Assembly: GCF_001548035.1 (NCBI RefSeq)
Contig: NZ_AP014723.1
Span: 1,922,001-1,986,000, forward strand
Source: Sulfurospirillum sp. UCH001
GTDB taxonomy: Bacteria; Campylobacterota; Campylobacteria; Campylobacterales; Sulfurospirillaceae
Direction: 5' to 3'
Length of the DNA stretch: 64,000 nt
Part shown: positions 1 through 64,000 of the stretch, piece by piece
How the letters are laid out: each line of letters opens with the position of its first letter
How positions within the stretch are numbered: position 1 is the first letter of the stretch
The notes under the pieces: model-generated
Databases searched by the model: none
Seen by the model: the letters and a program-made list of their open reading frames with translations, nothing else
What the model was told of the DNA's origin: nothing
Translations under genes and position numbers: made by a program

Positions 1-993
1 TTTCCTTTTAAGCAAATCATTGTCACCACAACACCTGATGAACATTTTTACGCGCAAAAATTTAGTGGCGCGATCACGTTTGTGGAAGGTGGAGCAACCA
101 GACAAGAGTCTTTACAAAATGCCCTTTCGCATGTGACAACGCCTTATGTTTTAGTCAGCGATATTGCTCGTCCATGTATTGATCAAGCGATGTTAGTACG
201 CATCTTATCGGAAATGGAAAATGCCGATATCGTCGTACCTTACCTTCCTGTCGTTGACACGGTTGTGTATGAAGAGAGTACTATCAATCGTGATCATGTA
301 AAACTCATACAAACACCACAACTCTCGCATACAGATATATTGAAAAAAGCACTCAACACATCAACGCTTTACACAGATGATAGCAGTGCGATTAAAGCGA
401 TGGGTGGCAAAATTGCATACGTACTTGGAAATCCTGAAGCAAAAAAATTGACATGTAAAGAAGATATCGCTTCTATTCCTTGTCTTAAAGCACCCTCTTC
501 TGTTCCTTTTGTAGGCTATGGCTTTGATGTACATGCCTTTGAAGAAGGTAAAGTCATGATGCTAGGGGGCGTTGAAGTGCACCCGACGGTAGGCTTTAAA
601 GCACATTCCGATGGCGATGTTGCCATACATGCTCTTATCGACGCACTTTTAGGCGCTGCGGGAGCGGGAGATATCGGTGAACTATTCCCCGATAATGACC
701 AACGTTATAAAAACATTGATTCAAAACTACTACTCAAGGAGGTGTGTTCTTTTTTAGCAAAGGTGGGGTTTGAGATCGTTCATTGTGATCTCACGATTAT
801 GGCGGAATTTCCACGTTTAAGTGCCTTCAAGGACAAAATACGTTTCTGCTTAGCCGATATTATGGCACTCTCTCCCATCCATGTGAATGTAAAAGCAACC
901 ACAACAGAAAAATTAGGATTTGTCGGGCGACAAGAAGGTGTTGCAGTGAGTGCAACGGCTACATTAAAATATTATGATTGGAAGAATGTATGA
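1..993 (+). CDS. ispDF: Bifunctional IspD/IspF enzyme of the MEP isoprenoid pathway (5' end outside window)
   Basis: The frame is open to the left edge, so the true start lies upstream. The first part is the C-terminal portion of a 2-C-methyl-D-erythritol 4-phosphate cytidylyltransferase (IspD), with the GGATRQESL motif near base 90. From about base 505 it continues into 2-C-methyl-D-erythritol 2,4-cyclodiphosphate synthase (IspF): DVH metal ligands, HSDGD and the HALIDALLG histidine are all present. The fused form is standard in Campylobacter and Helicobacter. It makes precursors for undecaprenol and quinones in the cytoplasm. The stop overlaps the next start (ATGA), so the two are translationally coupled. 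Confidence 0.95.
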   Translation, partial: FPFKQIIVTTTPDEHFYAQKFSGAITFVEGGATRQESLQNALSHVTTPYVLVSDIARPCIDQAMLVRILSEMENADIVVPYLPVVDTVVYEESTINRDHVKLIQTPQLSHTDILKKALNTSTLYTDDSSAIKAMGGKIAYVLGNPEAKKLTCKEDIASIPCLKAPSSVPFVGYGFDVHAFEEGKVMMLGGVEVHPTVGFKAHSDGDVAIHALIDALLGAAGAGDIGELFPDNDQRYKNIDSKLLLKEVCSFLAKVGFEIVHCDLTIMAEFPRLSAFKDKIRFCLADIMALSPIHVNVKATTTEKLGFVGRQEGVAVSATATLKYYDWKNV

Positions 994-1877
994 AGATTTT
1001 AATTGTTGAAAACGAGATTTATCTCGCGCAAAGTATTGCCTCTAAGTTGATGGAAATTGGACATTTATGTGAGATTGCTACCAGTATCAAAGATGCGCTT
1101 AAAGATGAAAAATACGATGCAGTATTGCTCTCAACGAACATTTCAGGACAAAATTTCTACCCCGTTATTGAAAAACATCGCTCATCCATTATCATTTTGA
1201 TGATCTCTTATATCAGTAATGACACTGTCACCAATCCGATTAAGGCGGGGGCTTGTGATTACATTCAAAAACCTTTCATGATTGAAGAATTGATTCGAAA
1301 ACTTCAACATCTTTCCGATTTTAAAAATCTCAAAAAAGAGAATGAAACCTATAAAGAATATGTCAAAAACCTTTTTAGCAGTGCCAATTTAGAACCTCTT
1401 GATAAAAAAACCAAATTTCCTATTCTCATCAAAACAAATTTTCAAAAACATGCCGATGCGCTCGTTTTTAACTATGTTCAGTCACAAAATGAGACATTTA
1501 CTTTTATCTCACTCACCCAAACCAATGCCTTAGAAAAGATTGCGCGGGCTGGAAGTGAGGAATTACTCTACATTATCGATCTTCAAAACCTTAAAAAAAG
1601 CGAAAAACTTAAAGTCTATAACATCCTAGAAGGTAAACGTGCTATTATTTGTAGCACTGATCCTAACGAAGAGAGTGACTTTTCAAAAATCGAAATTAAC
1701 ACCGACAGTAAAATTTTAGACCAAGGTGATATTTTATGTATTGATGATTATGTCAAATATGTCATCTGCAATTTTCAAAACAAATTCCCTGACACGGAAC
1801 TCTCCAAAAAATTAGGAATATCTCGCAAAAGTTTATGGGAAAAAAGGAAGAAGTATGGAATCAACAAGAAAAAATAA
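990..1877 (+). CDS. Atypical orphan response regulator, HP1021-like
   Basis: A 295-residue protein with an N-terminal receiver-like domain (about residues 1-115) and a C-terminal Fis-type helix-turn-helix (ending LGISRKSLWEKRKK). The ATG at 990 overlaps the ispDF stop; an upstream TTG at 978 is less likely. The acidic pair after beta-1 reads VENE, and the expected phospho-acceptor Asp is replaced (VLLSTNIS), while the QKPF lysine remains. So it probably is not phosphorylated in the usual way. Position and composition match Cj1608 and HP1021; the Helicobacter protein is known as a redox-responsive regulator that also acts at the replication origin. Several cysteines are present here. Role in this organism is inferred. 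Confidence 0.8.
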   Translation: MKILIVENEIYLAQSIASKLMEIGHLCEIATSIKDALKDEKYDAVLLSTNISGQNFYPVIEKHRSSIIILMISYISNDTVTNPIKAGACDYIQKPFMIEELIRKLQHLSDFKNLKKENETYKEYVKNLFSSANLEPLDKKTKFPILIKTNFQKHADALVFNYVQSQNETFTFISLTQTNALEKIARAGSEELLYIIDLQNLKKSEKLKVYNILEGKRAIICSTDPNEESDFSKIEINTDSKILDQGDILCIDDYVKYVICNFQNKFPDTELSKKLGISRKSLWEKRKKYGINKKK

Positions 1878-3048
1878 CCGACAACTCTTTTTAGATAAAG
1901 AGTTTTTAGCAACCCTCGCTCTGGCTAAAGAAGGCGTTTTGCATCCTGTTGATAAGCTCATGAACAGTGCAGAAGCTAAAGAAGTTGAACACAGTGGATA
2001 CTACAAAGGTAAACCATTCCCGTTTCCATTTATCATCGCTCCTGCGGGTGAAAAAAACAGAGAAGTGCTCACAACCTCATACAAAGGGGAACCACTTGAT
2101 TTTGTCGTCGATGGGAAAATCAAAGGAACCATCATTGTTGATGAAGTATTTGAGGTCGATAAGAAAAAAAGAATTGAGCAGATTTTTGGAACGTATGATA
2201 TTTCAAACCCTGAAACACAAATGTTTCTCAAACGACTTGGAGACATTGCTGTATGCGGTGAATATGAACTCCAATTTGATGACATTAAAAATGTAAAAAA
2301 TAAAATTGCCGATGCAAAAGCACAACTGGGTGCTAAAAATGTTTCTGCCATGATGATGAACGCAAAGCCCTTCCATAGAGCACATGAGAGAGTTATACGT
2401 ATTACGCTTGAAAAATGTGATATGTTGGTTATCTTTTTACTAAAACCCTATAAACAAGATGCACTCTCTTATGAATTACGTCTTAAAGCGTTACAGTATT
2501 TTGTCGACAACTATTTACCAAAAAATAGAGTCGTTATTGTTCCTTTTGAAAACACTTATCTTTTTACAAGCTATAAAAACGCTGTTTTAGATGCTATTTG
2601 TGCTTCAAATTTAGGATGTAATAAGCTCGTTCTTGGGCAACACCATAGTGGTATAGGAGCATACTACGACAAGAATGAAATGAAATCTATTTTGGATCAT
2701 TATGAAGATTTAGATATCGAGGTAGAAATTATTACCGAGTTTGTCTATTGTAATGAGTGTAAAACATTGGTCAGTACGAACACCTGCCCACATGGCGGGC
2801 ACCACCACATTAAGTACCATGCAGAGTCACTTTTAGAGATTTTAAAAGCGGGAATGTTACCACCAGCTATTTTCATGCGTAAAGATATTTCAGCGCTTCT
2901 TCTAAGTGAACTCTTCAAAAAACGCTTCGAAAATATTGGCAAAATTTATGACGCTATTTTCCCAAACAGTGGTCTTTTAGAGAGCCACGATGAACGCGAT
3001 TTCTATCTTGAATTGATGCGTTTACATCAAACAACTTCACTTACGTAG
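1855..3048 (+). CDS. Divergent ATP sulfurylase (sulfate adenylyltransferase) homologue
   Basis: A 397-residue protein with the family's overall plan: N-terminal PUA-like part, catalytic nucleotidyltransferase fold, and a zinc-type motif near residue 297 (YCNEC...TCPH). The HxxH of the first active-site motif is kept (HRAH, about residue 171). However, the preceding QxRN residues read M-N-A-K, and the second motif GRDHAG reads GQHHSG (about 259). Both arginines linked to sulfate and phosphate binding in characterised enzymes are therefore missing. It overlaps the upstream regulator by 23 bases. It corresponds by position to Cj1609, annotated as putative sulfate adenylyltransferase. Activity on sulfate is doubtful; it may bind another substrate or be regulatory. 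Confidence 0.8.
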   Translation: MESTRKNNRQLFLDKEFLATLALAKEGVLHPVDKLMNSAEAKEVEHSGYYKGKPFPFPFIIAPAGEKNREVLTTSYKGEPLDFVVDGKIKGTIIVDEVFEVDKKKRIEQIFGTYDISNPETQMFLKRLGDIAVCGEYELQFDDIKNVKNKIADAKAQLGAKNVSAMMMNAKPFHRAHERVIRITLEKCDMLVIFLLKPYKQDALSYELRLKALQYFVDNYLPKNRVVIVPFENTYLFTSYKNAVLDAICASNLGCNKLVLGQHHSGIGAYYDKNEMKSILDHYEDLDIEVEIITEFVYCNECKTLVSTNTCPHGGHHHIKYHAESLLEILKAGMLPPAIFMRKDISALLLSELFKKRFENIGKIYDAIFPNSGLLESHDERDFYLELMRLHQTTSLT

Positions 3049-3055
3049 GATCTTC

Positions 3056-3526
3056 ATGCCAAATGCTTTTTTGACGTTTTTATACTCAGGTCTTTGCCCA
3101 AAAGCTCCAGGAACAGCAGGTTCACTTCTTGCTGTCATTCTAGGGGCTGGGATTATTCACTACATCTCGATGGAAACCTTAGTTCTTTTAACCATTCTAT
3201 TTACGCTTATGGGCGTTAAACATATCAATGCGTATGAAGCAAACAGTGGCAATCATGACGATAGCCGCATTGTCATTGATGAAGTGGTAGGCGTATGGAT
3301 CGCTCTTATTTTAAGCTCAGGAACTATTCTTCAAATTGTTCTTAGTTTTGTATTTTTTCGTCTTTTTGATATTTGGAAACCTTCTTTGATTGGCAAAATC
3401 GACCAAAATGTAAAAGGTGGATGGGGTGTCATTGGGGATGATATGCTAGCAGGTTTGGTTGCTGGTATCTGTAGTGCAGCAACATTTCAGTTTTTCGGAT
3501 ACGTGCAAAATACTCTCTTAAATTAA
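3056..3526 (+). CDS. pgpA: Phosphatidylglycerophosphatase A
   Basis: A 156-residue inner-membrane protein that removes phosphate from phosphatidylglycerophosphate to give phosphatidylglycerol. Family motifs are clear: PKAPGTAGSL near the N-terminus, IVIDEVVG around residue 73, FRLFDIWKP around 102 and GDDMLAG around 127. Three or four hydrophobic segments fit the family. It lies 7 bases after the ATP-sulfurylase-like gene and is the last gene of the ispDF operon, as in Campylobacter (Cj1610). Confidence 0.93.
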   Translation: MPNAFLTFLYSGLCPKAPGTAGSLLAVILGAGIIHYISMETLVLLTILFTLMGVKHINAYEANSGNHDDSRIVIDEVVGVWIALILSSGTILQIVLSFVFFRLFDIWKPSLIGKIDQNVKGGWGVIGDDMLAGLVAGICSAATFQFFGYVQNTLLN

Positions 3527-3570
3527 AATATTACTTTTACGTCATCTAAGAGCCATAAGCGTCATGTGAC

Positions 3571-3576
3571 TATACT
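3571..3576 (+). promoter_or_regulatory. Probable -10 box of the yceI gene
   Basis: TATACT preceded by TGAC, 32 bases before the yceI start codon. A Shine-Dalgarno AAAGGA sits just before that ATG. No clear -35 is visible, which is usual for this phylum. Confidence 0.5.
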
Positions 3577-3607
3577 TTTCATAGACATTCTATAAAAAGG
3601 ATATACC

Positions 3608-4174
3608 ATGAAACATCTCTTCAAATTGCTTATGGCTAGTGCTCTTCTTTTCTCTTTAGCAGAGGCAAAGGAGTTTGTGATTGACAATACCCACTCTAAT
3701 ATTGGTTTTTCTATCAAACATATGATGATCTCAAACGTTAAAGGTAATTTCAATACATACAGTGCTGACATCGACTATGATGCAGAGAAAAAAGTCTTCA
3801 ATAAACTTGCAGCAAAAATTGAAGCGGCTTCTATCGACACAGGAATTACAAAAAGAGATGACCACTTAAGAAGTGCTGATTTCTTTGATGTTGAAAAGTT
3901 TAAAACCATTGATTTTGTTATGACTTCCATGAAAGATGGCAAAATACATGGAAAAATCACCATTCATGGCGTGACCAAAGATATCGTTCTTGAGAGCAAA
4001 GTACACGGTGTGATTAAAGATTTTCAAGGTCACCAAAGAGTCGGTTTTACATTAGAGGGTAAACTCAACCGTAAAGATTTTGGACTCACATGGAATAAAA
4101 TCTTAGAAGGTGGTGGATTAACCGTTGATGACACGGTCAATCTTTCTATTGAAGTTGAAGCTATCGAACTATAA
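3608..4174 (+). CDS. YceI family periplasmic protein
   Basis: A 188-residue secreted protein. Residues 1-20 form a Sec signal peptide ending SLAEA. The mature part is a YceI lipocalin-like barrel: DNTHSNIGFSIKHM at its start, RDDHLRSADFFD in the middle, and GLTWNK near the end. YceI proteins bind polyisoprenoid lipids in a hydrophobic pocket; the physiological role is not settled. It has its own promoter and RBS, and its end overlaps the convergent yigZ gene by 6 bases. Confidence 0.9.
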   Translation: MKHLFKLLMASALLFSLAEAKEFVIDNTHSNIGFSIKHMMISNVKGNFNTYSADIDYDAEKKVFNKLAAKIEAASIDTGITKRDDHLRSADFFDVEKFKTIDFVMTSMKDGKIHGKITIHGVTKDIVLESKVHGVIKDFQGHQRVGFTLEGKLNRKDFGLTWNKILEGGGLTVDDTVNLSIEVEAIEL

Positions 4175-4756
4175 CAGTCTAAAACCATCTCTTTCAAAAT
4201 GATGAGAAAAGAGTAGAAAATGCTCTTTCTCATCAGCACTTACTTCTATCTCCCACATCACACCATCACTTTGAAACTCTCTTTTAATAACGGTGACGTT
4301 TTGTGTTGACGTATAGTGTTCAAAACGAGGTACGAGCGAATAAATGGTACTAAACAAAACGCGCTCTTTAAAAACAAAAGGGATGAGTTTTGCATGAGCG
4401 ATGACTTCCTTAGCACTACTGCCATAGGCGCGCACTAAACCACCCGTTCCAAGCTTAATACCCCCAAAATAACGCACGATTAATAGCCCTGCTTCCACCA
4501 GTTCCACGCCACGCATGACGTTGAGCACGGGTGGACCAGACGTTCCTTTGGGCTCACCATCATCACTGTTGTTTTCTACAATTTGACGGTATTCATTAAA
4601 ATAGCGCTTAGCCCATACAATATGTGCTGCTTTTGGGTGGTCATTTTTGAGTTTTTGATGTAAAGCATCAAAAGAGCTCATCGGGCACAAATAGGCTAAA
4701 AAAGTCGATTTTTTCTCTTCAACTGTTGCAGAAAACGTCTCTTCAATCGTTTGCAT
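4169..4756 (-). CDS. YigZ/IMPACT (UPF0029) family protein
   Basis: A 195-residue cytoplasmic protein of the YigZ family. The diagnostic motif is seen in the middle: SDDGEPKGTSGPPVL followed by RYFGGIKLGTGGLVRAYG. The C-terminal domain of about 60 residues has the DUF1949-like ferredoxin fold typical of the family. Molecular function is not firmly established; eukaryotic IMPACT regulates Gcn2. Its start abuts modD (shared base 4756), so it may be co-transcribed with the molybdate cluster, but nothing in the sequence suggests a functional link. Confidence 0.88.
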   Translation of the reverse strand: MQTIEETFSATVEEKKSTFLAYLCPMSSFDALHQKLKNDHPKAAHIVWAKRYFNEYRQIVENNSDDGEPKGTSGPPVLNVMRGVELVEAGLLIVRYFGGIKLGTGGLVRAYGSSAKEVIAHAKLIPFVFKERVLFSTIYSLVPRFEHYTSTQNVTVIKREFQSDGVMWEIEVSADEKEHFLLFSHHFERDGFRLL

Positions 4757-5574
4757 TACACTCTCTCAATAACAACTCTAATATCAGAAGGTTTCGCATG
4801 ATACGGCGATGACGTCACGATAAAATCAACTCCCGTGGCAGCATAATCAACAATATTATGTTCACCAATACCCCCCGTAGCAGAAAGCAGTAGGTATGGA
4901 AACTCATTTTTTAGGGCAACACACTGTTTTAAAGCCTCAAAACTCATCTTTTCACATTGCACGATATCAGCGCCAAGACGTGCAAAATAACGTGCTTCAT
5001 CAAGACTATCTACCTCAACCACAATCTTTTTTTCCAAATACATTTGCTTCATTTTTGCAAATTGTACTTCAAATGCTGCATCACTCTCAAAAAAAGCACA
5101 ATGCTGTTTAAAAACCAAGACAGAGTCATAAAGCCCCAAACGATGGTGTGCACCACCTCCTGCATAGACGGCTTTGAGTGCTAATTCTTTGGTGCGAGGA
5201 AAAATTTTACGCGTGGTTAACAGCTCTATTTTTGGGTTCATTGTTCTTGCAAGGGTAATCATGGTATGAGTTTTTGTCGCAATGCCACTTAAAAATTCTA
5301 AAATATTTTGAGACACTTTCCATGCTTTATGTGCTGCATCTGCCCTACCATAGGCTTCTAAGATAAGCTCACCCGCTTCAAGTTTATCGCCACATGCTTT
5401 GAAAATGTGCGTTTCAAGCCCAAGTTTACGGCACATCTCATCCACAAACTCTACCCCACATAAAACGATGGGCTCTTTTGTTGAAAATGAGATTTTGGCT
5501 TTGTATGAGCCAATCCCTAATCCTACCGTGGTCATGTCGATCAGTCCGACATCTTCACGTATCATATCCATCAT
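4756..5574 (-). CDS. modD: ModD, NadC-like phosphoribosyltransferase homologue of the molybdenum cluster
   Basis: A 272-residue protein of the quinolinate phosphoribosyltransferase fold. The N-terminal DVGLIDMTTVGLGIG and central GGGAHHRLGLYDSVLVF motifs are those of the ModD subfamily rather than of housekeeping NadC. ModD genes occur with mod transporters, and their reaction is unproven. The C-terminal barrel carries the ATGGIGEHN loop. It is the last gene of the modE-to-modD run and overlaps yigZ by one base. A plausible role is molybdenum or tungsten use, inferred from context only. Confidence 0.85.
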   Translation of the reverse strand: MMDMIREDVGLIDMTTVGLGIGSYKAKISFSTKEPIVLCGVEFVDEMCRKLGLETHIFKACGDKLEAGELILEAYGRADAAHKAWKVSQNILEFLSGIATKTHTMITLARTMNPKIELLTTRKIFPRTKELALKAVYAGGGAHHRLGLYDSVLVFKQHCAFFESDAAFEVQFAKMKQMYLEKKIVVEVDSLDEARYFARLGADIVQCEKMSFEALKQCVALKNEFPYLLLSATGGIGEHNIVDYAATGVDFIVTSSPYHAKPSDIRVVIERV

Positions 5575-5617
5575 AAATACACCTTTTAGAAATTATAAAA
5601 TAGTAACATGAAGAAGA

Positions 5618-6295
5618 TTAAAGCAACTGCTCCTCTTTTTGGAAAAAATGCAATGCTATAAAAACGGCTAAAGAAACAACAATCAAAATAGCACATAAAA
5701 AAAGTGCTAGAGCGTACTCTCCATCAAAAACGGCATTGTAAATCGCAAGGGAAATCGTATCCGTCTTACCAACAATATTGCCACCTAGCATCAAGGTTAT
5801 GCCAACTTCTCCCAGTGCTCGAGCTTCTGCAATTAAAAGTGCCGCAAATAGACTTTTTTTGATACACGGAAGAATAATAAAGACAAAGGTATGAAACCTA
5901 CTTTTACCACTCATATACGCTGCTTCTTTAATCGCCTTGGGGAAAAGTTCAATCGCAGATTGCAATGGTTTAACCATCAATGGAAGAGCGGCAACAAAGC
6001 CTGCTATTACAAGCCCTTTGAACTCAAAAATGAAACGTATACCTAGTGTGTTTAAGTAGCTTCCAATCCAGCCATATTTACCTAAAAGAAGCAGCAGTAA
6101 AAAACCTATAGCAATAGGTGGGAAAATCAATGGTAGAGTTACAAACGTTTCAATCAACCACTTATATTTAAGCTGTTCATTGGAGAGATAATACGAAAGA
6201 GGAATTCCTATAAAAACCAAAAGGAGCGCAACCACACTGATGGTTTTAAGGCTTAGCACCAACGGATGCCAAACCTGTACCATCTCAAAGCCCAT
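5618..6295 (-). CDS. Second molybdate/tungstate-type ABC permease
   Basis: About 225 residues with five or six membrane segments and the EAA loop (EAAYMSGKSRFH) typical of ModB/WtpB/TupB permeases. The motif ARALGEVGITLMLGG near residue 165 is characteristic of oxyanion permeases. The ATG at 6295 is preferred over a TTG at 6304; it overlaps the end of the preceding binding-protein gene. No ATPase gene follows, so it must use the upstream ModC or an unlinked ATPase. Substrate (molybdate, tungstate or another oxyanion) cannot be read from the sequence. Confidence 0.85.
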   Translation of the reverse strand: MGFEMVQVWHPLVLSLKTISVVALLLVFIGIPLSYYLSNEQLKYKWLIETFVTLPLIFPPIAIGFLLLLLLGKYGWIGSYLNTLGIRFIFEFKGLVIAGFVAALPLMVKPLQSAIELFPKAIKEAAYMSGKSRFHTFVFIILPCIKKSLFAALLIAEARALGEVGITLMLGGNIVGKTDTISLAIYNAVFDGEYALALFLCAILIVVSLAVFIALHFFQKEEQLL

Positions 6296-7001
6296 ATTTA
6301 ACAAATATCTCTTTTGCTTTAGGCGTTTTCAAAAATGCAATGAACTCTTGACAGATTTTATCAGATTCACACGCTTTTAAACTTCCAGCAACTATCTCTA
6401 TGGGCGTGTAATACTCTTGAGGAATTTTTATGTAACCTCCAAGTTTATCGATGTTATCAAGAGCTGCGGTTAAATTCATAATTCCAACATCAACCTCATG
6501 TGTATTGACATAAGAGCTTACTTGAGGCACGGTAGCAACCACGATCAGTTTGTCTTTAAGGCTCTCATACAATTTGGTCGTATTTAAAAACTCAATACCG
6601 GCATCGCCATAAATCGCTTTTTTAGCTTCTGGCATTGCGATAGTTTTTATCTGCTCGTTTTTCAAATCCTCAATATTATTAAACGAAACACCCTTAGCAT
6701 AAGCAATCACAGCAATGCCCTCTCCGATTTTTTCATAATTTACAAAACTAAGCTCTTTTTGTTTTTCCAAAAATTTTTTATCGGCAATTACTAGCGTAAT
6801 TTCCATCTGTTTAGCATGTGCAAAAATCTGTGCCATATTGCCATACATAGCATCAATTTTTTGACCTTGATATGTCTGTTCGTATGCTTTTAACACTTCC
6901 AAAACAGGTTTCTTATACCCTGCACCGACTGCGATTTTAAGATCATCAGAAGCAGCATGCCCTAAACAAAGAATACACATACACATCAAGAGCTTTCTCA
7001 T
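6285..7001 (-). CDS. Second, divergent ModA-like periplasmic binding protein
   Basis: About 238 residues with a Sec signal peptide ending near LCLGHA. The mature protein has a ModA-like start (DLKIAVGAGYKKPVLEVLKAYE) and the family's end (FLKTPKAKEIFVKYGL). It differs strongly from the ModA encoded at 8945-9694: the usual AASL and GASG anion loops read VGAGYK and MYGNMAQ. This suggests a different oxyanion or affinity. The ATG at 7001 overlaps the modC stop (TGATG); the GTG at 7004 is a less likely start. Confidence 0.82.
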   Translation of the reverse strand: MRKLLMCMCILCLGHAASDDLKIAVGAGYKKPVLEVLKAYEQTYQGQKIDAMYGNMAQIFAHAKQMEITLVIADKKFLEKQKELSFVNYEKIGEGIAVIAYAKGVSFNNIEDLKNEQIKTIAMPEAKKAIYGDAGIEFLNTTKLYESLKDKLIVVATVPQVSSYVNTHEVDVGIMNLTAALDNIDKLGGYIKIPQEYYTPIEIVAGSLKACESDKICQEFIAFLKTPKAKEIFVKYGL

Positions 7002-7864
7002 CACTTTTCCTTCATCTTTTGAATCATAGGCGCAAAGGCTTTTGTACCAAGACTTACAATATCTCCAACGTGAAGATCTTTTGCTTCGCTACCATCAAGC
7101 ACAATCTCTACGATCTGCTGACCAATCGCCACAATAGCAACATAAATCACATCAACTTTGACAATGTCTAAAAGCTCACCCTCAAAGGAGAATTTTTGAC
7201 TTCCTTGTGTTCGAAGAAGCACACTTTTTGCATCGCCATCTTGTATTACCTGACCTTGGGAGAGGACAATGACACGGTCACTTAAGCGGTAAATTTCACT
7301 GGGGTCATGACTGACCATGATCGTTGTCGTACCAAAGTTTTTATGAAGCGTTAAAATCTCATGTTGCAGTTTGTTTCGCATCGAAGGATCGAGCGCAGAG
7401 AGAGGCTCATCCATCAAAAGAAGTTTGGGTCTGTTCATCATGGCTCGACACAGACTCACACGCTGTTTTTGACCACCAGAGAGTGTCGCTGGCTTACGAT
7501 TTGCAAGCTCTGAGAGTTCACTCAACTCTAAAAGCTGATGTGCTAATGCTTTGTCTTTACGTACAAAAATCAGATTTTCCAAAACACTCATGTTAGGAAA
7601 GAGTGCATAGTCTTGAAACACAAAGCCAATGCCTCGTTGTTGAGGCGCTAGAGCACGTGTACCATCAAGCCATATCTCATCATCAACACTAATCTTACCG
7701 TGTGCCTTTTCAAGGCCTGCCAAAATACGAAGCAATGTCGTTTTCCCACTGCCGCTTTGTCCTGAAAGGGCTACAAAACTTTTGGATTCAAAGGAGAGAT
7801 TGACCGATAAATTCATTTTTCCTTGTGAGCCTAAAAGCTCTTTACGCACGTCAATCTCTATCAT
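7001..7864 (-). CDS. modC: Molybdate ABC transporter ATPase with TOBE domain
   Basis: A 287-residue ABC ATPase. Walker A reads GQSGSGKT (about residue 36), the signature LSGGQKQR lies near 129 and Walker B is [12 protein letters not shown]. The last 60 residues form a TOBE (Mop-like) oxyanion-binding domain. It has a strong RBS (AGGAGGAG) and overlaps the modB end by 14 bases. It is the only ATPase in the cluster and is flanked by two permease genes, so it may serve both. Confidence 0.93.
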
Positions 7865-8558
7865 AAACTCCTCCTAAATGGTGGTTCTGTTGGCGATTGA
7901 ACATATAAACCAATAAAAGAACCAAGAAACTAAGTCCCACCATAATCGCACTGTAAATATGCGCCAGCGTATAGTCCATGGTTTCAACCATCTCATAAAT
8001 AGCTACTGAAGCAACTTTTGTCTCACCAGGAATACTTCCACCCACCATCAAAACGACACCAAATTCACCCACGGTATGAGCAAAGGTAATGACAATAGCT
8101 GTCATTAACGAAGGCTTGATATTGGGCATTGCTACAAAAAAAAGGGTTTGGAGTTTGTTTTTACCAGCGATATACGATGCTTCTAGCATATTTTTGGGTA
8201 ATGCTTCAAAACCGCTCTGTAAGGGTTGTACCATAAAAGGCAATGAATAAAAACAACTTGCGACAACCAGCCCTGTGAAGTTAAAGACTAACTTTAAACC
8301 CAGTACATCTTGAAAAAAACGTCCAAGAGGAGAATGAAACGAAAGGGCATAGAGAATGTAAAAACCTAAAACTGAAGGTGGTAAGACAATAGGAAGTGCT
8401 GTAATCGCCTCAAAAATAGGTTTAAAACGAGACTTACTTTGCGATAAATTCCATGCAATCACCAAAGAAATACAAAAAAGAATTGCTGTGGTAATGGACG
8501 CTAATTTGAATGAAACGAGAAAAGGAGTCCACTCTAAGGCTTTTAATGTTTCAAACAT
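7851..8558 (-). CDS. modB: Molybdate ABC transporter permease
   Basis: A 235-residue inner-membrane protein with about five transmembrane helices and the EAA loop ([20 protein letters not shown]). The [21 protein letters not shown] motif near residue 165 is diagnostic for ModB. The order modA–TOBE protein–modB–modC is that of the Campylobacter mod operon. It overlaps its upstream neighbour by 8 bases. Confidence 0.93.
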
Positions 8559-8952
8559 CTAAAACCTCCAGAACAAAGAGTTCACTTGCTTTAATCAACA
8601 ATACAACGTGATCTCCTACGTGAAGATTCATCCGTAAAGAAGAGCTTAGAGTAATAAAACTTTGCATCTCGTTTTCATGTGAACGTAGCACAATACTACT
8701 CAGCAATTTTCCATTTTCAATACTAACAATCGTAGCAAAGAGTTGGTTGGAATAACTAAGCTCTCCACTTAGATTTTTAGCAATCGCCACATGCGAAGGC
8801 TTGATGCCAAGGGTTACATGTGCATTGACATGTAGCCCCTTAGGCAAATCAAGCCCCATCATTTTAAGTCGATTTCCTGCATAATCAAACGTGATGATAT
8901 GTAGGTTCTGCTCACCTTCAATGTCTGTTACAACCGCAGGCAGTCTATTCAT
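8551..8952 (-). CDS. Tandem TOBE-domain (molybdenum-pterin-binding-like) protein
   Basis: A 133-residue soluble protein that appears to contain two TOBE/Mop-like modules, about residues 3-60 (ending [12 protein letters not shown]) and 68-131 (ending [18 protein letters not shown]). Such proteins bind molybdate or tungstate oxyanions as oligomers. It sits between modA and modB with overlaps on both sides (8 bases each), the same place as Cj0302c in Campylobacter. Storage, delivery or a transporter-associated role are all possible; no catalytic motif is present. Confidence 0.8.
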
Positions 8953-9694
8953 TGACTAAATATCCATAGTTTTTAAAGATTGCTTTGGCTTTTGCGCTTA
9001 AGATAAGATCATAAAATGCTTTCGCTTCTGCATTGTTTTCTGCTTGTTTCAAAAGGACAATTCCTTGCGCAATTGGCGTGTAGAGTTTTGGGTCAACATC
9101 CACCCATTGAACTCCTTTTTTATACGCTTTCATTTTGTCACTGTAAAAAGCGGAAGCATTGACAAAGCCTACATCTGCTGCCGTAATGGAAAATTGTAAT
9201 GCCTGAGAGATGCTATCACCCTGAACCAATTTTGGCTCTACTTTCTCAAAGAGTTGTGCATTTTTAAATACTTCGATACTTGCTGTTCCATATGGAGCTG
9301 TTTTTGGGTTAGCAATGGCAATTTTTTCTACTTTTGGATCATTGAGTACAGCAATGCCTTTGCTTAAATCAAGCCCTTTGGTACTTACCATCGCTAAAGC
9401 GCCACTGGCATAGACAACAGGTTTTGTGACAGCAATTTTTTCAGCGTAAAGATTTTCAGGAAACCCCATGTCTGCACTTAAAAACAAATCAAAAGGAGCA
9501 CCACTTTTAATCTGTGTTGTAAACTTTCCGCTTGCTCCTAAAATCGTGTTGACTTTTGTATTTGGGTTTGTTTTAGCGAACTCTGTTTTAAAAACCTCAA
9601 CGACATCACTCAAGTTGGCGGCAACCGCAACACTAATCTCTCCTGCAAGAAGAGAAACGGACATTACTGCACTAGCGATCAATACTTTTAACAT
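8945..9694 (-). CDS. modA: Molybdate-binding periplasmic protein
   Basis: A 249-residue secreted protein with a signal peptide of about 18 residues (ending SLLAG). The mature N-terminus EISVAVAANLSDVVEVF, the GASGKFTTQIKSGAPFDLFLSAD stretch and the end FKNYGY are typical ModA. The NLS and GASG loops are expected to bind the anion. The start has a good RBS (AAGGAG) and lies 11 bases after modE. Confidence 0.95.
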   Translation of the reverse strand: MLKVLIASAVMSVSLLAGEISVAVAANLSDVVEVFKTEFAKTNPNTKVNTILGASGKFTTQIKSGAPFDLFLSADMGFPENLYAEKIAVTKPVVYASGALAMVSTKGLDLSKGIAVLNDPKVEKIAIANPKTAPYGTASIEVFKNAQLFEKVEPKLVQGDSISQALQFSITAADVGFVNASAFYSDKMKAYKKGVQWVDVDPKLYTPIAQGIVLLKQAENNAEAKAFYDLILSAKAKAIFKNYGYLVNE

Positions 9695-9705
9695 ACATGC
9701 TCCTT

Positions 9706-10485
9706 TTACTTTCCGATTAAGATACTACTGGATTTGATGATAGCACACACTTTTTTGCCCACAGAAAGGCCTAAATGTTTCACAGATTCACTGGTAATAG
9801 TCGCTACAACCACATCATTTTGACCGATATCTACACTAACTTGTGCGTTCACGTCACCAAGTTTTATGTCTGTAATGACCCCACCAAGTTTGTTTCTTGC
9901 ACTGGTCGCAATATCAAGTGTGTTAGAGATCAAGACCGAAGAGGCTTTTATAATGCCTACAACTTCATCACCGATTTCAAGTCCTAGCTCTTCTACGGCA
10001 CTATTGGTGATCGTTGAGACAAGGACAACTCCACTTTTGAGCACAATGCTTACCTCTGCATTCACTTTCGCTTGTTTAATCTCGCCGATTTTACCCATCA
10101 GCTGATTACGTGCGCTGATTTGCATAGCAATCCTTTGTATGTGTTTTAAACTATTCATTTCAAAGTTACCGATAGTGGAGAGTCGATTTAAAAACCGTTC
10201 ATACTCTTTTTTCAAAACACTATAATTAGCAACAACCTCAACACCAAGAGGAGTAAGTGTTGTCCCTCCTCCACCACTTCCACCTGTAACACGTACAACA
10301 AGAGGGGTTTTGGAGAGGTTATTCATCGTATCTACCGCCTCCCATGCCGCTTTGTAACTAAGCCCCACTCTCTTTGCAGCGCTGGTAATGGAGCCTGTTT
10401 CGGCAATGGCTTCAAGAAGCCTAATCCTCTTTTCTAAAAGAGCTGGCTTATCAAAACTCATCACACCAGAAACAATCCCTTCCAT
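9706..10485 (-). CDS. modE: ModE, molybdate-responsive transcriptional regulator
   Basis: A 259-residue regulator. Residues 15-110 are a LysR-type winged helix-turn-helix (TGSITSAAKRVGLSYKAAW), with the glycine-rich GGSGGGGTTLT wing seen in ModE. Residues 120-259 hold two Mop/TOBE modules (SARNQLMGKIGEIK and SARNKLGGVITDIK) that bind molybdate or tungstate. It is the first gene of the mod run. The palindromes 61-91 bases upstream look like ModE operators, so autoregulation of the operon is likely. Confidence 0.95.
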   Translation of the reverse strand: MEGIVSGVMSFDKPALLEKRIRLLEAIAETGSITSAAKRVGLSYKAAWEAVDTMNNLSKTPLVVRVTGGSGGGGTTLTPLGVEVVANYSVLKKEYERFLNRLSTIGNFEMNSLKHIQRIAMQISARNQLMGKIGEIKQAKVNAEVSIVLKSGVVLVSTITNSAVEELGLEIGDEVVGIIKASSVLISNTLDIATSARNKLGGVITDIKLGDVNAQVSVDIGQNDVVVATITSESVKHLGLSVGKKVCAIIKSSSILIGK

Positions 10486-10545
10486 CTCTCTTCCTTATGT
10501 AATTAAAGTATATAACGACAAATCTCACAAAAACTATTTTGAGCA

Positions 10546-10576
10546 TTATAACGTTATAACCTTAAGTGTTATAACG
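10546..10576. promoter_or_regulatory. Overlapping palindromes, probable ModE operator
   Basis: Two perfect overlapping palindromes. TTATAACGTTATAA covers 10546-10559. CGTTATAAC, a 7-base spacer, and GTTATAACG cover 10552-10576. A further TATAACG half lies at 10511-10517. The CGTTATA/TATAACG halves resemble the known enterobacterial ModE operator, and the site is 61-91 bases upstream of modE. The dacA gene starts 85 bases to the other side. Control of mod transcription is inferred. Confidence 0.75.
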
Positions 10577-10660
10577 CAATGTGTTTAATTTTTCATCATT
10601 TAAGTCAAAGTGGCTATTTTAGCCATTTTCAAAGGAAAATTTTAAGAAACTTTTACTAAA

Positions 10661-11614
10661 ATGAAAAAAATCCATTCTAAAAAGAGCAGCATGACACAAA
10701 AAATTTTATCGCTTATCTGCGGCGCATGTATTATTACGAGCTCACTGAGTGCAGCTTACCTTGACAAAGAGACTGCGGATCGTATTAAACGCAATACCGA
10801 TGCTATTATTGCAAAAGATTTGAGTAACAAACAACTTATTTTTGCTAAAGATGAACAAAAAATCAATCAACCTGCAAGTTTAACTAAAATTATGACTGCT
10901 ATGTTAGCGATAGAAAGTGGAAGAATGAACGACGTGGTAACCATCACTCGAGAAATGATCCAAGTTGAGCCTACCAAAGCAGGTCTTAGAGTTGGCGAAA
11001 AATTTTATCTACGTGATCTTGTGAAAGCAGCAATGGTTATGTCTGCTAATGATGCTGCTATGAGTATTGGTGTCTTTTTAGGCGATGGCGATGTCGATAA
11101 ATTTGTAGCTATGATGAACAGAAAAGCAAAAGCAATTGGTATGAAAAATACTAATTTTACCAATCCATGTGGTTTTGATAGTAGCCATTTTGGCAACCAC
11201 TACTCTACCGCACTTGATCTTTTAACGCTCAGTGAATATGCCATTAAAAACAGTGCCTTTAATGATATGGCAAAACTAAAACGCCATGACTTTCAATCCC
11301 TCAATACCAAAAGAGGCTATGCAGCATACACACACAATAAACTTCTTAACAATTACAAATACGCCGTAGGTATTAAAACAGGATTTACGCAAAAAGCTGG
11401 CCCTTGTTTAATTGCAAGAGCAAAAAAAGATGATAAAGATATTTTAGTGGTCATGTTAAACTCAGAGCACCGATGGAATGACATTAAAACTATTTTTGAA
11501 GATGTACTACCAGATATAACAGAGACAAGAAGTAGCGCTAAAAAAGCTGCCGCACCTTCTAAAAACAGTAAGAAAACCGCTTCTGGCAAGAAAAAAGCAC
11601 AAAAAATCGCTTAG
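10661..11614 (+). CDS. D-alanyl-D-alanine carboxypeptidase (PBP5/6-type, S11 family)
   Basis: A 317-residue periplasmic penicillin-binding protein that trims the pentapeptide stem of peptidoglycan. The catalytic triad of motifs is intact: SLTK (about residue 73), SAN (about 128) and KTG (about 239). The N-terminus has a signal peptide ending near SSLSA. The classical C-terminal PBP5 domain is missing; instead there is a Lys/Ala/Ser-rich tail of about 30 residues that could bind the wall or membrane. The start may be the ATG at 10661 or that at 10691; neither has a strong RBS at ideal spacing. Confidence 0.9.
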   Translation: MKKIHSKKSSMTQKILSLICGACIITSSLSAAYLDKETADRIKRNTDAIIAKDLSNKQLIFAKDEQKINQPASLTKIMTAMLAIESGRMNDVVTITREMIQVEPTKAGLRVGEKFYLRDLVKAAMVMSANDAAMSIGVFLGDGDVDKFVAMMNRKAKAIGMKNTNFTNPCGFDSSHFGNHYSTALDLLTLSEYAIKNSAFNDMAKLKRHDFQSLNTKRGYAAYTHNKLLNNYKYAVGIKTGFTQKAGPCLIARAKKDDKDILVVMLNSEHRWNDIKTIFEDVLPDITETRSSAKKAAAPSKNSKKTASGKKKAQKIA

Positions 11615-11633
11615 GCTTGTCTCTTGACAAGCC
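11614..11633. terminator. Hairpin between convergent dacA-like gene and proC
   Basis: GGCTTGTC, loop TCTT, GACAAGCC: an 8-base-pair perfect stem beginning on the last base of the stop codon. The T-tract after it is short (CTTTG), so efficiency is uncertain. Confidence 0.6.
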
Positions 11634-11645
11634 CTTTGCGAGCTT

Positions 11646-12398
11646 CTACTTTGAAAATCCCTTCGCTCTTTCATACGACGCTTCCATCGCTTTAATAAAG
11701 CTATCTCTCACTTTGCCCTCTTCAAGTTTTGCATAACCTGCGGCTGTTGTTCCAGCTGGAGACATCACTTTATCTTTTAAAATTGCAGGGTGTTCATTTT
11801 TAAGTACTTCTCCAACACCTTCAAACAAGGTTGCAACGTATTGATACGTCATATCACGTTTCATTCCAAGATTGACAGCGCCATCACTGAGTGCCTCAGC
11901 CACCAGCGCGATCCATGCAGGAGCAGAACCTGAAAGTCCCGTTGCGATATCTAGCTCTTTCTCACTCTCAAGCCAAAAGCAACGACCAATAGAACTTAAG
12001 ATATCCATTGCTTCATCTTTGAGCGCAGCATCGCCACATAAAGAGGTTGCAGATTTGCGTACCAATGCCGCCATATTTGGCATGGAGCGAATGTAGTGTT
12101 TTGCCATAATGCCAGATTTCAGTTTTTCTAAACTCACGCCCGCCATAATGGAGATAACACCTTCGGCAATTCCTTTTGTGTGTAATGTTCCAAACGATTG
12201 CGGTTTAATCGCAAGAATAACAATATACCCCTCCAATGAAGGAATTTCGCTCACAATTTTAATACTCGGATAGAGTGCCTGTAACTCTTCTGCTCTTGGA
12301 GGATATGCTTCTACTACAGTAATATCTTTTACATGTAAACCTTGGAGCATCGCTCCACCCATATTGCCAGCACCAATTAAAAGTAACTTCATTGACAT
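11646..12398 (-). CDS. proC: Pyrroline-5-carboxylate reductase
   Basis: A 250-residue cytoplasmic enzyme for the last step of proline synthesis. The N-terminal Rossmann motif LLIGAGNMGGAMLQG binds NADPH; IRSMPNMAALV, ATGLSGSAPAWIALVAEAL and SPAGTTAAGY are the family's substrate-binding stretches. It is a single gene with its own promoter and is not part of the flanking efflux operon. Confidence 0.96.
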   Translation of the reverse strand: MSMKLLLIGAGNMGGAMLQGLHVKDITVVEAYPPRAEELQALYPSIKIVSEIPSLEGYIVILAIKPQSFGTLHTKGIAEGVISIMAGVSLEKLKSGIMAKHYIRSMPNMAALVRKSATSLCGDAALKDEAMDILSSIGRCFWLESEKELDIATGLSGSAPAWIALVAEALSDGAVNLGMKRDMTYQYVATLFEGVGEVLKNEHPAILKDKVMSPAGTTAAGYAKLEEGKVRDSFIKAMEASYERAKGFSK

Positions 12399-12418
12399 TC
12401 CTATGCTAATTTTGAAGA

Positions 12419-12424
12419 ATTATA
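12419..12424 (-). promoter_or_regulatory. Probable -10 box of proC
   Basis: A perfect TATAAT on the minus strand (context CGCTATAATTC), 21 bases upstream of the proC start codon, and immediately past the end of the macB permease gene. Confidence 0.6.
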
Positions 12425-12430
12425 GCGCAA

Positions 12431-13651
12431 TTACTGGTATCGAAGCGCCTCAATAGGCTCTAAGTTAGCCGCTTTTCGCGCAGGATAAAATCCAAAAAAG
12501 ACTCCCACGCCTGTTGCCACTAAAAAAGAGATCATGATAGAGCTTTGCGTAATAGCAACGCTAATCGAAAAGAATTTTTGAACCAATAGCGCACCGCCCA
12601 CTCCCACACACACACCAATCAAACAACCAATGATAGAAATCATCAAGGCTTCAAGTAAAAACTGCACTAGGATATGACGCTGTTTTGCACCAATGGCGAT
12701 GCGTATACCAATTTCACGCGTTCGCTCGGTCACAGAGACAAGCATAATATTCATAATTCCAATGCCACCAACTAAGAGCGAAATAGAAGCAATGGCTGCA
12801 AGCATTAAAGACATGGCTTTTGTTGTTTCTGCTGCCGTATTGGCAAGGGCGGTAAGATTTCTAATCGTAAAGTCATCTTCCGCATTTTCACGTAGTTTAT
12901 GGCGCTGTCGCAACAGTTGAGCGATCTCTTGTTCTGCTTTATCCATCACACTCTCAGAAGCGGCTTCAACCATGATAAAACGCACAGAGCCTTTAAATTG
13001 GCTACCAAAAAGTTTTGTTTGCGCTGTGGTTATAGGTACTATGGCTGTGTCGTCTTGGTCTCTACCATCTAAACTCTGTCCTTTTTTTGCAAGAATTCCC
13101 ACAACCAGATACGGACTGTTTTTAATACGTATGGTTTTACCAACGGGGTCTTCATCGCCAAAAAGATTTTGTGCGATGGTCTTTCCAAGCACGACAACAC
13201 GTGTAGCACCCCTTACATCAGAGTCCATAAACGGATAGCCACTCTCGATTTCCCAATCACGTACTTGAAAATACGACGGTGTCGTTCCTGTCACTTGTGT
13301 TGACCAGTTTGCGGACTGGTAAATCAGTTGGGCAGAACCTGATGATGTTGGAGCCGTTGCCAAAATACTCTCTAACTCTTCCATAGCAGATGCATCTGAG
13401 ATGGTGAGTGTTTGTACCCCTCCACTTCCAAGTCTGACACCTCCTGATGTCATAGAACCTGCAAGAACAATGAGAAGATTACTTCCCATCGAAGCGATGG
13501 ACTCTTTGACTTTAGCTTGTGTACCTGCGCCTATAGCGGACATGACGATAACAGCACCTACTCCAATCACCATACCTAACATCGTTAAAAACGTTCTAAG
13601 CCTATTGGCACCCATCGCGCGCCATGCTTCAAATAACATAGCCAAACTCAT
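12431..13651 (-). CDS. MacB-type ABC exporter permease subunit
   Basis: A 406-residue FtsX-family permease: one N-terminal transmembrane helix (RTFLTMLGMVIGVGAVIVMSA), a periplasmic MacB core domain of about 200 residues, and three C-terminal helices. TERTREIGIRIAIGAKQRHIL is the typical cytoplasmic coupling segment. In Escherichia coli this region is fused to the ATPase in one MacB chain; here the ATPase is the preceding gene, which overlaps by 4 bases. It probably exports a drug, peptide or lipid substrate with the MacA- and TolC-like neighbours. Confidence 0.88.
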   Translation of the reverse strand: MSLAMLFEAWRAMGANRLRTFLTMLGMVIGVGAVIVMSAIGAGTQAKVKESIASMGSNLLIVLAGSMTSGGVRLGSGGVQTLTISDASAMEELESILATAPTSSGSAQLIYQSANWSTQVTGTTPSYFQVRDWEIESGYPFMDSDVRGATRVVVLGKTIAQNLFGDEDPVGKTIRIKNSPYLVVGILAKKGQSLDGRDQDDTAIVPITTAQTKLFGSQFKGSVRFIMVEAASESVMDKAEQEIAQLLRQRHKLRENAEDDFTIRNLTALANTAAETTKAMSLMLAAIASISLLVGGIGIMNIMLVSVTERTREIGIRIAIGAKQRHILVQFLLEALMISIIGCLIGVCVGVGGALLVQKFFSISVAITQSSIMISFLVATGVGVFFGFYPARKAANLEPIEALRYQ

Positions 13652-14358
13652 GCTGGCTCTTTTATATGAAGATGTGTTGGTCCATCGTGTTGAATTTTTC
13701 CATCCACAAAATTGACCAGTCGTTTAGCATAAGCCGCAATGTCCGGCTCATGGGTAACGAGGACAATGGTAATGCCCTCTTTTTCATTAAGATCACAAAA
13801 TAATTGCATAATCTCTTGGCTTGTTTTAGTATCTAAGTTTCCCGTAGGTTCATCGGCAAGAATGAGTTTTGGACGATTGACTAATGCTCGTGCAATCGCA
13901 ACACGCTGTTGTTGTCCACCTGAGATTTGATTGGGAAGGTAGGTTCCAAACGCTTCAAGCCCTACACTTTTGAGTATCTCTTTTGCGCGGGCTTTACGTT
14001 CACTTGCACTCATACCTGCATACACAAGTGGCAAGGCAACATTGTCAATGAGATTTTGTCTAGGGATAAGATTAAAGCCTTGAAAAACAAACCCGATCAG
14101 GTGGTTACGTAATTCAGCAAGTTTGTCTCTACTTAGATTTGCAGTATTCTCTCCTCCTAGAAAATAACTCCCCGATGTCATTTTATCAAGACACCCAAGA
14201 ATATTCATAAAGGTCGATTTACCTGAACCAGAGGGTCCCATAATCGCTACAAATTCTCCACTTTTAATCGTAATATCCACCCCTTTGAGCACACATACTT
14301 CACCTGCATCGGTGTAGTAGTTTTTCGTCAAATTGGTTATTTTAATGACTTCTTCCAT
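13648..14358 (-). CDS. MacB/LolD-type ABC exporter ATPase
   Basis: A 236-residue ATPase of the LolD/MacB class. Walker A GPSGSGKS (about residue 41), the class-specific GFVFQGFNLIPR Q-loop, signature SGGQQQRVAIARAL and Walker B LILADEPTGNLD are intact. It is translated with its neighbours (1-base overlap with macA-like, 4-base overlap with the permease). It energises the MacB-type mechanotransmission cycle for export through a TolC-like channel. Confidence 0.92.
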   Translation of the reverse strand: MEEVIKITNLTKNYYTDAGEVCVLKGVDITIKSGEFVAIMGPSGSGKSTFMNILGCLDKMTSGSYFLGGENTANLSRDKLAELRNHLIGFVFQGFNLIPRQNLIDNVALPLVYAGMSASERKARAKEILKSVGLEAFGTYLPNQISGGQQQRVAIARALVNRPKLILADEPTGNLDTKTSQEIMQLFCDLNEKEGITIVLVTHEPDIAAYAKRLVNFVDGKIQHDGPTHLHIKEPA

Positions 14359-15548
14359 TAAAATGGTCTCATCGGTGATGGTGAATTTTTAGAGCCATTG
14401 GCGTTATTTTTGACCTCTTCTACAATGATTTTATCGCCTGCTTTAAGTACATCTGACATAATCTCGGTAAAACGGTTGTCCGAAACGCCAATGCCTACTT
14501 TAATAGGTTTTGGCACACCATTTTCAAAAACATAAACCGTAGCACTATTGCTCTCTTTTTTCTCTTTTTTAGGCTTTTGCTCACTAGGTTTTTCTTTGTT
14601 TGGAGCTACGGTTGGTGTTGGTTTATAACGTAATGCTGCATTAGGAATAAGTAAAACATTTTTCTTCTCAGCGATGATGACATTCACATACGCAGTCATA
14701 CCAGGAATGAGAATTTCATCAGGGTTTTCTACTTTCACAACCACATCATACGTTACAACATTAGAAACGGTTGTGGCATTGAGTCTTACTTGTTTTACGA
14801 CACCGTTAAATGCCATGTTTGGAAATGCATCCACGGCGAAATTAACATTTTGTCCTACTTTGATACGACCAATGTCCGCTTCGGCAAAGTTTGAGTCAAT
14901 CTGCATCTGCCTTAAATCTTGTGCAATTTTAAAAAGTACAGGAGCTGATAAACTCGCCGCTACCGTTTGTCCAACATCAATCTGTCTATCAACGACAACG
15001 CCAGAAACAGGAGATCGAATGATAGTATAGCCTTGATTGGTTCTATCTTTTTGCGATTGTGCACGCGCTAAATCCAGCGCCGCACGAGCTGATTTCAAGG
15101 CTTGAACACTCGCGTCTAATTCTTGTTTTGAAATATACTCTTTCGAGAACAATTCACGGGAACGCTTTTCATTGGCAATGGCAAGTTCTAAAGTTGCTTC
15201 TGCACTTTTAACATTTGCAGCACTTTGTGCAGCTTGTGCATCAAGAAGTGCTGGGTCAAGTTCAGCAAGTATTTGTCCCTCTTCAACCCTATCATTGAAA
15301 TCTACATAGAGTTTAATGACCTTTCCTGAGACTTGTGTACCTACCGTAACAAGCACTAAAGGGTTAAGTGTGCCATTAGCGGCAACACTTTGCGTGACAT
15401 CGCCCATCTCTAAAGTATGAAATTTATACTTAGCTTCAACAGGAGGTTTTGTGTAGTGCGACCAACCATAATACCCACCAAATCCAAGTGCAATCAGAAA
15501 AAGAAAAAGGGTAAATTTATGAAAAAGTATCTTCGTTAAAAAACTCAT
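14358..15548 (-). CDS. MacA-like periplasmic adaptor (HlyD/RND-type membrane fusion protein)
   Basis: A 396-residue adaptor with an N-terminal membrane anchor (FTLFLFLIALGFGGYYGW). It has a lipoyl half-motif (GTQVSGKVIKLYVDFNDRVEEGQILAELD), an alpha-helical hairpin (about residues 95-170) and beta-barrel and membrane-proximal domains. A low-complexity Lys/Glu/Pro insert lies at about residues 315-335. It links the inner-membrane ABC pump to the outer-membrane channel encoded just upstream. Confidence 0.9.
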   Translation of the reverse strand: MSFLTKILFHKFTLFLFLIALGFGGYYGWSHYTKPPVEAKYKFHTLEMGDVTQSVAANGTLNPLVLVTVGTQVSGKVIKLYVDFNDRVEEGQILAELDPALLDAQAAQSAANVKSAEATLELAIANEKRSRELFSKEYISKQELDASVQALKSARAALDLARAQSQKDRTNQGYTIIRSPVSGVVVDRQIDVGQTVAASLSAPVLFKIAQDLRQMQIDSNFAEADIGRIKVGQNVNFAVDAFPNMAFNGVVKQVRLNATTVSNVVTYDVVVKVENPDEILIPGMTAYVNVIIAEKKNVLLIPNAALRYKPTPTVAPNKEKPSEQKPKKEKKESNSATVYVFENGVPKPIKVGIGVSDNRFTEIMSDVLKAGDKIIVEEVKNNANGSKNSPSPMRPF

Positions 15549-16903
15549 GGTTGTCCTTTTATCGTTGAAAAATCAAGCGTTCCCATTGACTTTGCAAGGC
15601 TCGCTTTAGTGATGTACCAGTTATAAAGAGATTGGATATGTTGTTGTTTTGCACTCGCAAGGGCACTTTGCGCACTTAAAAGATCCAAAATGGTTCCAAC
15701 CCCTGCTTTATACCTACCTAGGGCTAAGTCATACGATGCTTGAGCACTTGCCACCAAATCAGCACTGGTACGTGTCGCTTGTGTTTCACTCACTAAGGTT
15801 TGGTAGGTTTTATATACTTCCAGACTTGCCTCTTGAGAGAGCTTTTCATACTCTGCTTCATTGATTTTGAGCTGTTGCTGTGCTGCTTGGACTTTGTATT
15901 TGGTATTGAACCCCGTAAATATCGGAATGCTCACATAAAGCCCTATACTAGACGTTCTTTGTGAAGTATTAAAAACGGTGTCTGTATGCCCTGTGGTAGA
16001 ACTAAGAGAAAATGAAGGTAGATGCTCTGCTTTAGCAGCTTTGACATTCGCTTCAGCGGCTTTGATTTTCGCGCTTGCTGCCATAAGGTCTGGGCGAAGG
16101 CGTCCTGCTTCTTCCATTAATGCTTTAACATTTTTTTCAAACACTTCACTAGGCAAAGAAAGCTGTGGTGTTTGTAGTTGGATCGTCGTATCTGGCATCA
16201 GTCCTAACACACTGGCAAGTTCTCCTTGCGCGCTTTTGACACTTCCTTCTGCTTGAATGCGATTAAGCATCGCTTGCGAGTATGCCGTTTGCGCTTGAAG
16301 CGTATCAGCAGGTGTTGCAGTTCCCACAGAATAGCGTGTTTTAGCAGCATTTAAACTCGCCAATGCAGAGCGCTCTGCTTCAAAGCTTGCTTCCAAAGAA
16401 GCGTTTGAGCCAAAAAGCGTGTAGTACGCTTGAACAGCGGAGAGAAATACACTCTGTATGGTATTGTTTTCTGAAAAAAGGGCTACATCCAAAAGACGTC
16501 TTGCACTCTCATACGTGGCATCACGTTTACCAAAATCATACAGCAAATAAGAAAGTGTGATACTGATGTTTTCTTGATCGCCACTTTTCGTCTCACTACT
16601 CTCACTTCTAAGCGCTGAACCTGTAGCACTCAGTGTTGGAAGATAGGCACTTTGACTGACTCCAACTTGTGCGGCTTGATAGAGCGATGTTTGCCATGCA
16701 ATCTTTGTTTGAGGATTATTACACAGTGCTGCCATAACAACATCGGAAAGGCTTAAAGATTTGCTCAAATCCGTGGTTGCACATGTTACAAATGTTGCTT
16801 GTTGTTTATTTAGAAGAGACTTGGTATCAAACGGATCAAAATCTTCTGCCAACAACACCGATGCCATACCAAAAAGCATGCATCCTATAAGGCTAAAACG
16901 CAT
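15545..16903 (-). CDS. TolC-like outer membrane efflux channel
   Basis: A 452-residue outer-membrane factor with a signal peptide ending VLLAE. Two structural repeats of long helices are seen; ATPADTLQAQTAYSQA and GVGTILDLLSAQSALA are the classic repeat signatures. It is the first gene of the four-gene efflux operon and has a good RBS (AAGGA). A candidate -10 (TGCTAATAT, minus strand, 16932-16940) lies about 30 bases upstream of the start. Confidence 0.92.
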   Translation of the reverse strand: MRFSLIGCMLFGMASVLLAEDFDPFDTKSLLNKQQATFVTCATTDLSKSLSLSDVVMAALCNNPQTKIAWQTSLYQAAQVGVSQSAYLPTLSATGSALRSESSETKSGDQENISITLSYLLYDFGKRDATYESARRLLDVALFSENNTIQSVFLSAVQAYYTLFGSNASLEASFEAERSALASLNAAKTRYSVGTATPADTLQAQTAYSQAMLNRIQAEGSVKSAQGELASVLGLMPDTTIQLQTPQLSLPSEVFEKNVKALMEEAGRLRPDLMAASAKIKAAEANVKAAKAEHLPSFSLSSTTGHTDTVFNTSQRTSSIGLYVSIPIFTGFNTKYKVQAAQQQLKINEAEYEKLSQEASLEVYKTYQTLVSETQATRTSADLVASAQASYDLALGRYKAGVGTILDLLSAQSALASAKQQHIQSLYNWYITKASLAKSMGTLDFSTIKGQP

Positions 16904-17028
16904 TGGTATCCTTGATTTTTTTATTATGTTAATATTAGCATGAATTTGTTAATGCTTCTTTGTATGTAACGCTTTCGTTTTCATTTGGGTGTATACTTTT
17001 ATAAATGATTATTGCACAAGGAGTTCCT

Positions 17029-17820
17029 ATGGCTACATCGTTTTCACTCATCTCTATTTCACTCCCAACACCCTTTGCCAAACATGAGGTCGAAACGCTC
17101 CTTGATTGTTCATTTAAAAAAGGAATTGAAAAAGCATTTTACCACCAATATCGTGAAACATTTTTAGTCTATACCCAATTTAACGTTTTGACATTCATAA
17201 ATTGGGAAAAAGAGGCAATGCACCAAGCGCTCATGAAATTGGGGATGAAAGACGCTTCGTTATTGGAACAACGTTATATCTTTCAAGATTACCCTATTTT
17301 AATTGAGCCTGAGTTGGAAGTTACGTGTAAAGTCAGTAACGAGCAGATTATATTAAAAGAGCCACTTTCGCTCTACCTCATCATCATAGCACTCGTGATT
17401 TCACAAAGTGTTGGACTTGAAAAGTATGAGCAAGACCTGAATGCGCATTTTGAAAAGAGCCAACAACTGCTTGATCTTACACAGAGTTATTCACTACTGA
17501 AACGCTCAAAACTGATCGAATTTGCACGCAATCTCACTTCCATTCAGCATGGGATGGTCAGTGATCTGTTTTTACTGGATAAACCTAATATCTTGTGGGA
17601 TAATGAAGAAGCTGAAAAGCTCTACAATAGACTTTCTTCCATCTTAGAGCTCAAAGATCGTTTTGAGATCGTCGAGCACAAGCTAAGTCACCTCAAAGAG
17701 GACATTAGCATGGCTCTTGATCTTTTCAACCACAAACACAGTGAGTTTTTAGAGTGGATCATCATCGGGCTCATTGGCTTTGAAATCGTGATGGGACTCA
17801 TCGAGTTTTTCAAACATTAG
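17029..17820 (+). CDS. RMD1/YagE (DUF155) family protein
   Basis: A 263-residue protein. The ATG at 17029 follows AAGGAG and is preferred over the ATG at 17005. The C-terminal half matches the family: ALVISQSVGLEKYE, LLDKPNILWDNEEAEKLY, a heptad-like LELKDRFEIVEHKLSHL segment and a final membrane helix starting EWIIIGLIGFEIV. Eukaryotic RMD1 and RMND1 proteins of this family are linked to microtubules and mitochondrial translation; the bacterial role is unknown. Its stop overlaps the convergent DUF2798 gene. Confidence 0.85.
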   Translation: MATSFSLISISLPTPFAKHEVETLLDCSFKKGIEKAFYHQYRETFLVYTQFNVLTFINWEKEAMHQALMKLGMKDASLLEQRYIFQDYPILIEPELEVTCKVSNEQIILKEPLSLYLIIIALVISQSVGLEKYEQDLNAHFEKSQQLLDLTQSYSLLKRSKLIEFARNLTSIQHGMVSDLFLLDKPNILWDNEEAEKLYNRLSSILELKDRFEIVEHKLSHLKEDISMALDLFNHKHSEFLEWIIIGLIGFEIVMGLIEFFKH

Positions 17821-18044
17821 TGTGGAGCAACCAACTTTCTAACGATTTTACGCACAATTGGCACCACCGTTAAGACGGAAGGAAACGCTACGATATAAGC
17901 TCTCCAAAAGGCTTGGAACCAACGCACTAAAAAATCTTCTACAAGACCTACATTGATGAAGGTAATAACAAACGACATCAAAAGCGTCATAAAAAATGAC
18001 ATTAAAAAGGCAAATACGATAAATTCATACTTCTTCGGAATCAA
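17817..18044 (-). CDS. Small DUF2798-type inner-membrane protein
   Basis: A 75-residue protein with two hydrophobic helices (FIVFAFLMSFFMTLLMSFVITF and AYIVAFPSVLTVVPIV) separated by the WFQAFWRAY turn and ending in a basic tail, the pattern of the DUF2798 family. Function unknown. It overlaps the upstream MscS gene by 4 bases and is probably co-transcribed with it. Confidence 0.75.
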   Translation of the reverse strand: MIPKKYEFIVFAFLMSFFMTLLMSFVITFINVGLVEDFLVRWFQAFWRAYIVAFPSVLTVVPIVRKIVRKLVAPH

Positions 18045-18871
18045 ACATTTTCTCCTAAAATTCTTACCTCACGCTGAGGATATGGAATAGTAACATGATT
18101 TTCATGCAATGCTTTGTAAAGCGCTAAATTAACCTCATATTGGGTCTTAAAAAAACTCTTGGTTGGAACCCAATAACGAAGTCCAACTTCGATGGAACTA
18201 TCGCCAAATTTTGCAATGCCAACAACAGGTTTATGTTCTTTTGAAACATCTTTAAATCCAGAAAGCACCTCTTTAATCAAGCTTATAGCTTTAGCAGGGT
18301 CTTGCTCATACGAAACCCCTATACTTGATTCTACCACGCGTACATCAAAAGAGTTAACGAGCACGTCACCTATCATCTGTTTATTAGGAACCGTGATGAG
18401 TTCTTCATCTTCATTACGAAGCACAGTATAGGAGAGTTTAATCTCTTCAACCACTCCATACACGTCTGCAACAGAGAGCGTATCACCCACTTTAAACGGA
18501 CGAGAGATAATGAGTAAAACACCTGCAGCATAGTTCGAAACACTGCCTTGAAGTGCCAAACCAGCCGTCAAAGATACTGCACCAATGGCTGCTACGAACG
18601 GAGCGATGGAGATGCCTATTTTGCCTAAAGCGATGACAATCATTGCTGCAAAGATCAATATTTTAACGACATTGGCAATGAATTTTGAAAGCGTACTGTC
18701 AAAATGGTGACTTTCAAAAAGGCGCATCAACAATGTATAGGCATATTTTGCAGCAAACCATCCGATAATAACGATGATAAGTGCACCTAGGAGTTGAAAA
18801 CTATAGTTGGTCAAAAACTCAATAACGATGTTGTAAAACTTCTGAAGGGTTTGTAGTTCTTTATCCATCAT
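18041..18871 (-). CDS. Small-conductance mechanosensitive channel (MscS family)
   Basis: A 276-residue MscS-type channel with three N-terminal membrane helices. The pore-lining TM3 region is glycine/alanine-rich (AAIGAVSLTAGLALQGSVSN). The beta domain follows (SRPFKVGDTLSV, TVLRNEDEELITVPNKQM), ending with the C-terminal YPQREVRI segment. Length is close to E. coli MscS (286). It would release solutes on osmotic downshift. The gene has an extended -10 promoter (18896-18904). Confidence 0.93.
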   Translation of the reverse strand: MMDKELQTLQKFYNIVIEFLTNYSFQLLGALIIVIIGWFAAKYAYTLLMRLFESHHFDSTLSKFIANVVKILIFAAMIVIALGKIGISIAPFVAAIGAVSLTAGLALQGSVSNYAAGVLLIISRPFKVGDTLSVADVYGVVEEIKLSYTVLRNEDEELITVPNKQMIGDVLVNSFDVRVVESSIGVSYEQDPAKAISLIKEVLSGFKDVSKEHKPVVGIAKFGDSSIEVGLRYWVPTKSFFKTQYEVNLALYKALHENHVTIPYPQREVRILGENV

Positions 18872-18895
18872 TTTGCCTTTTTTGTTAGTGAAAAT

Positions 18896-18904
18896 ATTAT
18901 AGCA
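18896..18904 (-). promoter_or_regulatory. Extended -10 promoter for the mscS-DUF2798 pair
   Basis: TGCTATAAT on the minus strand, 25 bases upstream of the mscS start codon. Confidence 0.6.
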
Positions 18905-18932
18905 CAGGATAGAGTTGAAGGAAGAAAGAGAG

Positions 18933-18938
18933 TATAAT
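18933..18938 (+). promoter_or_regulatory. Probable -10 box of the FIST/EAL sensor gene
   Basis: TATAAT in the context GAGTATAATGAC, 72 bases upstream of the ATG at 19010. The start itself is preceded by a purine-rich GAGGAAGAGAG ribosome-binding site. Confidence 0.55.
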
Positions 18939-19009
18939 GACTTTTAAAGTTTTGCAACTCAAAATGGTACAACAATAAACATTTTGAAATCAAAGAGGAA
19001 GAGAGCTTC

Positions 19010-21781
19010 ATGAGAGTTTCAAATGTGAGATTTGAAGATTTTCCATCGCTGAAAAAACACATCGCACAAGAGGCTTTTTCAGATGAAAAGTCCCTTCTGG
19101 TACAATTTTTCGATGGACGTAATGACGAACAAGGCTTTAGGGATCTTACGACCACCCTTGTAGAATTACTCCCACATGCAACTATTTTAGGGGTGACAAC
19201 CGCAGGAGAAATCCTTGATGGGAAAATGGTTGAAAACTCTGTCATTCTCTCTTTTTGTACATTTTCACACACCACTCTCATTCCACTTCATACGCGTCAT
19301 TGTGATTTTAATGGTGGTATTTGCGTTACGCAACACCTCAGCAAAAATGTCAAAGCAGCAATCTTTTTTAGTGAAGGACTTGTTGGTAAACCTGAGGAAT
19401 TTCTAAGTGGGGTAAACTCTGTCCGTAAAGACCTTACGATTGCAGGGGGTGCTGCTGCGGATTATGGAAGATTTACCAAAACATTGATCTCCTTAAATGG
19501 TATGGTCTATGAGCATGGCGTTGTGGGTGTTGCATTTGAAAATATCTCTTTAAAAGTTCTCAACAACTGGAAACTCAACTGGAATCCCATCGGCAAGCCG
19601 ATGGTTGTAACTAAAGTAGAACATAATGCCATTTTTGAACTTGATGGTAAACCCATTTTTGAAGTCATCCGTCACTATTTTGGAGACGATGTTGTTACAA
19701 ACTTACCTTCAAGCATCGTAAAATTTCCACTGATCAAAACAGAAAAAGGGGTCAATATCGCCAGAGCACCTATTGCGGTTATGGACAATGCCCTTATTTT
19801 CGCAGGCAATTTCAACACAGGCGATAAAGTGCGTTTTGGTATCGCAAATATCGATGAAATTGTTGAAAACAACGATGCAAGGCTGCTTTTAGAACCTGAA
19901 GTTGTCTGGATATATTCGTGTATGGGACGCAAAGCTTTTGCAGGCGAAATTTTAGAAAACGAGTTTCATACTTACAATTTTTTAGGCACCACCTGTGGCT
20001 TTTTCAGTTATGGAGAATTTTTTAAAACACCGCACTCCACACAGATGATGAATCTAACCACAACGGTTTTTGCACTTAGTGAACATGAAAATTTAGTAGC
20101 CCTACCGCAACCCGAAATGAAACCGTTAGATGAAAAACATAAAAATCTTGCTGTCATGTCAAGACTTACCAATGCCGTCGTAGATGAGCTTGAACATACG
20201 ATTAAAACACTCGATGCCTATAAATTAGCACTTGATGCTAATTCGATTGTTTCCAAAACCAACACAAAAGGAATCATCACCTATGTCAATGATCTTTTTG
20301 TCGAAATTTCAGGCTATTCTAGAGAAGAGTTAATCGGAAAATCACACAGGATTATTCGTCATCCAGATGTACCTAATGGCACATTTAAAGAGATGTGGGA
20401 AACCATCAAAAGTGGTCAGGTTTGGAAAGGGCTTATTATCAACAAAGCCAAATCAGGAGAGGCTTACTATGTTGACACAACGATTATTCCACTCTTTGAT
20501 GAAAACCAAAACATCGTAGAGTATATCTCCACGCGAAATGACCTTACAAAAATTATTAAACAACAAAAACAGATCCAAAAACAAACAACCGATGCACTGA
20601 CAAACCTTCCCAACAGAATCAAGCTCTTTGAAGACATCGCACTCTCTTCCTCGCCTATTATTGCGCTCATTAACATCGATAATTTTGGAGAAATCAATCG
20701 TTTTTACGGATTTGAAAGTGGCAATACCCTACTTGTAGAGTTTGCAACACTTTTTATGAATATTCTTAGTCTGACCTCTTATGCACTCTATAAACTAGAA
20801 GCTGATAACTTCGTGATTTATGGCGACAATGAAAATCCAGAAGCATTTTGTGCCAAGATAGAAGAGATTATTCGAGATACCCATGAACATCAATTTTTAG
20901 CAGACTTACAAGGTATTACTGCGCGCATTAGTGTTGGAATTGCAACTGAAAAAACACAAATTCTCTCACATGCAGAAGAAGCCCTAAAACAGGCACGTTT
21001 ACGCAATGTTGATTGGATGCGCTCAACTAAAGAAGATGAAGCCATCCATCTACAAAACTTTCAGATGCTTCACACGCTTAAAAGCGCTATTGAACATGGC
21101 AGAATCGTTCCATACTATCAAGCACTTGTTCATCTCAAAAGCCAAAAAATCACAAAATATGAGAGTCTTATTCGTTTAATGGACGAAAATGGTAAGGTCT
21201 ATACACCCTACTCTTTCTTGGATGTGGCTAAAAAATCAAAATATTATTTAGCACTCACTCGCATTATGATTCAAAAAACACTGCACGATTTTGAATATCG
21301 AAAAGAGAGTGTTGCTATCAACCTTTCTGTTGAAGATATCGAAGATCAAGAGACAGTTTTATTTATCGAAAAAGCCATCAAAAACTTTCCAGAACCATCA
21401 CGTATCACGTTTGAGCTCACAGAAACAGAAGCCATAAAAGACTATGTTAGCATCATTTCATTTATCAAGTCAGTCAAAGATCTGGGCGTTAAAATCGCCA
21501 TTGACGATTTTGGAAGTGGGTATTCAAACTTTGCGTATTTAGCGCAATTCAATGCCAATATCTTAAAAATTGACGGTACGATTATTAAAAAAATAGCAAC
21601 TGACACTAACACATATCAGATCGCAGCAGCCATTAATGACTTCGCAAAACGACTGGGACTACAAACCGTTGCAGAGTTTGTTTTTGATGAAACGACCAAT
21701 AATGTTGTTAAAGATCTCAATATTGACTTTGCACAAGGTTACTACCATGCAGAGCCTTTACCAATCGAGAAATTACCATAG
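19010..21781 (+). CDS. FIST–PAS–GGDEF(degenerate)–EAL sensor, probable cyclic-di-GMP phosphodiesterase
   Basis: A 923-residue soluble multidomain protein. An N-terminal FIST and FIST_C sensor covers about residues 20-390. A PAS domain covers about 400-515 and has an Aer-like HPDVPNGTFKEMW stretch. A GGDEF domain (about 525-675) carries EADNF where GGDEF is expected (about 599), so it should not make cyclic-di-GMP. The EAL domain (about 690-920) keeps key residues: ESLIRL, NLS, ELTETE, DDFGSGYS, LKID and the final QGYYHAEPLP. It is likely a phosphodiesterase regulated by a small ligand and perhaps redox. Single gene. Confidence 0.9.
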   Translation: MRVSNVRFEDFPSLKKHIAQEAFSDEKSLLVQFFDGRNDEQGFRDLTTTLVELLPHATILGVTTAGEILDGKMVENSVILSFCTFSHTTLIPLHTRHCDFNGGICVTQHLSKNVKAAIFFSEGLVGKPEEFLSGVNSVRKDLTIAGGAAADYGRFTKTLISLNGMVYEHGVVGVAFENISLKVLNNWKLNWNPIGKPMVVTKVEHNAIFELDGKPIFEVIRHYFGDDVVTNLPSSIVKFPLIKTEKGVNIARAPIAVMDNALIFAGNFNTGDKVRFGIANIDEIVENNDARLLLEPEVVWIYSCMGRKAFAGEILENEFHTYNFLGTTCGFFSYGEFFKTPHSTQMMNLTTTVFALSEHENLVALPQPEMKPLDEKHKNLAVMSRLTNAVVDELEHTIKTLDAYKLALDANSIVSKTNTKGIITYVNDLFVEISGYSREELIGKSHRIIRHPDVPNGTFKEMWETIKSGQVWKGLIINKAKSGEAYYVDTTIIPLFDENQNIVEYISTRNDLTKIIKQQKQIQKQTTDALTNLPNRIKLFEDIALSSSPIIALINIDNFGEINRFYGFESGNTLLVEFATLFMNILSLTSYALYKLEADNFVIYGDNENPEAFCAKIEEIIRDTHEHQFLADLQGITARISVGIATEKTQILSHAEEALKQARLRNVDWMRSTKEDEAIHLQNFQMLHTLKSAIEHGRIVPYYQALVHLKSQKITKYESLIRLMDENGKVYTPYSFLDVAKKSKYYLALTRIMIQKTLHDFEYRKESVAINLSVEDIEDQETVLFIEKAIKNFPEPSRITFELTETEAIKDYVSIISFIKSVKDLGVKIAIDDFGSGYSNFAYLAQFNANILKIDGTIIKKIATDTNTYQIAAAINDFAKRLGLQTVAEFVFDETTNNVVKDLNIDFAQGYYHAEPLPIEKLP

Positions 21782-21807
21782 TGCTTATTTTTTGATGGAG
21801 TAAGCAC
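21781..21807. terminator. Hairpin between convergent EAL sensor and cupin genes
   Basis: GTGCTTA, a 13-base T-rich loop, then TAAGCAC. The stem overlaps the stop codon of the sensor gene and the last codons of the cupin gene. Weak, but placed where a shared terminator would be expected. Confidence 0.35.
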
Positions 21808-22186
21808 TCTCTTTAGTCCCCGCATAAAAGACAACAATTTCCACAGGTTCAGCTCCTTCGTTAACACCATAATGCCATTTGTCCACCACTTCTATCAGCG
21901 CCTCACCTGCTTTAAGGTGCAGTGTTTTATTATCTTCTGTCACGACTTTAAGTGAACCTTTTACCATATAGCCTGCGTTAATGATGGGGTGCTTGTGTAG
22001 TGGAAGTTCTGTATGAGGGGGAATGGTAATCTTCAAAACGGAAATCTCAGGCGTTTCTTTGGGGTATGAAGGCATAGTTGAGCCATCCCAACTCCTATCG
22101 GACTTCGCAAGCGTTATAGACTCTACGTTTCCAGAAGCATAGCCATAGCTCATTAGAAAAATAAAAATGCAAAACAGCTTTTTCAT
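21785..22186 (-). CDS. Periplasmic cupin-domain protein
   Basis: About 133 residues. The ATG at 22186 is chosen because it follows AAGGA and begins a signal peptide (MKKLFCIFIFLMSYGYASG). The mature part is a single cupin barrel with the metal-binding histidines of motif 1 (PPHTELPLHKHPIINAGYM) and a motif-2-like segment (GEALIEVVDKWHYGVNEG). Substrate is unknown; such proteins bind small molecules or metals. Confidence 0.82.
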   Translation of the reverse strand: MKKLFCIFIFLMSYGYASGNVESITLAKSDRSWDGSTMPSYPKETPEISVLKITIPPHTELPLHKHPIINAGYMVKGSLKVVTEDNKTLHLKAGEALIEVVDKWHYGVNEGAEPVEIVVFYAGTKESAYSIKK

Positions 22187-22300
22187 CTTAGTCCTTTTTG
22201 ATGGGAGTTTTAAAGTCATTCTACTTTAGAAGACAGAGGTTGTCAAGAAAAAAATCAAAGAGCATAATGACTTACATCAATATGAAAAAGGAGTGATTTT

Positions 22301-22309
22301 TGCTACAAT
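22301..22309 (+). promoter_or_regulatory. Extended -10 promoter for the cytochrome c gene
   Basis: TGCTACAAT, 27 bases upstream of the ATG at 22336. The 149-base gap to the divergent cupin gene holds no other clear element. Confidence 0.5.
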
Positions 22310-22335
22310 GATTATAAAACAACTAAAGATAACTT

Positions 22336-22677
22336 ATGAAAAAACTTCTTCCACTCATATTTTTTTCTTTCTCTCTTAGTTCCGCCGCACCACTAGGTGA
22401 AACACTGTTTAATGGCAACTGTATCACCTGTCATACCATCAGTGTGCCAAACTCTGCACCATCGACAAAAGAGCTTCAAGCACGTTATAAAAAAACGTAT
22501 GAATCCAAAGAAGCTTTTGTATCGGCTATGGCAACATGGATTATCAAACCCAATGCTAAAACAGCACTCATGCCTGAAGCTATTAGCAAGTATGGGTTAA
22601 TGCCTGAACTAGGCTATGACAAACAAACCCTAGAAGAGATTGCTTCGTATCTCTACGACGTAAGGCTTAGTCAATGA
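22336..22677 (+). CDS. Small periplasmic c-type cytochrome
   Basis: A 113-residue protein with a signal peptide (ending SLSSA) and one CxxCH haem-attachment site (CITCH, about residue 29). MPEAI and the later MPEL supply candidate axial methionines. It resembles monohaem class I cytochromes and could shuttle electrons in the periplasm. Its stop overlaps the next start by 4 bases. Confidence 0.85.
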   Translation: MKKLLPLIFFSFSLSSAAPLGETLFNGNCITCHTISVPNSAPSTKELQARYKKTYESKEAFVSAMATWIIKPNAKTALMPEAISKYGLMPELGYDKQTLEEIASYLYDVRLSQ

Positions 22678-23135
22678 GTAACCTTTTTACACTTCATTAC
22701 AGCTGCCTCATTGATGCTTCCATCGAAGAGGTGTGTGCGTTTCACACAGACACACGAAATCTACCACTCATCACACCTCCTGCCATTGGCGTGACAATTG
22801 TCTCCTCTCACAACAACACTGTCGTACTGGATATCAAAAAATTTGGATTTACCACACGTTGGAAGATAGCGATAGAAAAGAAGTGTCCTTCAAGCATCGT
22901 CGATGTCATGCTTCAAGGTCCTTTTGCCTCTTTTAGGCATGAGCGACGTTTTATCGCAAAGAGTGAACAGCAAACTCTTATGGAAGAGACTATCTACCTT
23001 GCATCACCGATACCTTTTTTGCAAACACTTTTTTTTAAATTTGTCAAAAAAGATATGGATGCCATGTTTGCTTACCGTCATGTAAAAACGAAAGAGTATT
23101 TTCTTCGTCTCAAAAATAAAGGAAATACCCTTTAA
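22674..23135 (+). CDS. SRPBCC (START-like) fold protein
   Basis: A 153-residue cytoplasmic protein with the SRPBCC ligand-binding pattern: N-terminal IDASIEEVCAFHTDTRNLPLITPP, a central GPFASFRHERRF strand pair and a long C-terminal helix. Family members bind hydrophobic ligands. It is coupled to the cytochrome gene by an ATGA overlap, which suggests but does not prove a shared function. Confidence 0.75.
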   Translation: MSNLFTLHYSCLIDASIEEVCAFHTDTRNLPLITPPAIGVTIVSSHNNTVVLDIKKFGFTTRWKIAIEKKCPSSIVDVMLQGPFASFRHERRFIAKSEQQTLMEETIYLASPIPFLQTLFFKFVKKDMDAMFAYRHVKTKEYFLRLKNKGNTL

Positions 23136-23136
23136 G

Positions 23137-25839
23137 TTAGTGAATGTTTCTTCTTTTGAGATACAAAACTTTTTCACATTCAATGACAAAGTAAACCAAT
23201 GCACTAGATCCTAGAGTAATCATCCACTCAAGCACACCTAAAGGGGCACTTTTAAAGAGCTGATTCATAAATGGCATATAGATAAAAAGAAGCTCTAAGA
23301 TGCTCACAAGCACGGCTCCTAAAAGCAATAAAGGATTACTGAAAAAGCCTATTTGAAACATCGAGTAGTGCAAAGAGCGGCAATTAAATAGATAAAACAT
23401 CTCGCCAAACACAAAAATATTGACAACCAACGTTCGTGCGGCCTCTTCACTCATCCCTACATTTTGAACATAGAAAAAGGCACTTAACGCACATAAAAAG
23501 AGCAGTACTCCCACTAATGCGACATTAAAGATAAGACGTCTTGTTAAGATAGGCTCATTGACATCGCGTGGTGGTCGATCCATCAAGTTTTTTTCTTTAG
23601 GCTCATACGCCAGCATAATGCCAAGCGCACTATCCGTGACCATGTTGATCCAAAGAATTTGCAATGGTAAAATCGGGAGTGCAATGCCTGCTAAAATAGC
23701 AAAGATCACGACTAGTCCTTCTCCCATGTTAGAAGGTAATATCCATGTGATAAATTTGATGATGTTATCATACACCACCCGTCCCTCTTCTACAGCATCT
23801 TCAAGGGTTGCGAAGTTGTCATCCGTCAAAATCATGTCGGCAGATTCTTTGGCAACTTCTGTTCCCATAACGCCCATAGCGATACCAATGTTGGCTTGGC
23901 GAAGAGCAGGAGCGTCATTGACTCCATCGCCTGTCATAGCCACGATATGTGAAAGAGACTGCAGTGCCTTGACAAGCCTTAGTTTCTGCTCAGGCGCAAT
24001 ACGTGCAAAAACGGCAACTTTTTCCACTAAAGAAGCCAGTGCCTCATCACTCAAGGCATCGATCTCTTTGCCTGTTAACACAGGAGTTTTTTCATGCGTA
24101 TCAAGACCAATGGAGCGCGCTATCGCAAGAGCAGTTGTGCGATGATCTCCCGTAATCATCTTCACTGCAATCCCTGCTCTATAACAGCTTTGAATGGCTT
24201 CAATGACACCAACTCGAGGTGGGTCTATCATGCCTTGTAAGCCTAAAAAAATGAGTCCATTCTCAAAATGATGATGCCCTAGCTGATCTACTTTTTCATT
24301 CATGTACACTTTGGCAAACGCTAAAACACGCAGACCTTGATGTGCCATATTTTCAGCATGGGCTTCTATTTGAGCTCTATTGATAGGCAGTAGCTCACCC
24401 TTCTCATCCATATAGGTATCGCATCGCTCAATGATTTTCTCTACAGAACCTTTAAGATACACTGGAAAAGTATTTTCTGCAATAGCGTGATACCCAGATG
24501 CCATATACTGGCGTTCTGACTCAAAGGAGAGTGTGTCAATGTGACGCAATCCTTCTTTTAACTTTTCTTCGTGAATGCTTGCTTTTTTAGCCGAGACGAT
24601 AAGCGCGCCCTCAGTAGGATCACCTTCTATAACATAAAGACCATCTGTGAAAACATGGCGTGATGTATTGCACAAAATGCCTGCAACCAATGTCTCGTAA
24701 AGCGCACTCCCTTTAAGTGGTATATGCGGTAGTGCATCAATGAAAATCTCACCTTTAGGCTCATACCCACTTCCACTGAGATGATAGAGTTTATCTGCAG
24801 CCATCATCTTAGTTACGGTCATGGCATTTTGTGTGAGCGTGCCTGTTTTATCGCTACAAATAACTGTTGTACTGCCTAGTGTTTCAACTGCGGGAAGCTT
24901 GCGAATAATCGCGTTTTTATTTGCCATCTTTACAACACCAATGGCTAAGATGATGGTCATAGCCGCAGGAAGCCCTTCAGGAATAACACCAACTGCCATC
25001 GCCACTGAAGCCATAAACGTAATGACCAACTCTTCACCACGCATAACTCCAATAATAAATGTCACAAGTGCCATACCTAAAATGCCGTAAAGAAGGCGTT
25101 TTGAAAAAAATGCTAATTTTTTTGTCAAAGGGGTTTGCAACACATCGGCATTAGAGATCATCGTGTTGATTTTACCCAGTTGGCTCTCATCACCCACAGC
25201 GACCACAACACCAACGCCCTGCCCATAAGTTACAAGCGTTGAAGAAAAAAGCATATTTGTTTGGTCGGCTAAAACAGTGTCTTGAGCTAAAACACCGACA
25301 TGTTTTTCCACAGAAATAGACTCACCTGTCAAAGAGGATTCATCTACTTTGAGCTCTTTTGCATGCAAGAGTTTGATATCAGCTGGAATTTTATCGCCAG
25401 AGAAAAGAAAAACAATGTCTCCAACAACGATATGGGAAGATTCTAGAAGTACTTTTTGCGAATTTCTTAAAACCGTAACACTGCTATGACTCAATTTTGA
25501 GAGTGCTTCAATGGCTTTAATCGCTTTATTTTCTTGCATATAGCCAATAATAGCGTTAATCAACACCACCGCAAAAATAACGCCTGTATCCATCCACTCT
25601 TCTAAGAGTGCCATAATCACACACGCAAGCAGAAGAATATAAACAAGCGGTTGGTGGAATTGAAGAAGAAAGAGCTTAAATGCGGATTCTTCCTCTTTTT
25701 TACTGAGGACATTTGCCCCATACTTAGCGCGTCTTGCACTGATGTTTTCAGAAGAGAGACCTGTTTGTTCATCCACATCTAACGCGGCTAAAAGCTCTTT
25801 TGAGCTTAGCGTATGCCATCGGATGGTTGATTGGGGCAT
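23137..25839 (-). CDS. P-type (P2A) cation-transporting ATPase
   Basis: A 900-residue inner-membrane pump. It has the phosphorylation motif DKTGTLT (about residue 328), actuator TGES, hinge TGDGVNDAPALRQANIG and ten predicted helices. M4 reads VGVIPEGLPA, M5 NMGEG and M6 NMVTDSA, which supply the carboxylate and amide ligands of calcium-type pumps. The C-terminal pair of helices is typical of SERCA/PMR1-like bacterial ATPases. Ca2+ or Mn2+ export is the best guess; the exact ion cannot be fixed. Confidence 0.9.
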   Translation of the reverse strand: MPQSTIRWHTLSSKELLAALDVDEQTGLSSENISARRAKYGANVLSKKEEESAFKLFLLQFHQPLVYILLLACVIMALLEEWMDTGVIFAVVLINAIIGYMQENKAIKAIEALSKLSHSSVTVLRNSQKVLLESSHIVVGDIVFLFSGDKIPADIKLLHAKELKVDESSLTGESISVEKHVGVLAQDTVLADQTNMLFSSTLVTYGQGVGVVVAVGDESQLGKINTMISNADVLQTPLTKKLAFFSKRLLYGILGMALVTFIIGVMRGEELVITFMASVAMAVGVIPEGLPAAMTIILAIGVVKMANKNAIIRKLPAVETLGSTTVICSDKTGTLTQNAMTVTKMMAADKLYHLSGSGYEPKGEIFIDALPHIPLKGSALYETLVAGILCNTSRHVFTDGLYVIEGDPTEGALIVSAKKASIHEEKLKEGLRHIDTLSFESERQYMASGYHAIAENTFPVYLKGSVEKIIERCDTYMDEKGELLPINRAQIEAHAENMAHQGLRVLAFAKVYMNEKVDQLGHHHFENGLIFLGLQGMIDPPRVGVIEAIQSCYRAGIAVKMITGDHRTTALAIARSIGLDTHEKTPVLTGKEIDALSDEALASLVEKVAVFARIAPEQKLRLVKALQSLSHIVAMTGDGVNDAPALRQANIGIAMGVMGTEVAKESADMILTDDNFATLEDAVEEGRVVYDNIIKFITWILPSNMGEGLVVIFAILAGIALPILPLQILWINMVTDSALGIMLAYEPKEKNLMDRPPRDVNEPILTRRLIFNVALVGVLLFLCALSAFFYVQNVGMSEEAARTLVVNIFVFGEMFYLFNCRSLHYSMFQIGFFSNPLLLLGAVLVSILELLFIYMPFMNQLFKSAPLGVLEWMITLGSSALVYFVIECEKVLYLKRRNIH

Positions 25840-25849
25840 CTGTCTTGGC

Positions 25850-26533
25850 TTATTCGATGTAGTAACTATTTTTTATGAGTTCGTAGTTTTTACACCCAAT
25901 CTCATCACCGAGTTCGCATGCTCTTTTTAACAGCTTAACAGCGCGATCTTCTTTTTGAGCAACACCTTGACCGTAATAATACATCCAACCAAGCCTTGTG
26001 CACTCTTTAGCATTGCCTACGTCGCATCCATTTTGATGATAAATCGCTGCATACTCATAATTGCCATCTTGTTCATACAAAAGCCCTAGATGTGCACAGC
26101 TAGCTCCATCTCCGGCACTACAAGCACGGTCATAATAATTCACCGCTTGCTGTAAATCTTCTTTCACACCCTTACCATTTTCATACAAAATGGCAAGACT
26201 TGCACAGCCAGTGGCATCGCCTAAGACACATGCTTTTTCATAAAGTTCAGCTGCTTTAGCAAGATTGGTGCCTGCATGTCCATTCTCATACATAAAGCCG
26301 AGATTTGCACACCCTTTAGCAATTCCTAAGGAGCAAGACTGAGCATAGAGCTCTCTGGCTCTGCTAAAGTTCTGTCTTACACCATCACCCACATGGTACA
26401 TCGTCCCAAGCTCCAAACATGCTCCACCATTGTTATGGTCACACTCATTTTGAAGCTCACTCTCTCGTGCAAAATCGAGTGCAAATAGCGCAGAAGTTGC
26501 AACCATTGCTACGAATAAAAAGAGTTTTTTCAT
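25850..26533 (-). CDS. Secreted Sel1-like repeat protein, Hcp-like
   Basis: A 227-residue protein with a signal peptide (MKKLFLFVAMVATSALFA) and about six Sel1-like repeats of 36 residues. Each repeat carries a pair of cysteines about eight residues apart (for example CSLGIAKGC, CVLGDATGC, CELGDEIGC). This is the disulfide pattern of the Helicobacter cysteine-rich proteins (Hcp). Those bind or weakly hydrolyse beta-lactam-like ligands, or act in host interaction; here the role is unknown. It ends 10 bases after the P-type ATPase start on the same strand. Confidence 0.85.
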   Translation of the reverse strand: MKKLFLFVAMVATSALFALDFARESELQNECDHNNGGACLELGTMYHVGDGVRQNFSRARELYAQSCSLGIAKGCANLGFMYENGHAGTNLAKAAELYEKACVLGDATGCASLAILYENGKGVKEDLQQAVNYYDRACSAGDGASCAHLGLLYEQDGNYEYAAIYHQNGCDVGNAKECTRLGWMYYYGQGVAQKEDRAVKLLKRACELGDEIGCKNYELIKNSYYIE

Positions 26534-26579
26534 GCTCTTCTCCTTGCCATCATTTTGTCTATTATATTACAATACGCTC

Positions 26580-27389
26580 ATGAAGACGACAAAAACAACG
26601 ACAACATGCTATCAAGAAGCACCTTTTGTGCAGATACGACAAACTTTAAAGAGTGAACGCTCATATGAATCGCATGCCCACGCAACTCTTTCTATTGGAT
26701 TTATGGTTGAAGGAACGACCTCATTTCAAACACCAGATGGAGCATTTTTACTCAAAGCTGGAGCACTTGCGATCATCCCACCGCACACTCAACATGCGTG
26801 CAATCCCATCAAAGGGAATATGCGCAGTTACATTATGGTCTATTTCGATGAAGATTTTTGTATGCAAATTCAAGCAAAATTGTTTCAAGAAACAACTTCT
26901 CTTTTACCGCTTACAACGCCTTTGGTATTTCACAAAGAACTCTTTGAATCTTTTGAAAAAATCATTACTGCTCTTTTAAAGCAACATCATATTGAACATA
27001 TACACGCGTTAGAAAAATGGCTAGAAACATTTTTTTGGCTCTATATAAAACGCGGCATTCATAAAAAAACCGATAAAACACTGAGTGATGTAGCACGCTT
27101 TTTAGAAAACCGCCTTGATGATATGCCAAGCCTTGAAACACTTGCACAACGTTTTGATTATAATCCGTTTATCCTCTTACGCCATTTCAAAAAAGCATAC
27201 GGATGTACTCCAAAACACTATGCGCTGAACATACGCATCGAGCATGCAAAAAAACTTCTACAAGAAGGTATATCATTAGCCCTATGCGCACAATACTGCG
27301 GGTTTGTAGACCAAAGCCACTTCCATCGTTTTTTTAAACGCTACACTGCACTGACACCCAAAGAGTACCAAGTCAATTTTATACAATAA
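26580..27389 (+). CDS. AraC-family transcriptional regulator
   Basis: About 269 residues: an N-terminal cupin sensing domain (HAHATLSIGFMVEGTTSF) and a C-terminal AraC double helix-turn-helix (LETLAQRFDYNPFILLRHFKKAYGCTPKHY, then the second helix pair up to FFKRYTALTPKEY). The ATG at 26580 avoids overlapping the divergent Sel1 gene start; an in-frame ATG at 26532 is also possible. It precedes a LysE-type exporter gene on the same strand, a common regulator-exporter pairing. Confidence 0.88.
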   Translation: MKTTKTTTTCYQEAPFVQIRQTLKSERSYESHAHATLSIGFMVEGTTSFQTPDGAFLLKAGALAIIPPHTQHACNPIKGNMRSYIMVYFDEDFCMQIQAKLFQETTSLLPLTTPLVFHKELFESFEKIITALLKQHHIEHIHALEKWLETFFWLYIKRGIHKKTDKTLSDVARFLENRLDDMPSLETLAQRFDYNPFILLRHFKKAYGCTPKHYALNIRIEHAKKLLQEGISLALCAQYCGFVDQSHFHRFFKRYTALTPKEYQVNFIQ

Positions 27390-27414
27390 CTTTTTTTCCT
27401 TCTGCTCTATGCTT

Positions 27415-27437
27415 CCATGAAAAAAGGCATTTCATGG
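27415..27437 (+). promoter_or_regulatory. Hairpin enclosing the lysE-type ribosome-binding site and start codon
   Basis: CCATGAAA, loop AAAGGCA, TTTCATGG: a perfect 8-base-pair stem. The loop holds the likely Shine-Dalgarno (AAAGG) and the right arm holds the ATG at 27434. Folding would hide the start, so translation could be regulated or coupled; this is inference from the sequence only. Confidence 0.4.
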
Positions 27438-28057
27438 TAAGTACTCAATTTTTTACGCTTACATCCATCTACTTTTTAGCGCTTCTTAGCCCAGGTCAAG
27501 ACTTTTTTCTTATTATCAAACACGCACTTGCGCATGGATATAAAAAAGCATGGTGGAGTTGTTGGGGCATCGCAAGTGGAAATGCCCTGTATATCGTCTT
27601 GGCGTACATTGGGCATACTGCATTAAGTGCTTATCCTACACTCATTTCATTCATTGAGTATGGAGGAGCTATTTTTTTATTTTATCTAGGATGCTTGCTA
27701 TTTTTAGCCCCAAAGCCTCGTATAGATACCTCCTTACACCAAAAAAGTAAAATGGCATTTACGCTTTTTATGCAAGGTTTTTTGTCAGCACTATTCAATC
27801 CCAAAAACATTCTGTTTTACTTTTCACTGCTCTTTACCATTATCGAACCAACAACAGCGTTACCTATCAAACTCTTTTATGCGCTTTGGATGATTGGGAT
27901 GTTACTTGTATGGGATATGTTCGTTGCCCTCCTCTTTGGCAATCAACATGCATTAAAGCTCTTGCCATATCTAGGCTTCGTTCAAAAAGTTATTGGAGTG
28001 GGGCTGATGGGATTTAGTCTCCATCTTGCCCTAAAATGGTTCCTCAACGCCAAATAA
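27434..28057 (+). CDS. LysE/RhtB-family amino acid exporter
   Basis: A 207-residue inner-membrane protein with about six helices. The family signature near the N-terminus is SPGQDFFLIIKHALAHG, followed by GIASGNALYIVLAY and FNPKNILFYFSL. Members export amino acids such as homoserine, threonine or lysine; the substrate here is unknown. It follows an AraC-type regulator by 44 bases, and its end overlaps the convergent lipocalin gene. Confidence 0.88.
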   Translation: MVSTQFFTLTSIYFLALLSPGQDFFLIIKHALAHGYKKAWWSCWGIASGNALYIVLAYIGHTALSAYPTLISFIEYGGAIFLFYLGCLLFLAPKPRIDTSLHQKSKMAFTLFMQGFLSALFNPKNILFYFSLLFTIIEPTTALPIKLFYALWMIGMLLVWDMFVALLFGNQHALKLLPYLGFVQKVIGVGLMGFSLHLALKWFLNAK

Positions 28058-28535
28058 GCTTAGAGGTGTCAAAGCCTAATGTCGAAGCATAATGCACAAT
28101 ATGATTAATGTCATCTTGCGTCATTTGAGGAGTGCGGGAGAGTATCCAGAAGTACTCTTGACTTGGTTCACTGATCACCGCATAACGGTAATCTTCTGCT
28201 AAATCAATAATCCAATAATTGCCATAAAATGGCCAAAAGAAGGTCACTTTGAGTTTGGCATTACTTTTTTCATCTACTATGTAAGCACGTCCATGTGCCT
28301 CTTTTGTACGATTTTCATCGGCTAAAAAACAACTGTTTTTAACACCGATCATACCATCATTTCTAAGCGTATAAAATGCTTCTACTTCGCTACATCCACG
28401 CTCAAAGCGATGATCAAACCGCGCAATCTCGTACCAACGTCCCAGATAACGCTCTAAATCCACAGATGAAACCGTAGGAAGTTCATTTGCATAGCCCCAA
28501 AATAGGCTTAAACAGAGCAATAACCATTTTTTCAT
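28044..28535 (-). CDS. Bacterial lipocalin (Blc-like)
   Basis: About 163 residues. The ATG at 28535 follows AAGGA and begins a signal peptide (MKKWLLLCLSLFWGYA). The lipocalin signature YLGRWYEIARFDHRFERGC is complete, as are GRAYIVDEKSNAKLKVTFFWPF and YFWILSRTP. There is no clear lipobox before the cleavage site, so it may be periplasmic rather than lipid-anchored. Blc proteins bind fatty acids and lysophospholipids and help in envelope maintenance. Confidence 0.9.
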   Translation of the reverse strand: MKKWLLLCLSLFWGYANELPTVSSVDLERYLGRWYEIARFDHRFERGCSEVEAFYTLRNDGMIGVKNSCFLADENRTKEAHGRAYIVDEKSNAKLKVTFFWPFYGNYWIIDLAEDYRYAVISEPSQEYFWILSRTPQMTQDDINHIVHYASTLGFDTSKLIWR

Positions 28536-28630
28536 TTGTATCCTTAGTACATACGTATTTAACAATTTTAATCAAAAAGCATTAAAAGGTTTCTATGTTT
28601 AAAAGATTACATTGCAGATAACAAAGAAAT

Positions 28631-28665
28631 CTTTTTTGCACAGCATTATGAACTATGCAAAAAAG
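28631..28665. terminator. Terminator of the RND exporter gene
   Basis: CTTTTTTGCACAG, loop CATTATGAA, CTATGCAAAAAAG: a 13-base-pair stem with one wobble. The outer A/T tracts would work in either direction. It starts 8 bases after the exporter stop codon. Confidence 0.7.
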
Positions 28666-28672
28666 AGTCTAT

Positions 28673-31156
28673 TTATTTTTTGTGATTTTTACCTTTTCCA
28701 AAAGGCTTGAAGAAAACAACCAAGAAAGGTGAGAAAAGAAGATCAGAAACAATCGCAACGATAAGAACAATCACCGTTAAAAGTCCAAAAATCAACGTTG
28801 GAATAAAGTTTGATGTGACCATTACTAAAAAGCCTACGATGGTTGCTAGTGAATAATAGAACATACCAAAAGCAATTGTGCCGTGTGCTCTATGCATCGA
28901 AGCGATGTAATCACCATCAATTTTGAGCTCTTCTCTAAAACGGTAATAGTAATGAATCGTATTGTCCACCGTAATACCAAGAGCGATAGAAGCAATGGTA
29001 ATACTCATCATATCAAGTGGAATGTTTGCAAAACCCATAATGCCAAAAATAACGCTAATTGGAACCATGTTAACCGTCATAGCAAGCATCGCAATTTTCA
29101 AAGAACGGAACAGGAACAAGAACATACCACCCAGCGAAAGCACAGCAAGACCAAGTGTGGAGATTTGCGAAGAGAAAAGAGACTGGAGCATGTTGTTATA
29201 AAGCACCATCATTCCCACAAGATTGTAATTCTCTGTCTCTAGTCCTACTTTGGTATGCAACTCAGTTTGAATGGTTTGTAAAAGCTCATTACGTCTAAGA
29301 TCTTTCATAGAATCCACAACTCTAATAACAAAGCGTGCTTCATCATGCTCAATGTTGACATATGGAGAAATAAGAATTTTTTTGTACTCAGCAGGAAGCT
29401 CATTGTACATCAGTGCTAATTCAAAGTTATCAAAGTCTTTACCATCTTTCAAAATTCGCCCAACTTTAGAGAGTGTTCCAAGAGAAGAGACATTGCCTAC
29501 TTCTGGTAATGAAAGCAGATAGTCATGTACTTTTAAAATCGTCTCCATTTTTTGCGCTGTAAACCAGTACTTCGCATCATTACTCATCTCATCAAATTCA
29601 TTTTCAAAACCATCGATAGGCGAAGCGGATGCATCACTTTTAACCTCAGCTTTAGCTTTAGGAAATTTCACAACAATTTCTAAAGGTGTTGTTCCACCCA
29701 GATTATTGTCGATCTTTTTCATACCTTTGTAAATTTCAGTATTTTCTTTAAAGTAGTTAATAAAGCTGTTTTCTACCATCAAACGAGAAGCACCTAAAAT
29801 ACTAAATATGGCAAGAGAAACAACCACACCAAGGATGAGTTTTCCATGATGCTCGACAATTTTTGCAAAGCTCTCATTGAGCGTAAAGGCATTATCGAAT
29901 GCCATAATTGGAGGCTCTTTTTTAAGAAGCATCATCATGGCAGGGAAAAGTGTATAGGTCACAAGCAATGACATAGTTACACCGATGTTCATCATATTAC
30001 CCAAATCGATAATCGGCACAATATCACAGGTCATCAAAGAACCAAAACCTGCAACAGAGGTCAAAATAATAAAGATCGAAGGAACACCCATACGCTCAAA
30101 CACAATGCCTAAAAGCTCTTTTTGCGATACATCAGGGAAAAGCGTATACTCTTCGCGGTAACAGACGATAAGATGGATAACTAAAGAAAGCGTTGTAATC
30201 AACTGCATTGCAACATAATTGGAGGAAATAACGGTTATCTCTAGTCCAATGAGTGCATTGATACCTGTCGTAATGACAACCGCACTGATAGAGACAATAA
30301 TAGGAATAACAACAAAACGAATTTCTCTAAAAATCACCCATAATATCACAATCATAACCACTAGAATGGCAATACCATAAAGAGCGATGTCATTTTTAAC
30401 AAAACTGATCATATCGTCGGCGATCATCATAACACCGCCTAAAAAGAGGTCTCCCTCACCTTTATAAGGCTTCAATGTTGCTCTAACATTTTCTATGAGT
30501 TGGTGGGTATCATCACGCGTGCTATCACGGTATGCTTTAAATGCTATCTTTGCATTTTCAAACTGTACTCTTTCTTCTTTACTTAGGTCTCTCTCTTGCT
30601 CTAAAAGAATAAATTTATTGCGGTTTGTAAGAAGTTCTGTGTATTTTGGGTCATCTTTGAGGTTTACCATAATTGCAGTAGTTTTAAAATCACTGCTGAC
30701 AAGATTTTGTGCATATAAAGGACTTGTTGTTAGCTCTTTTTTGACTAAAGATTTATCGACATTAGGAGACTCTAATGTTTGAACATTGCCAATCACCTCT
30801 TGAATAGGCTTTGGAGGACTTTCTAAAAGAGGAACGTCTAAAATAGAAGTAATACTCTCAACACCATTGACTTTGAGTAAAGCCTCTTTGATGCTTTTAA
30901 TCGTGGAGAGCGTTTTTTCTGAAAGCATATCTTCTTTTGGACTAAAAGAAACAACAAGATAGTCAGGGCTAATGTAGCGGCCATGCACTTCACGTGTTAA
31001 TTTTAAAGATTGATCATTTTCAAGAAGAAGTGTTTCAGCAGAAGCATCGATGCTTAGATATTGTGAGTAGTAACCAAAAACACCCGTGATAATTGTCAAA
31101 GCGAATAAAACGGCTTTGTAATGTGCTGTAATAAAATTAGTATAGAGTTTTAACAT
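28673..31156 (-). CDS. RND-superfamily exporter (MmpL/HpnN-like)
   Basis: An 827-residue inner-membrane protein with two halves. Each half has one membrane helix, a large periplasmic domain and five further helices. GLEITVISSNYVAMQL and NIPLDMMSITIASIALGITVDNTIHYYYR are the typical TM4 region signatures. No adaptor or outer-membrane gene is adjacent, which fits lipid-type RND exporters rather than drug pumps. Substrate unknown; hopanoids or other lipids are possible by family analogy. Confidence 0.85.
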   Translation of the reverse strand: MLKLYTNFITAHYKAVLFALTIITGVFGYYSQYLSIDASAETLLLENDQSLKLTREVHGRYISPDYLVVSFSPKEDMLSEKTLSTIKSIKEALLKVNGVESITSILDVPLLESPPKPIQEVIGNVQTLESPNVDKSLVKKELTTSPLYAQNLVSSDFKTTAIMVNLKDDPKYTELLTNRNKFILLEQERDLSKEERVQFENAKIAFKAYRDSTRDDTHQLIENVRATLKPYKGEGDLFLGGVMMIADDMISFVKNDIALYGIAILVVMIVILWVIFREIRFVVIPIIVSISAVVITTGINALIGLEITVISSNYVAMQLITTLSLVIHLIVCYREEYTLFPDVSQKELLGIVFERMGVPSIFIILTSVAGFGSLMTCDIVPIIDLGNMMNIGVTMSLLVTYTLFPAMMMLLKKEPPIMAFDNAFTLNESFAKIVEHHGKLILGVVVSLAIFSILGASRLMVENSFINYFKENTEIYKGMKKIDNNLGGTTPLEIVVKFPKAKAEVKSDASASPIDGFENEFDEMSNDAKYWFTAQKMETILKVHDYLLSLPEVGNVSSLGTLSKVGRILKDGKDFDNFELALMYNELPAEYKKILISPYVNIEHDEARFVIRVVDSMKDLRRNELLQTIQTELHTKVGLETENYNLVGMMVLYNNMLQSLFSSQISTLGLAVLSLGGMFLFLFRSLKIAMLAMTVNMVPISVIFGIMGFANIPLDMMSITIASIALGITVDNTIHYYYRFREELKIDGDYIASMHRAHGTIAFGMFYYSLATIVGFLVMVTSNFIPTLIFGLLTVIVLIVAIVSDLLFSPFLVVFFKPFGKGKNHKK

Positions 31157-31240
31157 CAGGGCTCAGCTTTCAATAAAGATTTAGAGTATCTATAAAAAAA
31201 CAATTCCATTTGAAATAATGATTCGGGGAAGTTAAGTTGG

Positions 31241-31330
31241 TGGCGGACAGAGAGGGATTTGAACCCTCGGTCAGGTTGCCCCGACGCACCCTTAGCAGGG
31301 GTGTGGTTTCAGCCACTCACCCATCTGTCC
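31241..31330 (-). tRNA. tRNA-Ser (anticodon GCU)
   Basis: On the minus strand the 90-base gene starts GGACAGA and ends TCTGTCCGCCA, giving a complete 7-pair acceptor stem with encoded CCA. The anticodon stem-loop CCCCTGCTAAGGGG places GCT at 31296-31294. A long variable arm typical of tRNA-Ser follows, then GGTTCAAATCC in the T arm. Confidence 0.95.
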
Positions 31331-31349
31331 AAGTAAAAAGTAGAGTGCA

Positions 31350-31358
31350 ATTATAGCA
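31350..31358 (-). promoter_or_regulatory. Extended -10 promoter of tRNA-Ser
   Basis: TGCTATAAT on the minus strand, about 20 bases before the first base of the tRNA. Confidence 0.65.
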
Positions 31359-31370
31359 AGAGTATATAAT

Positions 31371-31402
31371 AAACGGCTTAAGAACTCTCTCTTAAGCCGT
31401 TT
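31371..31402. terminator. Strong terminator after the 47-residue protein gene
   Basis: AAACGGCTTAAG, loop AACTCTCT, CTTAAGCCGTTT: a perfect 12-base-pair stem with A/T-rich flanks. It begins 7 bases after the stop codon of the small gene on the minus strand and separates that operon from tRNA-Ser. Confidence 0.8.
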
Positions 31403-31408
31403 TATTGA

Positions 31409-31552
31409 TTAAATATATGCAGCATCTTGTGATTTTAAAAGTTTTTCAAGCAATTTTTGAAGTTTTTGCACACTTGCTTGATCCGTTTTTTTCGCCTCTT
31501 CAATTTTATCTTTAAGCATCACAACAAGCTTAATACCTTCTATAAAATGCAT
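31409..31552 (-). CDS. Small helical protein of 47 residues, unknown function
   Basis: An ATG with a well-placed AAGGAG ribosome-binding site (9 bases upstream) opens a 47-residue frame. It begins MHFIEGIKLVVMLKDKIEE and continues as a charged helix rich in Lys, Leu and Gln (SVQKLQKLLEKLLK). It ends 7 bases before a strong terminator and starts 46 bases after the AsmA gene, so it looks like the last gene of the ribH-nusB-pyrF-asmA run. I do not recognise a family. An amphipathic or coiled-coil helix is the only visible structure. Confidence 0.7.
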   Translation of the reverse strand: MHFIEGIKLVVMLKDKIEEAKKTDQASVQKLQKLLEKLLKSQDAAYI

Positions 31553-31597
31553 TGGGTACTCCTTTTAGATCAATATATGATCTAAAAAAAGCAAAAC

Positions 31598-33085
31598 TTA
31601 TTCCCCTGATGGCGTACTAGGAGCTGGTGCAGGAGGCATCGGATGTTTCACCACACCTTCATAAAAAATAGTACAATTTTCATCTTGCTGTTTTGGAGCA
31701 CTTGGAGCTGCTGCTTTTGATTTTGTTGAGAAAGAGAGCACAACATTACTTAATGCCGTAATGGTTGCATCATCAACTTTCACAGAAGGCTTTGCAAAAG
31801 ATCCACTCATTTTTTGCTGACTCGTTGCACATCCTTTTGAATCCAAAAGTGCCGTTTTAAAATCAATAAACTTTTCATCAACGATATTTAGTATACCTTT
31901 GAGCGCAATACGATTTGTTGTTGTACTAAAAGCAACATCACTCAGTTGTATTTCGGAGTAACCTATATCTACTTTGACATTAGCTTCTTTTAGCGTACTG
32001 CTCTCGCCTTTTGACATCCCTACAGCACCAGCAAGTAAGTTACTCAATAAAAGACCTTTTGATCTCTGGTTTGGATCAAGTGCTAATGCTATTTTGTCAA
32101 TGTCATACCCTTTAAGAAGGATATCTTCCCCATAAAGTTGAATAAAACCATTCAAAGTACTTTTAAATGTATGGGCATCCCCAATAAAAAAGGCCAGTTT
32201 AAAATCGCCATTTGCACTGCCCTCAAGAAAGTTTTTATTCCATAGTTCCTGAGAAAGATTGGCCAATTTTAATCCAATAAGCTTACTCTTGAGTGAAATT
32301 CTCGGTTGTTTGCCACTTAAATCAAATTTACCACTTCCTTGTACGAGAGTGTCAAAGAGAGTGTAGTGAAGATTGTCACTAATAGCGATTGCATCTTTCA
32401 TTTCAAAAGAAGCAGATATATCTTTCAACATATAATTGCTGTATTGAATTTTATCGACATGAGTATCGCCTATAAATGACAATGCTTGCAATCGATGTTT
32501 AGACGAATCATAATTAATATCATTGATATCAAGCTGAATTTTTTCAAAGGCAACTTGAGCGTTACTGTTAGCATCTGTATACGTTACGTTCGCATTACTA
32601 AATTTGATTTTTTTAACGTTGACAAGAGGGAATCCATCTTCTTTCTCAAGCGTTGTATTACTCTCTTTAGAAGGCTTTTTCTCGCTACTTTTTGTAGGCG
32701 TAAGTAATTCATAATTGAATTTACCCTCTTTTGTCTTCTCAACCATCAAATTGAGACTATCAATAGAGATATGTCTTACTTTAACCTCTTTTTTGAGAAG
32801 TGCTGAAAGATCAAGAGCAACATCAAAACTACCTAATTTCGCAAAAGGTGCTTCGGGATGATATGTTGGATTGGTAATCTCCACATCAAAAATACTAACC
32901 CCTGCAGGTGAGAGCGAAAGAGTTATATCACCGCGAATAACCAGTTCATATCCCGTACTCTCTTTAATTGCTTTTTGAATACGTGGTTTATACTCATTAA
33001 AATCGATCACTTTTATAAGTAAGAAAAAAGCAACAATACTAAAGGCAAAAAATAACACGATACTTAACAATATCTTTTGAAACAT
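31598..33085 (-). CDS. AsmA-family envelope protein
   Basis: A 495-residue protein with one N-terminal membrane helix (ILLSIVLFFAFSIVAFFLLI) followed by the AsmA start (DFNEYKPRIQKAIKESTGYELVIRGDI). The long periplasmic remainder is beta-rich. AsmA-like proteins are implicated in lipid transfer between inner and outer membrane. It follows pyrF by 16 bases. A Lys/Glu/Ser linker lies near residues 130-150 and a Pro-rich tail at the end. Confidence 0.85.
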   Translation of the reverse strand: MFQKILLSIVLFFAFSIVAFFLLIKVIDFNEYKPRIQKAIKESTGYELVIRGDITLSLSPAGVSIFDVEITNPTYHPEAPFAKLGSFDVALDLSALLKKEVKVRHISIDSLNLMVEKTKEGKFNYELLTPTKSSEKKPSKESNTTLEKEDGFPLVNVKKIKFSNANVTYTDANSNAQVAFEKIQLDINDINYDSSKHRLQALSFIGDTHVDKIQYSNYMLKDISASFEMKDAIAISDNLHYTLFDTLVQGSGKFDLSGKQPRISLKSKLIGLKLANLSQELWNKNFLEGSANGDFKLAFFIGDAHTFKSTLNGFIQLYGEDILLKGYDIDKIALALDPNQRSKGLLLSNLLAGAVGMSKGESSTLKEANVKVDIGYSEIQLSDVAFSTTTNRIALKGILNIVDEKFIDFKTALLDSKGCATSQQKMSGSFAKPSVKVDDATITALSNVVLSFSTKSKAAAPSAPKQQDENCTIFYEGVVKHPMPPAPAPSTPSGE

Positions 33086-33101
33086 TCTTCCCTCTTAGTC
33101 T

Positions 33102-33785
33102 CTAAATATTTTCAATAATTTTCTTTACAATGCCTAATGGGTCGCTACTATGATAAATTGGGCGCCCTACTACGATAAAATCAGAGTGTTCTGCTTTTGC
33201 TGTTTCAAGGTCTGCTACACGTTCTTGATCATTACTGCTCTCACCAAAAGGACGGATGCCTGGGGTAAGCGTTAAAAATGAATTCGATGTATGCGCTTTA
33301 ATATCCAAGCTTTCATACACGGAACATACCACGCCATGTAACCCGCTGATATACGCATCTTTAGCAAAATCAACGGCTTTTTGCTTAATTGGAGTTTTAT
33401 AAATTGCTTCAAATGAGGCATTATCAAAACTGGTTAGTGCAGTAACTGCCAAAACGATAGGAGGATTTGCAAACGTATTGACACGATCCATCACCATTTT
33501 CATAGCTTTTACACCACTAGAAGCGTGAACGTTGAACATATCTACACCCAAACCTATCATCGATTCTGCAGCATCAGCCATCGTATTAGGGATATCATGG
33601 ATTTTTAGATCTAAAAAGATTTTAAAATTTGGATTGATCGATTTGATTTCTCTAAGAAGTGCCTCGCCATCGCGAATATAGGAGCGAAGCCCTACTTTTA
33701 ACCAAACATCTTCACTTTTTAGTTTCTGAATCAATGCAAGATTTTCTTCTTTAGTAGGTAAATCAAGCGCAACACAAAGCTTCAT
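33102..33785 (-). CDS. pyrF: Orotidine 5'-phosphate decarboxylase
   Basis: A 227-residue TIM-barrel enzyme that makes UMP. The start MKLCVALDLPTKEE at 33785 overlaps the nusB stop by one base; an upstream in-frame codon at 33809 lies inside nusB and is less likely. The catalytic D-K-D stretch is seen as FLDLKIHDIPNTM, and LTPGIRPFG and FIVVGRPIY are the phosphate-binding loops. Confidence 0.96.
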   Translation of the reverse strand: MKLCVALDLPTKEENLALIQKLKSEDVWLKVGLRSYIRDGEALLREIKSINPNFKIFLDLKIHDIPNTMADAAESMIGLGVDMFNVHASSGVKAMKMVMDRVNTFANPPIVLAVTALTSFDNASFEAIYKTPIKQKAVDFAKDAYISGLHGVVCSVYESLDIKAHTSNSFLTLTPGIRPFGESSNDQERVADLETAKAEHSDFIVVGRPIYHSSDPLGIVKKIIENI

Positions 33786-34192
33786 TATTTGCTTTCCCCA
33801 TCTTTGCAAATGGCATCTAAAACACCATTTATAAATTTAGGGCTAGTCTCATTACAGAGCTTTTTTGCAAGTTCAATTGCTTCATTAATCACTACGGCAT
33901 TATCGAGTTCTGAATACAAAATCTCATAAGCACCGAGTCTTAATATAGCACGTTCAATTGTTCCTATTTCACTAAGGTTCCACTCTTTTAAATGAAGATT
34001 GATTGCTTCATCAATCGCATTTAAATGCTCTTTTACACCATGGTAAAGTCCAAGTGCAAACTCTTTTTGTTGATTACGAATTTTTTTCTCTTCAAAGAGT
34101 TCATCTACAAATTTTTCAATACCCGCATTCCCAATGTCTTCTGCATACAAAAGGGTAATAATACTTTCTCTCGCTTGATGTCGTGTTGCCAA
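33785..34192 (-). CDS. nusB: Transcription antitermination factor NusB
   Basis: A 135-residue all-helical protein with the NusB pattern: N-terminal ATRHQARESIITLLYAED, then LGAYEILY and the final VVINEAIELAKKLCNETSPKFINGVLDAI. It binds boxA RNA in rRNA operons with NusE. It sits 9 bases after ribH, in the conserved ribH-nusB order. Confidence 0.95.
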   Translation of the reverse strand: MATRHQARESIITLLYAEDIGNAGIEKFVDELFEEKKIRNQQKEFALGLYHGVKEHLNAIDEAINLHLKEWNLSEIGTIERAILRLGAYEILYSELDNAVVINEAIELAKKLCNETSPKFINGVLDAICKDGESK

Positions 34193-34201
34193 AGCGTTTC
34201 C

Positions 34202-34666
34202 TTATAGATTTTTGTAGAGGCTAATGAGTTCGATCAAACCTGTCATTGCTTCAAAGCCTTTGTTTCCTGCTTTGCTTCCAGCTCTCTCGATTGCCTGCTC
34301 AATTGTATCGGTTGTTAACACACCATATGTTACTGGTTTTTGGTATTTAAGAGCTGTGTTTGCAACACCTTTTGTCGCCTCAGCTGCTACGTAATCAAAG
34401 TGAGGAGTACTTCCACGAATGACTGCACCTACACAACAGACTGCGTCATATTTACCGCTGCTTAAAATTTTATCAAGGGCTAAAGGAATTTCATATGCAC
34501 CTGGCACTAAAATAAGATCTAAATTTTTCTCTTCTCCTCCATGACGAATAAACGCATCACGTGCACCCTCTACTAAACGATCTGTAATAATATGATTGAA
34601 ACGACTGTTAATAATCGCTACTTTTTCTTTACCGCTAAGAGCAAGTTTTCCTTCAATAATATTCAT
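34202..34666 (-). CDS. ribH: 6,7-dimethyl-8-ribityllumazine synthase
   Basis: A 154-residue enzyme of riboflavin synthesis. Family stretches are [35 protein letters not shown] (with the catalytic histidine) and [16 protein letters not shown]. It probably assembles as an icosahedral or pentameric particle. A TATTAT-type -10 is possible about 30 bases upstream, in the 53-base gap to ovoA. Confidence 0.96.
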
Positions 34667-34719
34667 AATTTTCCTTTTTTACTTTTTCTTATAATACAAC
34701 ATTTTTCGTTACAGTTTAA

Positions 34720-36813
34720 TTATCGCTTACGCCATACACTCACATGTAACGTTTTTATCACGCTTTTATAGTCACTTTCATGTGTGATCAACTGCATTTT
34801 CAGAGGTGCTTTAACCATCTCAAAAAATGCAGAGAGATGTTCATTCAAAGCATCAAATGTACTGTATTTTTCGCCATTTTTCTTAAATCCACCGAGCCAT
34901 TTCTGACGTGGAGTTTTTGTTTCATCCCAGTCATAAGCACTTGCAATGATCAAAAATCCTTTTGGATTGAGACGCTCTTTGATTTTTTCTAAAAAAAGTG
35001 CTGGATCATAGAGTGTATCCAATATATTATTGGCAAGAATGAGATCGTATTCATCAAAATATGGTTTCATATTGTGTGGATCGGCTTGCCAAAACTCTAC
35101 TTTTTGAACCTTTGGATCAATGTTAAAATCGCTTAGATTTTTCTCAATAAAAGAGGCAAGCTCTCCTTCTTCTTTCAGCGCATATTTAAGCTTTCCACTC
35201 TCTTTAAAATTGGTTGCAAGTCTCACTACACGTGCTGTAAATTCGACACCATGAACCATCGCAAAATGACGAGCAAGTGCAAATGTTCCTCTGCCTGCAC
35301 CACAGCCAATTTCAAGGGCTTTGTTATGTGCCCCACCACCCAAATCAATACACAGCTGTGCCATTGCTTCGTAATAATTATTCTCTTTTTCGCCAAAATG
35401 AGCATCACAAATCTGAGAAAGCGCAAAATCTGTCTCATAAAAAACAGAATGTGTCTCTACGGACGCATTAGACTCTACATAGCGAAATCCTGCATGCTGA
35501 TAAAAATGACGACGAAATGCGTAACGCGAAGCTCTGATAATCTCATTTCCCGTACTGATCCATGAACCACCTTTAATGATATTGTGTCTATCATCAAACG
35601 TTGGTACGGAAAAGTCATCATAAAGTGGATGGACAGTAAAACCATCAAAACCGTTAATAGGCGTTTCAGTCCACTGCCATACATTGCCAATCACATCGTA
35701 AAAATTTCCAAAAGCAAATGTATCTACGGGCACAGAAGAAGCAAAATACTCCAAGTTGATATTGCCAGGTGCTTTATCCCAAAATGGCTCATCACATTTG
35801 ACATGAGCATCCCTTAAAATATACCACTCCTCTTCACTTGGAAGACGAATGGATTTACCTTCTTTTACACTTTTCCAATTACAAAATGCTTTGGCTTCAA
35901 GGTAATTAATCTCAACTGGCCAGCTCCACGGCATATCTATTTCTTCTGCCATCAAACGCAGTTTGTATCCTGAAGCATCTTTACGCCAGAACAAAGGCAT
36001 CGTGGCATCTTTATAGCTTTTCCACTTCCAGCCCTCTTCACTCCAATAGCTCTCATTTTCGTAGCCACCTTCTTCGATAAAGCCCAAGAATTCAGCGTTA
36101 CTCACAAGATACTTAGACGCTTTAAAATCTTTCACTTCTTTAACATGAACACCATACTCGTTATCCCAACCATACAGTGCATCATCTTTTTTCTTTTCTA
36201 AACGAAGGGTTGTGCCTTTAACCTCTATAAGTTCATTTTGAACTACAGGTGTATCAAACGGGCAGACTTTCCAAAAATCATTGGATTTCACACGATCAAG
36301 TGGAAGTTGGCGAATAAGTACAGAAGAGGTTTCAAGATGAATGCGTTCATGCTCAATACCCATCATAATTGCCCAAAATGGGCTTTCCCACGAAATAGGC
36401 ATGGAAAGAGGCATCCTTTCAATCAGTTCTAAAATTTTAACTTTTACCTGCTCGCGATACGTCCTGATTTCAGGAATTCTTGGCCATTTGTAATTGGATT
36501 GGTTTAGATCATCCCAACTCATCTCATCCACACCAATCGCAAATATCGACTCGTAAACCGGATTAATGCGCTTATCTAAAAGCTTGGCAAGAACCAGCTT
36601 ATTAATAAAAAACGTTGCGGTATGACCAAAATAAAATACCAATGGATGACGCAGAGGATCTGCTGTGAGATAGTAACTCTCATCGTCCTTCATCAATTCA
36701 AAGAGCTTTTCATATACCGTATAAGTTTTAAGAAAATACTCTTTGATTTCCGCTCTTTTTTGCTCCGCAGTTCCTACATTTAAAAGAATATTGCGCGTTG
36801 GGATGAGTTGCAT
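34720..36813 (-). CDS. ovoA: OvoA: 5-histidylcysteine sulfoxide synthase fused to 4-mercaptohistidine N1-methyltransferase
   Basis: A 697-residue three-domain protein. A DinB-like N-terminal domain carries the iron-binding HxxxHxE motif (HERIHLE, about residue 153). A formylglycine-generating-enzyme-like sulfatase-modifying domain (about 190-430) holds GGYENESYW, RLPSEEEWYILR and FRYVES. A SAM methyltransferase domain (about 455-697) contains ALEIGCGAGRGTFALA and the OvoA-specific YDWDETKTPRQKWLGGF. Together these make ovothiol A, a thiol antioxidant, from histidine and cysteine. The gene lies between kdsA (1-base gap) and ribH, which are adjacent in Campylobacter. Confidence 0.9.
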   Translation of the reverse strand: MQLIPTRNILLNVGTAEQKRAEIKEYFLKTYTVYEKLFELMKDDESYYLTADPLRHPLVFYFGHTATFFINKLVLAKLLDKRINPVYESIFAIGVDEMSWDDLNQSNYKWPRIPEIRTYREQVKVKILELIERMPLSMPISWESPFWAIMMGIEHERIHLETSSVLIRQLPLDRVKSNDFWKVCPFDTPVVQNELIEVKGTTLRLEKKKDDALYGWDNEYGVHVKEVKDFKASKYLVSNAEFLGFIEEGGYENESYWSEEGWKWKSYKDATMPLFWRKDASGYKLRLMAEEIDMPWSWPVEINYLEAKAFCNWKSVKEGKSIRLPSEEEWYILRDAHVKCDEPFWDKAPGNINLEYFASSVPVDTFAFGNFYDVIGNVWQWTETPINGFDGFTVHPLYDDFSVPTFDDRHNIIKGGSWISTGNEIIRASRYAFRRHFYQHAGFRYVESNASVETHSVFYETDFALSQICDAHFGEKENNYYEAMAQLCIDLGGGAHNKALEIGCGAGRGTFALARHFAMVHGVEFTARVVRLATNFKESGKLKYALKEEGELASFIEKNLSDFNIDPKVQKVEFWQADPHNMKPYFDEYDLILANNILDTLYDPALFLEKIKERLNPKGFLIIASAYDWDETKTPRQKWLGGFKKNGEKYSTFDALNEHLSAFFEMVKAPLKMQLITHESDYKSVIKTLHVSVWRKR

Positions 36814-36814
36814 G

Positions 36815-37615
36815 TTATGCCTTTAAGCTATCTTGAATCGCTTTAATGTCTTTAATGGCTAAACCTAAATCTTCTAAGTCAAGCATATTCGGTCCATCAC
36901 AGAGTGCCTCACATGGATTAAAATGTGTTTCAAAGAAGAAACCATCCACTCCAACAGCAGCAGCTGAGCGTGAAAGTGGACGTACAAATTCGCGTTTTCC
37001 ACCACTTTTACCACCCTCAGTTCCAGGCATCTGCACCGAATGGGTTGCATCAAAGATAACAGGTGCAAACTGGCGCATAATCACAAAGCTTCTAGCATCA
37101 ACGACTAAGTTACCATAGCCAAATGTACTACCACGTTCTGTCAGCCATACGCCAGCCCTCTTAGCCGCTTCATAACCCTCTTCTTTAACACCTCTGGTAT
37201 CCAATACTTTTTTGACCGAATAACGCATATCCGCAGGATTTAAAAACTGTCCTTTTTTGATATTTACAACGCATTTTGTCTGCGCTGCTGCGACCAATAG
37301 GTCAGTTTGACGGCATAAAAACGCTGGGATTTGAAGGACATCAACCACTTCACCCACTGGTTTTGCTTGCGTATAGTCATGAATGTCTGTTAAGAGTTTG
37401 TAACCAAACTCTTTTCGTACCTCATCTAAAAGTTTCAAACCCTCGTCGATACCAGGACCTCTAAAACTGTCTATGCTGGTACGATTTGCTTTATCAAAAC
37501 TACTTTTAAAATAAAAATCTATGGTCTTATCTTCATGATAGCTCATTAATTTTTCTGCAACCCTAAAAAGGTTGTCTCTACTTTCAATGACACATGGTCC
37601 TGCTATTAAAATCAC
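36815..37615 (-). CDS. kdsA: 3-deoxy-D-manno-octulosonate 8-phosphate synthase
   Basis: A 266-residue cytoplasmic enzyme of KDO (lipopolysaccharide inner core) synthesis. Motifs: IAGPCVIESRDNLFRVAE, FKSSFDKANRTSIDSFRGPG, LQIPAFLCRQTDLL and FDATHSVQMPG. The Asn in FDKANRTS fits a metal-independent class. It overlaps the upstream EamA gene by 4 bases. Confidence 0.96.
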   Translation of the reverse strand: MILIAGPCVIESRDNLFRVAEKLMSYHEDKTIDFYFKSSFDKANRTSIDSFRGPGIDEGLKLLDEVRKEFGYKLLTDIHDYTQAKPVGEVVDVLQIPAFLCRQTDLLVAAAQTKCVVNIKKGQFLNPADMRYSVKKVLDTRGVKEEGYEAAKRAGVWLTERGSTFGYGNLVVDARSFVIMRQFAPVIFDATHSVQMPGTEGGKSGGKREFVRPLSRSAAAVGVDGFFFETHFNPCEALCDGPNMLDLEDLGLAIKDIKAIQDSLKA

Positions 37616-38526
37616 TCTTTCTCCTTTGCTACGATAATTCCACTAAGAACGACTAAGAGTATACCAAATAGTCCAACAATATCAGGTAAATCATCTCCCA
37701 ATACCACACCGATAATCAGTGAAAAGAAGATAATCGAATACCCAGCAGCGCCTACAACTCCTGCTCGTGTCGTTGCAAATGCTTTGGTCATATACACCTG
37801 TCCAATGGCTCCTGAAATACCCATCAATAAAATATACAACCACTGTATGCCTGAAGGCATTACAAAATGGCCAAGCATAAAATCAAACATCGGTGTATGA
37901 AAAAATTCACTTAAAACCATAAAGAGAGCGGGGAAAATTGTTCCTGTTGAGACAAAAGCAAGGACAATAATGCGCGTATCATAGACTTTGTTAAGTTCTC
38001 TTACACTCGTATACGCAAGGGCTGCACCAAATCCACTAAAAAGCCCAAAAAGGTCTGTTTTTGAAAGCATAAGACCACTTGGTTTCATGACCAATACAAT
38101 ACCTATAAATCCAATAAAAACAGCCAACCATGCTTTCCATCCCATATGCTCTTTCAAAAAGAAAAATGCAAGGATCGCTGTAAAAATAGGAGCGGTTCGT
38201 GAAAACGTAATGGCATCTGCAAGGGGAATATGTGCAATGTTATAGAAAAAAACCAGCATGGAAGCAAAGCCAATGAGAGCGCGAAACAGCAATAACCAAG
38301 GCTTTCCACCTACTTGTTTGATAGGCAATTTAAAGATACTAAGCGCAACCACCATCATCGTAATACCGTTGCGAAAAAAAACTACCTCTACAGAGTCCAT
38401 ACTTTGGCTTAAAACCTTTGCAAAAGCACCATCAAATGCAAAACTAAATGAAGAGAGCAACATAAATAAAACGCCCTTATTTATACTGCCGATAAACTGT
38501 CTCAAAATGACTCCGATCAAATACAT
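37612..38526 (-). CDS. EamA-family (drug/metabolite) membrane transporter
   Basis: Up to 304 residues with ten predicted helices in two EamA repeats: ADAITFSRTAPIFTAILAFFFLKEH and GAIGQVYMTKAFATTRAGVVGA. A TTG start at 38505 with GGAG eight bases upstream is a good alternative to the ATG at 38526, which has no clear RBS. Substrate unknown. It is the first gene of the kdsA run. Its promoter must lie in the 68-base divergent gap before the MscS gene. Confidence 0.85.
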   Translation of the reverse strand: MYLIGVILRQFIGSINKGVLFMLLSSFSFAFDGAFAKVLSQSMDSVEVVFFRNGITMMVVALSIFKLPIKQVGGKPWLLLFRALIGFASMLVFFYNIAHIPLADAITFSRTAPIFTAILAFFFLKEHMGWKAWLAVFIGFIGIVLVMKPSGLMLSKTDLFGLFSGFGAALAYTSVRELNKVYDTRIIVLAFVSTGTIFPALFMVLSEFFHTPMFDFMLGHFVMPSGIQWLYILLMGISGAIGQVYMTKAFATTRAGVVGAAGYSIIFFSLIIGVVLGDDLPDIVGLFGILLVVLSGIIVAKEKE

Positions 38527-38594
38527 AAGTGCGTTATCTTAATCAATTCTGTGTTAAAATCCGTTGATTTTTTTATCTTGATTGAGGACAAGCT

Positions 38595-39665
38595 ATGAAT
38601 CTTCAGCCTCTCTTGGACTACACGTTTTTAGGGCTTCCTATTACGCATATTGGCATTGCCATCACTATTTTTCTTACGACACTTTTTTTGAAAAATATCC
38701 TTGCGGCAATTATCCTAAAACCACTTAAGACCATTGCAAAACGCACACGTACTAAAACGGATGACAAGCTTATTAGTGTTATAGAAGAGCCCCTTAAACT
38801 CACCATCGTTCTTCTAGGTGCGTACATAGCAACTTTATGGCTTCCTTTTACTCATTTTGATCATATTGTTGATCTTTTCATCAAGTCATTTATTACATTC
38901 ATCATTTTCTGGATTTTATACCGTGTGGTTGATAGCTTTTCCAATCTTTTTAACTTTTTCTCCTCAAAATTTGGGAAAGAACTCAACGAAGATATTCAGC
39001 ATTTTATGATTAAAGCCATGCGTGTTCTCATCATTGCACTTGGTATCATGGCCATTTTGCAAGAATGGGGCATCAATGTCAGCGCTTTTGTCGCTTCTTT
39101 AGGACTTGGAGGTTTGGCAGTCGCATTAGCCGCAAAAGATACTGTTGCTAATCTCTTTGGATCACTGGTTATTTTTACAGATCGCCCTTTTAAAGTGGGC
39201 GATTGGATCGAAACACCGGTGGTAGAAGGGAACATTGAAGAGATCGGTATTCGCTCTACAAAAGTGCGTACTTTTGCACAAGCGCTTGTCAGTGTACCTA
39301 ATGCTACGATTGCCAATACGCCTATTACCAACTGGTCTCGTATGGGAAAACGCCGCGTAAAAACGCACTTAGGATTGACTTATAATACTTCTATCGAGCA
39401 ACTCAAAACCATTCTAGAAGATATTAGAGCCATGCTTGCTGCACACCCTGATGTTCATAAAGAGACCATCATCGTCAACTTTGATGAATTTGAAAGCAGT
39501 TCACTGAGCATCTACCTCTATTTTTTCACCAATACCATTGTGACAAAAGAGTACTTACAGGTCAAAGAAGATGTGAATTTTAAAATTATGCAGATCGTTT
39601 CTAAAAATGGTTCACAGTTTGCTTTCCCATCCCAGACGCTCTATGTTGAGAGTTTACCAAAATAA
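38595..39665 (+). CDS. MscS-family mechanosensitive channel, larger type
   Basis: A 356-residue protein with about five N-terminal helices. The MscS pore and beta-domain signatures are VASLGLGGLAVALAAKDTVANLFGS, DRPFKVGDWIETP, GIRSTKVRTFAQALVSVPNATIAN. It is of the YnaI/YbdG-like type rather than the short MscS seen at 18041-18871. It is divergent from the EamA gene and precedes der by 47 bases. Confidence 0.92.
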   Translation: MNLQPLLDYTFLGLPITHIGIAITIFLTTLFLKNILAAIILKPLKTIAKRTRTKTDDKLISVIEEPLKLTIVLLGAYIATLWLPFTHFDHIVDLFIKSFITFIIFWILYRVVDSFSNLFNFFSSKFGKELNEDIQHFMIKAMRVLIIALGIMAILQEWGINVSAFVASLGLGGLAVALAAKDTVANLFGSLVIFTDRPFKVGDWIETPVVEGNIEEIGIRSTKVRTFAQALVSVPNATIANTPITNWSRMGKRRVKTHLGLTYNTSIEQLKTILEDIRAMLAAHPDVHKETIIVNFDEFESSSLSIYLYFFTNTIVTKEYLQVKEDVNFKIMQIVSKNGSQFAFPSQTLYVESLPK

Positions 39666-39679
39666 CAGCAAACACACGC

Positions 39680-39685
39680 TATAAT
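39680..39685 (+). promoter_or_regulatory. Probable -10 box of the der-aroK-trpS-serS-pflB run
   Basis: A perfect TATAAT (context ACGCTATAATCG), 27 bases upstream of the der start codon, with AAAGG as the ribosome-binding site. Confidence 0.6.
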
Positions 39686-39712
39686 CGAGTCAATTATATA
39701 CCAAAGGTTACT

Positions 39713-41155
39713 ATGAAAAAAATAGCAATTATCGGGCTACCCAATGTGGGTAAAAGCTCCCTTTTTAATCGCATCGCTAAACAGCGCATCGCGATCACTT
39801 CTGATTTTAGCGGAACAACGCGTGACATTAAAAGCCATCAAGTCTATATCACCGAAAAACCATGCCTTCTTTTAGACACAGGTGGACTTGATAGATCAAC
39901 AGAACTTTTTGAGAATGTTCACAATATGTCGATGGAAGCTTCTAAAAAAGCAGATATTATCTTGATGGTTGTCGATGGGAAAATGCTTCCAAGTGATGAA
40001 GAAAAGAAGATTTTCTACGCACTGCAAGCACGAAACAAACCAATTGCATTGGTCATCAACAAAATCGACAACGACAAAGAGATGGAACGTGCATGGGAAT
40101 TTGATGAATTTGGTGCAGAGCATGTCTTCCCTATCTCCGTTTCACACAACCGTGGTGTAAGTGCCCTTTTAGAGTGGATCGGTGAATTTTTACCTGCCGT
40201 TGAAGGTGCGACACCGCCTCCAAGTGACGAAGATGAAGAAGAAAACGACGACTTTGAAGATGAATGGGATGAAGATGATGAATTTGTAGAAGAAGACGAA
40301 GAAGTCATTCCTGAAGTTGTAGAAGAAGTTGAAACAAATCAAATCAATGTCGCTATCATCGGACGTGTCAATGTCGGTAAAAGCTCTTTACTTAACGCCC
40401 TTGTAGGAAAACAAAGAGCTGTCGTTAGCAATGTCGCTGGTACGACCATCGACCCAGTCGATGAAAGCATCGAATATCAAGATAAAATCATTAACTTTGT
40501 CGATACTGCTGGACTTCGTCGCCGCGGTAAGATCGAGGGTATTGAAAAATTTGCACTCATGCGTACCAAAGAGATGTTAGAACGTGCCAATATTGCCCTA
40601 CTCGTTTTAGACTCCAGTGAGCCTTTCTTAGAGTTAGATGAGCGTATTGCTGGACTTGTGGAAGAAAACAACCTAGCGTGTATTATCGTACTGAACAAAT
40701 GGGATAATCCACTAGCAGATTTTGAAAAAATCACCGCAGAAGTCAGACATCGCTTTAAGTTTCTCTCTTATGCGCCACTCATTACCGTTTCTGCAAAGAG
40801 CAAACAGCGTGTTTCAAAAATCAAAGATATGATTTTGGAAGTTTATGCGAACTATTCACAGCATCTTCCAACACGTCAACTCAATGAAGTCATTAGACAA
40901 GCGACGATTAGACATCAGATTCCAAGCGATCACTCCAAAATAGTTAAAATTTATTTTGCAACACAATATATGAGCAAACCGCCACGCATTGCGCTCGTTA
41001 TGAACAAACCACGCTCACTGCATTTTAGTTATAAACGTTACCTTGCCAATAAATTGCGTGAAACCTTTAATCTAGAAGGTTCGCCAATTTTACTTTATCC
41101 ACGTGCAAAAGGGGAAAGAGACAACGAACAGGAAGAGAACGGTGCTGAATCTTAA
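39713..41155 (+). CDS. der: Ribosome-assembly GTPase Der (EngA)
   Basis: A 480-residue protein with two GTPase domains and a KH-like C-terminal domain. G1 motifs are GLPNVGKSS (first domain) and GRVNVGKSS (second, about residue 217); NKID and NKWD are the G4 motifs. The linker between the GTPase domains (about residues 166-210) is unusually long and acidic, made largely of Asp and Glu. Der acts in 50S subunit maturation. It overlaps aroK. Confidence 0.96.
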   Translation: MKKIAIIGLPNVGKSSLFNRIAKQRIAITSDFSGTTRDIKSHQVYITEKPCLLLDTGGLDRSTELFENVHNMSMEASKKADIILMVVDGKMLPSDEEKKIFYALQARNKPIALVINKIDNDKEMERAWEFDEFGAEHVFPISVSHNRGVSALLEWIGEFLPAVEGATPPPSDEDEEENDDFEDEWDEDDEFVEEDEEVIPEVVEEVETNQINVAIIGRVNVGKSSLLNALVGKQRAVVSNVAGTTIDPVDESIEYQDKIINFVDTAGLRRRGKIEGIEKFALMRTKEMLERANIALLVLDSSEPFLELDERIAGLVEENNLACIIVLNKWDNPLADFEKITAEVRHRFKFLSYAPLITVSAKSKQRVSKIKDMILEVYANYSQHLPTRQLNEVIRQATIRHQIPSDHSKIVKIYFATQYMSKPPRIALVMNKPRSLHFSYKRYLANKLRETFNLEGSPILLYPRAKGERDNEQEENGAES

Positions 41156-41687
41156 AAATAAAAACATCGTTTTTGTCGGTTTTATGGGCGTTGGCAAGGG
41201 GACAATTGCAAGAGCTCTTATCAAAAGAACGAAACGTTTTGGTCTTGATACCGATGATCTTATTGAAAGCATGGAAAACCGAAAAATCAAAGCAATTTTT
41301 GAGACGGATGGTGAAGCCTACTTTCGTAAACTAGAAAAAAAAACAGCCAAGTGGCTTGAAAAAAATGTTAAAAATGCCATCATCTCGACGGGTGGTGGCT
41401 TTTTTAAAGTTGAAAATCTCGATCGTATTGGCGCCGTTATTTATTTAAAGTCGAGTTTTGATGGTATTTTAAAACGCTTGAAAGAGCATGAAAATGCCGA
41501 CTTAAAACTCGCTAAGCGCCCTCTTCTCACCGATGAGAACAAAGCAAGAGCCTTGTTTGAAGAACGTTCTTCACTGTATGAAGCCAAAGCAGATATTATC
41601 ATTGATGTTGAAAATCGCAGTGTAAACGAAATCACACAGGATTTGATTACATTACTAAACCTAAAAGAAAAAAAAGATAAAGCGTAG
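41142..41687 (+). CDS. aroK: Shikimate kinase
   Basis: About 181 residues if started at the GTG at 41142, which has AGGAAGAG just upstream; a GTG at 41103 lacks an RBS. It phosphorylates shikimate in aromatic amino acid synthesis. The P-loop reads GFMGVGKGT, where most shikimate kinases have GKS; DTDD, the shikimate-binding FETDGEAYFRKLE and STGGGFF are standard, as is RPLL in the lid. It overlaps the end of der by 14 bases and is followed by trpS. Confidence 0.9.
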   Translation: MLNLKNKNIVFVGFMGVGKGTIARALIKRTKRFGLDTDDLIESMENRKIKAIFETDGEAYFRKLEKKTAKWLEKNVKNAIISTGGGFFKVENLDRIGAVIYLKSSFDGILKRLKEHENADLKLAKRPLLTDENKARALFEERSSLYEAKADIIIDVENRSVNEITQDLITLLNLKEKKDKA

Positions 41688-41696
41688 GATGGATTT

Positions 41697-42662
41697 ATGA
41701 GAGTATTAACCGGTATTCAACCCTCTGGTGCACTTCATATAGGCAACTATTTTGGTGCTATTAAGCAGATGATCGACCTTCAAGAAAAGAGCGATCTTTT
41801 TATCTTCATTGCAAACTATCATGCCCTCACCTCTTTAAAAGACGGCGAGGCACTTAAAAACAATACACTTGATGCTGCAATCAATTTTCTCTCTTTAGGT
41901 ATCGACCATACCAAAGTCACCTTTTGGACACAGTCTGATGTCAAAGAAGTTTTAGAGCTTTACTGGGTACTTTCAGGCTATACACCGATGGGTCTTTTAG
42001 AGCGAGCCCACAGCTACAAAGACAAAGTCGCTAAAGGTATTGCTGCCAATCACTCACTTTTTTCTTACCCTGTTTTAATGGCAGCAGACATCTTACTCTA
42101 TGACTCAGAAGTCATTCCTGTGGGAAAAGATCAAATTCAACATGTTGAGATTACACGCGACATCGCTATTAAATTTAACAATGACTTTGGTGATATTTTC
42201 AAAATACCAGAATTCAAAGTGGATGAAAACGTTGCAACAGTTCCTGGACTTGATGGTGCTAAAATGAGTAAAAGTTATGGCAACACCATTGACATCTTCT
42301 GCACCGAGAAAGAGCTCAAAAAAGCCACTTCGCGCATCGTAACAGACTCAACACCAATGGAAGAGCCAAAAGACTATACAACCTGCAATATATTCGCTCT
42401 TGCTAAACTCTTTTTAGAAAATGACGAAGTAGAAGCATTAAAAGCACGCTACCAAAAAGGTGGCGAAGGATATGGTCACTTTAAAGCCTACCTTAATGGC
42501 CTTATTTGGGACTATTTCGCACCTGCACGTGAGAAGAGAGCATACTATTTAGAGCATAAAGATGAAGTATTGGCTATTTTAGATGAAGGAGCGAGTAAGG
42601 CTCGCAAAATCGCAACAGAGAAGATGCGTATCATTCGTGATCTTGTTGGAATTTATCGCTAA
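41697..42662 (+). CDS. trpS: Tryptophanyl-tRNA synthetase
   Basis: A 321-residue class I synthetase. The HIGH motif is HIGN ([13 protein letters not shown]) and the KMSKS loop is intact ([10 protein letters not shown], about residue 196). It lies 9 bases after aroK and before serS, as in Campylobacter. Confidence 0.97.
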
Positions 42663-42670
42663 GGGAAAGT

Positions 42671-43915
42671 ATGTTAGATATTAAATTAATTCAAAATGAT
42701 TTTGAAAACGTAGCACAAAGCCTCAGAAAGAAAAAAGTAGATGAATCTCTTTTAGAAGAACTTCGTGCATTATCACTCGAACTCAAAAGCGCTCGGCTTG
42801 TACTAGAGCCTCTTCAAGCAGAACAAAATGCAAAAAGTAAACTTTTTGGTGTTTATGCCAAAGAAGGTAAAGATGTAGCTGCCCTTAAAGCGGAACTTTC
42901 TTTAAACAAAGAAAAAATTGCAGAAGCAACCGAAATCGTTAGAGCACTAGAAGAAAAACTTGAATCTCTAGCTACCATTATCCCTAATATGCCTTCACCA
43001 CTTGTTCCAGAAGGTGAAGATGAGAATGACAACGTTGAACTCAAACGTGTTTTAGAGCCAAAAACCTTCTCTTTTACTCCAAAAGAGCATTGGGATATCG
43101 ATATCAAACAAAACTGGATCGACTTTGAACGTGGTGTAAAACTTTCAAAAAGTCGTTTTAGTGTTTTGAAAAATGAAGCAGCAAGACTAGAGCGTGCGCT
43201 CATCAACTATATGCTTGACTTTAACCGCTCACGAGGTTTTGAAGAAGTAGCTGTTCCATACATTGTAAACCGTGAAACATTAATGGGAACAGGACAACTT
43301 CCAAAATTTGAAGACGATCTGTTTAAAGTTGATGGTGAAGATCTCTTTTTGATCCCTACAGCAGAAGTTCCTGTCACCAACCTTTTCAGAGATGAAATTC
43401 TAAACGTTGAAGAATTACCGATCAAAATGACAGCCTATTCTGCATGTTTTAGAAAAGAAGCAGGTAGTGCAGGTAGAGATACTCGTGGTATGATTCGCCA
43501 ACATCAGTTCGACAAAGTTGAGCTTGTGAGCATCACCACACCAGAGCAAAGTGAGGCTGTCTTTGAAGAGATGCTCTCTTGTGCTTCTGACCTTTTAACC
43601 TCACTTGGGCTTCCTCACCGTCATTTGATGCTGTGTGGTGGCGATCTTGGTTTTAGTGCCGCTAAAACTGTTGATCTTGAAGTGTGGCTTCCAGGACAAA
43701 ATAGATACCGCGAAATCAGCTCTGTTTCTAACACCTTTGATTTCCAAGCAAGACGTGCAAAAATCCGTTTTAAAGATGATGGTAAAAACCGTTTAGTGCA
43801 TACGCTTAATGGTTCTTCTTTAGCAGTGGGTCGAACACTGATTGCTATTATGGAAAATTACCAACAAGAAGATGGCAGCGTTGCTATCCCTGAAGTCTTG
43901 AAAAAGTATATGTAA
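42671..43915 (+). CDS. serS: Seryl-tRNA synthetase
   Basis: A 414-residue class II synthetase. The first about 105 residues form the tRNA-binding coiled-coil arm. Motif 2 ([23 protein letters not shown]) and motif 3 ([19 protein letters not shown]) are intact. It charges tRNA-Ser, one of which is encoded at 31241-31330, and may also serve selenocysteine tRNA. Confidence 0.97.
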
Positions 43916-43916
43916 C

Positions 43917-46262
43917 ATGGCAGAAGAAGAAGTAGTCATCCTTGAGGCAGAGCCTTCATCAGCACTAAGCGTTGTGGAAGAAGGATTTGCTCCGATAGAA
44001 GAAGAAAGTGCCGATGAAAATGCCGCCGCTTCAACTGCTTCAGATGAAGATGAGCAAAAGAGCAAAGCAAAAAAGAAATTGCTTATTTTGCTTATTCTAG
44101 GAGCAACACTACTTCTTGCCATTATTATTACCCTCATTGTTATTATCAAAAATAAAAACAAAGTTCCCGCACCTGCACCTATTGAAAAAGTGGTTGAAAA
44201 ATCTGTCCCTAAAGAGCAATTTTCACCCTCAAAACTGGATGGGATGATTAAGAAAGCACATCTTTTGTATGAGCAAGGCAATAAAGATGAAGCTCTTAAA
44301 ATCTATGAAAAAATAGCTACATTTAATGAAGCCATCTCTTACTACAATATTGGTGTTGCAAAGCTCAAAGAACAAAATTTTCCAGAAGCACTTGAAGCTT
44401 TTAAAAAAGCAATTCAAAACAAAGAACATCGAACGATTAGCGCCATTAACGCAGCTGTCTGTGCCTTAGAGATGAAAGATGATAAGCTTTTTACGTATTA
44501 TATTGATTTAGCCTATGCATACCTTCCCGAAGAGAGCAATGCTCCACTCTACTCCTATTATGTTGGATTAGTACATTACTACAAAGATTTTTACTATGAA
44601 GCACTGAGTGCTATCTCACATCCTGTGACCAATTTTTATAAAGAAGACCAAGACTACCTTGCTTCTAAAATTTTAGCTTCTCTCAATCATAATGCTTATG
44701 CCCTTTCAACACTCGAAAAGGTTGAGAAAGAGAGTGACCATTTTACATTAGGGCTTTTGCAAGCCAAATTAGGTGAATTTCCAAAAGCCAAAGCATCGCT
44801 GCTTAAAGCGCTTCAAAATGACCGTGAAAACCCAAAAATAAAAATGGCGTTAGCTATGGTTGAAAATAAAATGGGGAACCTTGGCAATACCGCTTCTTTG
44901 ATGGGAGAAGTTTATAAAGTACGTGACACTGATGCTAAACCTATTTATAAAATGCGCGCTATTTTGAAACCTTCACTTTTTGATGTTGACCAAGCACAAA
45001 CGGAATTTGAAAAAGAACTCTTTTTCGACAATGAAAATATCTATAGTCTTATTTTCTATTATGCGCCCTATAAAGTTTTTGATGCAAAACAGACGATTGA
45101 TTATATTCGCAAAGGAAGTATGAACATCTTTATTGATGAAATAGGCCCTGCGCTTTCATACCTTAAAGCAAGTTCCACTATCTCTAAAGTCAATATTGCG
45201 ATTAGCAAGGGAATTAAAAAAGCACTTGATTTTCATGTGTATGAAGCCAACGATATCTTTCTTAAGATGGTTGAAGAGTATAAAAATCACTCTATTTTAC
45301 ACTATAACCTGGCACTGACCTATGCACAAATGGGTGATTATGCAGCAGCTTATAAAAATTTCTCAAAAAGTTATCACCTCGATAGTAACAATTACCTTGC
45401 TGGTGTTTTTGCTCTCATGAGTGGAAACCTCATTGGCAAAGACGTTACAAAATTAGCCGAAGATGTCAAAGAGAGCCTTGCAAAAAATCAAACACTTGAA
45501 AAAGACAACCTTTATGCATCACTCATTCATCTCACCGATGGTAACCATTTCTCACTGACTAGATGGTTAGAAATGGAAAAAGAAGATAGCCCATTAAGCC
45601 TCATGCTTAATATTATCGCCGCACAAAAACTAAGCAATGAACGTATTTATCGCCTAAGTACGCAAAAACTTCAAGCATTGCTTCCTAAAGATATTATTGC
45701 CAATATCATTGCATTCAATGTAAAACATCAAAAACAGAACATTAAAGCCTATGCAAAAGCCATTCAAATAGAGTTTAATCGTCTTCCACTCGATTATGAT
45801 GCTTTTTATTTTGGACCTAAAATTGTTAAAGAGCAGTATATAAGACTTTTACAAATTGGCGGACTTCTCCATCAAAAACGCGATAGCGTAAGAAAGAAAA
45901 TGGAAGAAGAACGTATCGATATTCCTTCTATCATGCAAACACTTGCTTTCATGGAAATCTATACAAACAATTTTGAAGAAGCATTCACACTGTACAATAA
46001 ACTTATTGATGATTTTCAGAAAAAAGATACGCATACGATTTTCTTAGCTTCAGTTGCAGCCATTGGAGCTGGGCATAGCGAAAACGCTATTGCTCTCTTA
46101 GAGCTATCAAAATTGACCGATCCGAATAACGTTGAAAGTAAATATGCTCTTGGATTGTTATACCAAGAAGTAGGAAATTTTGAAGCAGCAAATGCACAGT
46201 ATAGAAGTATTGGAAATATTGGATTTATATCCCAGTATTTTAGTTTCGCACTCGTGAGATAA
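43917..46262 (+). CDS. pflB: PflB-like TPR protein of the flagellar motor
   Basis: A 781-residue single-pass membrane protein. An acidic cytoplasmic N-terminus (about residues 1-45) is followed by a basic stretch and one membrane helix (about 55-78). The rest is a large periplasmic part made of tetratricopeptide-like repeats (for example ALKIYEKIATFNEAISYYNIGVAKL). Position right after serS and architecture match Cj0390, PflB, which with PflA scaffolds stator units in the enlarged Campylobacter flagellar motor. Identity rests on context and architecture. Confidence 0.75.
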   Translation: MAEEEVVILEAEPSSALSVVEEGFAPIEEESADENAAASTASDEDEQKSKAKKKLLILLILGATLLLAIIITLIVIIKNKNKVPAPAPIEKVVEKSVPKEQFSPSKLDGMIKKAHLLYEQGNKDEALKIYEKIATFNEAISYYNIGVAKLKEQNFPEALEAFKKAIQNKEHRTISAINAAVCALEMKDDKLFTYYIDLAYAYLPEESNAPLYSYYVGLVHYYKDFYYEALSAISHPVTNFYKEDQDYLASKILASLNHNAYALSTLEKVEKESDHFTLGLLQAKLGEFPKAKASLLKALQNDRENPKIKMALAMVENKMGNLGNTASLMGEVYKVRDTDAKPIYKMRAILKPSLFDVDQAQTEFEKELFFDNENIYSLIFYYAPYKVFDAKQTIDYIRKGSMNIFIDEIGPALSYLKASSTISKVNIAISKGIKKALDFHVYEANDIFLKMVEEYKNHSILHYNLALTYAQMGDYAAAYKNFSKSYHLDSNNYLAGVFALMSGNLIGKDVTKLAEDVKESLAKNQTLEKDNLYASLIHLTDGNHFSLTRWLEMEKEDSPLSLMLNIIAAQKLSNERIYRLSTQKLQALLPKDIIANIIAFNVKHQKQNIKAYAKAIQIEFNRLPLDYDAFYFGPKIVKEQYIRLLQIGGLLHQKRDSVRKKMEEERIDIPSIMQTLAFMEIYTNNFEEAFTLYNKLIDDFQKKDTHTIFLASVAAIGAGHSENAIALLELSKLTDPNNVESKYALGLLYQEVGNFEAANAQYRSIGNIGFISQYFSFALVR

Positions 46263-46267
46263 CTCTT

Positions 46268-46306
46268 TTACATGCAAAGGGATGATAGTCCCCTTTACAT
46301 GTAAAC
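46268..46306. terminator. Bidirectional terminator between pflB and leuA
   Basis: A long inverted repeat: TTTACATG pairs with CATGTAAA, and inside it AAAGGG pairs with CCCTTT. One mismatch and one bulge interrupt it. It lies between two convergent genes. Confidence 0.75.
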
Positions 46307-46315
46307 AACACTATA

Positions 46316-47875
46316 TTAAATACCCTCTTTTTCACTCGCTTTAACAGATCGCAAACGTTCTCTCATTGACATATAACTATTGAGTGCTCCTATGTAGGCT
46401 TTAGCTGTTGCAAGCATTGTATCAACACTTAAACCATGTCCCATAATTGCTGGTTTACTTTCATCAAATACTACTTTTACAAGGACTCTCGCCATCGCGT
46501 CTTTACCTTGAGAAACAGCGTCCACTTTATAATCTTTTAGTTCACCACTCACGCCACACACACGATCAATCACTTTAAAGATGGCATCCATAGTTCCATT
46601 ACCGATAGCAGCATCCGTAATCTCTTTACCATCGTGTAAAATAGTAACTGCAGCACTTGGGACTCCTCCTGGTGCACAATCAGAAAGTTGTAAACGAAGT
46701 AATTCAAACACTTGAGGAATCTTTGTAATCTCTTCTGCTACTAATGCACGAAGGTCATCATCAAAAATCTCTTTTTTCTGATCTGCTAAGATTTTAAAAC
46801 GCTCAAATGCTTCATTAATCTCTTCATCTTTAAGCTCATACCCTAAAGAACTCAATTTATCTTTAAAGGCATGGCGACCAGAGTGTTTACCAAGAACAAT
46901 AGAGTTTTTATCAAGACCAATGTCTTTTGCACTCATAATTTCATAGGTTTCGGTATGTTTTAAAACACCATCTTGGTGAATACCACTCTCGTGAGAGAAT
47001 GCATTTTTACCTACAATAGCTTTGTTTGGTTGTGGTTCAATACCCGTAATAGAAGAGACTAATTTACTGGTTGGATAAATTTCTTTGATGTTAATGTTCG
47101 TTTCATAGCCATTGAAATGGTCTTTTCGTGTGCGAAGTGCCATAACGATCTCTTCAAGTGCAGCGTTTCCTGCACGTTCGCCCAAACCGTTAATAGTACA
47201 TTCTACCTGACGTGCACCATTTTCAATACATGCCAAAGAGTTAGCTACTGCAAGGCCTAAGTCATTATGATTATGCACAGAAATAATTGCACGATCTCCT
47301 ACAAATTCGTGAAGTGATTTGATAATCGCACCCATTTCTGTTGGTAAACGATACCCTACTGTATCTGGAATATTGAGTGTTGTTGCACCTGCATTGATAA
47401 CAGCATCTAAGACTTCTTTCATAAAACTGACATCACTGCGACCTGCGTCTTCACAACTAAACTCAACATCATCACAAAATGTTTTAGCATACTGTACGGC
47501 TTCTACTGCTTTTTTGATTACCTGATCGGGTGTCATTTTAAGCTTATATTCCATGTGAATTGGACTTGTAGCGATAAAGGTATGGATACGACTCATTTTT
47601 GCTTTAGAAACTGCTTCACCCGCTGCTTTGATATCGCGATCAAGTGCACGCGCAAGTGAACAAATACGACTTTTGGTTACTGCTTCTGCAATCCTGGCAA
47701 TTGCATCAAAATCTCCTGGACTTGCTGCTGCAAATCCCGCTTCAATTACGTCAACACCTAATTTTTGTAATTGCAATGCAATCTGAATTTTCTCTTCCGT
47801 GTTCATTGAAGCACCTGGGCTCTGCTCTCCGTCACGTAATGTGGTATCAAAAATTATAATTTTATTGTCTTTCAT
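46316..47875 (-). CDS. leuA: 2-isopropylmalate synthase
   Basis: A 519-residue enzyme for the first committed step of leucine synthesis. The N-terminal TIM barrel has [16 protein letters not shown] and [15 protein letters not shown] (metal ligands); the C-terminal part is the LeuA allosteric domain for leucine feedback inhibition. No other leu gene follows here. Upstream is a leader with a short leucine-rich-ended peptide, suggesting control by leucine supply. Confidence 0.96.
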
Positions 47876-47923
47876 AGGTTGTCCTTAGTATGGTTGTTTA
47901 AAAATTGGAAATAAAAAAAGGGA

Positions 47924-48019
47924 TTAGAGAGAGAGGAGGTTTTGCAGGAGAGCGTTTTTGATCTCTATTTTAGGTAAAATTTTGATCGATTTCATAATGC
48001 CGATATCTACGCTGTTCAT
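47924..48019 (-). CDS. Putative leucine leader peptide upstream of leuA
   Basis: A 31-codon frame with a clear AAGGAG ribosome-binding site (48025-48030) and ATG at 48019. The first part is MNSVDIGIMKSIKILPK; the last eight residues are LLQNLLSL, so five of the final eight codons are leucine (CTC, CTG, CTC, CTC, CTC). It ends 48 bases before leuA. This is the layout of an amino-acid-sensing leader peptide. An obvious terminator/antiterminator pair was not found: the stretch after it has a run of seven T's but no strong stem directly before it. Confidence 0.75.
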   Translation of the reverse strand: MNSVDIGIMKSIKILPKIEIKNALLQNLLSL

Positions 48020-48041
48020 CGCTTCTCCTTAATAAGTATAA

Positions 48042-48067
48042 GAGGTAAAGCAAAGATCCTTTACCTC
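48042..48067 (-). promoter_or_regulatory. Hairpin in the leuA leader transcript
   Basis: GAGGTAAAG, an 8-base loop, CTTTACCTC: a perfect 9-base-pair stem. It lies just downstream of the presumed leuA transcription start and 11 bases before the leader peptide's RBS. It also sits 13 bases after the pssA stop, so it could double as a pssA-side terminator. Confidence 0.55.
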
Positions 48068-48078
48068 GAAGTGCGCGT

Positions 48079-48084
48079 ATTATA
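48079..48084 (-). promoter_or_regulatory. Probable -10 box of the leuA leader transcript
   Basis: TATAAT on the minus strand in the context TAGTATAATACG, overlapping the last codons of pssA. Transcription would begin near 48072, just before the leader hairpin. Confidence 0.6.
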
Positions 48085-48817
48085 CTAAATTTTTATGGAA
48101 TTTGGCAACGATGAAATTATAAATACCTCGAATAAGTCCATAACCTAAATATGCGGTAATTAAAAATGTTCCTACTTCAATAGGATAAAGATAAAGAAGA
48201 GAAAAGACAATGACCAAATAAACCAAGATTTTGATCAAATACCCTTTTTGCATATCTATTTTTTTAAAACTAGGATAGCGAATATTACTCACCATTAAAA
48301 ATGAAAGAATGCCTAGTCCAACCAGCATTACCCACTCAAGCCCATGCATAAAAGGGTGTTCTCTGTAAAGCAAAATCCACATAGAAACAACCACTGCCGC
48401 TGTAGGGATAGGTACACCAATAAACACAGAAGGCTCTGACACGCCAATCATAATATTGAAACGTGCTAGTCTAATAGCGCCGAAAACAACATACATTGCA
48501 CATAACAGAGAACCTAATTTACCATACATATGCCCAACGCTAAAATAAAAAAGCATTGCTGGGGCTACACCAAAAGCGACAATATCTGCTAAAGAATCAA
48601 ACTCCGCACCAAATTTACTAGTAGCATTGGTCATGCGAGCGACTCTTCCATCTAAACCATCGAAAATCAGTGATAACAAGATATAAACAGCCGCTTTTTC
48701 GAATTGACCATTTGCTGAAGCAATAATACTAATCACACCTAAAAAAGCACTTGCGGCTGTGAAAAGGTTAGGAAAAACGTAGATCAATTGGAGTTTATTA
48801 CCGCTATTATTTAACAT
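48080..48817 (-). CDS. pssA: CDP-diacylglycerol–serine O-phosphatidyltransferase
   Basis: About 245 residues. The ATG at 48817 (MLNNSGNKLQL) follows AAGGAT and is preferred over 48835. The CDP-alcohol phosphotransferase motif DGxxARxxxxxxxxGxxxDxxxD is seen as DGLDGRVARM...GAEFDSLAD. Six or more hydrophobic helices. It makes phosphatidylserine, the precursor of phosphatidylethanolamine. It follows the PSD-like gene with a short overlap, as Cj1114c does. Confidence 0.93.
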   Translation of the reverse strand: MLNNSGNKLQLIYVFPNLFTAASAFLGVISIIASANGQFEKAAVYILLSLIFDGLDGRVARMTNATSKFGAEFDSLADIVAFGVAPAMLFYFSVGHMYGKLGSLLCAMYVVFGAIRLARFNIMIGVSEPSVFIGVPIPTAAVVVSMWILLYREHPFMHGLEWVMLVGLGILSFLMVSNIRYPSFKKIDMQKGYLIKILVYLVIVFSLLYLYPIEVGTFLITAYLGYGLIRGIYNFIVAKFHKNLV

Positions 48818-49466
48818 CTTTATCCTTATATGCAAGATAGCCTAAAATGCTCATACCTGCTTTGACTTCATCATTTAACGAAACTTTAACACGTGTATCT
48901 AGAGGTAAAAGAAGTGCTACTTCACCATCACGTAAAAACCCTAATCGTTCACCCGCTTTGAAGGCTCCGATTTTAGAGAAGAGTGTGATTTTCTGACTCC
49001 ATAAACCCGCACTCACAACCATTTTGACAGAAGCATATGCACTTTTACATGTGCATGTTTGACGTTCAGACAAACGTGAAAATAGCGGTGAAGAAGAAGC
49101 CATAAAAAGTCCAAAACGTTTTTTTGTTTCTGTAATTTCCATTGTTAATGGAGCTCTTAAAACGCCAACATCCCAAAACGATTTACGAATCACGATACGT
49201 AAGGCCTCACTGCCATCATGCAAACTAATTTTTGAGATATCGGTAACAAGTCCATCCATCGGGCAAACAAGACAATGTCCATCATCTTCGTCTACAATAC
49301 GCTCAGGATTACGATAACCGTACAGTGTTCCTACAAAAATTAAGAAGAAAAGCCATGGCAAAAAAGAGAGTCCATAAGCAAGGAGAAAAACCATAAATGC
49401 AAGTACACTTTGGTTCCACCCCTCCTTTGCAATAATTTGTGTTGAAGTATAAGAATGATTACGCAT
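48807..49466 (-). CDS. Phosphatidylserine decarboxylase-like membrane protein lacking the processing site
   Basis: About 219 residues with one hydrophobic N-terminal region (VLAFMVFLLAYGLSFLPWLFFLIFVG) and a PSD-like domain (DGHCLVCPMDGLVTDISKI...SFWDVGVLRAPLTMEI...KAGERLGFL). Short PSDs self-cleave at a GS motif after KxGERxGxIxFGS to make the pyruvoyl cofactor. Here the place reads LGFLRDGEV, with no GST/GSS serine, and the HVNR histidine position reads GVLR. It may be non-catalytic. Position matches Cj1115c. It overlaps ftsH by 8 bases. Confidence 0.78.
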   Translation of the reverse strand: MRNHSYTSTQIIAKEGWNQSVLAFMVFLLAYGLSFLPWLFFLIFVGTLYGYRNPERIVDEDDGHCLVCPMDGLVTDISKISLHDGSEALRIVIRKSFWDVGVLRAPLTMEITETKKRFGLFMASSSPLFSRLSERQTCTCKSAYASVKMVVSAGLWSQKITLFSKIGAFKAGERLGFLRDGEVALLLPLDTRVKVSLNDEVKAGMSILGYLAYKDKDVK

Positions 49467-51426
49467 CACTGTTTTGTTGTTCTTCTAAAATTTTTGACTC
49501 ATGTTTAGCTTTAGAATGCTTATTCAATTTAGAAGGGATATTAAATTCCACTTCGTACGCTTCAATCACTTCACGTAGTTGCTCACCATCAATGGTTTCA
49601 TATTCGCCTAATTTTGCAACAATACGTTCGATACATTCACGATATTCTACTAAACGCTCTTTGACAATAAGATAGCGTTCTTGAAGTTTTTCTTTAATGT
49701 GCTCATCAAGTTTTTCAGCCATTTTCTCGCTGTAATCTTTGGTGGTACCACCATTTAAGAATGTATTACGTTGTTTTTCTAAGACCATAAGTCCTGCTAC
49801 ATCACTCATACCATAAATGCTTACCATTGCTTTAATGATATCGGTTGCTCTCTCTAAGTCATTGCCAGCACCTGTAGAAATTTCACCTAAGAAAACCTCT
49901 TCTGCTGCGCGTCCACCAAGAAGAACATCTACTTCTGCGATAAGTTCATGTTTTTGCATTAAAAATTTATTCTCTTCTGGCGTATTGAGTGTATATCCAA
50001 GTGCAGCTAATCCTCTTGGAATAATTGATACTTTTGAAACTCTTTTAGCACCTGTCGTTGTTTCAGCAATGAGTGCATGCCCACTCTCATGATATGCAAC
50101 AATGCGTTTTTCTTCAGGATTGATACGACGACTTTTTTTCTCAAGTCCTGCGATAGCTCTCTCAACAGCTTCTACAAGATCGATTTGTTCAACATAATCT
50201 TTGTTTTTACGACCACCTAAAAGTGCTGCTTCATTAATGATATTTGCAAGATCTGCACCTGCTAGTCCAGCAGTTAAACGAGCGATCTCTTCAAGGTCAA
50301 TATTTTTACCAAGTTTAATATCTGCACTATGGACTTTTAAAATCTCTTTTCTTCCTTGGAAGTCTGGTTTATCTACCAAAACTTGTCTATCAAAACGACC
50401 TGGCCTTAAAAGTGCAGCATCTAGAACTTCTGGTCTATTTGTTGCGGCTAAAACGATAACCGGTGATTTATCTGAGCTAAAACCATCCATTTCTGCAAGT
50501 AACTGGTTCAGTGTTTGTTCTCTTTCATCATTGCCGCCCATCATACCGCTTGCAGCTCTACTTTTACCAATAGCATCAATCTCATCAATAAACACAATTG
50601 CAGGTGCTTCTTTCTTTGCATTTTCAAAAAGATCTCGTACACGACTTGCACCCACACCTACAAACATTTCGATAAAACTTGAGCCTGATACAGAGAAAAA
50701 AGGAACACTTGCCTCTCCTGCAACGGCTTTAGCCAGTAATGTCTTACCTGTGCCTGGAGGTCCTACTAACAAAACACCTTTAGGAATTTTTGCACCTAGG
50801 TTCATGTAGCGATCTGGGAATTTTAAGAAATCAACGATCTCTTTTACTTCTTCTTTCGCCTCTTCAACACCAGCAACATCTTCAAATTTTACTTTCGGTT
50901 TTTCAGAATTAACAAGTTTCTTACTGCTTCCCATACCAAGGATGCCACCACCCATATTTTTTTGCATTTTGTTTGCTAAAAACATCCAAATACCAAAAAA
51001 TACAAAAACTGGTAAAACCCATGAAAAAAGAATTTCTGTTAAGATATTGGACTCATTATAGCCACCATAGCCTACTTTTTTCTCATCCATTAAAGGGATA
51101 AGTGTGTTATCCTCTCCTACTTTTTTAACAACATAAACAGTTTTTTGTGCACCTTCTGGCGAGAATGCTTTAATAGTCGTTTGTCCAATAGCGACATAAC
51201 TAATTTGATTATTACGGATCAACTCTTTGAGTTCATAATAACTAATGTTTTTTGTTGCGCTATTTTGCGTACCAAAGTTTGCTCCCATTCCTGCATCAGA
51301 AACCGATGTGAAATTTTTGAACAACACGATAACAACAATAGAAAAAATAGCAAACATTAAAAGCGGATTTTGATTAAAAAAGTTTTTTTTGTCGTTTTTA
51401 TTATTATCTTGATTATTTTGACTCAT
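49459..51426 (-). CDS. ftsH: ATP-dependent membrane zinc metalloprotease FtsH
   Basis: A 655-residue protein with two N-terminal helices flanking a periplasmic domain. The AAA module has GPPGTGKT (about residue 221), the pore FVGVG and IDEIDAIG; the zinc site is HESGH (about 445). It degrades unneeded membrane proteins and controls envelope lipid balance. The stop codon overlaps the PSD-like start, and prmA ends one base upstream. Confidence 0.97.
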
Positions 51427-52257
51427 CTAATTCCTTTGTAACACGAGTGTAAACCACTCCTCTTTTTGATACTTTTCAACCAATTTCATCGAAGAAAACT
51501 TTTGTTCTACTCTATCAACATACTTATCTAAAATGCCAGAAAGAATGAGTAAACCATCTTTTTTTACTGCTTTTTGCAAATCGCTGGCTAACATAATAAG
51601 TACATCTGCGATGATATTGGCAACAACGATGTCATACTCTTTTTCACGTTTTTGAACAGAGCCTGTCCAAATGCGATTAAACTTTTCATGATTGAGTTTA
51701 AAATTTTCTATTGCACTTGCAGTAGCTTGTTCATCAGTATCACACAAATCAACAATGGCACCACATTTGCAGGCAGCGATACTCAAAATACCACTACCAC
51801 AACCAACATCTAGGAGTTCCGTACCCTTTTTAACATATTTCTGCAAGAGTAACAAACAACCATATGTTGTTTCATGATGTCCTGAACCAAAAGCGAGTGC
51901 AGGGTCAATAATAATATTTTTTTTACCTTCAATACTCTCTACCCAGCTTGGACGAATATATAAATCATCTACATGCAAAGGTTGTATCGAGTTTCGATAT
52001 TGAGAAATCCAATCCTCATTCTCTTTGACAAGAAGTTTTGTTTCAACTGTAATCTCATGGCCAAGAGCTGCTGAAAGCTCTTTCGCAAATGTTTCTACGC
52101 CAAAAAGAAGCATCTCAAGATCTTCTTCACTACGTAAAATGATACTGCCATCATTCTCTTCAAGAGCCTCATCACTGAGGCTCATAATAAAATCAAGAAA
52201 AAGTGGGTATACACTACTATCTGGGGTTATATGAAGTTCGTTATAGGTTTTTTTCAT
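51427..52257 (-). CDS. prmA: Ribosomal protein L11 methyltransferase
   Basis: A 276-residue SAM-dependent methyltransferase. The C-terminal catalytic domain has DPALAFGSGHHETT, LLDVGCGSGILSIAA and VVANIIADVL, which are the PrmA-specific motifs. It trimethylates L11. The neighbours ftsH (1-base junction) and cheY match the Campylobacter order. Confidence 0.95.
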   Translation of the reverse strand: MKKTYNELHITPDSSVYPLFLDFIMSLSDEALEENDGSIILRSEEDLEMLLFGVETFAKELSAALGHEITVETKLLVKENEDWISQYRNSIQPLHVDDLYIRPSWVESIEGKKNIIIDPALAFGSGHHETTYGCLLLLQKYVKKGTELLDVGCGSGILSIAACKCGAIVDLCDTDEQATASAIENFKLNHEKFNRIWTGSVQKREKEYDIVVANIIADVLIMLASDLQKAVKKDGLLILSGILDKYVDRVEQKFSSMKLVEKYQKEEWFTLVLQRN

Positions 52258-52262
52258 TCAAA

Positions 52263-52634
52263 TTAACCTAAAACATCCTCGAGTTTTTCTTTCAATACTT
52301 GAGGCGTAAAAGGCTTTACGATATAGTTATTGACACCTGCTTTAAGGGCTGTAATAACTTCAGCTTTACCACCCTCCGTCGTAACCATGATAATTGGCAT
52401 ATTTTCATATTTTTTCTCAGCTCTTACTTTACGAACCAAATCTAAACCATTCATCTCAGGCATGTTCCAATCGGTAATAAGCACATTAATATCAGGTGTT
52501 CTTTCCATAATTTGCCAAGCTTCAACACCATGCTCAGCTTCTAAAACGTCATTAAAACCTAATCTCTGTAATGTGTTTTTAATAATACGGCGCATTGTCG
52601 AGCTATCATCTACTACAAGCAGCTTCAATGTCAC
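52263..52634 (-). CDS. cheY: Chemotaxis response regulator CheY
   Basis: A 123-residue single receiver domain. The acidic pair (VVDDSS), phospho-acceptor Asp (LITDWNMPEMNG), Thr (IMVTTEGG) and Lys (IVKPFTP) are all present. When phosphorylated it binds the flagellar switch. It may have its own promoter in the 63-base gap after hisA, where an inverted repeat is seen. Confidence 0.95.
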   Translation of the reverse strand: MTLKLLVVDDSSTMRRIIKNTLQRLGFNDVLEAEHGVEAWQIMERTPDINVLITDWNMPEMNGLDLVRKVRAEKKYENMPIIMVTTEGGKAEVITALKAGVNNYIVKPFTPQVLKEKLEDVLG

Positions 52635-52660
52635 TCCTTTTATTGTTTATGTTATTGCTA

Positions 52661-52679
52661 TTGGTTAAATTCTAACCAA
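52661..52679. promoter_or_regulatory. Inverted repeat upstream of cheY
   Basis: TTGGTTA, spacer AATTC, TAACCAA: perfect 7-base arms, 27 bases upstream of the cheY start. It could be an operator or a weak hairpin; no regulator is identified. Confidence 0.35.
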
Positions 52680-52697
52680 GTTTAGTTTGAACTTAGT

Positions 52698-53423
52698 TTA
52701 AAGCGCTTCGTTAGCGATAAATGCAAACGCTTCTCGCAAATCTAAGCTACCTTCATAAAATGCTTTTCCTACAATTACTCCAGCCACTTTAGAACTTCGT
52801 TTCAATGCTATAATATCGTCCAAATTCTTTAAACCTCCACTGGCAATTGTTGCAATGCCAGAAGCGTCTGCAATAGAAAGTGTAAAATCAAGGTTCACTC
52901 CACTGAGCATTCCATCGCGTCCAACATCCGTACAGATAATTGCTTCGACACCAGCGTCAGCAAAAGCACGAGCAAGGTCTGTTGCCTGCATCGTTGATTT
53001 TTCAGCCCAACCTTCCACAGCAACATAACCATCAATCGCATCAATGCCTACCACAATGCGATATTTTTGCGCCATTTCTTTAACAAAAGCAGGTTTTTTA
53101 AGTGCAATAGAACCCAAAATAACACGATCAATACCTAAATCCATATAGCGATGAATGGTATCTTCATCACGAATTCCACCACCAAGTTCTATCTTAAGAT
53201 TACAATTTTTTCGTATCTTCTCAATTTGCTCAAGATTTTTAGGTTCTCCTGCAAATGCACCATTTAGGTCTACTAAATGTACCCATGATGAGCCCATCTC
53301 TTCGAAAACTTTTGCCACTTCCCATGGTTCATTCGAATAAATCTTTGCACTTTCCATCAGCCCTTTAGTAAGGCGTACTGCTTTTCCATCTTTTAGATCA
53401 ATCGCTGGTAAAATATCCATCAT
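52698..53423 (-). CDS. hisA: Phosphoribosylformimino-5-aminoimidazole carboxamide ribotide isomerase
   Basis: A 241-residue TIM-barrel enzyme of histidine synthesis. Motifs: [45 protein letters not shown] and [12 protein letters not shown]. It overlaps hisH by 4 bases. hisF is not next to it. Confidence 0.95.
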
Positions 53424-54031
53424 AACTCCACAAAATTCTTTAAAATAGCCAATCCGTTCGCATGTGACTTCTCTGGATGCGGTTGAAAGCCATACACATT
53501 CGCTTTTTGCACGGCACTAGGAAATTCATAGCCATACATTGTCTTTCCTATCGTATATTTTTCATCACATTTTGCATGAAAACTGTGTACAAAATAAAGA
53601 TAAAAAGACTTTGGCATTCCCTTAAATAATGGTGAATCCTTCGTGATGAAAAGCTCATTCCACCCCATATGAGGAACTTTTAAACGACTTGAAAAACGCG
53701 AAGTATCAAAGTTAACAATCTCTCCCTCAATCAACCCAAGTCCCGCACATTTACCAAATTCAACACTGCTATCAAAAAGAAGTTGCATACCAAGACAAAT
53801 CCCAAGTAAAGGCTTTCCTGAGTTCGCAAACACTTTAACAGCTTCATCCATACCTCGTTCATGCAAACAATCCATAGCATCTTTAAAAGCGCCAACTCCA
53901 GGTAAAATGATCTTATCAAACTTCGATACATCGTTTGCATCTTTGACAATTTCAATGCTAACACCTAGTTTTGCAAAAGCATTCGTAACACTTCTAAGAT
54001 TACCCATATTGTAATCAATCAAACCTATCAT
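53420..54031 (-). CDS. hisH: Imidazole glycerol phosphate synthase glutaminase subunit
   Basis: A 203-residue class I glutamine amidotransferase. The nucleophile cysteine lies in [12 protein letters not shown] and the His/Glu pair in [12 protein letters not shown]. It supplies ammonia to HisF, which must be encoded elsewhere. It overlaps both pglG (4 bases) and hisA (4 bases), so it is translated within the same run. Confidence 0.95.
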
Positions 54032-54933
54032 AAATCTCTCTTTTGTGGTATTGATTTCAGATAAAAAGCTAGACCAAAGAGCAATAATGTAACACCACCA
54101 ATTAGGTAAACTGCATACAGTATGTGCGCTGCATCGATAATTGCAAATTTAAAGACAAGCATCAATGCTTCAATTGCAAGTGCAATGATAATAGAACCTA
54201 AAAATCGCACCATTGTTTTATGCATACCGCCATTATCATCACGTTCATTTCGACCTAAAACTTCTTCTTCAAAAATCGTTTTCACCAGATCAAAAATAGC
54301 CAAAGAGAGCGTAATCAAAATGGTTGATTCAAACATCGCTTTAATATCTAGGAGGTCAAACTGAAGTCCATGCATAAAAAGGCTACGCATGCCATTAAAG
54401 AGCAATAAAAGTGCAATTGCCAATAATGAAAGTGAAAAAATCGTATAAATCACTTGAGAACTTTTGCCAAAAAGAGATTGTAATGATGAAGGATGCGCAA
54501 TTTTTAAAATATGCTCTAATGAGACATCAATACACGCAATAAATCGCAGGACACCTTGCTCATCATATATAGGATAAGAAGCTGTTACCGTTAAATCATT
54601 GGTCAGTGTTGAAGGGTAAGGATCGCTTAATACACAACGTTTTTCACGTACGGCACGATAATAATAGGATTTTCCACTACGATTTTGACCAAGACCACCT
54701 TTACGATGAGGATCATCTGTGATGTTATTGATCAATTGATCACCTTTGTGATCGAGGAGATAAAGTGCTTCAAACTCTTCAACTTCATGAACGATCTTAT
54801 CTAAACTTGAAGAAATAATGTCTATATTGGGTTCAGGCATACGGTTGGGTATATTGCGCGTAAAGAGATAACACAAATACGCCCTTGCCCTTGTTCTTAC
54901 CTCAGCAAACTGCTGAATTTCACGAATAACCAT
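54028..54933 (-). CDS. PglG-like membrane protein with PDC/Cache-type sensor domain
   Basis: A 301-residue protein. Residues about 1-150 resemble a PDC (Cache) ligand-binding domain (SYYYRAVREKRCVLSDPYPS, VTASYPIYDEQG) but without an N-terminal membrane anchor. Four hydrophobic segments follow (about 158-300). The position before cheY, with only hisA and hisH between, and next to pglB matches Cj1119c (PglG), a gene of the N-glycosylation locus with no assigned reaction. Sensing a small molecule is plausible; the role is unknown. Confidence 0.65.
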   Translation of the reverse strand: MVIREIQQFAEVRTRARAYLCYLFTRNIPNRMPEPNIDIISSSLDKIVHEVEEFEALYLLDHKGDQLINNITDDPHRKGGLGQNRSGKSYYYRAVREKRCVLSDPYPSTLTNDLTVTASYPIYDEQGVLRFIACIDVSLEHILKIAHPSSLQSLFGKSSQVIYTIFSLSLLAIALLLLFNGMRSLFMHGLQFDLLDIKAMFESTILITLSLAIFDLVKTIFEEEVLGRNERDDNGGMHKTMVRFLGSIIIALAIEALMLVFKFAIIDAAHILYAVYLIGGVTLLLFGLAFYLKSIPQKRDL

Positions 54934-54962
54934 ATCGGACCTTTTGTTTTTTCGTATTGTAA

Positions 54963-57116
54963 CTAAATTTTGAGCCGATATACTTTAGCATATGCCTCTA
55001 AACTCATCGGTTCAAAAAATCGTTCATCATAATTTTCTAAAACGAAAAGTTGAATATACGTCGAATTTAACATATCTTCATCAAGAATCAAAAACGTATT
55101 ATACGCTTGCATATAAATAATCGAAAAAAGTCCATTAGGATGAATCGTGTTTTGTTCTTTTATCAATTTAAAATTAGAAGTATATGCCGTTTGAATAAAG
55201 TTCTTTACAGGGATTTCTTGATTGCCAAGCTTGAGCATTCCTTTTGCTTTATCAAGCACAACTCCACTACCAAAATTAAGCGTCGTACCCATATCTTTAA
55301 ATTGCATTGATTGAAAGAAAAATGGCTGACGAACGGTTTTGCCATTCATGATATCAATATTACTAAATTGCGCTACCGTAGGGAAAATACTCATCATACG
55401 ATAAGGCAGATAAAAATAAATGTCACGTGTTTTTTCTGGTAATGAAAGTGGCGTTTGAAGAGCTGCTAAAAAATCATTAGCATCTTTAAATCCATAATCC
55501 AAAGTCATTTGTGCTGTGTTATTTATGATTTTAACCTGTTGACTTTTAGGTTTCGTCTCATTTTCTTCTGCTGTCACAAATGCTTTTTCTGTATATTCAA
55601 TCTCAAGCCTTGCTAAACGTGCAGCACTCTCTTGAGGGTTTGTTAGCATATAACTGACAGGAAAATTAACGTCCCCATTATGTTTACCACCGTCAATTAA
55701 AGTTTTAACATCTGCATAATAACGAAGAGGATAACCATAATCCCACCATGCGACAATATAATCTTCTCTATCAACGAGATTTTTTAACCTATCCAACTGT
55801 TCTACTTCTGCTTTATTAAATACTGTTGGTACTCGATATTCAATTACATGTAAAATGTTAGGATATAAAATACCTAAACTTGCACCAACAACAAAACATG
55901 ATTTAATAATATGACCAAGCTTTTCATTAGCAAAGAGCTGAGTGATATAATTGCTCCAAACAAAGAGCAAATAAGCAACGCCTAAAGCACATACAGGTAC
56001 TGCATAAATTGTAAAACGAAGCCCTCCCCAAAGTGCTAAAAAGCCAAGTCCTAAAAGTGGTAAGCCTAAAAGCATTACAGGATATTTTTTGACTAATAAA
56101 ACATACCCTATAAGAGAAAGTACCAAGGTAATGGTGTGTCCACTAATCCGCTCTGCAAATGTTACAAAATCAATCTGCCCTGCTTCACGTACTGTTTGGA
56201 TGACTGAGAAAAAATGTAAAGGTAAAACATCTGAACTTACTTCAATAGCATCTTTAAATACATACAGCTTTAATCTCATCCAAATAGGTTCTAGACCGCC
56301 AAAAACGATAAATAACACTACTGAGACACCTAAAATATACCAAATAAAGCGATGCCAATCTCTTTTTTTAAACACAAAATATGCACTTATCACAAGTAAT
56401 AAACGTATCCAAGTTGGTAACCCCATCATTGCCAAAAGCATAATCGTTATGAGTTGAAAATTGAAACTCTTTTTACGATCACAAATGAGTGTGAACAAAA
56501 GGACAAGTCCTAAAAAAGAGAATTCTAAAGAATAACTTTGTGGGTACCACCAACGATATATAATAATTTCTAATGCTGTAATTAAAAGATATTTTTCTTC
56601 TTGAGTACGTAATGCTAACATGAGTGACCATAAGAGAAAACTAGGAAGAACAATATTTAGCATGTCAGTATCATAATAACCTATCATTGTTCGATTATAA
56701 TAACTGACCGCAATAGAAGCAAGGAGTGATGCTAAAAACCCTACTTCTATCATTTTCAGATTATGGGCAATGAAAATAATAGGTACAACAATAAATGACC
56801 CTAGAACTGCAGGCATATATAATATGATTGTTTCAAAAGAAAAAGGCAATAACTTCACAGCAAGATACGTTAGTAAAGATGCCGCTTCATTGAATGGTGA
56901 AAGAGAATGCTTCTGCGAAACACCATACAACAGATCTCTTGCGCCTTCTGCCCAAAAGTAACCATCATTAGTATTAATCATGAATTGACCAGCAAATTTA
57001 AAACTTTCAATATCACTAAGTTGATAAATCCATATGAATCGAACTGCTATACTAAATGCGAAAGCAGTTAATGTTGTAAATATAAGAATGAAAAATTTCG
57101 CATCTATTTTATGCAT
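54963..57116 (-). CDS. pglB: PglB/STT3-type oligosaccharyltransferase
   Basis: A 717-residue membrane enzyme with about 13 helices and a C-terminal periplasmic domain. It carries the catalytic WWDYGYPLRYY motif (about residue 455), DGGKH, and the DxD-type NTNDGYFWAEGARD stretch near residue 50. It transfers a lipid-linked glycan to asparagine in D/E-x-N-x-S/T sequons in the periplasm. The gene overlaps the Wzz-like gene by 8 bases, which in Campylobacter is not a pgl neighbour. Confidence 0.93.
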   Translation of the reverse strand: MHKIDAKFFILIFTTLTAFAFSIAVRFIWIYQLSDIESFKFAGQFMINTNDGYFWAEGARDLLYGVSQKHSLSPFNEAASLLTYLAVKLLPFSFETIILYMPAVLGSFIVVPIIFIAHNLKMIEVGFLASLLASIAVSYYNRTMIGYYDTDMLNIVLPSFLLWSLMLALRTQEEKYLLITALEIIIYRWWYPQSYSLEFSFLGLVLLFTLICDRKKSFNFQLITIMLLAMMGLPTWIRLLLVISAYFVFKKRDWHRFIWYILGVSVVLFIVFGGLEPIWMRLKLYVFKDAIEVSSDVLPLHFFSVIQTVREAGQIDFVTFAERISGHTITLVLSLIGYVLLVKKYPVMLLGLPLLGLGFLALWGGLRFTIYAVPVCALGVAYLLFVWSNYITQLFANEKLGHIIKSCFVVGASLGILYPNILHVIEYRVPTVFNKAEVEQLDRLKNLVDREDYIVAWWDYGYPLRYYADVKTLIDGGKHNGDVNFPVSYMLTNPQESAARLARLEIEYTEKAFVTAEENETKPKSQQVKIINNTAQMTLDYGFKDANDFLAALQTPLSLPEKTRDIYFYLPYRMMSIFPTVAQFSNIDIMNGKTVRQPFFFQSMQFKDMGTTLNFGSGVVLDKAKGMLKLGNQEIPVKNFIQTAYTSNFKLIKEQNTIHPNGLFSIIYMQAYNTFLILDEDMLNSTYIQLFVLENYDERFFEPMSLEAYAKVYRLKI

Positions 57117-58005
57117 GAGTATCTTTGCACATAAATTCTAAAACTAAAGCTATAAAAATAGATAATACAAACCCTATCATAAAACTAGTAGAAATAATTA
57201 ACATTTTTTTAGGTAAAATAGGATTACTATTAGAATTAATATTATCAATAAGCTCTGTCATTTTTAAATTTTTTGAGGAGATATCTAATTTTAAATCATT
57301 CAACTGATTATTAATATTATAAATACTGTCTTTCACATTTTTTAGTTCTACTGTATTATTATTAATTTCTATTAAATAGACCCCAGCTAATGTAGGATTA
57401 TTTTGAATCAATTTTTCAATATAGCTTGATTTTTTATTTAATTCTTGCACTAAACGCTCTTTTTCAAGCAATAATTCTTCTTTTTGAGCATTTAAATTAT
57501 TCATTTTTAAGCTTATAGAATCAACATAAGTATCTATTAATTTTTGATGCTTAGTACTAATACTTCTTTCTATTTCTTTCAAATATGTGCTTGCTAATTC
57601 TGGACTGAATCCCAAAGTTGATATTTCTAAAAGATTTTGAGTACCTTTTACAAAAGAAACTTTATCTAGCCAAACTCTTTTCTCTGTATTCTTGTTCTCT
57701 AAATATCTCATTTCTAATCTTTTTAAGACTGTATTAGGATTCTCAATCCAAGAATTAGAATTAGAATTAGAATTAGAATTAGAATTAGAATTAGAATTAG
57801 AATTAGAATTAGAATTAGAATATGATCCTATTTCTAAAACTGCTTTTGCTTCGTATATAGGCGTTTGCATAAAAACATATATTATTGCAATTAAAGTTAT
57901 CAACCCCGTCAAAAGAATAATCATTGTTTTAAATTTTAAGAGTGTTTTCCATAATATCTTTAAATCTATTTCTTCTTCATATGGTATTTCGACTTGCTTA
58001 TTCAT
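57109..58005 (-). CDS. Wzz-like polysaccharide chain-length regulator with Ser-Asn repeat
   Basis: A 298-residue inner-membrane protein with the Wzz plan: N-terminal helix (about residues 28-50), periplasmic coiled-coil region (about 140-250) and C-terminal helix (about 268-290). An uninterrupted Ser-Asn dipeptide tract of about 12 pairs lies at about residues 62-85, just after the VYEAKAVLEIGSY strand. It is encoded by the hexanucleotide repeat at 57751-57820. Such proteins set the length of polymerised glycans. It overlaps pglB and follows the PglF-like gene by 9 bases. Confidence 0.82.
   Translation of the reverse strand: MNKQVEIPYEEEIDLKILWKTLLKFKTMIILLTGLITLIAIIYVFMQTPIYEAKAVLEIGSYSNSNSNSNSNSNSNSNSNSNSNSWIENPNTVLKRLEMRYLENKNTEKRVWLDKVSFVKGTQNLLEISTLGFSPELASTYLKEIERSISTKHQKLIDTYVDSISLKMNNLNAQKEELLLEKERLVQELNKKSSYIEKLIQNNPTLAGVYLIEINNNTVELKNVKDSIYNINNQLNDLKLDISSKNLKMTELIDNINSNSNPILPKKMLIISTSFMIGFVLSIFIALVLEFMCKDTHA
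57751..57820. repeat. Perfect hexanucleotide tandem repeat inside the wzz-like gene
   Basis: AGAATT (plus strand) repeated 11 times without error plus a 4-base partial copy. Read on the coding strand as TCTAAT it gives alternating Ser and Asn. Being a multiple of three, gain or loss of units changes protein length but not frame. Confidence 0.95.
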
Positions 58006-58014
58006 ATATTTTTC

Positions 58015-59751
58015 CTAACACTTATTTTGATGATTAAATTCAGGGAGAATCTCTTTTAATTTTGCAAGTTTGTCGTTACAGACAAAAAGTTCCGCAATAT
58101 CGTGTTCTAATTGTTCAATTGCATAATCTGTTTTTCGTGCCACCATAATTGATTCATACAATGTTTTATGATCACTATCATCTAGTAGCAACTCTTCATA
58201 GAGTTTTTCCCCTAGCCTTAACCCTGTAAATTCTATTTTAACATCCATCTTACCAGAAAGCTCAATCATTTTTTTTGCTAAATCAACAATTTTAATAGGT
58301 TTTCCCATATCTAAAATAAAAAGTTCTGCATTCTTACCAATAGCACCTGCTTGTAATACCAATTCACACGCTTCAGGAATTAACATAAAATAACGTGTAA
58401 TCTCTGGATGTGTCACTGTAATCGGGCCACCTTTTTCTATTTGTGCCCTAAATTTTGGGATAACAGATCCACTACTCCCTAAAACATTTCCAAAACGAAC
58501 AGCCATAATTTGAGTGTTTTTTGCATCAACATTTTGTGCATACAATTCGCAAATACGTTTAGTCGCACCCATCACATTTGTTGGGCGAACAGCTTTATCG
58601 GTTGAAATCAAAATAAATTTTGATACGTCATACTTAATTGCTAAATCAATACAAATTTTTGTACCTAAAATATTATTGAGGATACCCTCTTCCATATTGG
58701 ATTCAACAAGTGGAACATGTTTATATGCAGCCGCATGCACAAAAACATCTGGTTGGTACTCTAAAAAAGCTCTTTCCATTGAGGTTTCGTTTAGCACACT
58801 TTGCATAAGAGGTATAAGCTTATCACTTTTTAATTCTTCTACTAATTGATAGAGATTAAATTCGCTATGATCTATTGCTATGATGTATTTAGCTTCATAT
58901 TTTAGACATTGGCGAACAATTTCACTACCGATGCTACCTCCAGCTCCACTGATCATAATTACTTTATTTTTTATAAAAGTTGAAATCGTATTTTTATCCA
59001 AATCTTTAGGATGGCGGGCAAGAAGATCTTCAACAGTGATATTTTTTAATTGTCCAGACAAAAGACTATTCGATAAAATTTTATTTAGAGATGGTAATAT
59101 TTTAATCTCATAAAAATAAGGTCTAAGACGCTCATAAATAAGATTAATTCTTTTAGGGCTTGCCGATGGCATTGCAATAAGTAGTAAATCATACTTATTA
59201 TTTGGACCAATTTTTTCTTTAAGTTGTTTCTTTGAAATAATCCGAATACTATCAATGCTTCTTTTTTGTAGCCTTTGATCATCGTCAACAAAACAAACAA
59301 TTTTATATTGGCTGTTCCTAAATTCCTCTTCAAGTCCTAAACCAGCTTTTCCAGCACCATAAATAACAAGTGTTTTATTTTTTGGTGTCCGACTACGATT
59401 TACCAGTAAATAATAACTATACATACAAAAATTCATTGCAAACAAGTACAAAACAAGCTCAGAAAAAAGAAAATAAAGGAAAAAATGTCCATAATAAAAG
59501 GGTGCATAAAATACAAAAGCAATACTGTAAACAATGCTTTTGAGAATGAATGTCTTCTGCGTTACTTTTGACCAAGAAAGTGAAAAATCTTTAAAAATTA
59601 AAATTGAAGCAAAAATTCTAATTAGAACAACGATAGTGATGATCTGAATATCAAAAGGAATATGAAAAACCCAAAAGCTCCATGAGAAAGTAGTAAATGT
59701 TAAAAAAACAATCACAAAAATATTAAGAATTCTTTTATCAATGACACCCAT
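58015..59751 (-). CDS. PglF/FlaA1-like membrane-bound UDP-sugar 4,6-dehydratase
   Basis: A 578-residue protein with four N-terminal helices, a first CoA-binding-like Rossmann domain (IYGAGKAGLGLEEEF) and a C-terminal short-chain dehydrogenase domain (SGAGGSIGSEIVRQ, STDKAVRPTNVMGATKR with the catalytic Met/Lys). It probably converts UDP-GlcNAc to the 4-keto-6-deoxy sugar, the first step to bacillosamine- or QuiNAc/FucNAc-type residues. It shares one base with the WecA-like gene. Confidence 0.88.
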   Translation of the reverse strand: MGVIDKRILNIFVIVFLTFTTFSWSFWVFHIPFDIQIITIVVLIRIFASILIFKDFSLSWSKVTQKTFILKSIVYSIAFVFYAPFYYGHFFLYFLFSELVLYLFAMNFCMYSYYLLVNRSRTPKNKTLVIYGAGKAGLGLEEEFRNSQYKIVCFVDDDQRLQKRSIDSIRIISKKQLKEKIGPNNKYDLLLIAMPSASPKRINLIYERLRPYFYEIKILPSLNKILSNSLLSGQLKNITVEDLLARHPKDLDKNTISTFIKNKVIMISGAGGSIGSEIVRQCLKYEAKYIIAIDHSEFNLYQLVEELKSDKLIPLMQSVLNETSMERAFLEYQPDVFVHAAAYKHVPLVESNMEEGILNNILGTKICIDLAIKYDVSKFILISTDKAVRPTNVMGATKRICELYAQNVDAKNTQIMAVRFGNVLGSSGSVIPKFRAQIEKGGPITVTHPEITRYFMLIPEACELVLQAGAIGKNAELFILDMGKPIKIVDLAKKMIELSGKMDVKIEFTGLRLGEKLYEELLLDDSDHKTLYESIMVARKTDYAIEQLEHDIAELFVCNDKLAKLKEILPEFNHQNKC

Positions 59752-60722
59752 TATTCAAACTTCTTTCGGCGATCTATCATTTTCGTTACTCCATAAAGAA
59801 TTCCAAGCATCACTATAAAACTTCCTACCAAGGATGCGTTATTTAGGAGTGAACTATACCCTAAAATGGCTAAAACCAGATTGACACCTAGTGCATATAT
59901 AACAACTTTACTATGACTCCAACCACTTTGTACAAGTCGTTGATAAGCATGTTTACGATGGGCATGAGAAAGTTTTTCTTTGTTTTGGTATCTTCTATAA
60001 AGCGTTAGTGTCGCATCAAACCAAAAAATTCCAAATAAAATGAGCCATACAAAGATTGATACTCCATTATTTTGATGATAGATAGCAAATATACCAATAG
60101 AATAGCCTAAAAGTGTACTACCAACATCGCCCATAAAAATCTTTGCTTTATGCCAATTCCAGACCAAAAAACCAAGCACAGAAGATATTAAAACTAAAAA
60201 ATAATCGCCACCAAACAACAACCAGCCAGCCACTGCTAAGAAAATGGCCTCACTTCCAGCATAACCATCAATTCCATCTAAAAAATTGTAGAGATTAATA
60301 AACCACATTAGTCCTAAAAAAGCCAAAACATTTGTAATCCACTGATTTTCAATAACAAAAAAACCAAAATCTATTTTCAATAAACCACCTAAGAGATATA
60401 GTCCTAATAGACTCACTAAAGCTTGAATTAAAAGTCTTATTTTAGGGGATAATTCATAAAGATCATCCAAATAACTTACAAGCGAAAGTAAACTACCACA
60501 TACCAGTGCATTAAATAAAGAACCATCTACCTTATCATATAAAACAAAATAGAGAAGGCCTAAAAACCATGTAAGAGCAATTGCGATACCTCCACCATGT
60601 GGGGTTGAAACAGAATGCGAACTTCGCTCATTGGGTATAGCTAACAGTGATTTTTTGAGCGCTATAAATCTAACACTATATGTCAAAAACAGTGAAAGTA
60701 AAAATAAACCAAAATAAATCAT
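59751..60722 (-). CDS. WecA/WbpL-like undecaprenyl-phosphate sugar-1-phosphate transferase
   Basis: A 323-residue membrane enzyme with about ten helices of the MraY/WecA (GT4) superfamily. Motifs: SSHSVSTPHGGGIAIALTW, YLDDLYELSPKIRLL, YNFLDGIDGYAGSE and KIFMGDVGST. It starts glycan assembly by adding a HexNAc-phosphate to the lipid carrier. Its partner in this run is the short epimerase/reductase just upstream (2-base gap), as in O-antigen clusters with WbpV-WbpL. Confidence 0.9.
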   Translation of the reverse strand: MIYFGLFLLSLFLTYSVRFIALKKSLLAIPNERSSHSVSTPHGGGIAIALTWFLGLLYFVLYDKVDGSLFNALVCGSLLSLVSYLDDLYELSPKIRLLIQALVSLLGLYLLGGLLKIDFGFFVIENQWITNVLAFLGLMWFINLYNFLDGIDGYAGSEAIFLAVAGWLLFGGDYFLVLISSVLGFLVWNWHKAKIFMGDVGSTLLGYSIGIFAIYHQNNGVSIFVWLILFGIFWFDATLTLYRRYQNKEKLSHAHRKHAYQRLVQSGWSHSKVVIYALGVNLVLAILGYSSLLNNASLVGSFIVMLGILYGVTKMIDRRKKFE

Positions 60723-60724
60723 TG

Positions 60725-61579
60725 TTACTGTTTTACAACCATTTTTTTAATTCCCTCACGAATAGAATAAGGATTTTTGAAATTTAAAATTTGATTTGTT
60801 TGTTTTATATCAACTGTCAAACTCCCAAAAAGCCTTTGGTAAAAAGAAGGCTTAAACCACTTCAGTAGCACCTTAAAAAAAGGCACTTTCAGTAAATAAA
60901 TTTTTTTCTGTTTGGCATTCGCAATCAAAGATATCAGCTCACTGGTAGATAATGCTTCATCGTCTCCTGCTAAAAAAACACCACATTTGCTGGCACATAT
61001 AATCGCATCTATCAAGGCACATAAATTTCCTATGTACACAAAACTACGCTTATTATCAATGCCACCAAAAGGTAAAAAGCTCATTTTATCAACAAGCTTT
61101 ATCAAATTTTGCATATTTGCTTTAACACCATATCCATAAATGATGGGGGTACGAATAATTGAAACATGAAAAGTTTCATTTCCTAAAGATTGGAGTTTTT
61201 GTTCAGCTTTTAATTTTGATTTACCATACGCGTCTAAAGGCACACATGGGCTTACATCATTATAGGGAACATTACTTCCTTCACCATAAACTTTTACCGT
61301 GCTCATAAAAATAAAATGTTGAACTCCATCTTCTTTAGCTTTTTGTGCTAATTCAAGCGTTTGAGTAACATTAATCGTTTCATACATTTCATCATTAATA
61401 TTTTGAGTTTGATGAACAAGCGCTCCAAGATGAATAACTGTATCTATATTTTTTAAAGATAAACTTTCGAATTGATTATGTACAAAAGAAAAAGTCTTTA
61501 TATCATATTTTATAGAGTACTGTTTATAAAAATAACTTCCTAAGAAGCCATTAGCACCTGTCAATAAAAGTTTTTTCAT
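60725..61579 (-). CDS. NAD-dependent epimerase/reductase, WbpV-like
   Basis: A 284-residue short-chain dehydrogenase of the extended type. The nucleotide motif is TGANGFLGSYF, and the active-site YxxxK reads YGKSK with an upstream FMSTVKVYG serine/threonine. RTPIIYGYGVKANMQNL and KRSFVYIGNL fit UDP-4-keto-sugar reductases such as WbpV. It could make UDP-QuiNAc or UDP-FucNAc from the PglF-like product. Confidence 0.85.
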   Translation of the reverse strand: MKKLLLTGANGFLGSYFYKQYSIKYDIKTFSFVHNQFESLSLKNIDTVIHLGALVHQTQNINDEMYETINVTQTLELAQKAKEDGVQHFIFMSTVKVYGEGSNVPYNDVSPCVPLDAYGKSKLKAEQKLQSLGNETFHVSIIRTPIIYGYGVKANMQNLIKLVDKMSFLPFGGIDNKRSFVYIGNLCALIDAIICASKCGVFLAGDDEALSTSELISLIANAKQKKIYLLKVPFFKVLLKWFKPSFYQRLFGSLTVDIKQTNQILNFKNPYSIREGIKKMVVKQ

Positions 61580-62325
61580 CGTTTGAGTAGCCCTAATAAC
61601 TTTTTAGGATATTTTGAAAGTACCATAAACCAATTAGAATAAATGCCATTTTCGGAACACGCTCTCAAAATTTCTTTATTCAAAATAAAATTATTTCTAA
61701 AACTCATCGTACTGATACCACCCATGCGCATTTTAACCAATGGCATTTTTAAATAAAAATAACTAATCTCATGTTTGCCTAAAAAACGTGTCAACAATTC
61801 ATAATCAGCTGCTATTTTATAATCTGTTTTAAACAAGCCATATTGTTCATAGATGTATCGTTTGACAAAAAATGTTGGATGGGCAGGCATCCATCCATAA
61901 GCAAATTTCTCTGGACTAAAGTAACTGCTATCATAGTGTCTTACAATTTTATTTACATTATGAGCTTCTACATAGACAAGATCTGCAAACATACTTTCGA
62001 CTTGATATTCTTCAAAAATTTTGACAACTTTGTGAATAACATCGTTTGATATATAAAAATCATCACTATTCAATATCCCTATGACATTCCCAGTGGCTAG
62101 CCTTATACCTTTGTTCATGGCATCATATATACCATCATCTTTTTCGCTAATAAAACGTGAGATTTTATTTCCATAATTTTGCACTACTTCAACAGTTCCA
62201 TCTGTACTTGCGCCATCAATAATTATGTACTCTATGTTGCGATATGTTTGACTTAATACTGAATCGATCGCATTTTTAATTGTCGATACATTATTTGATA
62301 CTACAGTTATTATTGATATTTTCAA
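61576..62325 (-). CDS. Family 2 glycosyltransferase
   Basis: A 249-residue GT-A enzyme. The N-terminus SIITVVSNNVSTIKNAIDS, IDGASTDGT and the DxD-like LNSDDFY are standard for WcaA-like transferases; AHPTFFVKRYIYEQYG is the typical acceptor-side stretch. The start is a TTG at 62325 with GGAG eight bases upstream. It overlaps the epimerase gene by 4 bases. Confidence 0.88.
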   Translation of the reverse strand: MKISIITVVSNNVSTIKNAIDSVLSQTYRNIEYIIIDGASTDGTVEVVQNYGNKISRFISEKDDGIYDAMNKGIRLATGNVIGILNSDDFYISNDVIHKVVKIFEEYQVESMFADLVYVEAHNVNKIVRHYDSSYFSPEKFAYGWMPAHPTFFVKRYIYEQYGLFKTDYKIAADYELLTRFLGKHEISYFYLKMPLVKMRMGGISTMSFRNNFILNKEILRACSENGIYSNWFMVLSKYPKKLLGLLKR

Positions 62326-62391
62326 GTATCATTCTCCATAATTTTATGATTAATTATTTTATCAATTTCCAAATATATATTTATTTGTATG

Positions 62392-62410
62392 TAGTTATTG
62401 AATATAACTA
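62392..62410. promoter_or_regulatory. Inverted repeat in the gap between GT9 and GT2 genes
   Basis: TAGTTAT, spacer TGAAT, ATAACTA: perfect 7-base arms in very AT-rich DNA, 16 bases after the GT9 stop. Possible weak terminator. Confidence 0.3.
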
Positions 62411-62425
62411 TACTACAATTTTGTT

Positions 62426-63280
62426 TCATACAATTAATCCTATTTCAAAAAATTTTTGATTTATTTCTTTGTTGAAATTATTACAATGATGAGCTTTAAT
62501 ATAAAAAACATCTTCAATATTTGGTGGGGAAAAATCATCATTATTTGTATAAAGAATCATAAAATAATTTCTTTTAAGATAATACGCCAGATGAATCAAA
62601 AAAGAATCTCCACCAATATATAAATCACATTCTAATATCAAATTCTTTATATCATCCAATGTTGTATTTGTTAAGTAGTGTTGAACTTTACTACTAAATA
62701 TTTCATATTTTTTTTCTATGTCAATTAAATATATCTTATAATTATTTTTGTTTATTACATCTATTATATATTTTAAATGTTCATGTTCTATATTTTTTTG
62801 TTTCATTCTAGTAAGTGGATTTATAACAATAGTTTTATTTTTTCTGATTTTTAACGTATATCTATTTAAGGTAACCTGTTTTTTATATATATTTTCAATG
62901 ATATGTTTTCTATTTTCATATATATTTCGATTTGAGCTATTTGGATAATGAATTTTTGAATGAGTTAAAATTGAAATCAGAATACTTCTAAAATCCTTTT
63001 TCTCAAATATCATTTCCGTAATATTGTTTTCTTTGATGTAATTAAGAAATTTATACATGTCTTTTATTGCTTGAATTAGGCCTTTTTTTCTCATATCATA
63101 AAACGAAGGTATATCATTAAAAACAATCTTTATACTAAATTGATCTGGATTATTCATTAAAAGAGAAATATTCTTTGTATAATTTGTACCTAGAATATTT
63201 ATTTTTTGATCTAATTGTTCCAAAAGAGATAATGAAATAAGATTATCTCCAAATGCTAAAAAACAGACATAGTACACCAT
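62426..63280 (-). CDS. Family 9 (heptosyltransferase-like) glycosyltransferase
   Basis: A 284-residue protein with the GT9 outline: N-terminal FLAFGDNLISLSLLEQL, central IVINPLTRMKQKNIEHE and CDLYIGGDSFLIHLAYYL (the G-G-D-S/T nucleotide-sugar site). It is shorter and more divergent than Waa-type heptosyltransferases. Codons are much AT-richer than in neighbours up to 62325, which suggests separate acquisition. Donor and acceptor unknown. Confidence 0.7.
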   Translation of the reverse strand: MVYYVCFLAFGDNLISLSLLEQLDQKINILGTNYTKNISLLMNNPDQFSIKIVFNDIPSFYDMRKKGLIQAIKDMYKFLNYIKENNITEMIFEKKDFRSILISILTHSKIHYPNSSNRNIYENRKHIIENIYKKQVTLNRYTLKIRKNKTIVINPLTRMKQKNIEHEHLKYIIDVINKNNYKIYLIDIEKKYEIFSSKVQHYLTNTTLDDIKNLILECDLYIGGDSFLIHLAYYLKRNYFMILYTNNDDFSPPNIEDVFYIKAHHCNNFNKEINQKFFEIGLIV

Positions 63281-63294
63281 TTTGAACCTTGTAT

Positions 63295-64000
63295 TTATTT
63301 TACATTAACAATATTCTTATTAATTTTGTATCTTGTTTTATGAAGTAATGTTGCCATATAAATTCCAACGAAAGGAAACGATAAAGGTATTGCACTAACA
63401 AGTATTGTATTTATAAAAAAAAAATACAATAACCCGCTACCTATTTGATTTTTATAAGCCCTAAAAATTATAATTGTGTAAACAAAAGGTATTGTAAAGC
63501 CTATAAACCCCATTTCAAATAATATAGAACCATAAAAACTCATGATTCTATTTGATTCACTTGTCCACCAAAAGATATTTTGCTTTGGTAGTTCATGATT
63601 TAAATATTGTGAATATATCCCAAATCCATTTGGAAGAAAATTATTGTCAATAAATCCTTTGATTGAAAAATATATAGCAGAAACTCTTTCATTAATACTA
63701 GCATCAAAAATAACAATATTTGATGGGTCATTCAAGAATGCACTAATTAGTTGAAATAATCTTATATTTTGAGGTACAAAATCGATATTGTCTATAAATA
63801 TTAATGTCACGAACATACTAAGACAAAGTAAACCTACTATTTTGATATTCATTTTGAACAAAAAATAATAAAAAGAAAAAATCAATAAAAAGAAAATAGT
63901 CATAGTAGATTGAGCTAAAAAACATATCTGAAACAACAATAAAAAGATATATTTAATTTTATTTTTAATATCTAAAGATATGAATAATAAAATTAAAAAA
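63295..64000 (-). CDS. Wzy/O-antigen ligase-like polytopic membrane protein (5' end outside window)
   Basis: The frame stays open past the right edge; the TTG at 63939 is not a convincing start. The visible 235 codons hold about five hydrophobic helices and one larger periplasmic loop (about residues 75-150 of the visible part, with GFGIYSQYLNHELP). The helix pattern and the late GFGIYSQY loop fit O-antigen polymerases or ligases. The DNA is very AT-rich. Assignment rests on topology and context; no conserved catalytic motif is clear. Confidence 0.6.
   Translation of the reverse strand, partial: FLILLFISLDIKNKIKYIFLLLFQICFLAQSTMTIFFLLIFSFYYFLFKMNIKIVGLLCLSMFVTLIFIDNIDFVPQNIRLFQLISAFLNDPSNIVIFDASINERVSAIYFSIKGFIDNNFLPNGFGIYSQYLNHELPKQNIFWWTSESNRIMSFYGSILFEMGFIGFTIPFVYTIIIFRAYKNQIGSGLLYFFFINTILVSAIPLSFPFVGIYMATLLHKTRYKINKNIVNVK

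Follow-up and report, generated by a model that had tools for sequence, protein, structure and literature searches.

Why a gene predicted to control the length of a surface glycan should carry a long and perfectly pure hexanucleotide repeat within its reading frame is the question raised by a locus of Sulfurospirillum sp. UCH001. The locus lies in the window, that is, the whole 64,000-nucleotide stretch of DNA analyzed here, in which Tandem Repeats Finder (TRF) reported AGAATT x11.8 at positions 57751-57821 (period 6, 100% match, score 142); the next-ranked tandem repeat of the window had a score of 67. A first-pass annotation made from the DNA letters had described 11 perfect AGAATT copies plus a partial one, which the TRF result bears out. 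It had also counted about 12 Ser-Asn pairs; the tract itself stands, with a slightly lower count of 11 pairs plus one Ser, as the in-frame part on the minus strand (57751-57819) reads (TCT AAT)11 TCT and encodes (Ser-Asn)11-Ser at residues 63-85. The claim that slippage would retain the frame holds as well, since the unit is six bases long. The features of the gene that are needed for the argument are as follows.

57109..58005, minus strand: wzz, class-1 polysaccharide co-polymerase, 298 amino acids (Pfam, structural match to WzzB).
57868..57930, minus strand: TM helix 1, residues 26-46 (DSSP on the AlphaFold model; aligned with TM1 of E. coli WzzE and WzzB).
57826..57858, minus strand: beta-1 strand region, residues 50-60, ending at the conserved G60 shortly before the tract (AlphaFold).
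57751..57821, minus strand: AGAATT x11.8 tract, TCTAAT on the coding strand (TRF, translation, codons, AlphaFold pLDDT).
57700..57738, minus strand: helix 3' of the tract, residues 90-102, equivalent to WzzB alpha-2 (AlphaFold, hhalign).
57283..57603, minus strand: helical stalk hairpin, residues 135-241, with helices 135-202 and 204-241 (AlphaFold).
57115..57207, minus strand: TM helix 2, residues 267-297, past P-x-x-P-K-K (alignment, AlphaFold).

The Wzz-like identity proposed in the first-pass annotation was confirmed by Pfam matches to Wzz (PF02706; 2.7e-12, 47.3 bits against a cut-off of 25.5, residues 11-80) and GNVR (1.1e-6), both of which exceed the curated cut-offs. The product has no C-terminal kinase domain by Pfam, and its AlphaFold model (mean pLDDT, 86.5) has the class-1 layout, in which a base domain and an extended helical hairpin lie between two TM helices. 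A proline-rich motif (P262/P265/K266/K267, P-x-x-P-K-K) precedes TM2 and is invariant in the alignment. The top structural match to the model is full-length E. coli WzzB (6rbg; Z 12.8, rmsd 6.3 over 273 residues). Z scores of up to 11.6 were also obtained with unrelated helical hairpins, though over about 80 residues only. In its fold and in the order of its parts (two TMs, base, stalk, P-x-x-P-K-K), the protein thus matches WzzB, WzzE, and FepE. At the position of the UCH001 tract, however, the E. coli proteins WzzB and WzzE carry no repeats but an ordered alpha-1/loop segment.

Where does the tract lie within the protein? Its description as lying beside the first membrane segment was roughly right, in that it starts about 16 residues past TM1, with beta-1 (residues 50-58 in the AlphaFold model) in between. 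Shortly before it stands G60, which is invariant in alignment A1 and conserved at 90% or more in alignment A2. The loop that carries the tract, between beta-1 and alpha-2, is predicted to be disordered, with pLDDT values mostly below 50 over the tract (residues 67-73 and 76-82). In the hhalign alignment, the tract is opposite the WzzB segment QIAGYNNAMNV and the following helix is opposite alpha-2, at a probability of 54% that is weak across the loop; the WzzE alignment ends just ahead of the tract loop. WzzE residues 78-100, between beta-1 and alpha-2, face the lumen, with Wzy located in the membrane lumen below (PMC10030265), and alpha-1 lies along the interior wall, the interior volume matching the chain length for WzzB and FepE (PMC13161533). 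The position of the tract matches this lumen-facing WzzB/WzzE segment, and by alignment the tract of UCH001 Wzz would presumably point into the lumen as well. Since pentapeptide insertions in S. flexneri Wzz alter the modal length (PMC10030265; PMC4574919), it is reasonable to expect an effect of the tract on glycan length.

The DNA of the tract bears the marks of repeat expansion. For a fixed Ser-Asn peptide, the probability of 12 TCT and 11 AAT codons in succession is about 6e-10, given the codon usage of neighboring genes, indicating that the tract grew via expansion of a DNA repeat and not by codon-by-codon assembly. Within 479 kb of the UCH001 genome, comprising the window, 20 spread stretches (400 kb), and one adjoining 15-kb stretch, it is the sole perfect repeat of at least 20 bp (units of 2 to 21), and no other run of at least four AGAATT units was found in the 2.6-Mb single-contig genome. 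A chance origin of the tract is therefore excluded.

The gene lies within a glycan cluster, of which the following members are relevant here.

54963..57116, minus strand: pglB-type oligosaccharyltransferase gene, directly 3' of wzz (Pfam STT3-PglB core, 1.2e-52).
58015..59751, minus strand: pglF/wbpM-like nucleotide-sugar dehydratase gene, directly 5' of wzz (Pfam Polysacc_synt_2, 1.8e-111).
59751..60722, minus strand: WecA/PglC-type initiating sugar-phosphate transferase gene (Glycos_transf_4; Pfam, 1.1e-32).
63295..64000, minus strand: candidate polymerase Wzy, 404 amino acids, running beyond the window end (Wzy_C, E 7e-4, below the cut-off).

A Wzx-type flippase is encoded further upstream, outside the window (L211:5363-6574), so that the cluster has a flippase of this type together with a Wzy candidate whose Wzy_C match is below threshold. 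A pglB-type gene is present near wzz in several lineages (window 54963-58005; L206, L207, L216, L041, and L058), which suggests that the polymer regulated by Wzz might be the glycan that PglB transfers to protein. Just past the window, L211 (chromosome positions 1986001-2001000) holds a glycan cluster with 28% G+C, compared with about 37% in the window, and a NeuB-family gene, which suggests a nonulosonic acid glycan of outside origin. Between hisH and pglB, a membrane protein gene (54028-54933) with a subthreshold dCache match (E 2.2e-8) is 87-97% conserved across congeners.

In contrast to pglB, which was detected in 23 of the 24 genomes of the genus, wzz was detected in only 5, each time between pglF and pglB; in most of the other genus genomes read, pglF abuts pglB or a different WecA-like gene lies in between. 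A comparison of window positions 54963-59751 with the corresponding loci of congeners (L208-L210 and L212) gave identities of 40-58% for wzz (in G009, the best segment reached 32%) versus 67-99% for pglB, pglF, his, and ftsH. The wzz locus thus looks as if it were swapped with the glycan type. Both the patchy presence of wzz and its divergence relative to the more conserved operon neighbors, which is consistent with the tracking of a changing glycan, would be expected if the tract were a flexible spacer that was fitted once to its cognate Wzy or glycan and has since coevolved with it over species time, with no contingency role in populations. Eleven identical DNA units, however, point to a recent and continuing expansion and not to a long-settled spacer, and we regard this explanation as unlikely.

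Repeats recur at the same place in homologues. Searches that included an alignment query of genome contigs yielded 133 distinct Wzz-type open reading frames (ORFs), mostly from Campylobacterota and from the order of UCH001. Perfect in-frame repeats of at least 18 bp are present in the loop of 18 of these ORFs and elsewhere in 2, although the loop makes up only 6.3 kb (5%) of the coding DNA searched, the rest amounting to 122.6 kb. With a threshold of at least 30 bp, there are 15 repeats in the loop and none elsewhere in the 133 ORFs. For comparison, 36 repeats of at least 24 bp were seen across the loci compared, which together make up about 0.96 Mb of distinct DNA, and the number of Wzz loops with such a repeat is 17. 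The beta-1/alpha-2 loop is hence a recurrent repeat hot spot across the phylum. A tract-bearing or Asn-rich-loop Wzz was also seen in L111, a record named Gammaproteobacteria, and in L049, from a Bathymodiolus symbiont; these occurrences suggest horizontal transfer or misbinning.

All 18 loop repeats have units of 3, 6, 9, 15, or 18 bases (TCTAAT, ACTAAT, ACAAAT, GCTAAT, AGCAAC, AGTAAT, AAT, AAC, and 15- and 18-mers), and such unit lengths, all divisible by three, are more in line with graded adjustment than with on/off switching. SSR-driven switching is common among the surface genes of Campylobacterota, and on/off phase variation of Wzz through slippage would be in keeping with this. It also has a precedent in Akkermansia, where a shift from 9G to 10G within the Wzz domain truncates the Wzc-like protein Amuc_1413 (PMC13055324). 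We nevertheless rejected such switching as very improbable, because whole-unit slippage cannot shift the frame where the unit length is a multiple of three, as it is in 18 of 18 loop repeats.

At the protein level, 16 of the 18 loop tracts consist solely of Asn plus Ser, Thr, Ala, or Asn. Depending on the lineage, Ser-Asn is spelled TCTAAT, AGCAAC, or AGTAAT and Thr-Asn is spelled ACTAAT or ACAAAT; the same X-Asn peptide is thus built from different codon pairs, which indicates convergence at the protein level. In loops of 20 or more residues, counted between the anchor columns, Asn accounts for 39% of residues versus 7.5% in the remaining protein, while hydrophobic residues account for 13% versus 39%. 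The purity of the DNA together with the convergence of the protein suggests that slippage supplies the variants and that selection may keep a hydrophilic, Asn-rich chain. A role purely at the DNA or RNA level was set aside, as the DNA units differ and the X-Asn peptide is kept. Given the adjoining PglB-type gene and the abundance of Asn, Ser, and Thr, we also considered whether the tract might be a glycosylation acceptor for PglB. The alternating X-Asn tracts, however, lack N-x-S/T; among the 14 tract-bearing loops on the tree described below, D/E-x-N-x-S/T is found in none and any N-x-S/T in 2. With sequons lacking, this candidate was rejected, and we give it hardly any credence.

How stable are these tracts over time? 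Syntenic orthologues that share an identical codon junction, compared with one genome per species, have Ser-Asn x11.5 in UCH001, (ACT AAT)9.5 in G015, only TNTN in G017, and no tract in G020, so that copy number and unit at the wzz loop differ strongly between related species. The lack of a tract in G020 and the short TNTN of G017 imply that the tract is not essential. Similarly, L013 and L040 are 79% identical, yet one has a 15-base repeat (TTDAK) and the other has none; L052, 71-75% identical to these two, carries Thr-Asn x8. On a tree of 51 proteins built with loop columns excluded, the presence of a repeat needs at least 11 changes, compared with 12.3 when labels are shuffled. There is hence no detectable phylogenetic signal, and turnover is fast.

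This turnover bears on the main rival explanation, namely, that the loop is merely permissive, so that slippage repeats arise and persist in it and its length varies with no consequence for the glycan. Fast turnover without phylogenetic signal, the presence or absence of the repeat among close relatives, and the predicted disorder of the tract are all in line with such neutrality; moreover, AT-rich genomes readily generate AAT-containing repeats, and a tolerant surface loop would yield much of the observed pattern. What argues against it is that the repeats are confined to the beta-1/alpha-2 loop though Wzz has others, that no comparable repeat exists elsewhere in the 479 kb of genome sampled, that X-Asn peptides are built from varied codons, including the GC-richer AGCAAC, and that Asn is enriched about 5-fold. 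We consider neutrality a serious possibility, if not a probable one.

The reading that we prefer, to which we assign a probability of roughly 50%, is that the tract is a slippage-prone, in-frame, Asn-rich flexible Wzz loop at the lumen that grades the modal glycan length. Replication slippage would add or remove whole 6-bp units in wzz, and eight or nine protomers per ring would then place a variable, disordered hydrophilic chain in the lumen above or near Wzy. Gain or loss of units would change the free lumen volume, the contact with Wzy, or both, in small, reversible, frame-preserving steps, and the modal glycan length would shift gradually with unit number, the predicted sign being that a longer tract gives a shorter glycan. 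For the UCH001 tract, we infer the slippage within a population, the lumen orientation, and the effect on chain length; graded tuning of glycan length by the tract is plausible.

A second type of repeat was found in longer Wzz homologues (400-560 amino acids), which have no loop repeat. In several of these, 45-bp in-frame tandem repeats encoding 15 residues are present in the stalk hairpin, in its ascending and descending arms alike (L023 of G054 and L164 of G085; also L062, L070, L079, and L178). L023 and L164 belong to one genus and share 82-92% identity in their non-repeat parts; their copy numbers are five apart in the ascending arm and four apart in the descending arm, and six copies in the descending arm of L023 are identical in DNA. 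The predicted stalk helices of the L062 model have 169 and 142 residues, compared with 68 and 38 in UCH001 Wzz. If the two arms changed together, the hairpin would stay balanced and the ring would become taller or shorter. These stalk repeats are independent evidence that in-frame repeats alter Wzz geometry in Campylobacterota. Loop repeats are present in 0 of 30 long-stalk versus 15 of 59 short-stalk Wzz proteins (Fisher p 0.0018, a value that ignores relatedness), an association kept apart from the main evidence. Tentatively, Campylobacterota Wzz proteins could be viewed as tunable measuring cylinders of two classes. In one, a slippage-prone, Asn-rich lumen loop would be adjusted, a longer tract making a smaller cavity and a shorter glycan; in the other, matched 45-bp stalk-arm repeats would be gained or lost, a taller ring making a longer glycan. 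Changes of both types would be heritable, reversible, and frame preserving; we hold this broader proposal to be possible, short of probable.

Tuning of glycans by in-frame repeats is already known from the same phylum. In H. pylori, the number of O-chain units that become modified depends on the number of heptad repeats in a fucosyltransferase, and the repeats of a beta-1,4-galactosyltransferase have been suggested to influence chain length (PMC3858298). Like the wzz tract, these heptads (DDLRVNY and DELTGKY) are in-frame tandem repeats, and their copy number varies between isolates; however, they are 21-base units in glycosyltransferases, whereas the wzz tract is a 6-base repeat in the disordered loop of a co-polymerase. 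In WbdD of E. coli O9a, a coiled coil acts as a ruler whose length changes the modal chain length (PMC5082667), but this is a different pathway and protein, and its length was altered by engineering (insertions and truncations); natural repeat slippage is not described there. Amuc_1413 resembles the wzz tract in that slippage, some 72 residues from the N terminus, falls within a Wzz domain, but it is a class-2 co-polymerase in which a single-base repeat causes on/off frameshifting. The first-pass annotation knew of no description of a rheostat repeat for Wzz, and we likewise found none in the full texts of open-licence papers, nor any report there of in-frame Wzz repeats recurring at one loop; the Akkermansia on/off case was the one related finding on simple sequence repeats in Wzz. 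It is these recurrent in-frame loop repeats in Wzz that appear to be new.

How Wzz controls length is still argued, with an outer ruler, the inner volume, or timing as the candidates, and within one Wzz family evolution has repeatedly run experiments on both loop length and stalk length. The combined volume of a Ser and an Asn residue is about 200 cubic angstroms. Under the earlier proposal that length is set by lumen volume (PMC13161533), every repeat unit gives a numerical prediction: about 200 times eight protomers would be about 1,600 cubic angstroms, or approximately five hydrated sugars at the value of 300 each from that work, so that each slippage step would amount to roughly one repeat unit. 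Eight copies of the 23-residue tract would take up about half the volume of the WzzB cavity (39,571 cubic angstroms). If true, in-frame repeat tuning of surface glycans would not be limited to glycosyltransferases but would also operate in co-polymerases and in environmental bacteria.
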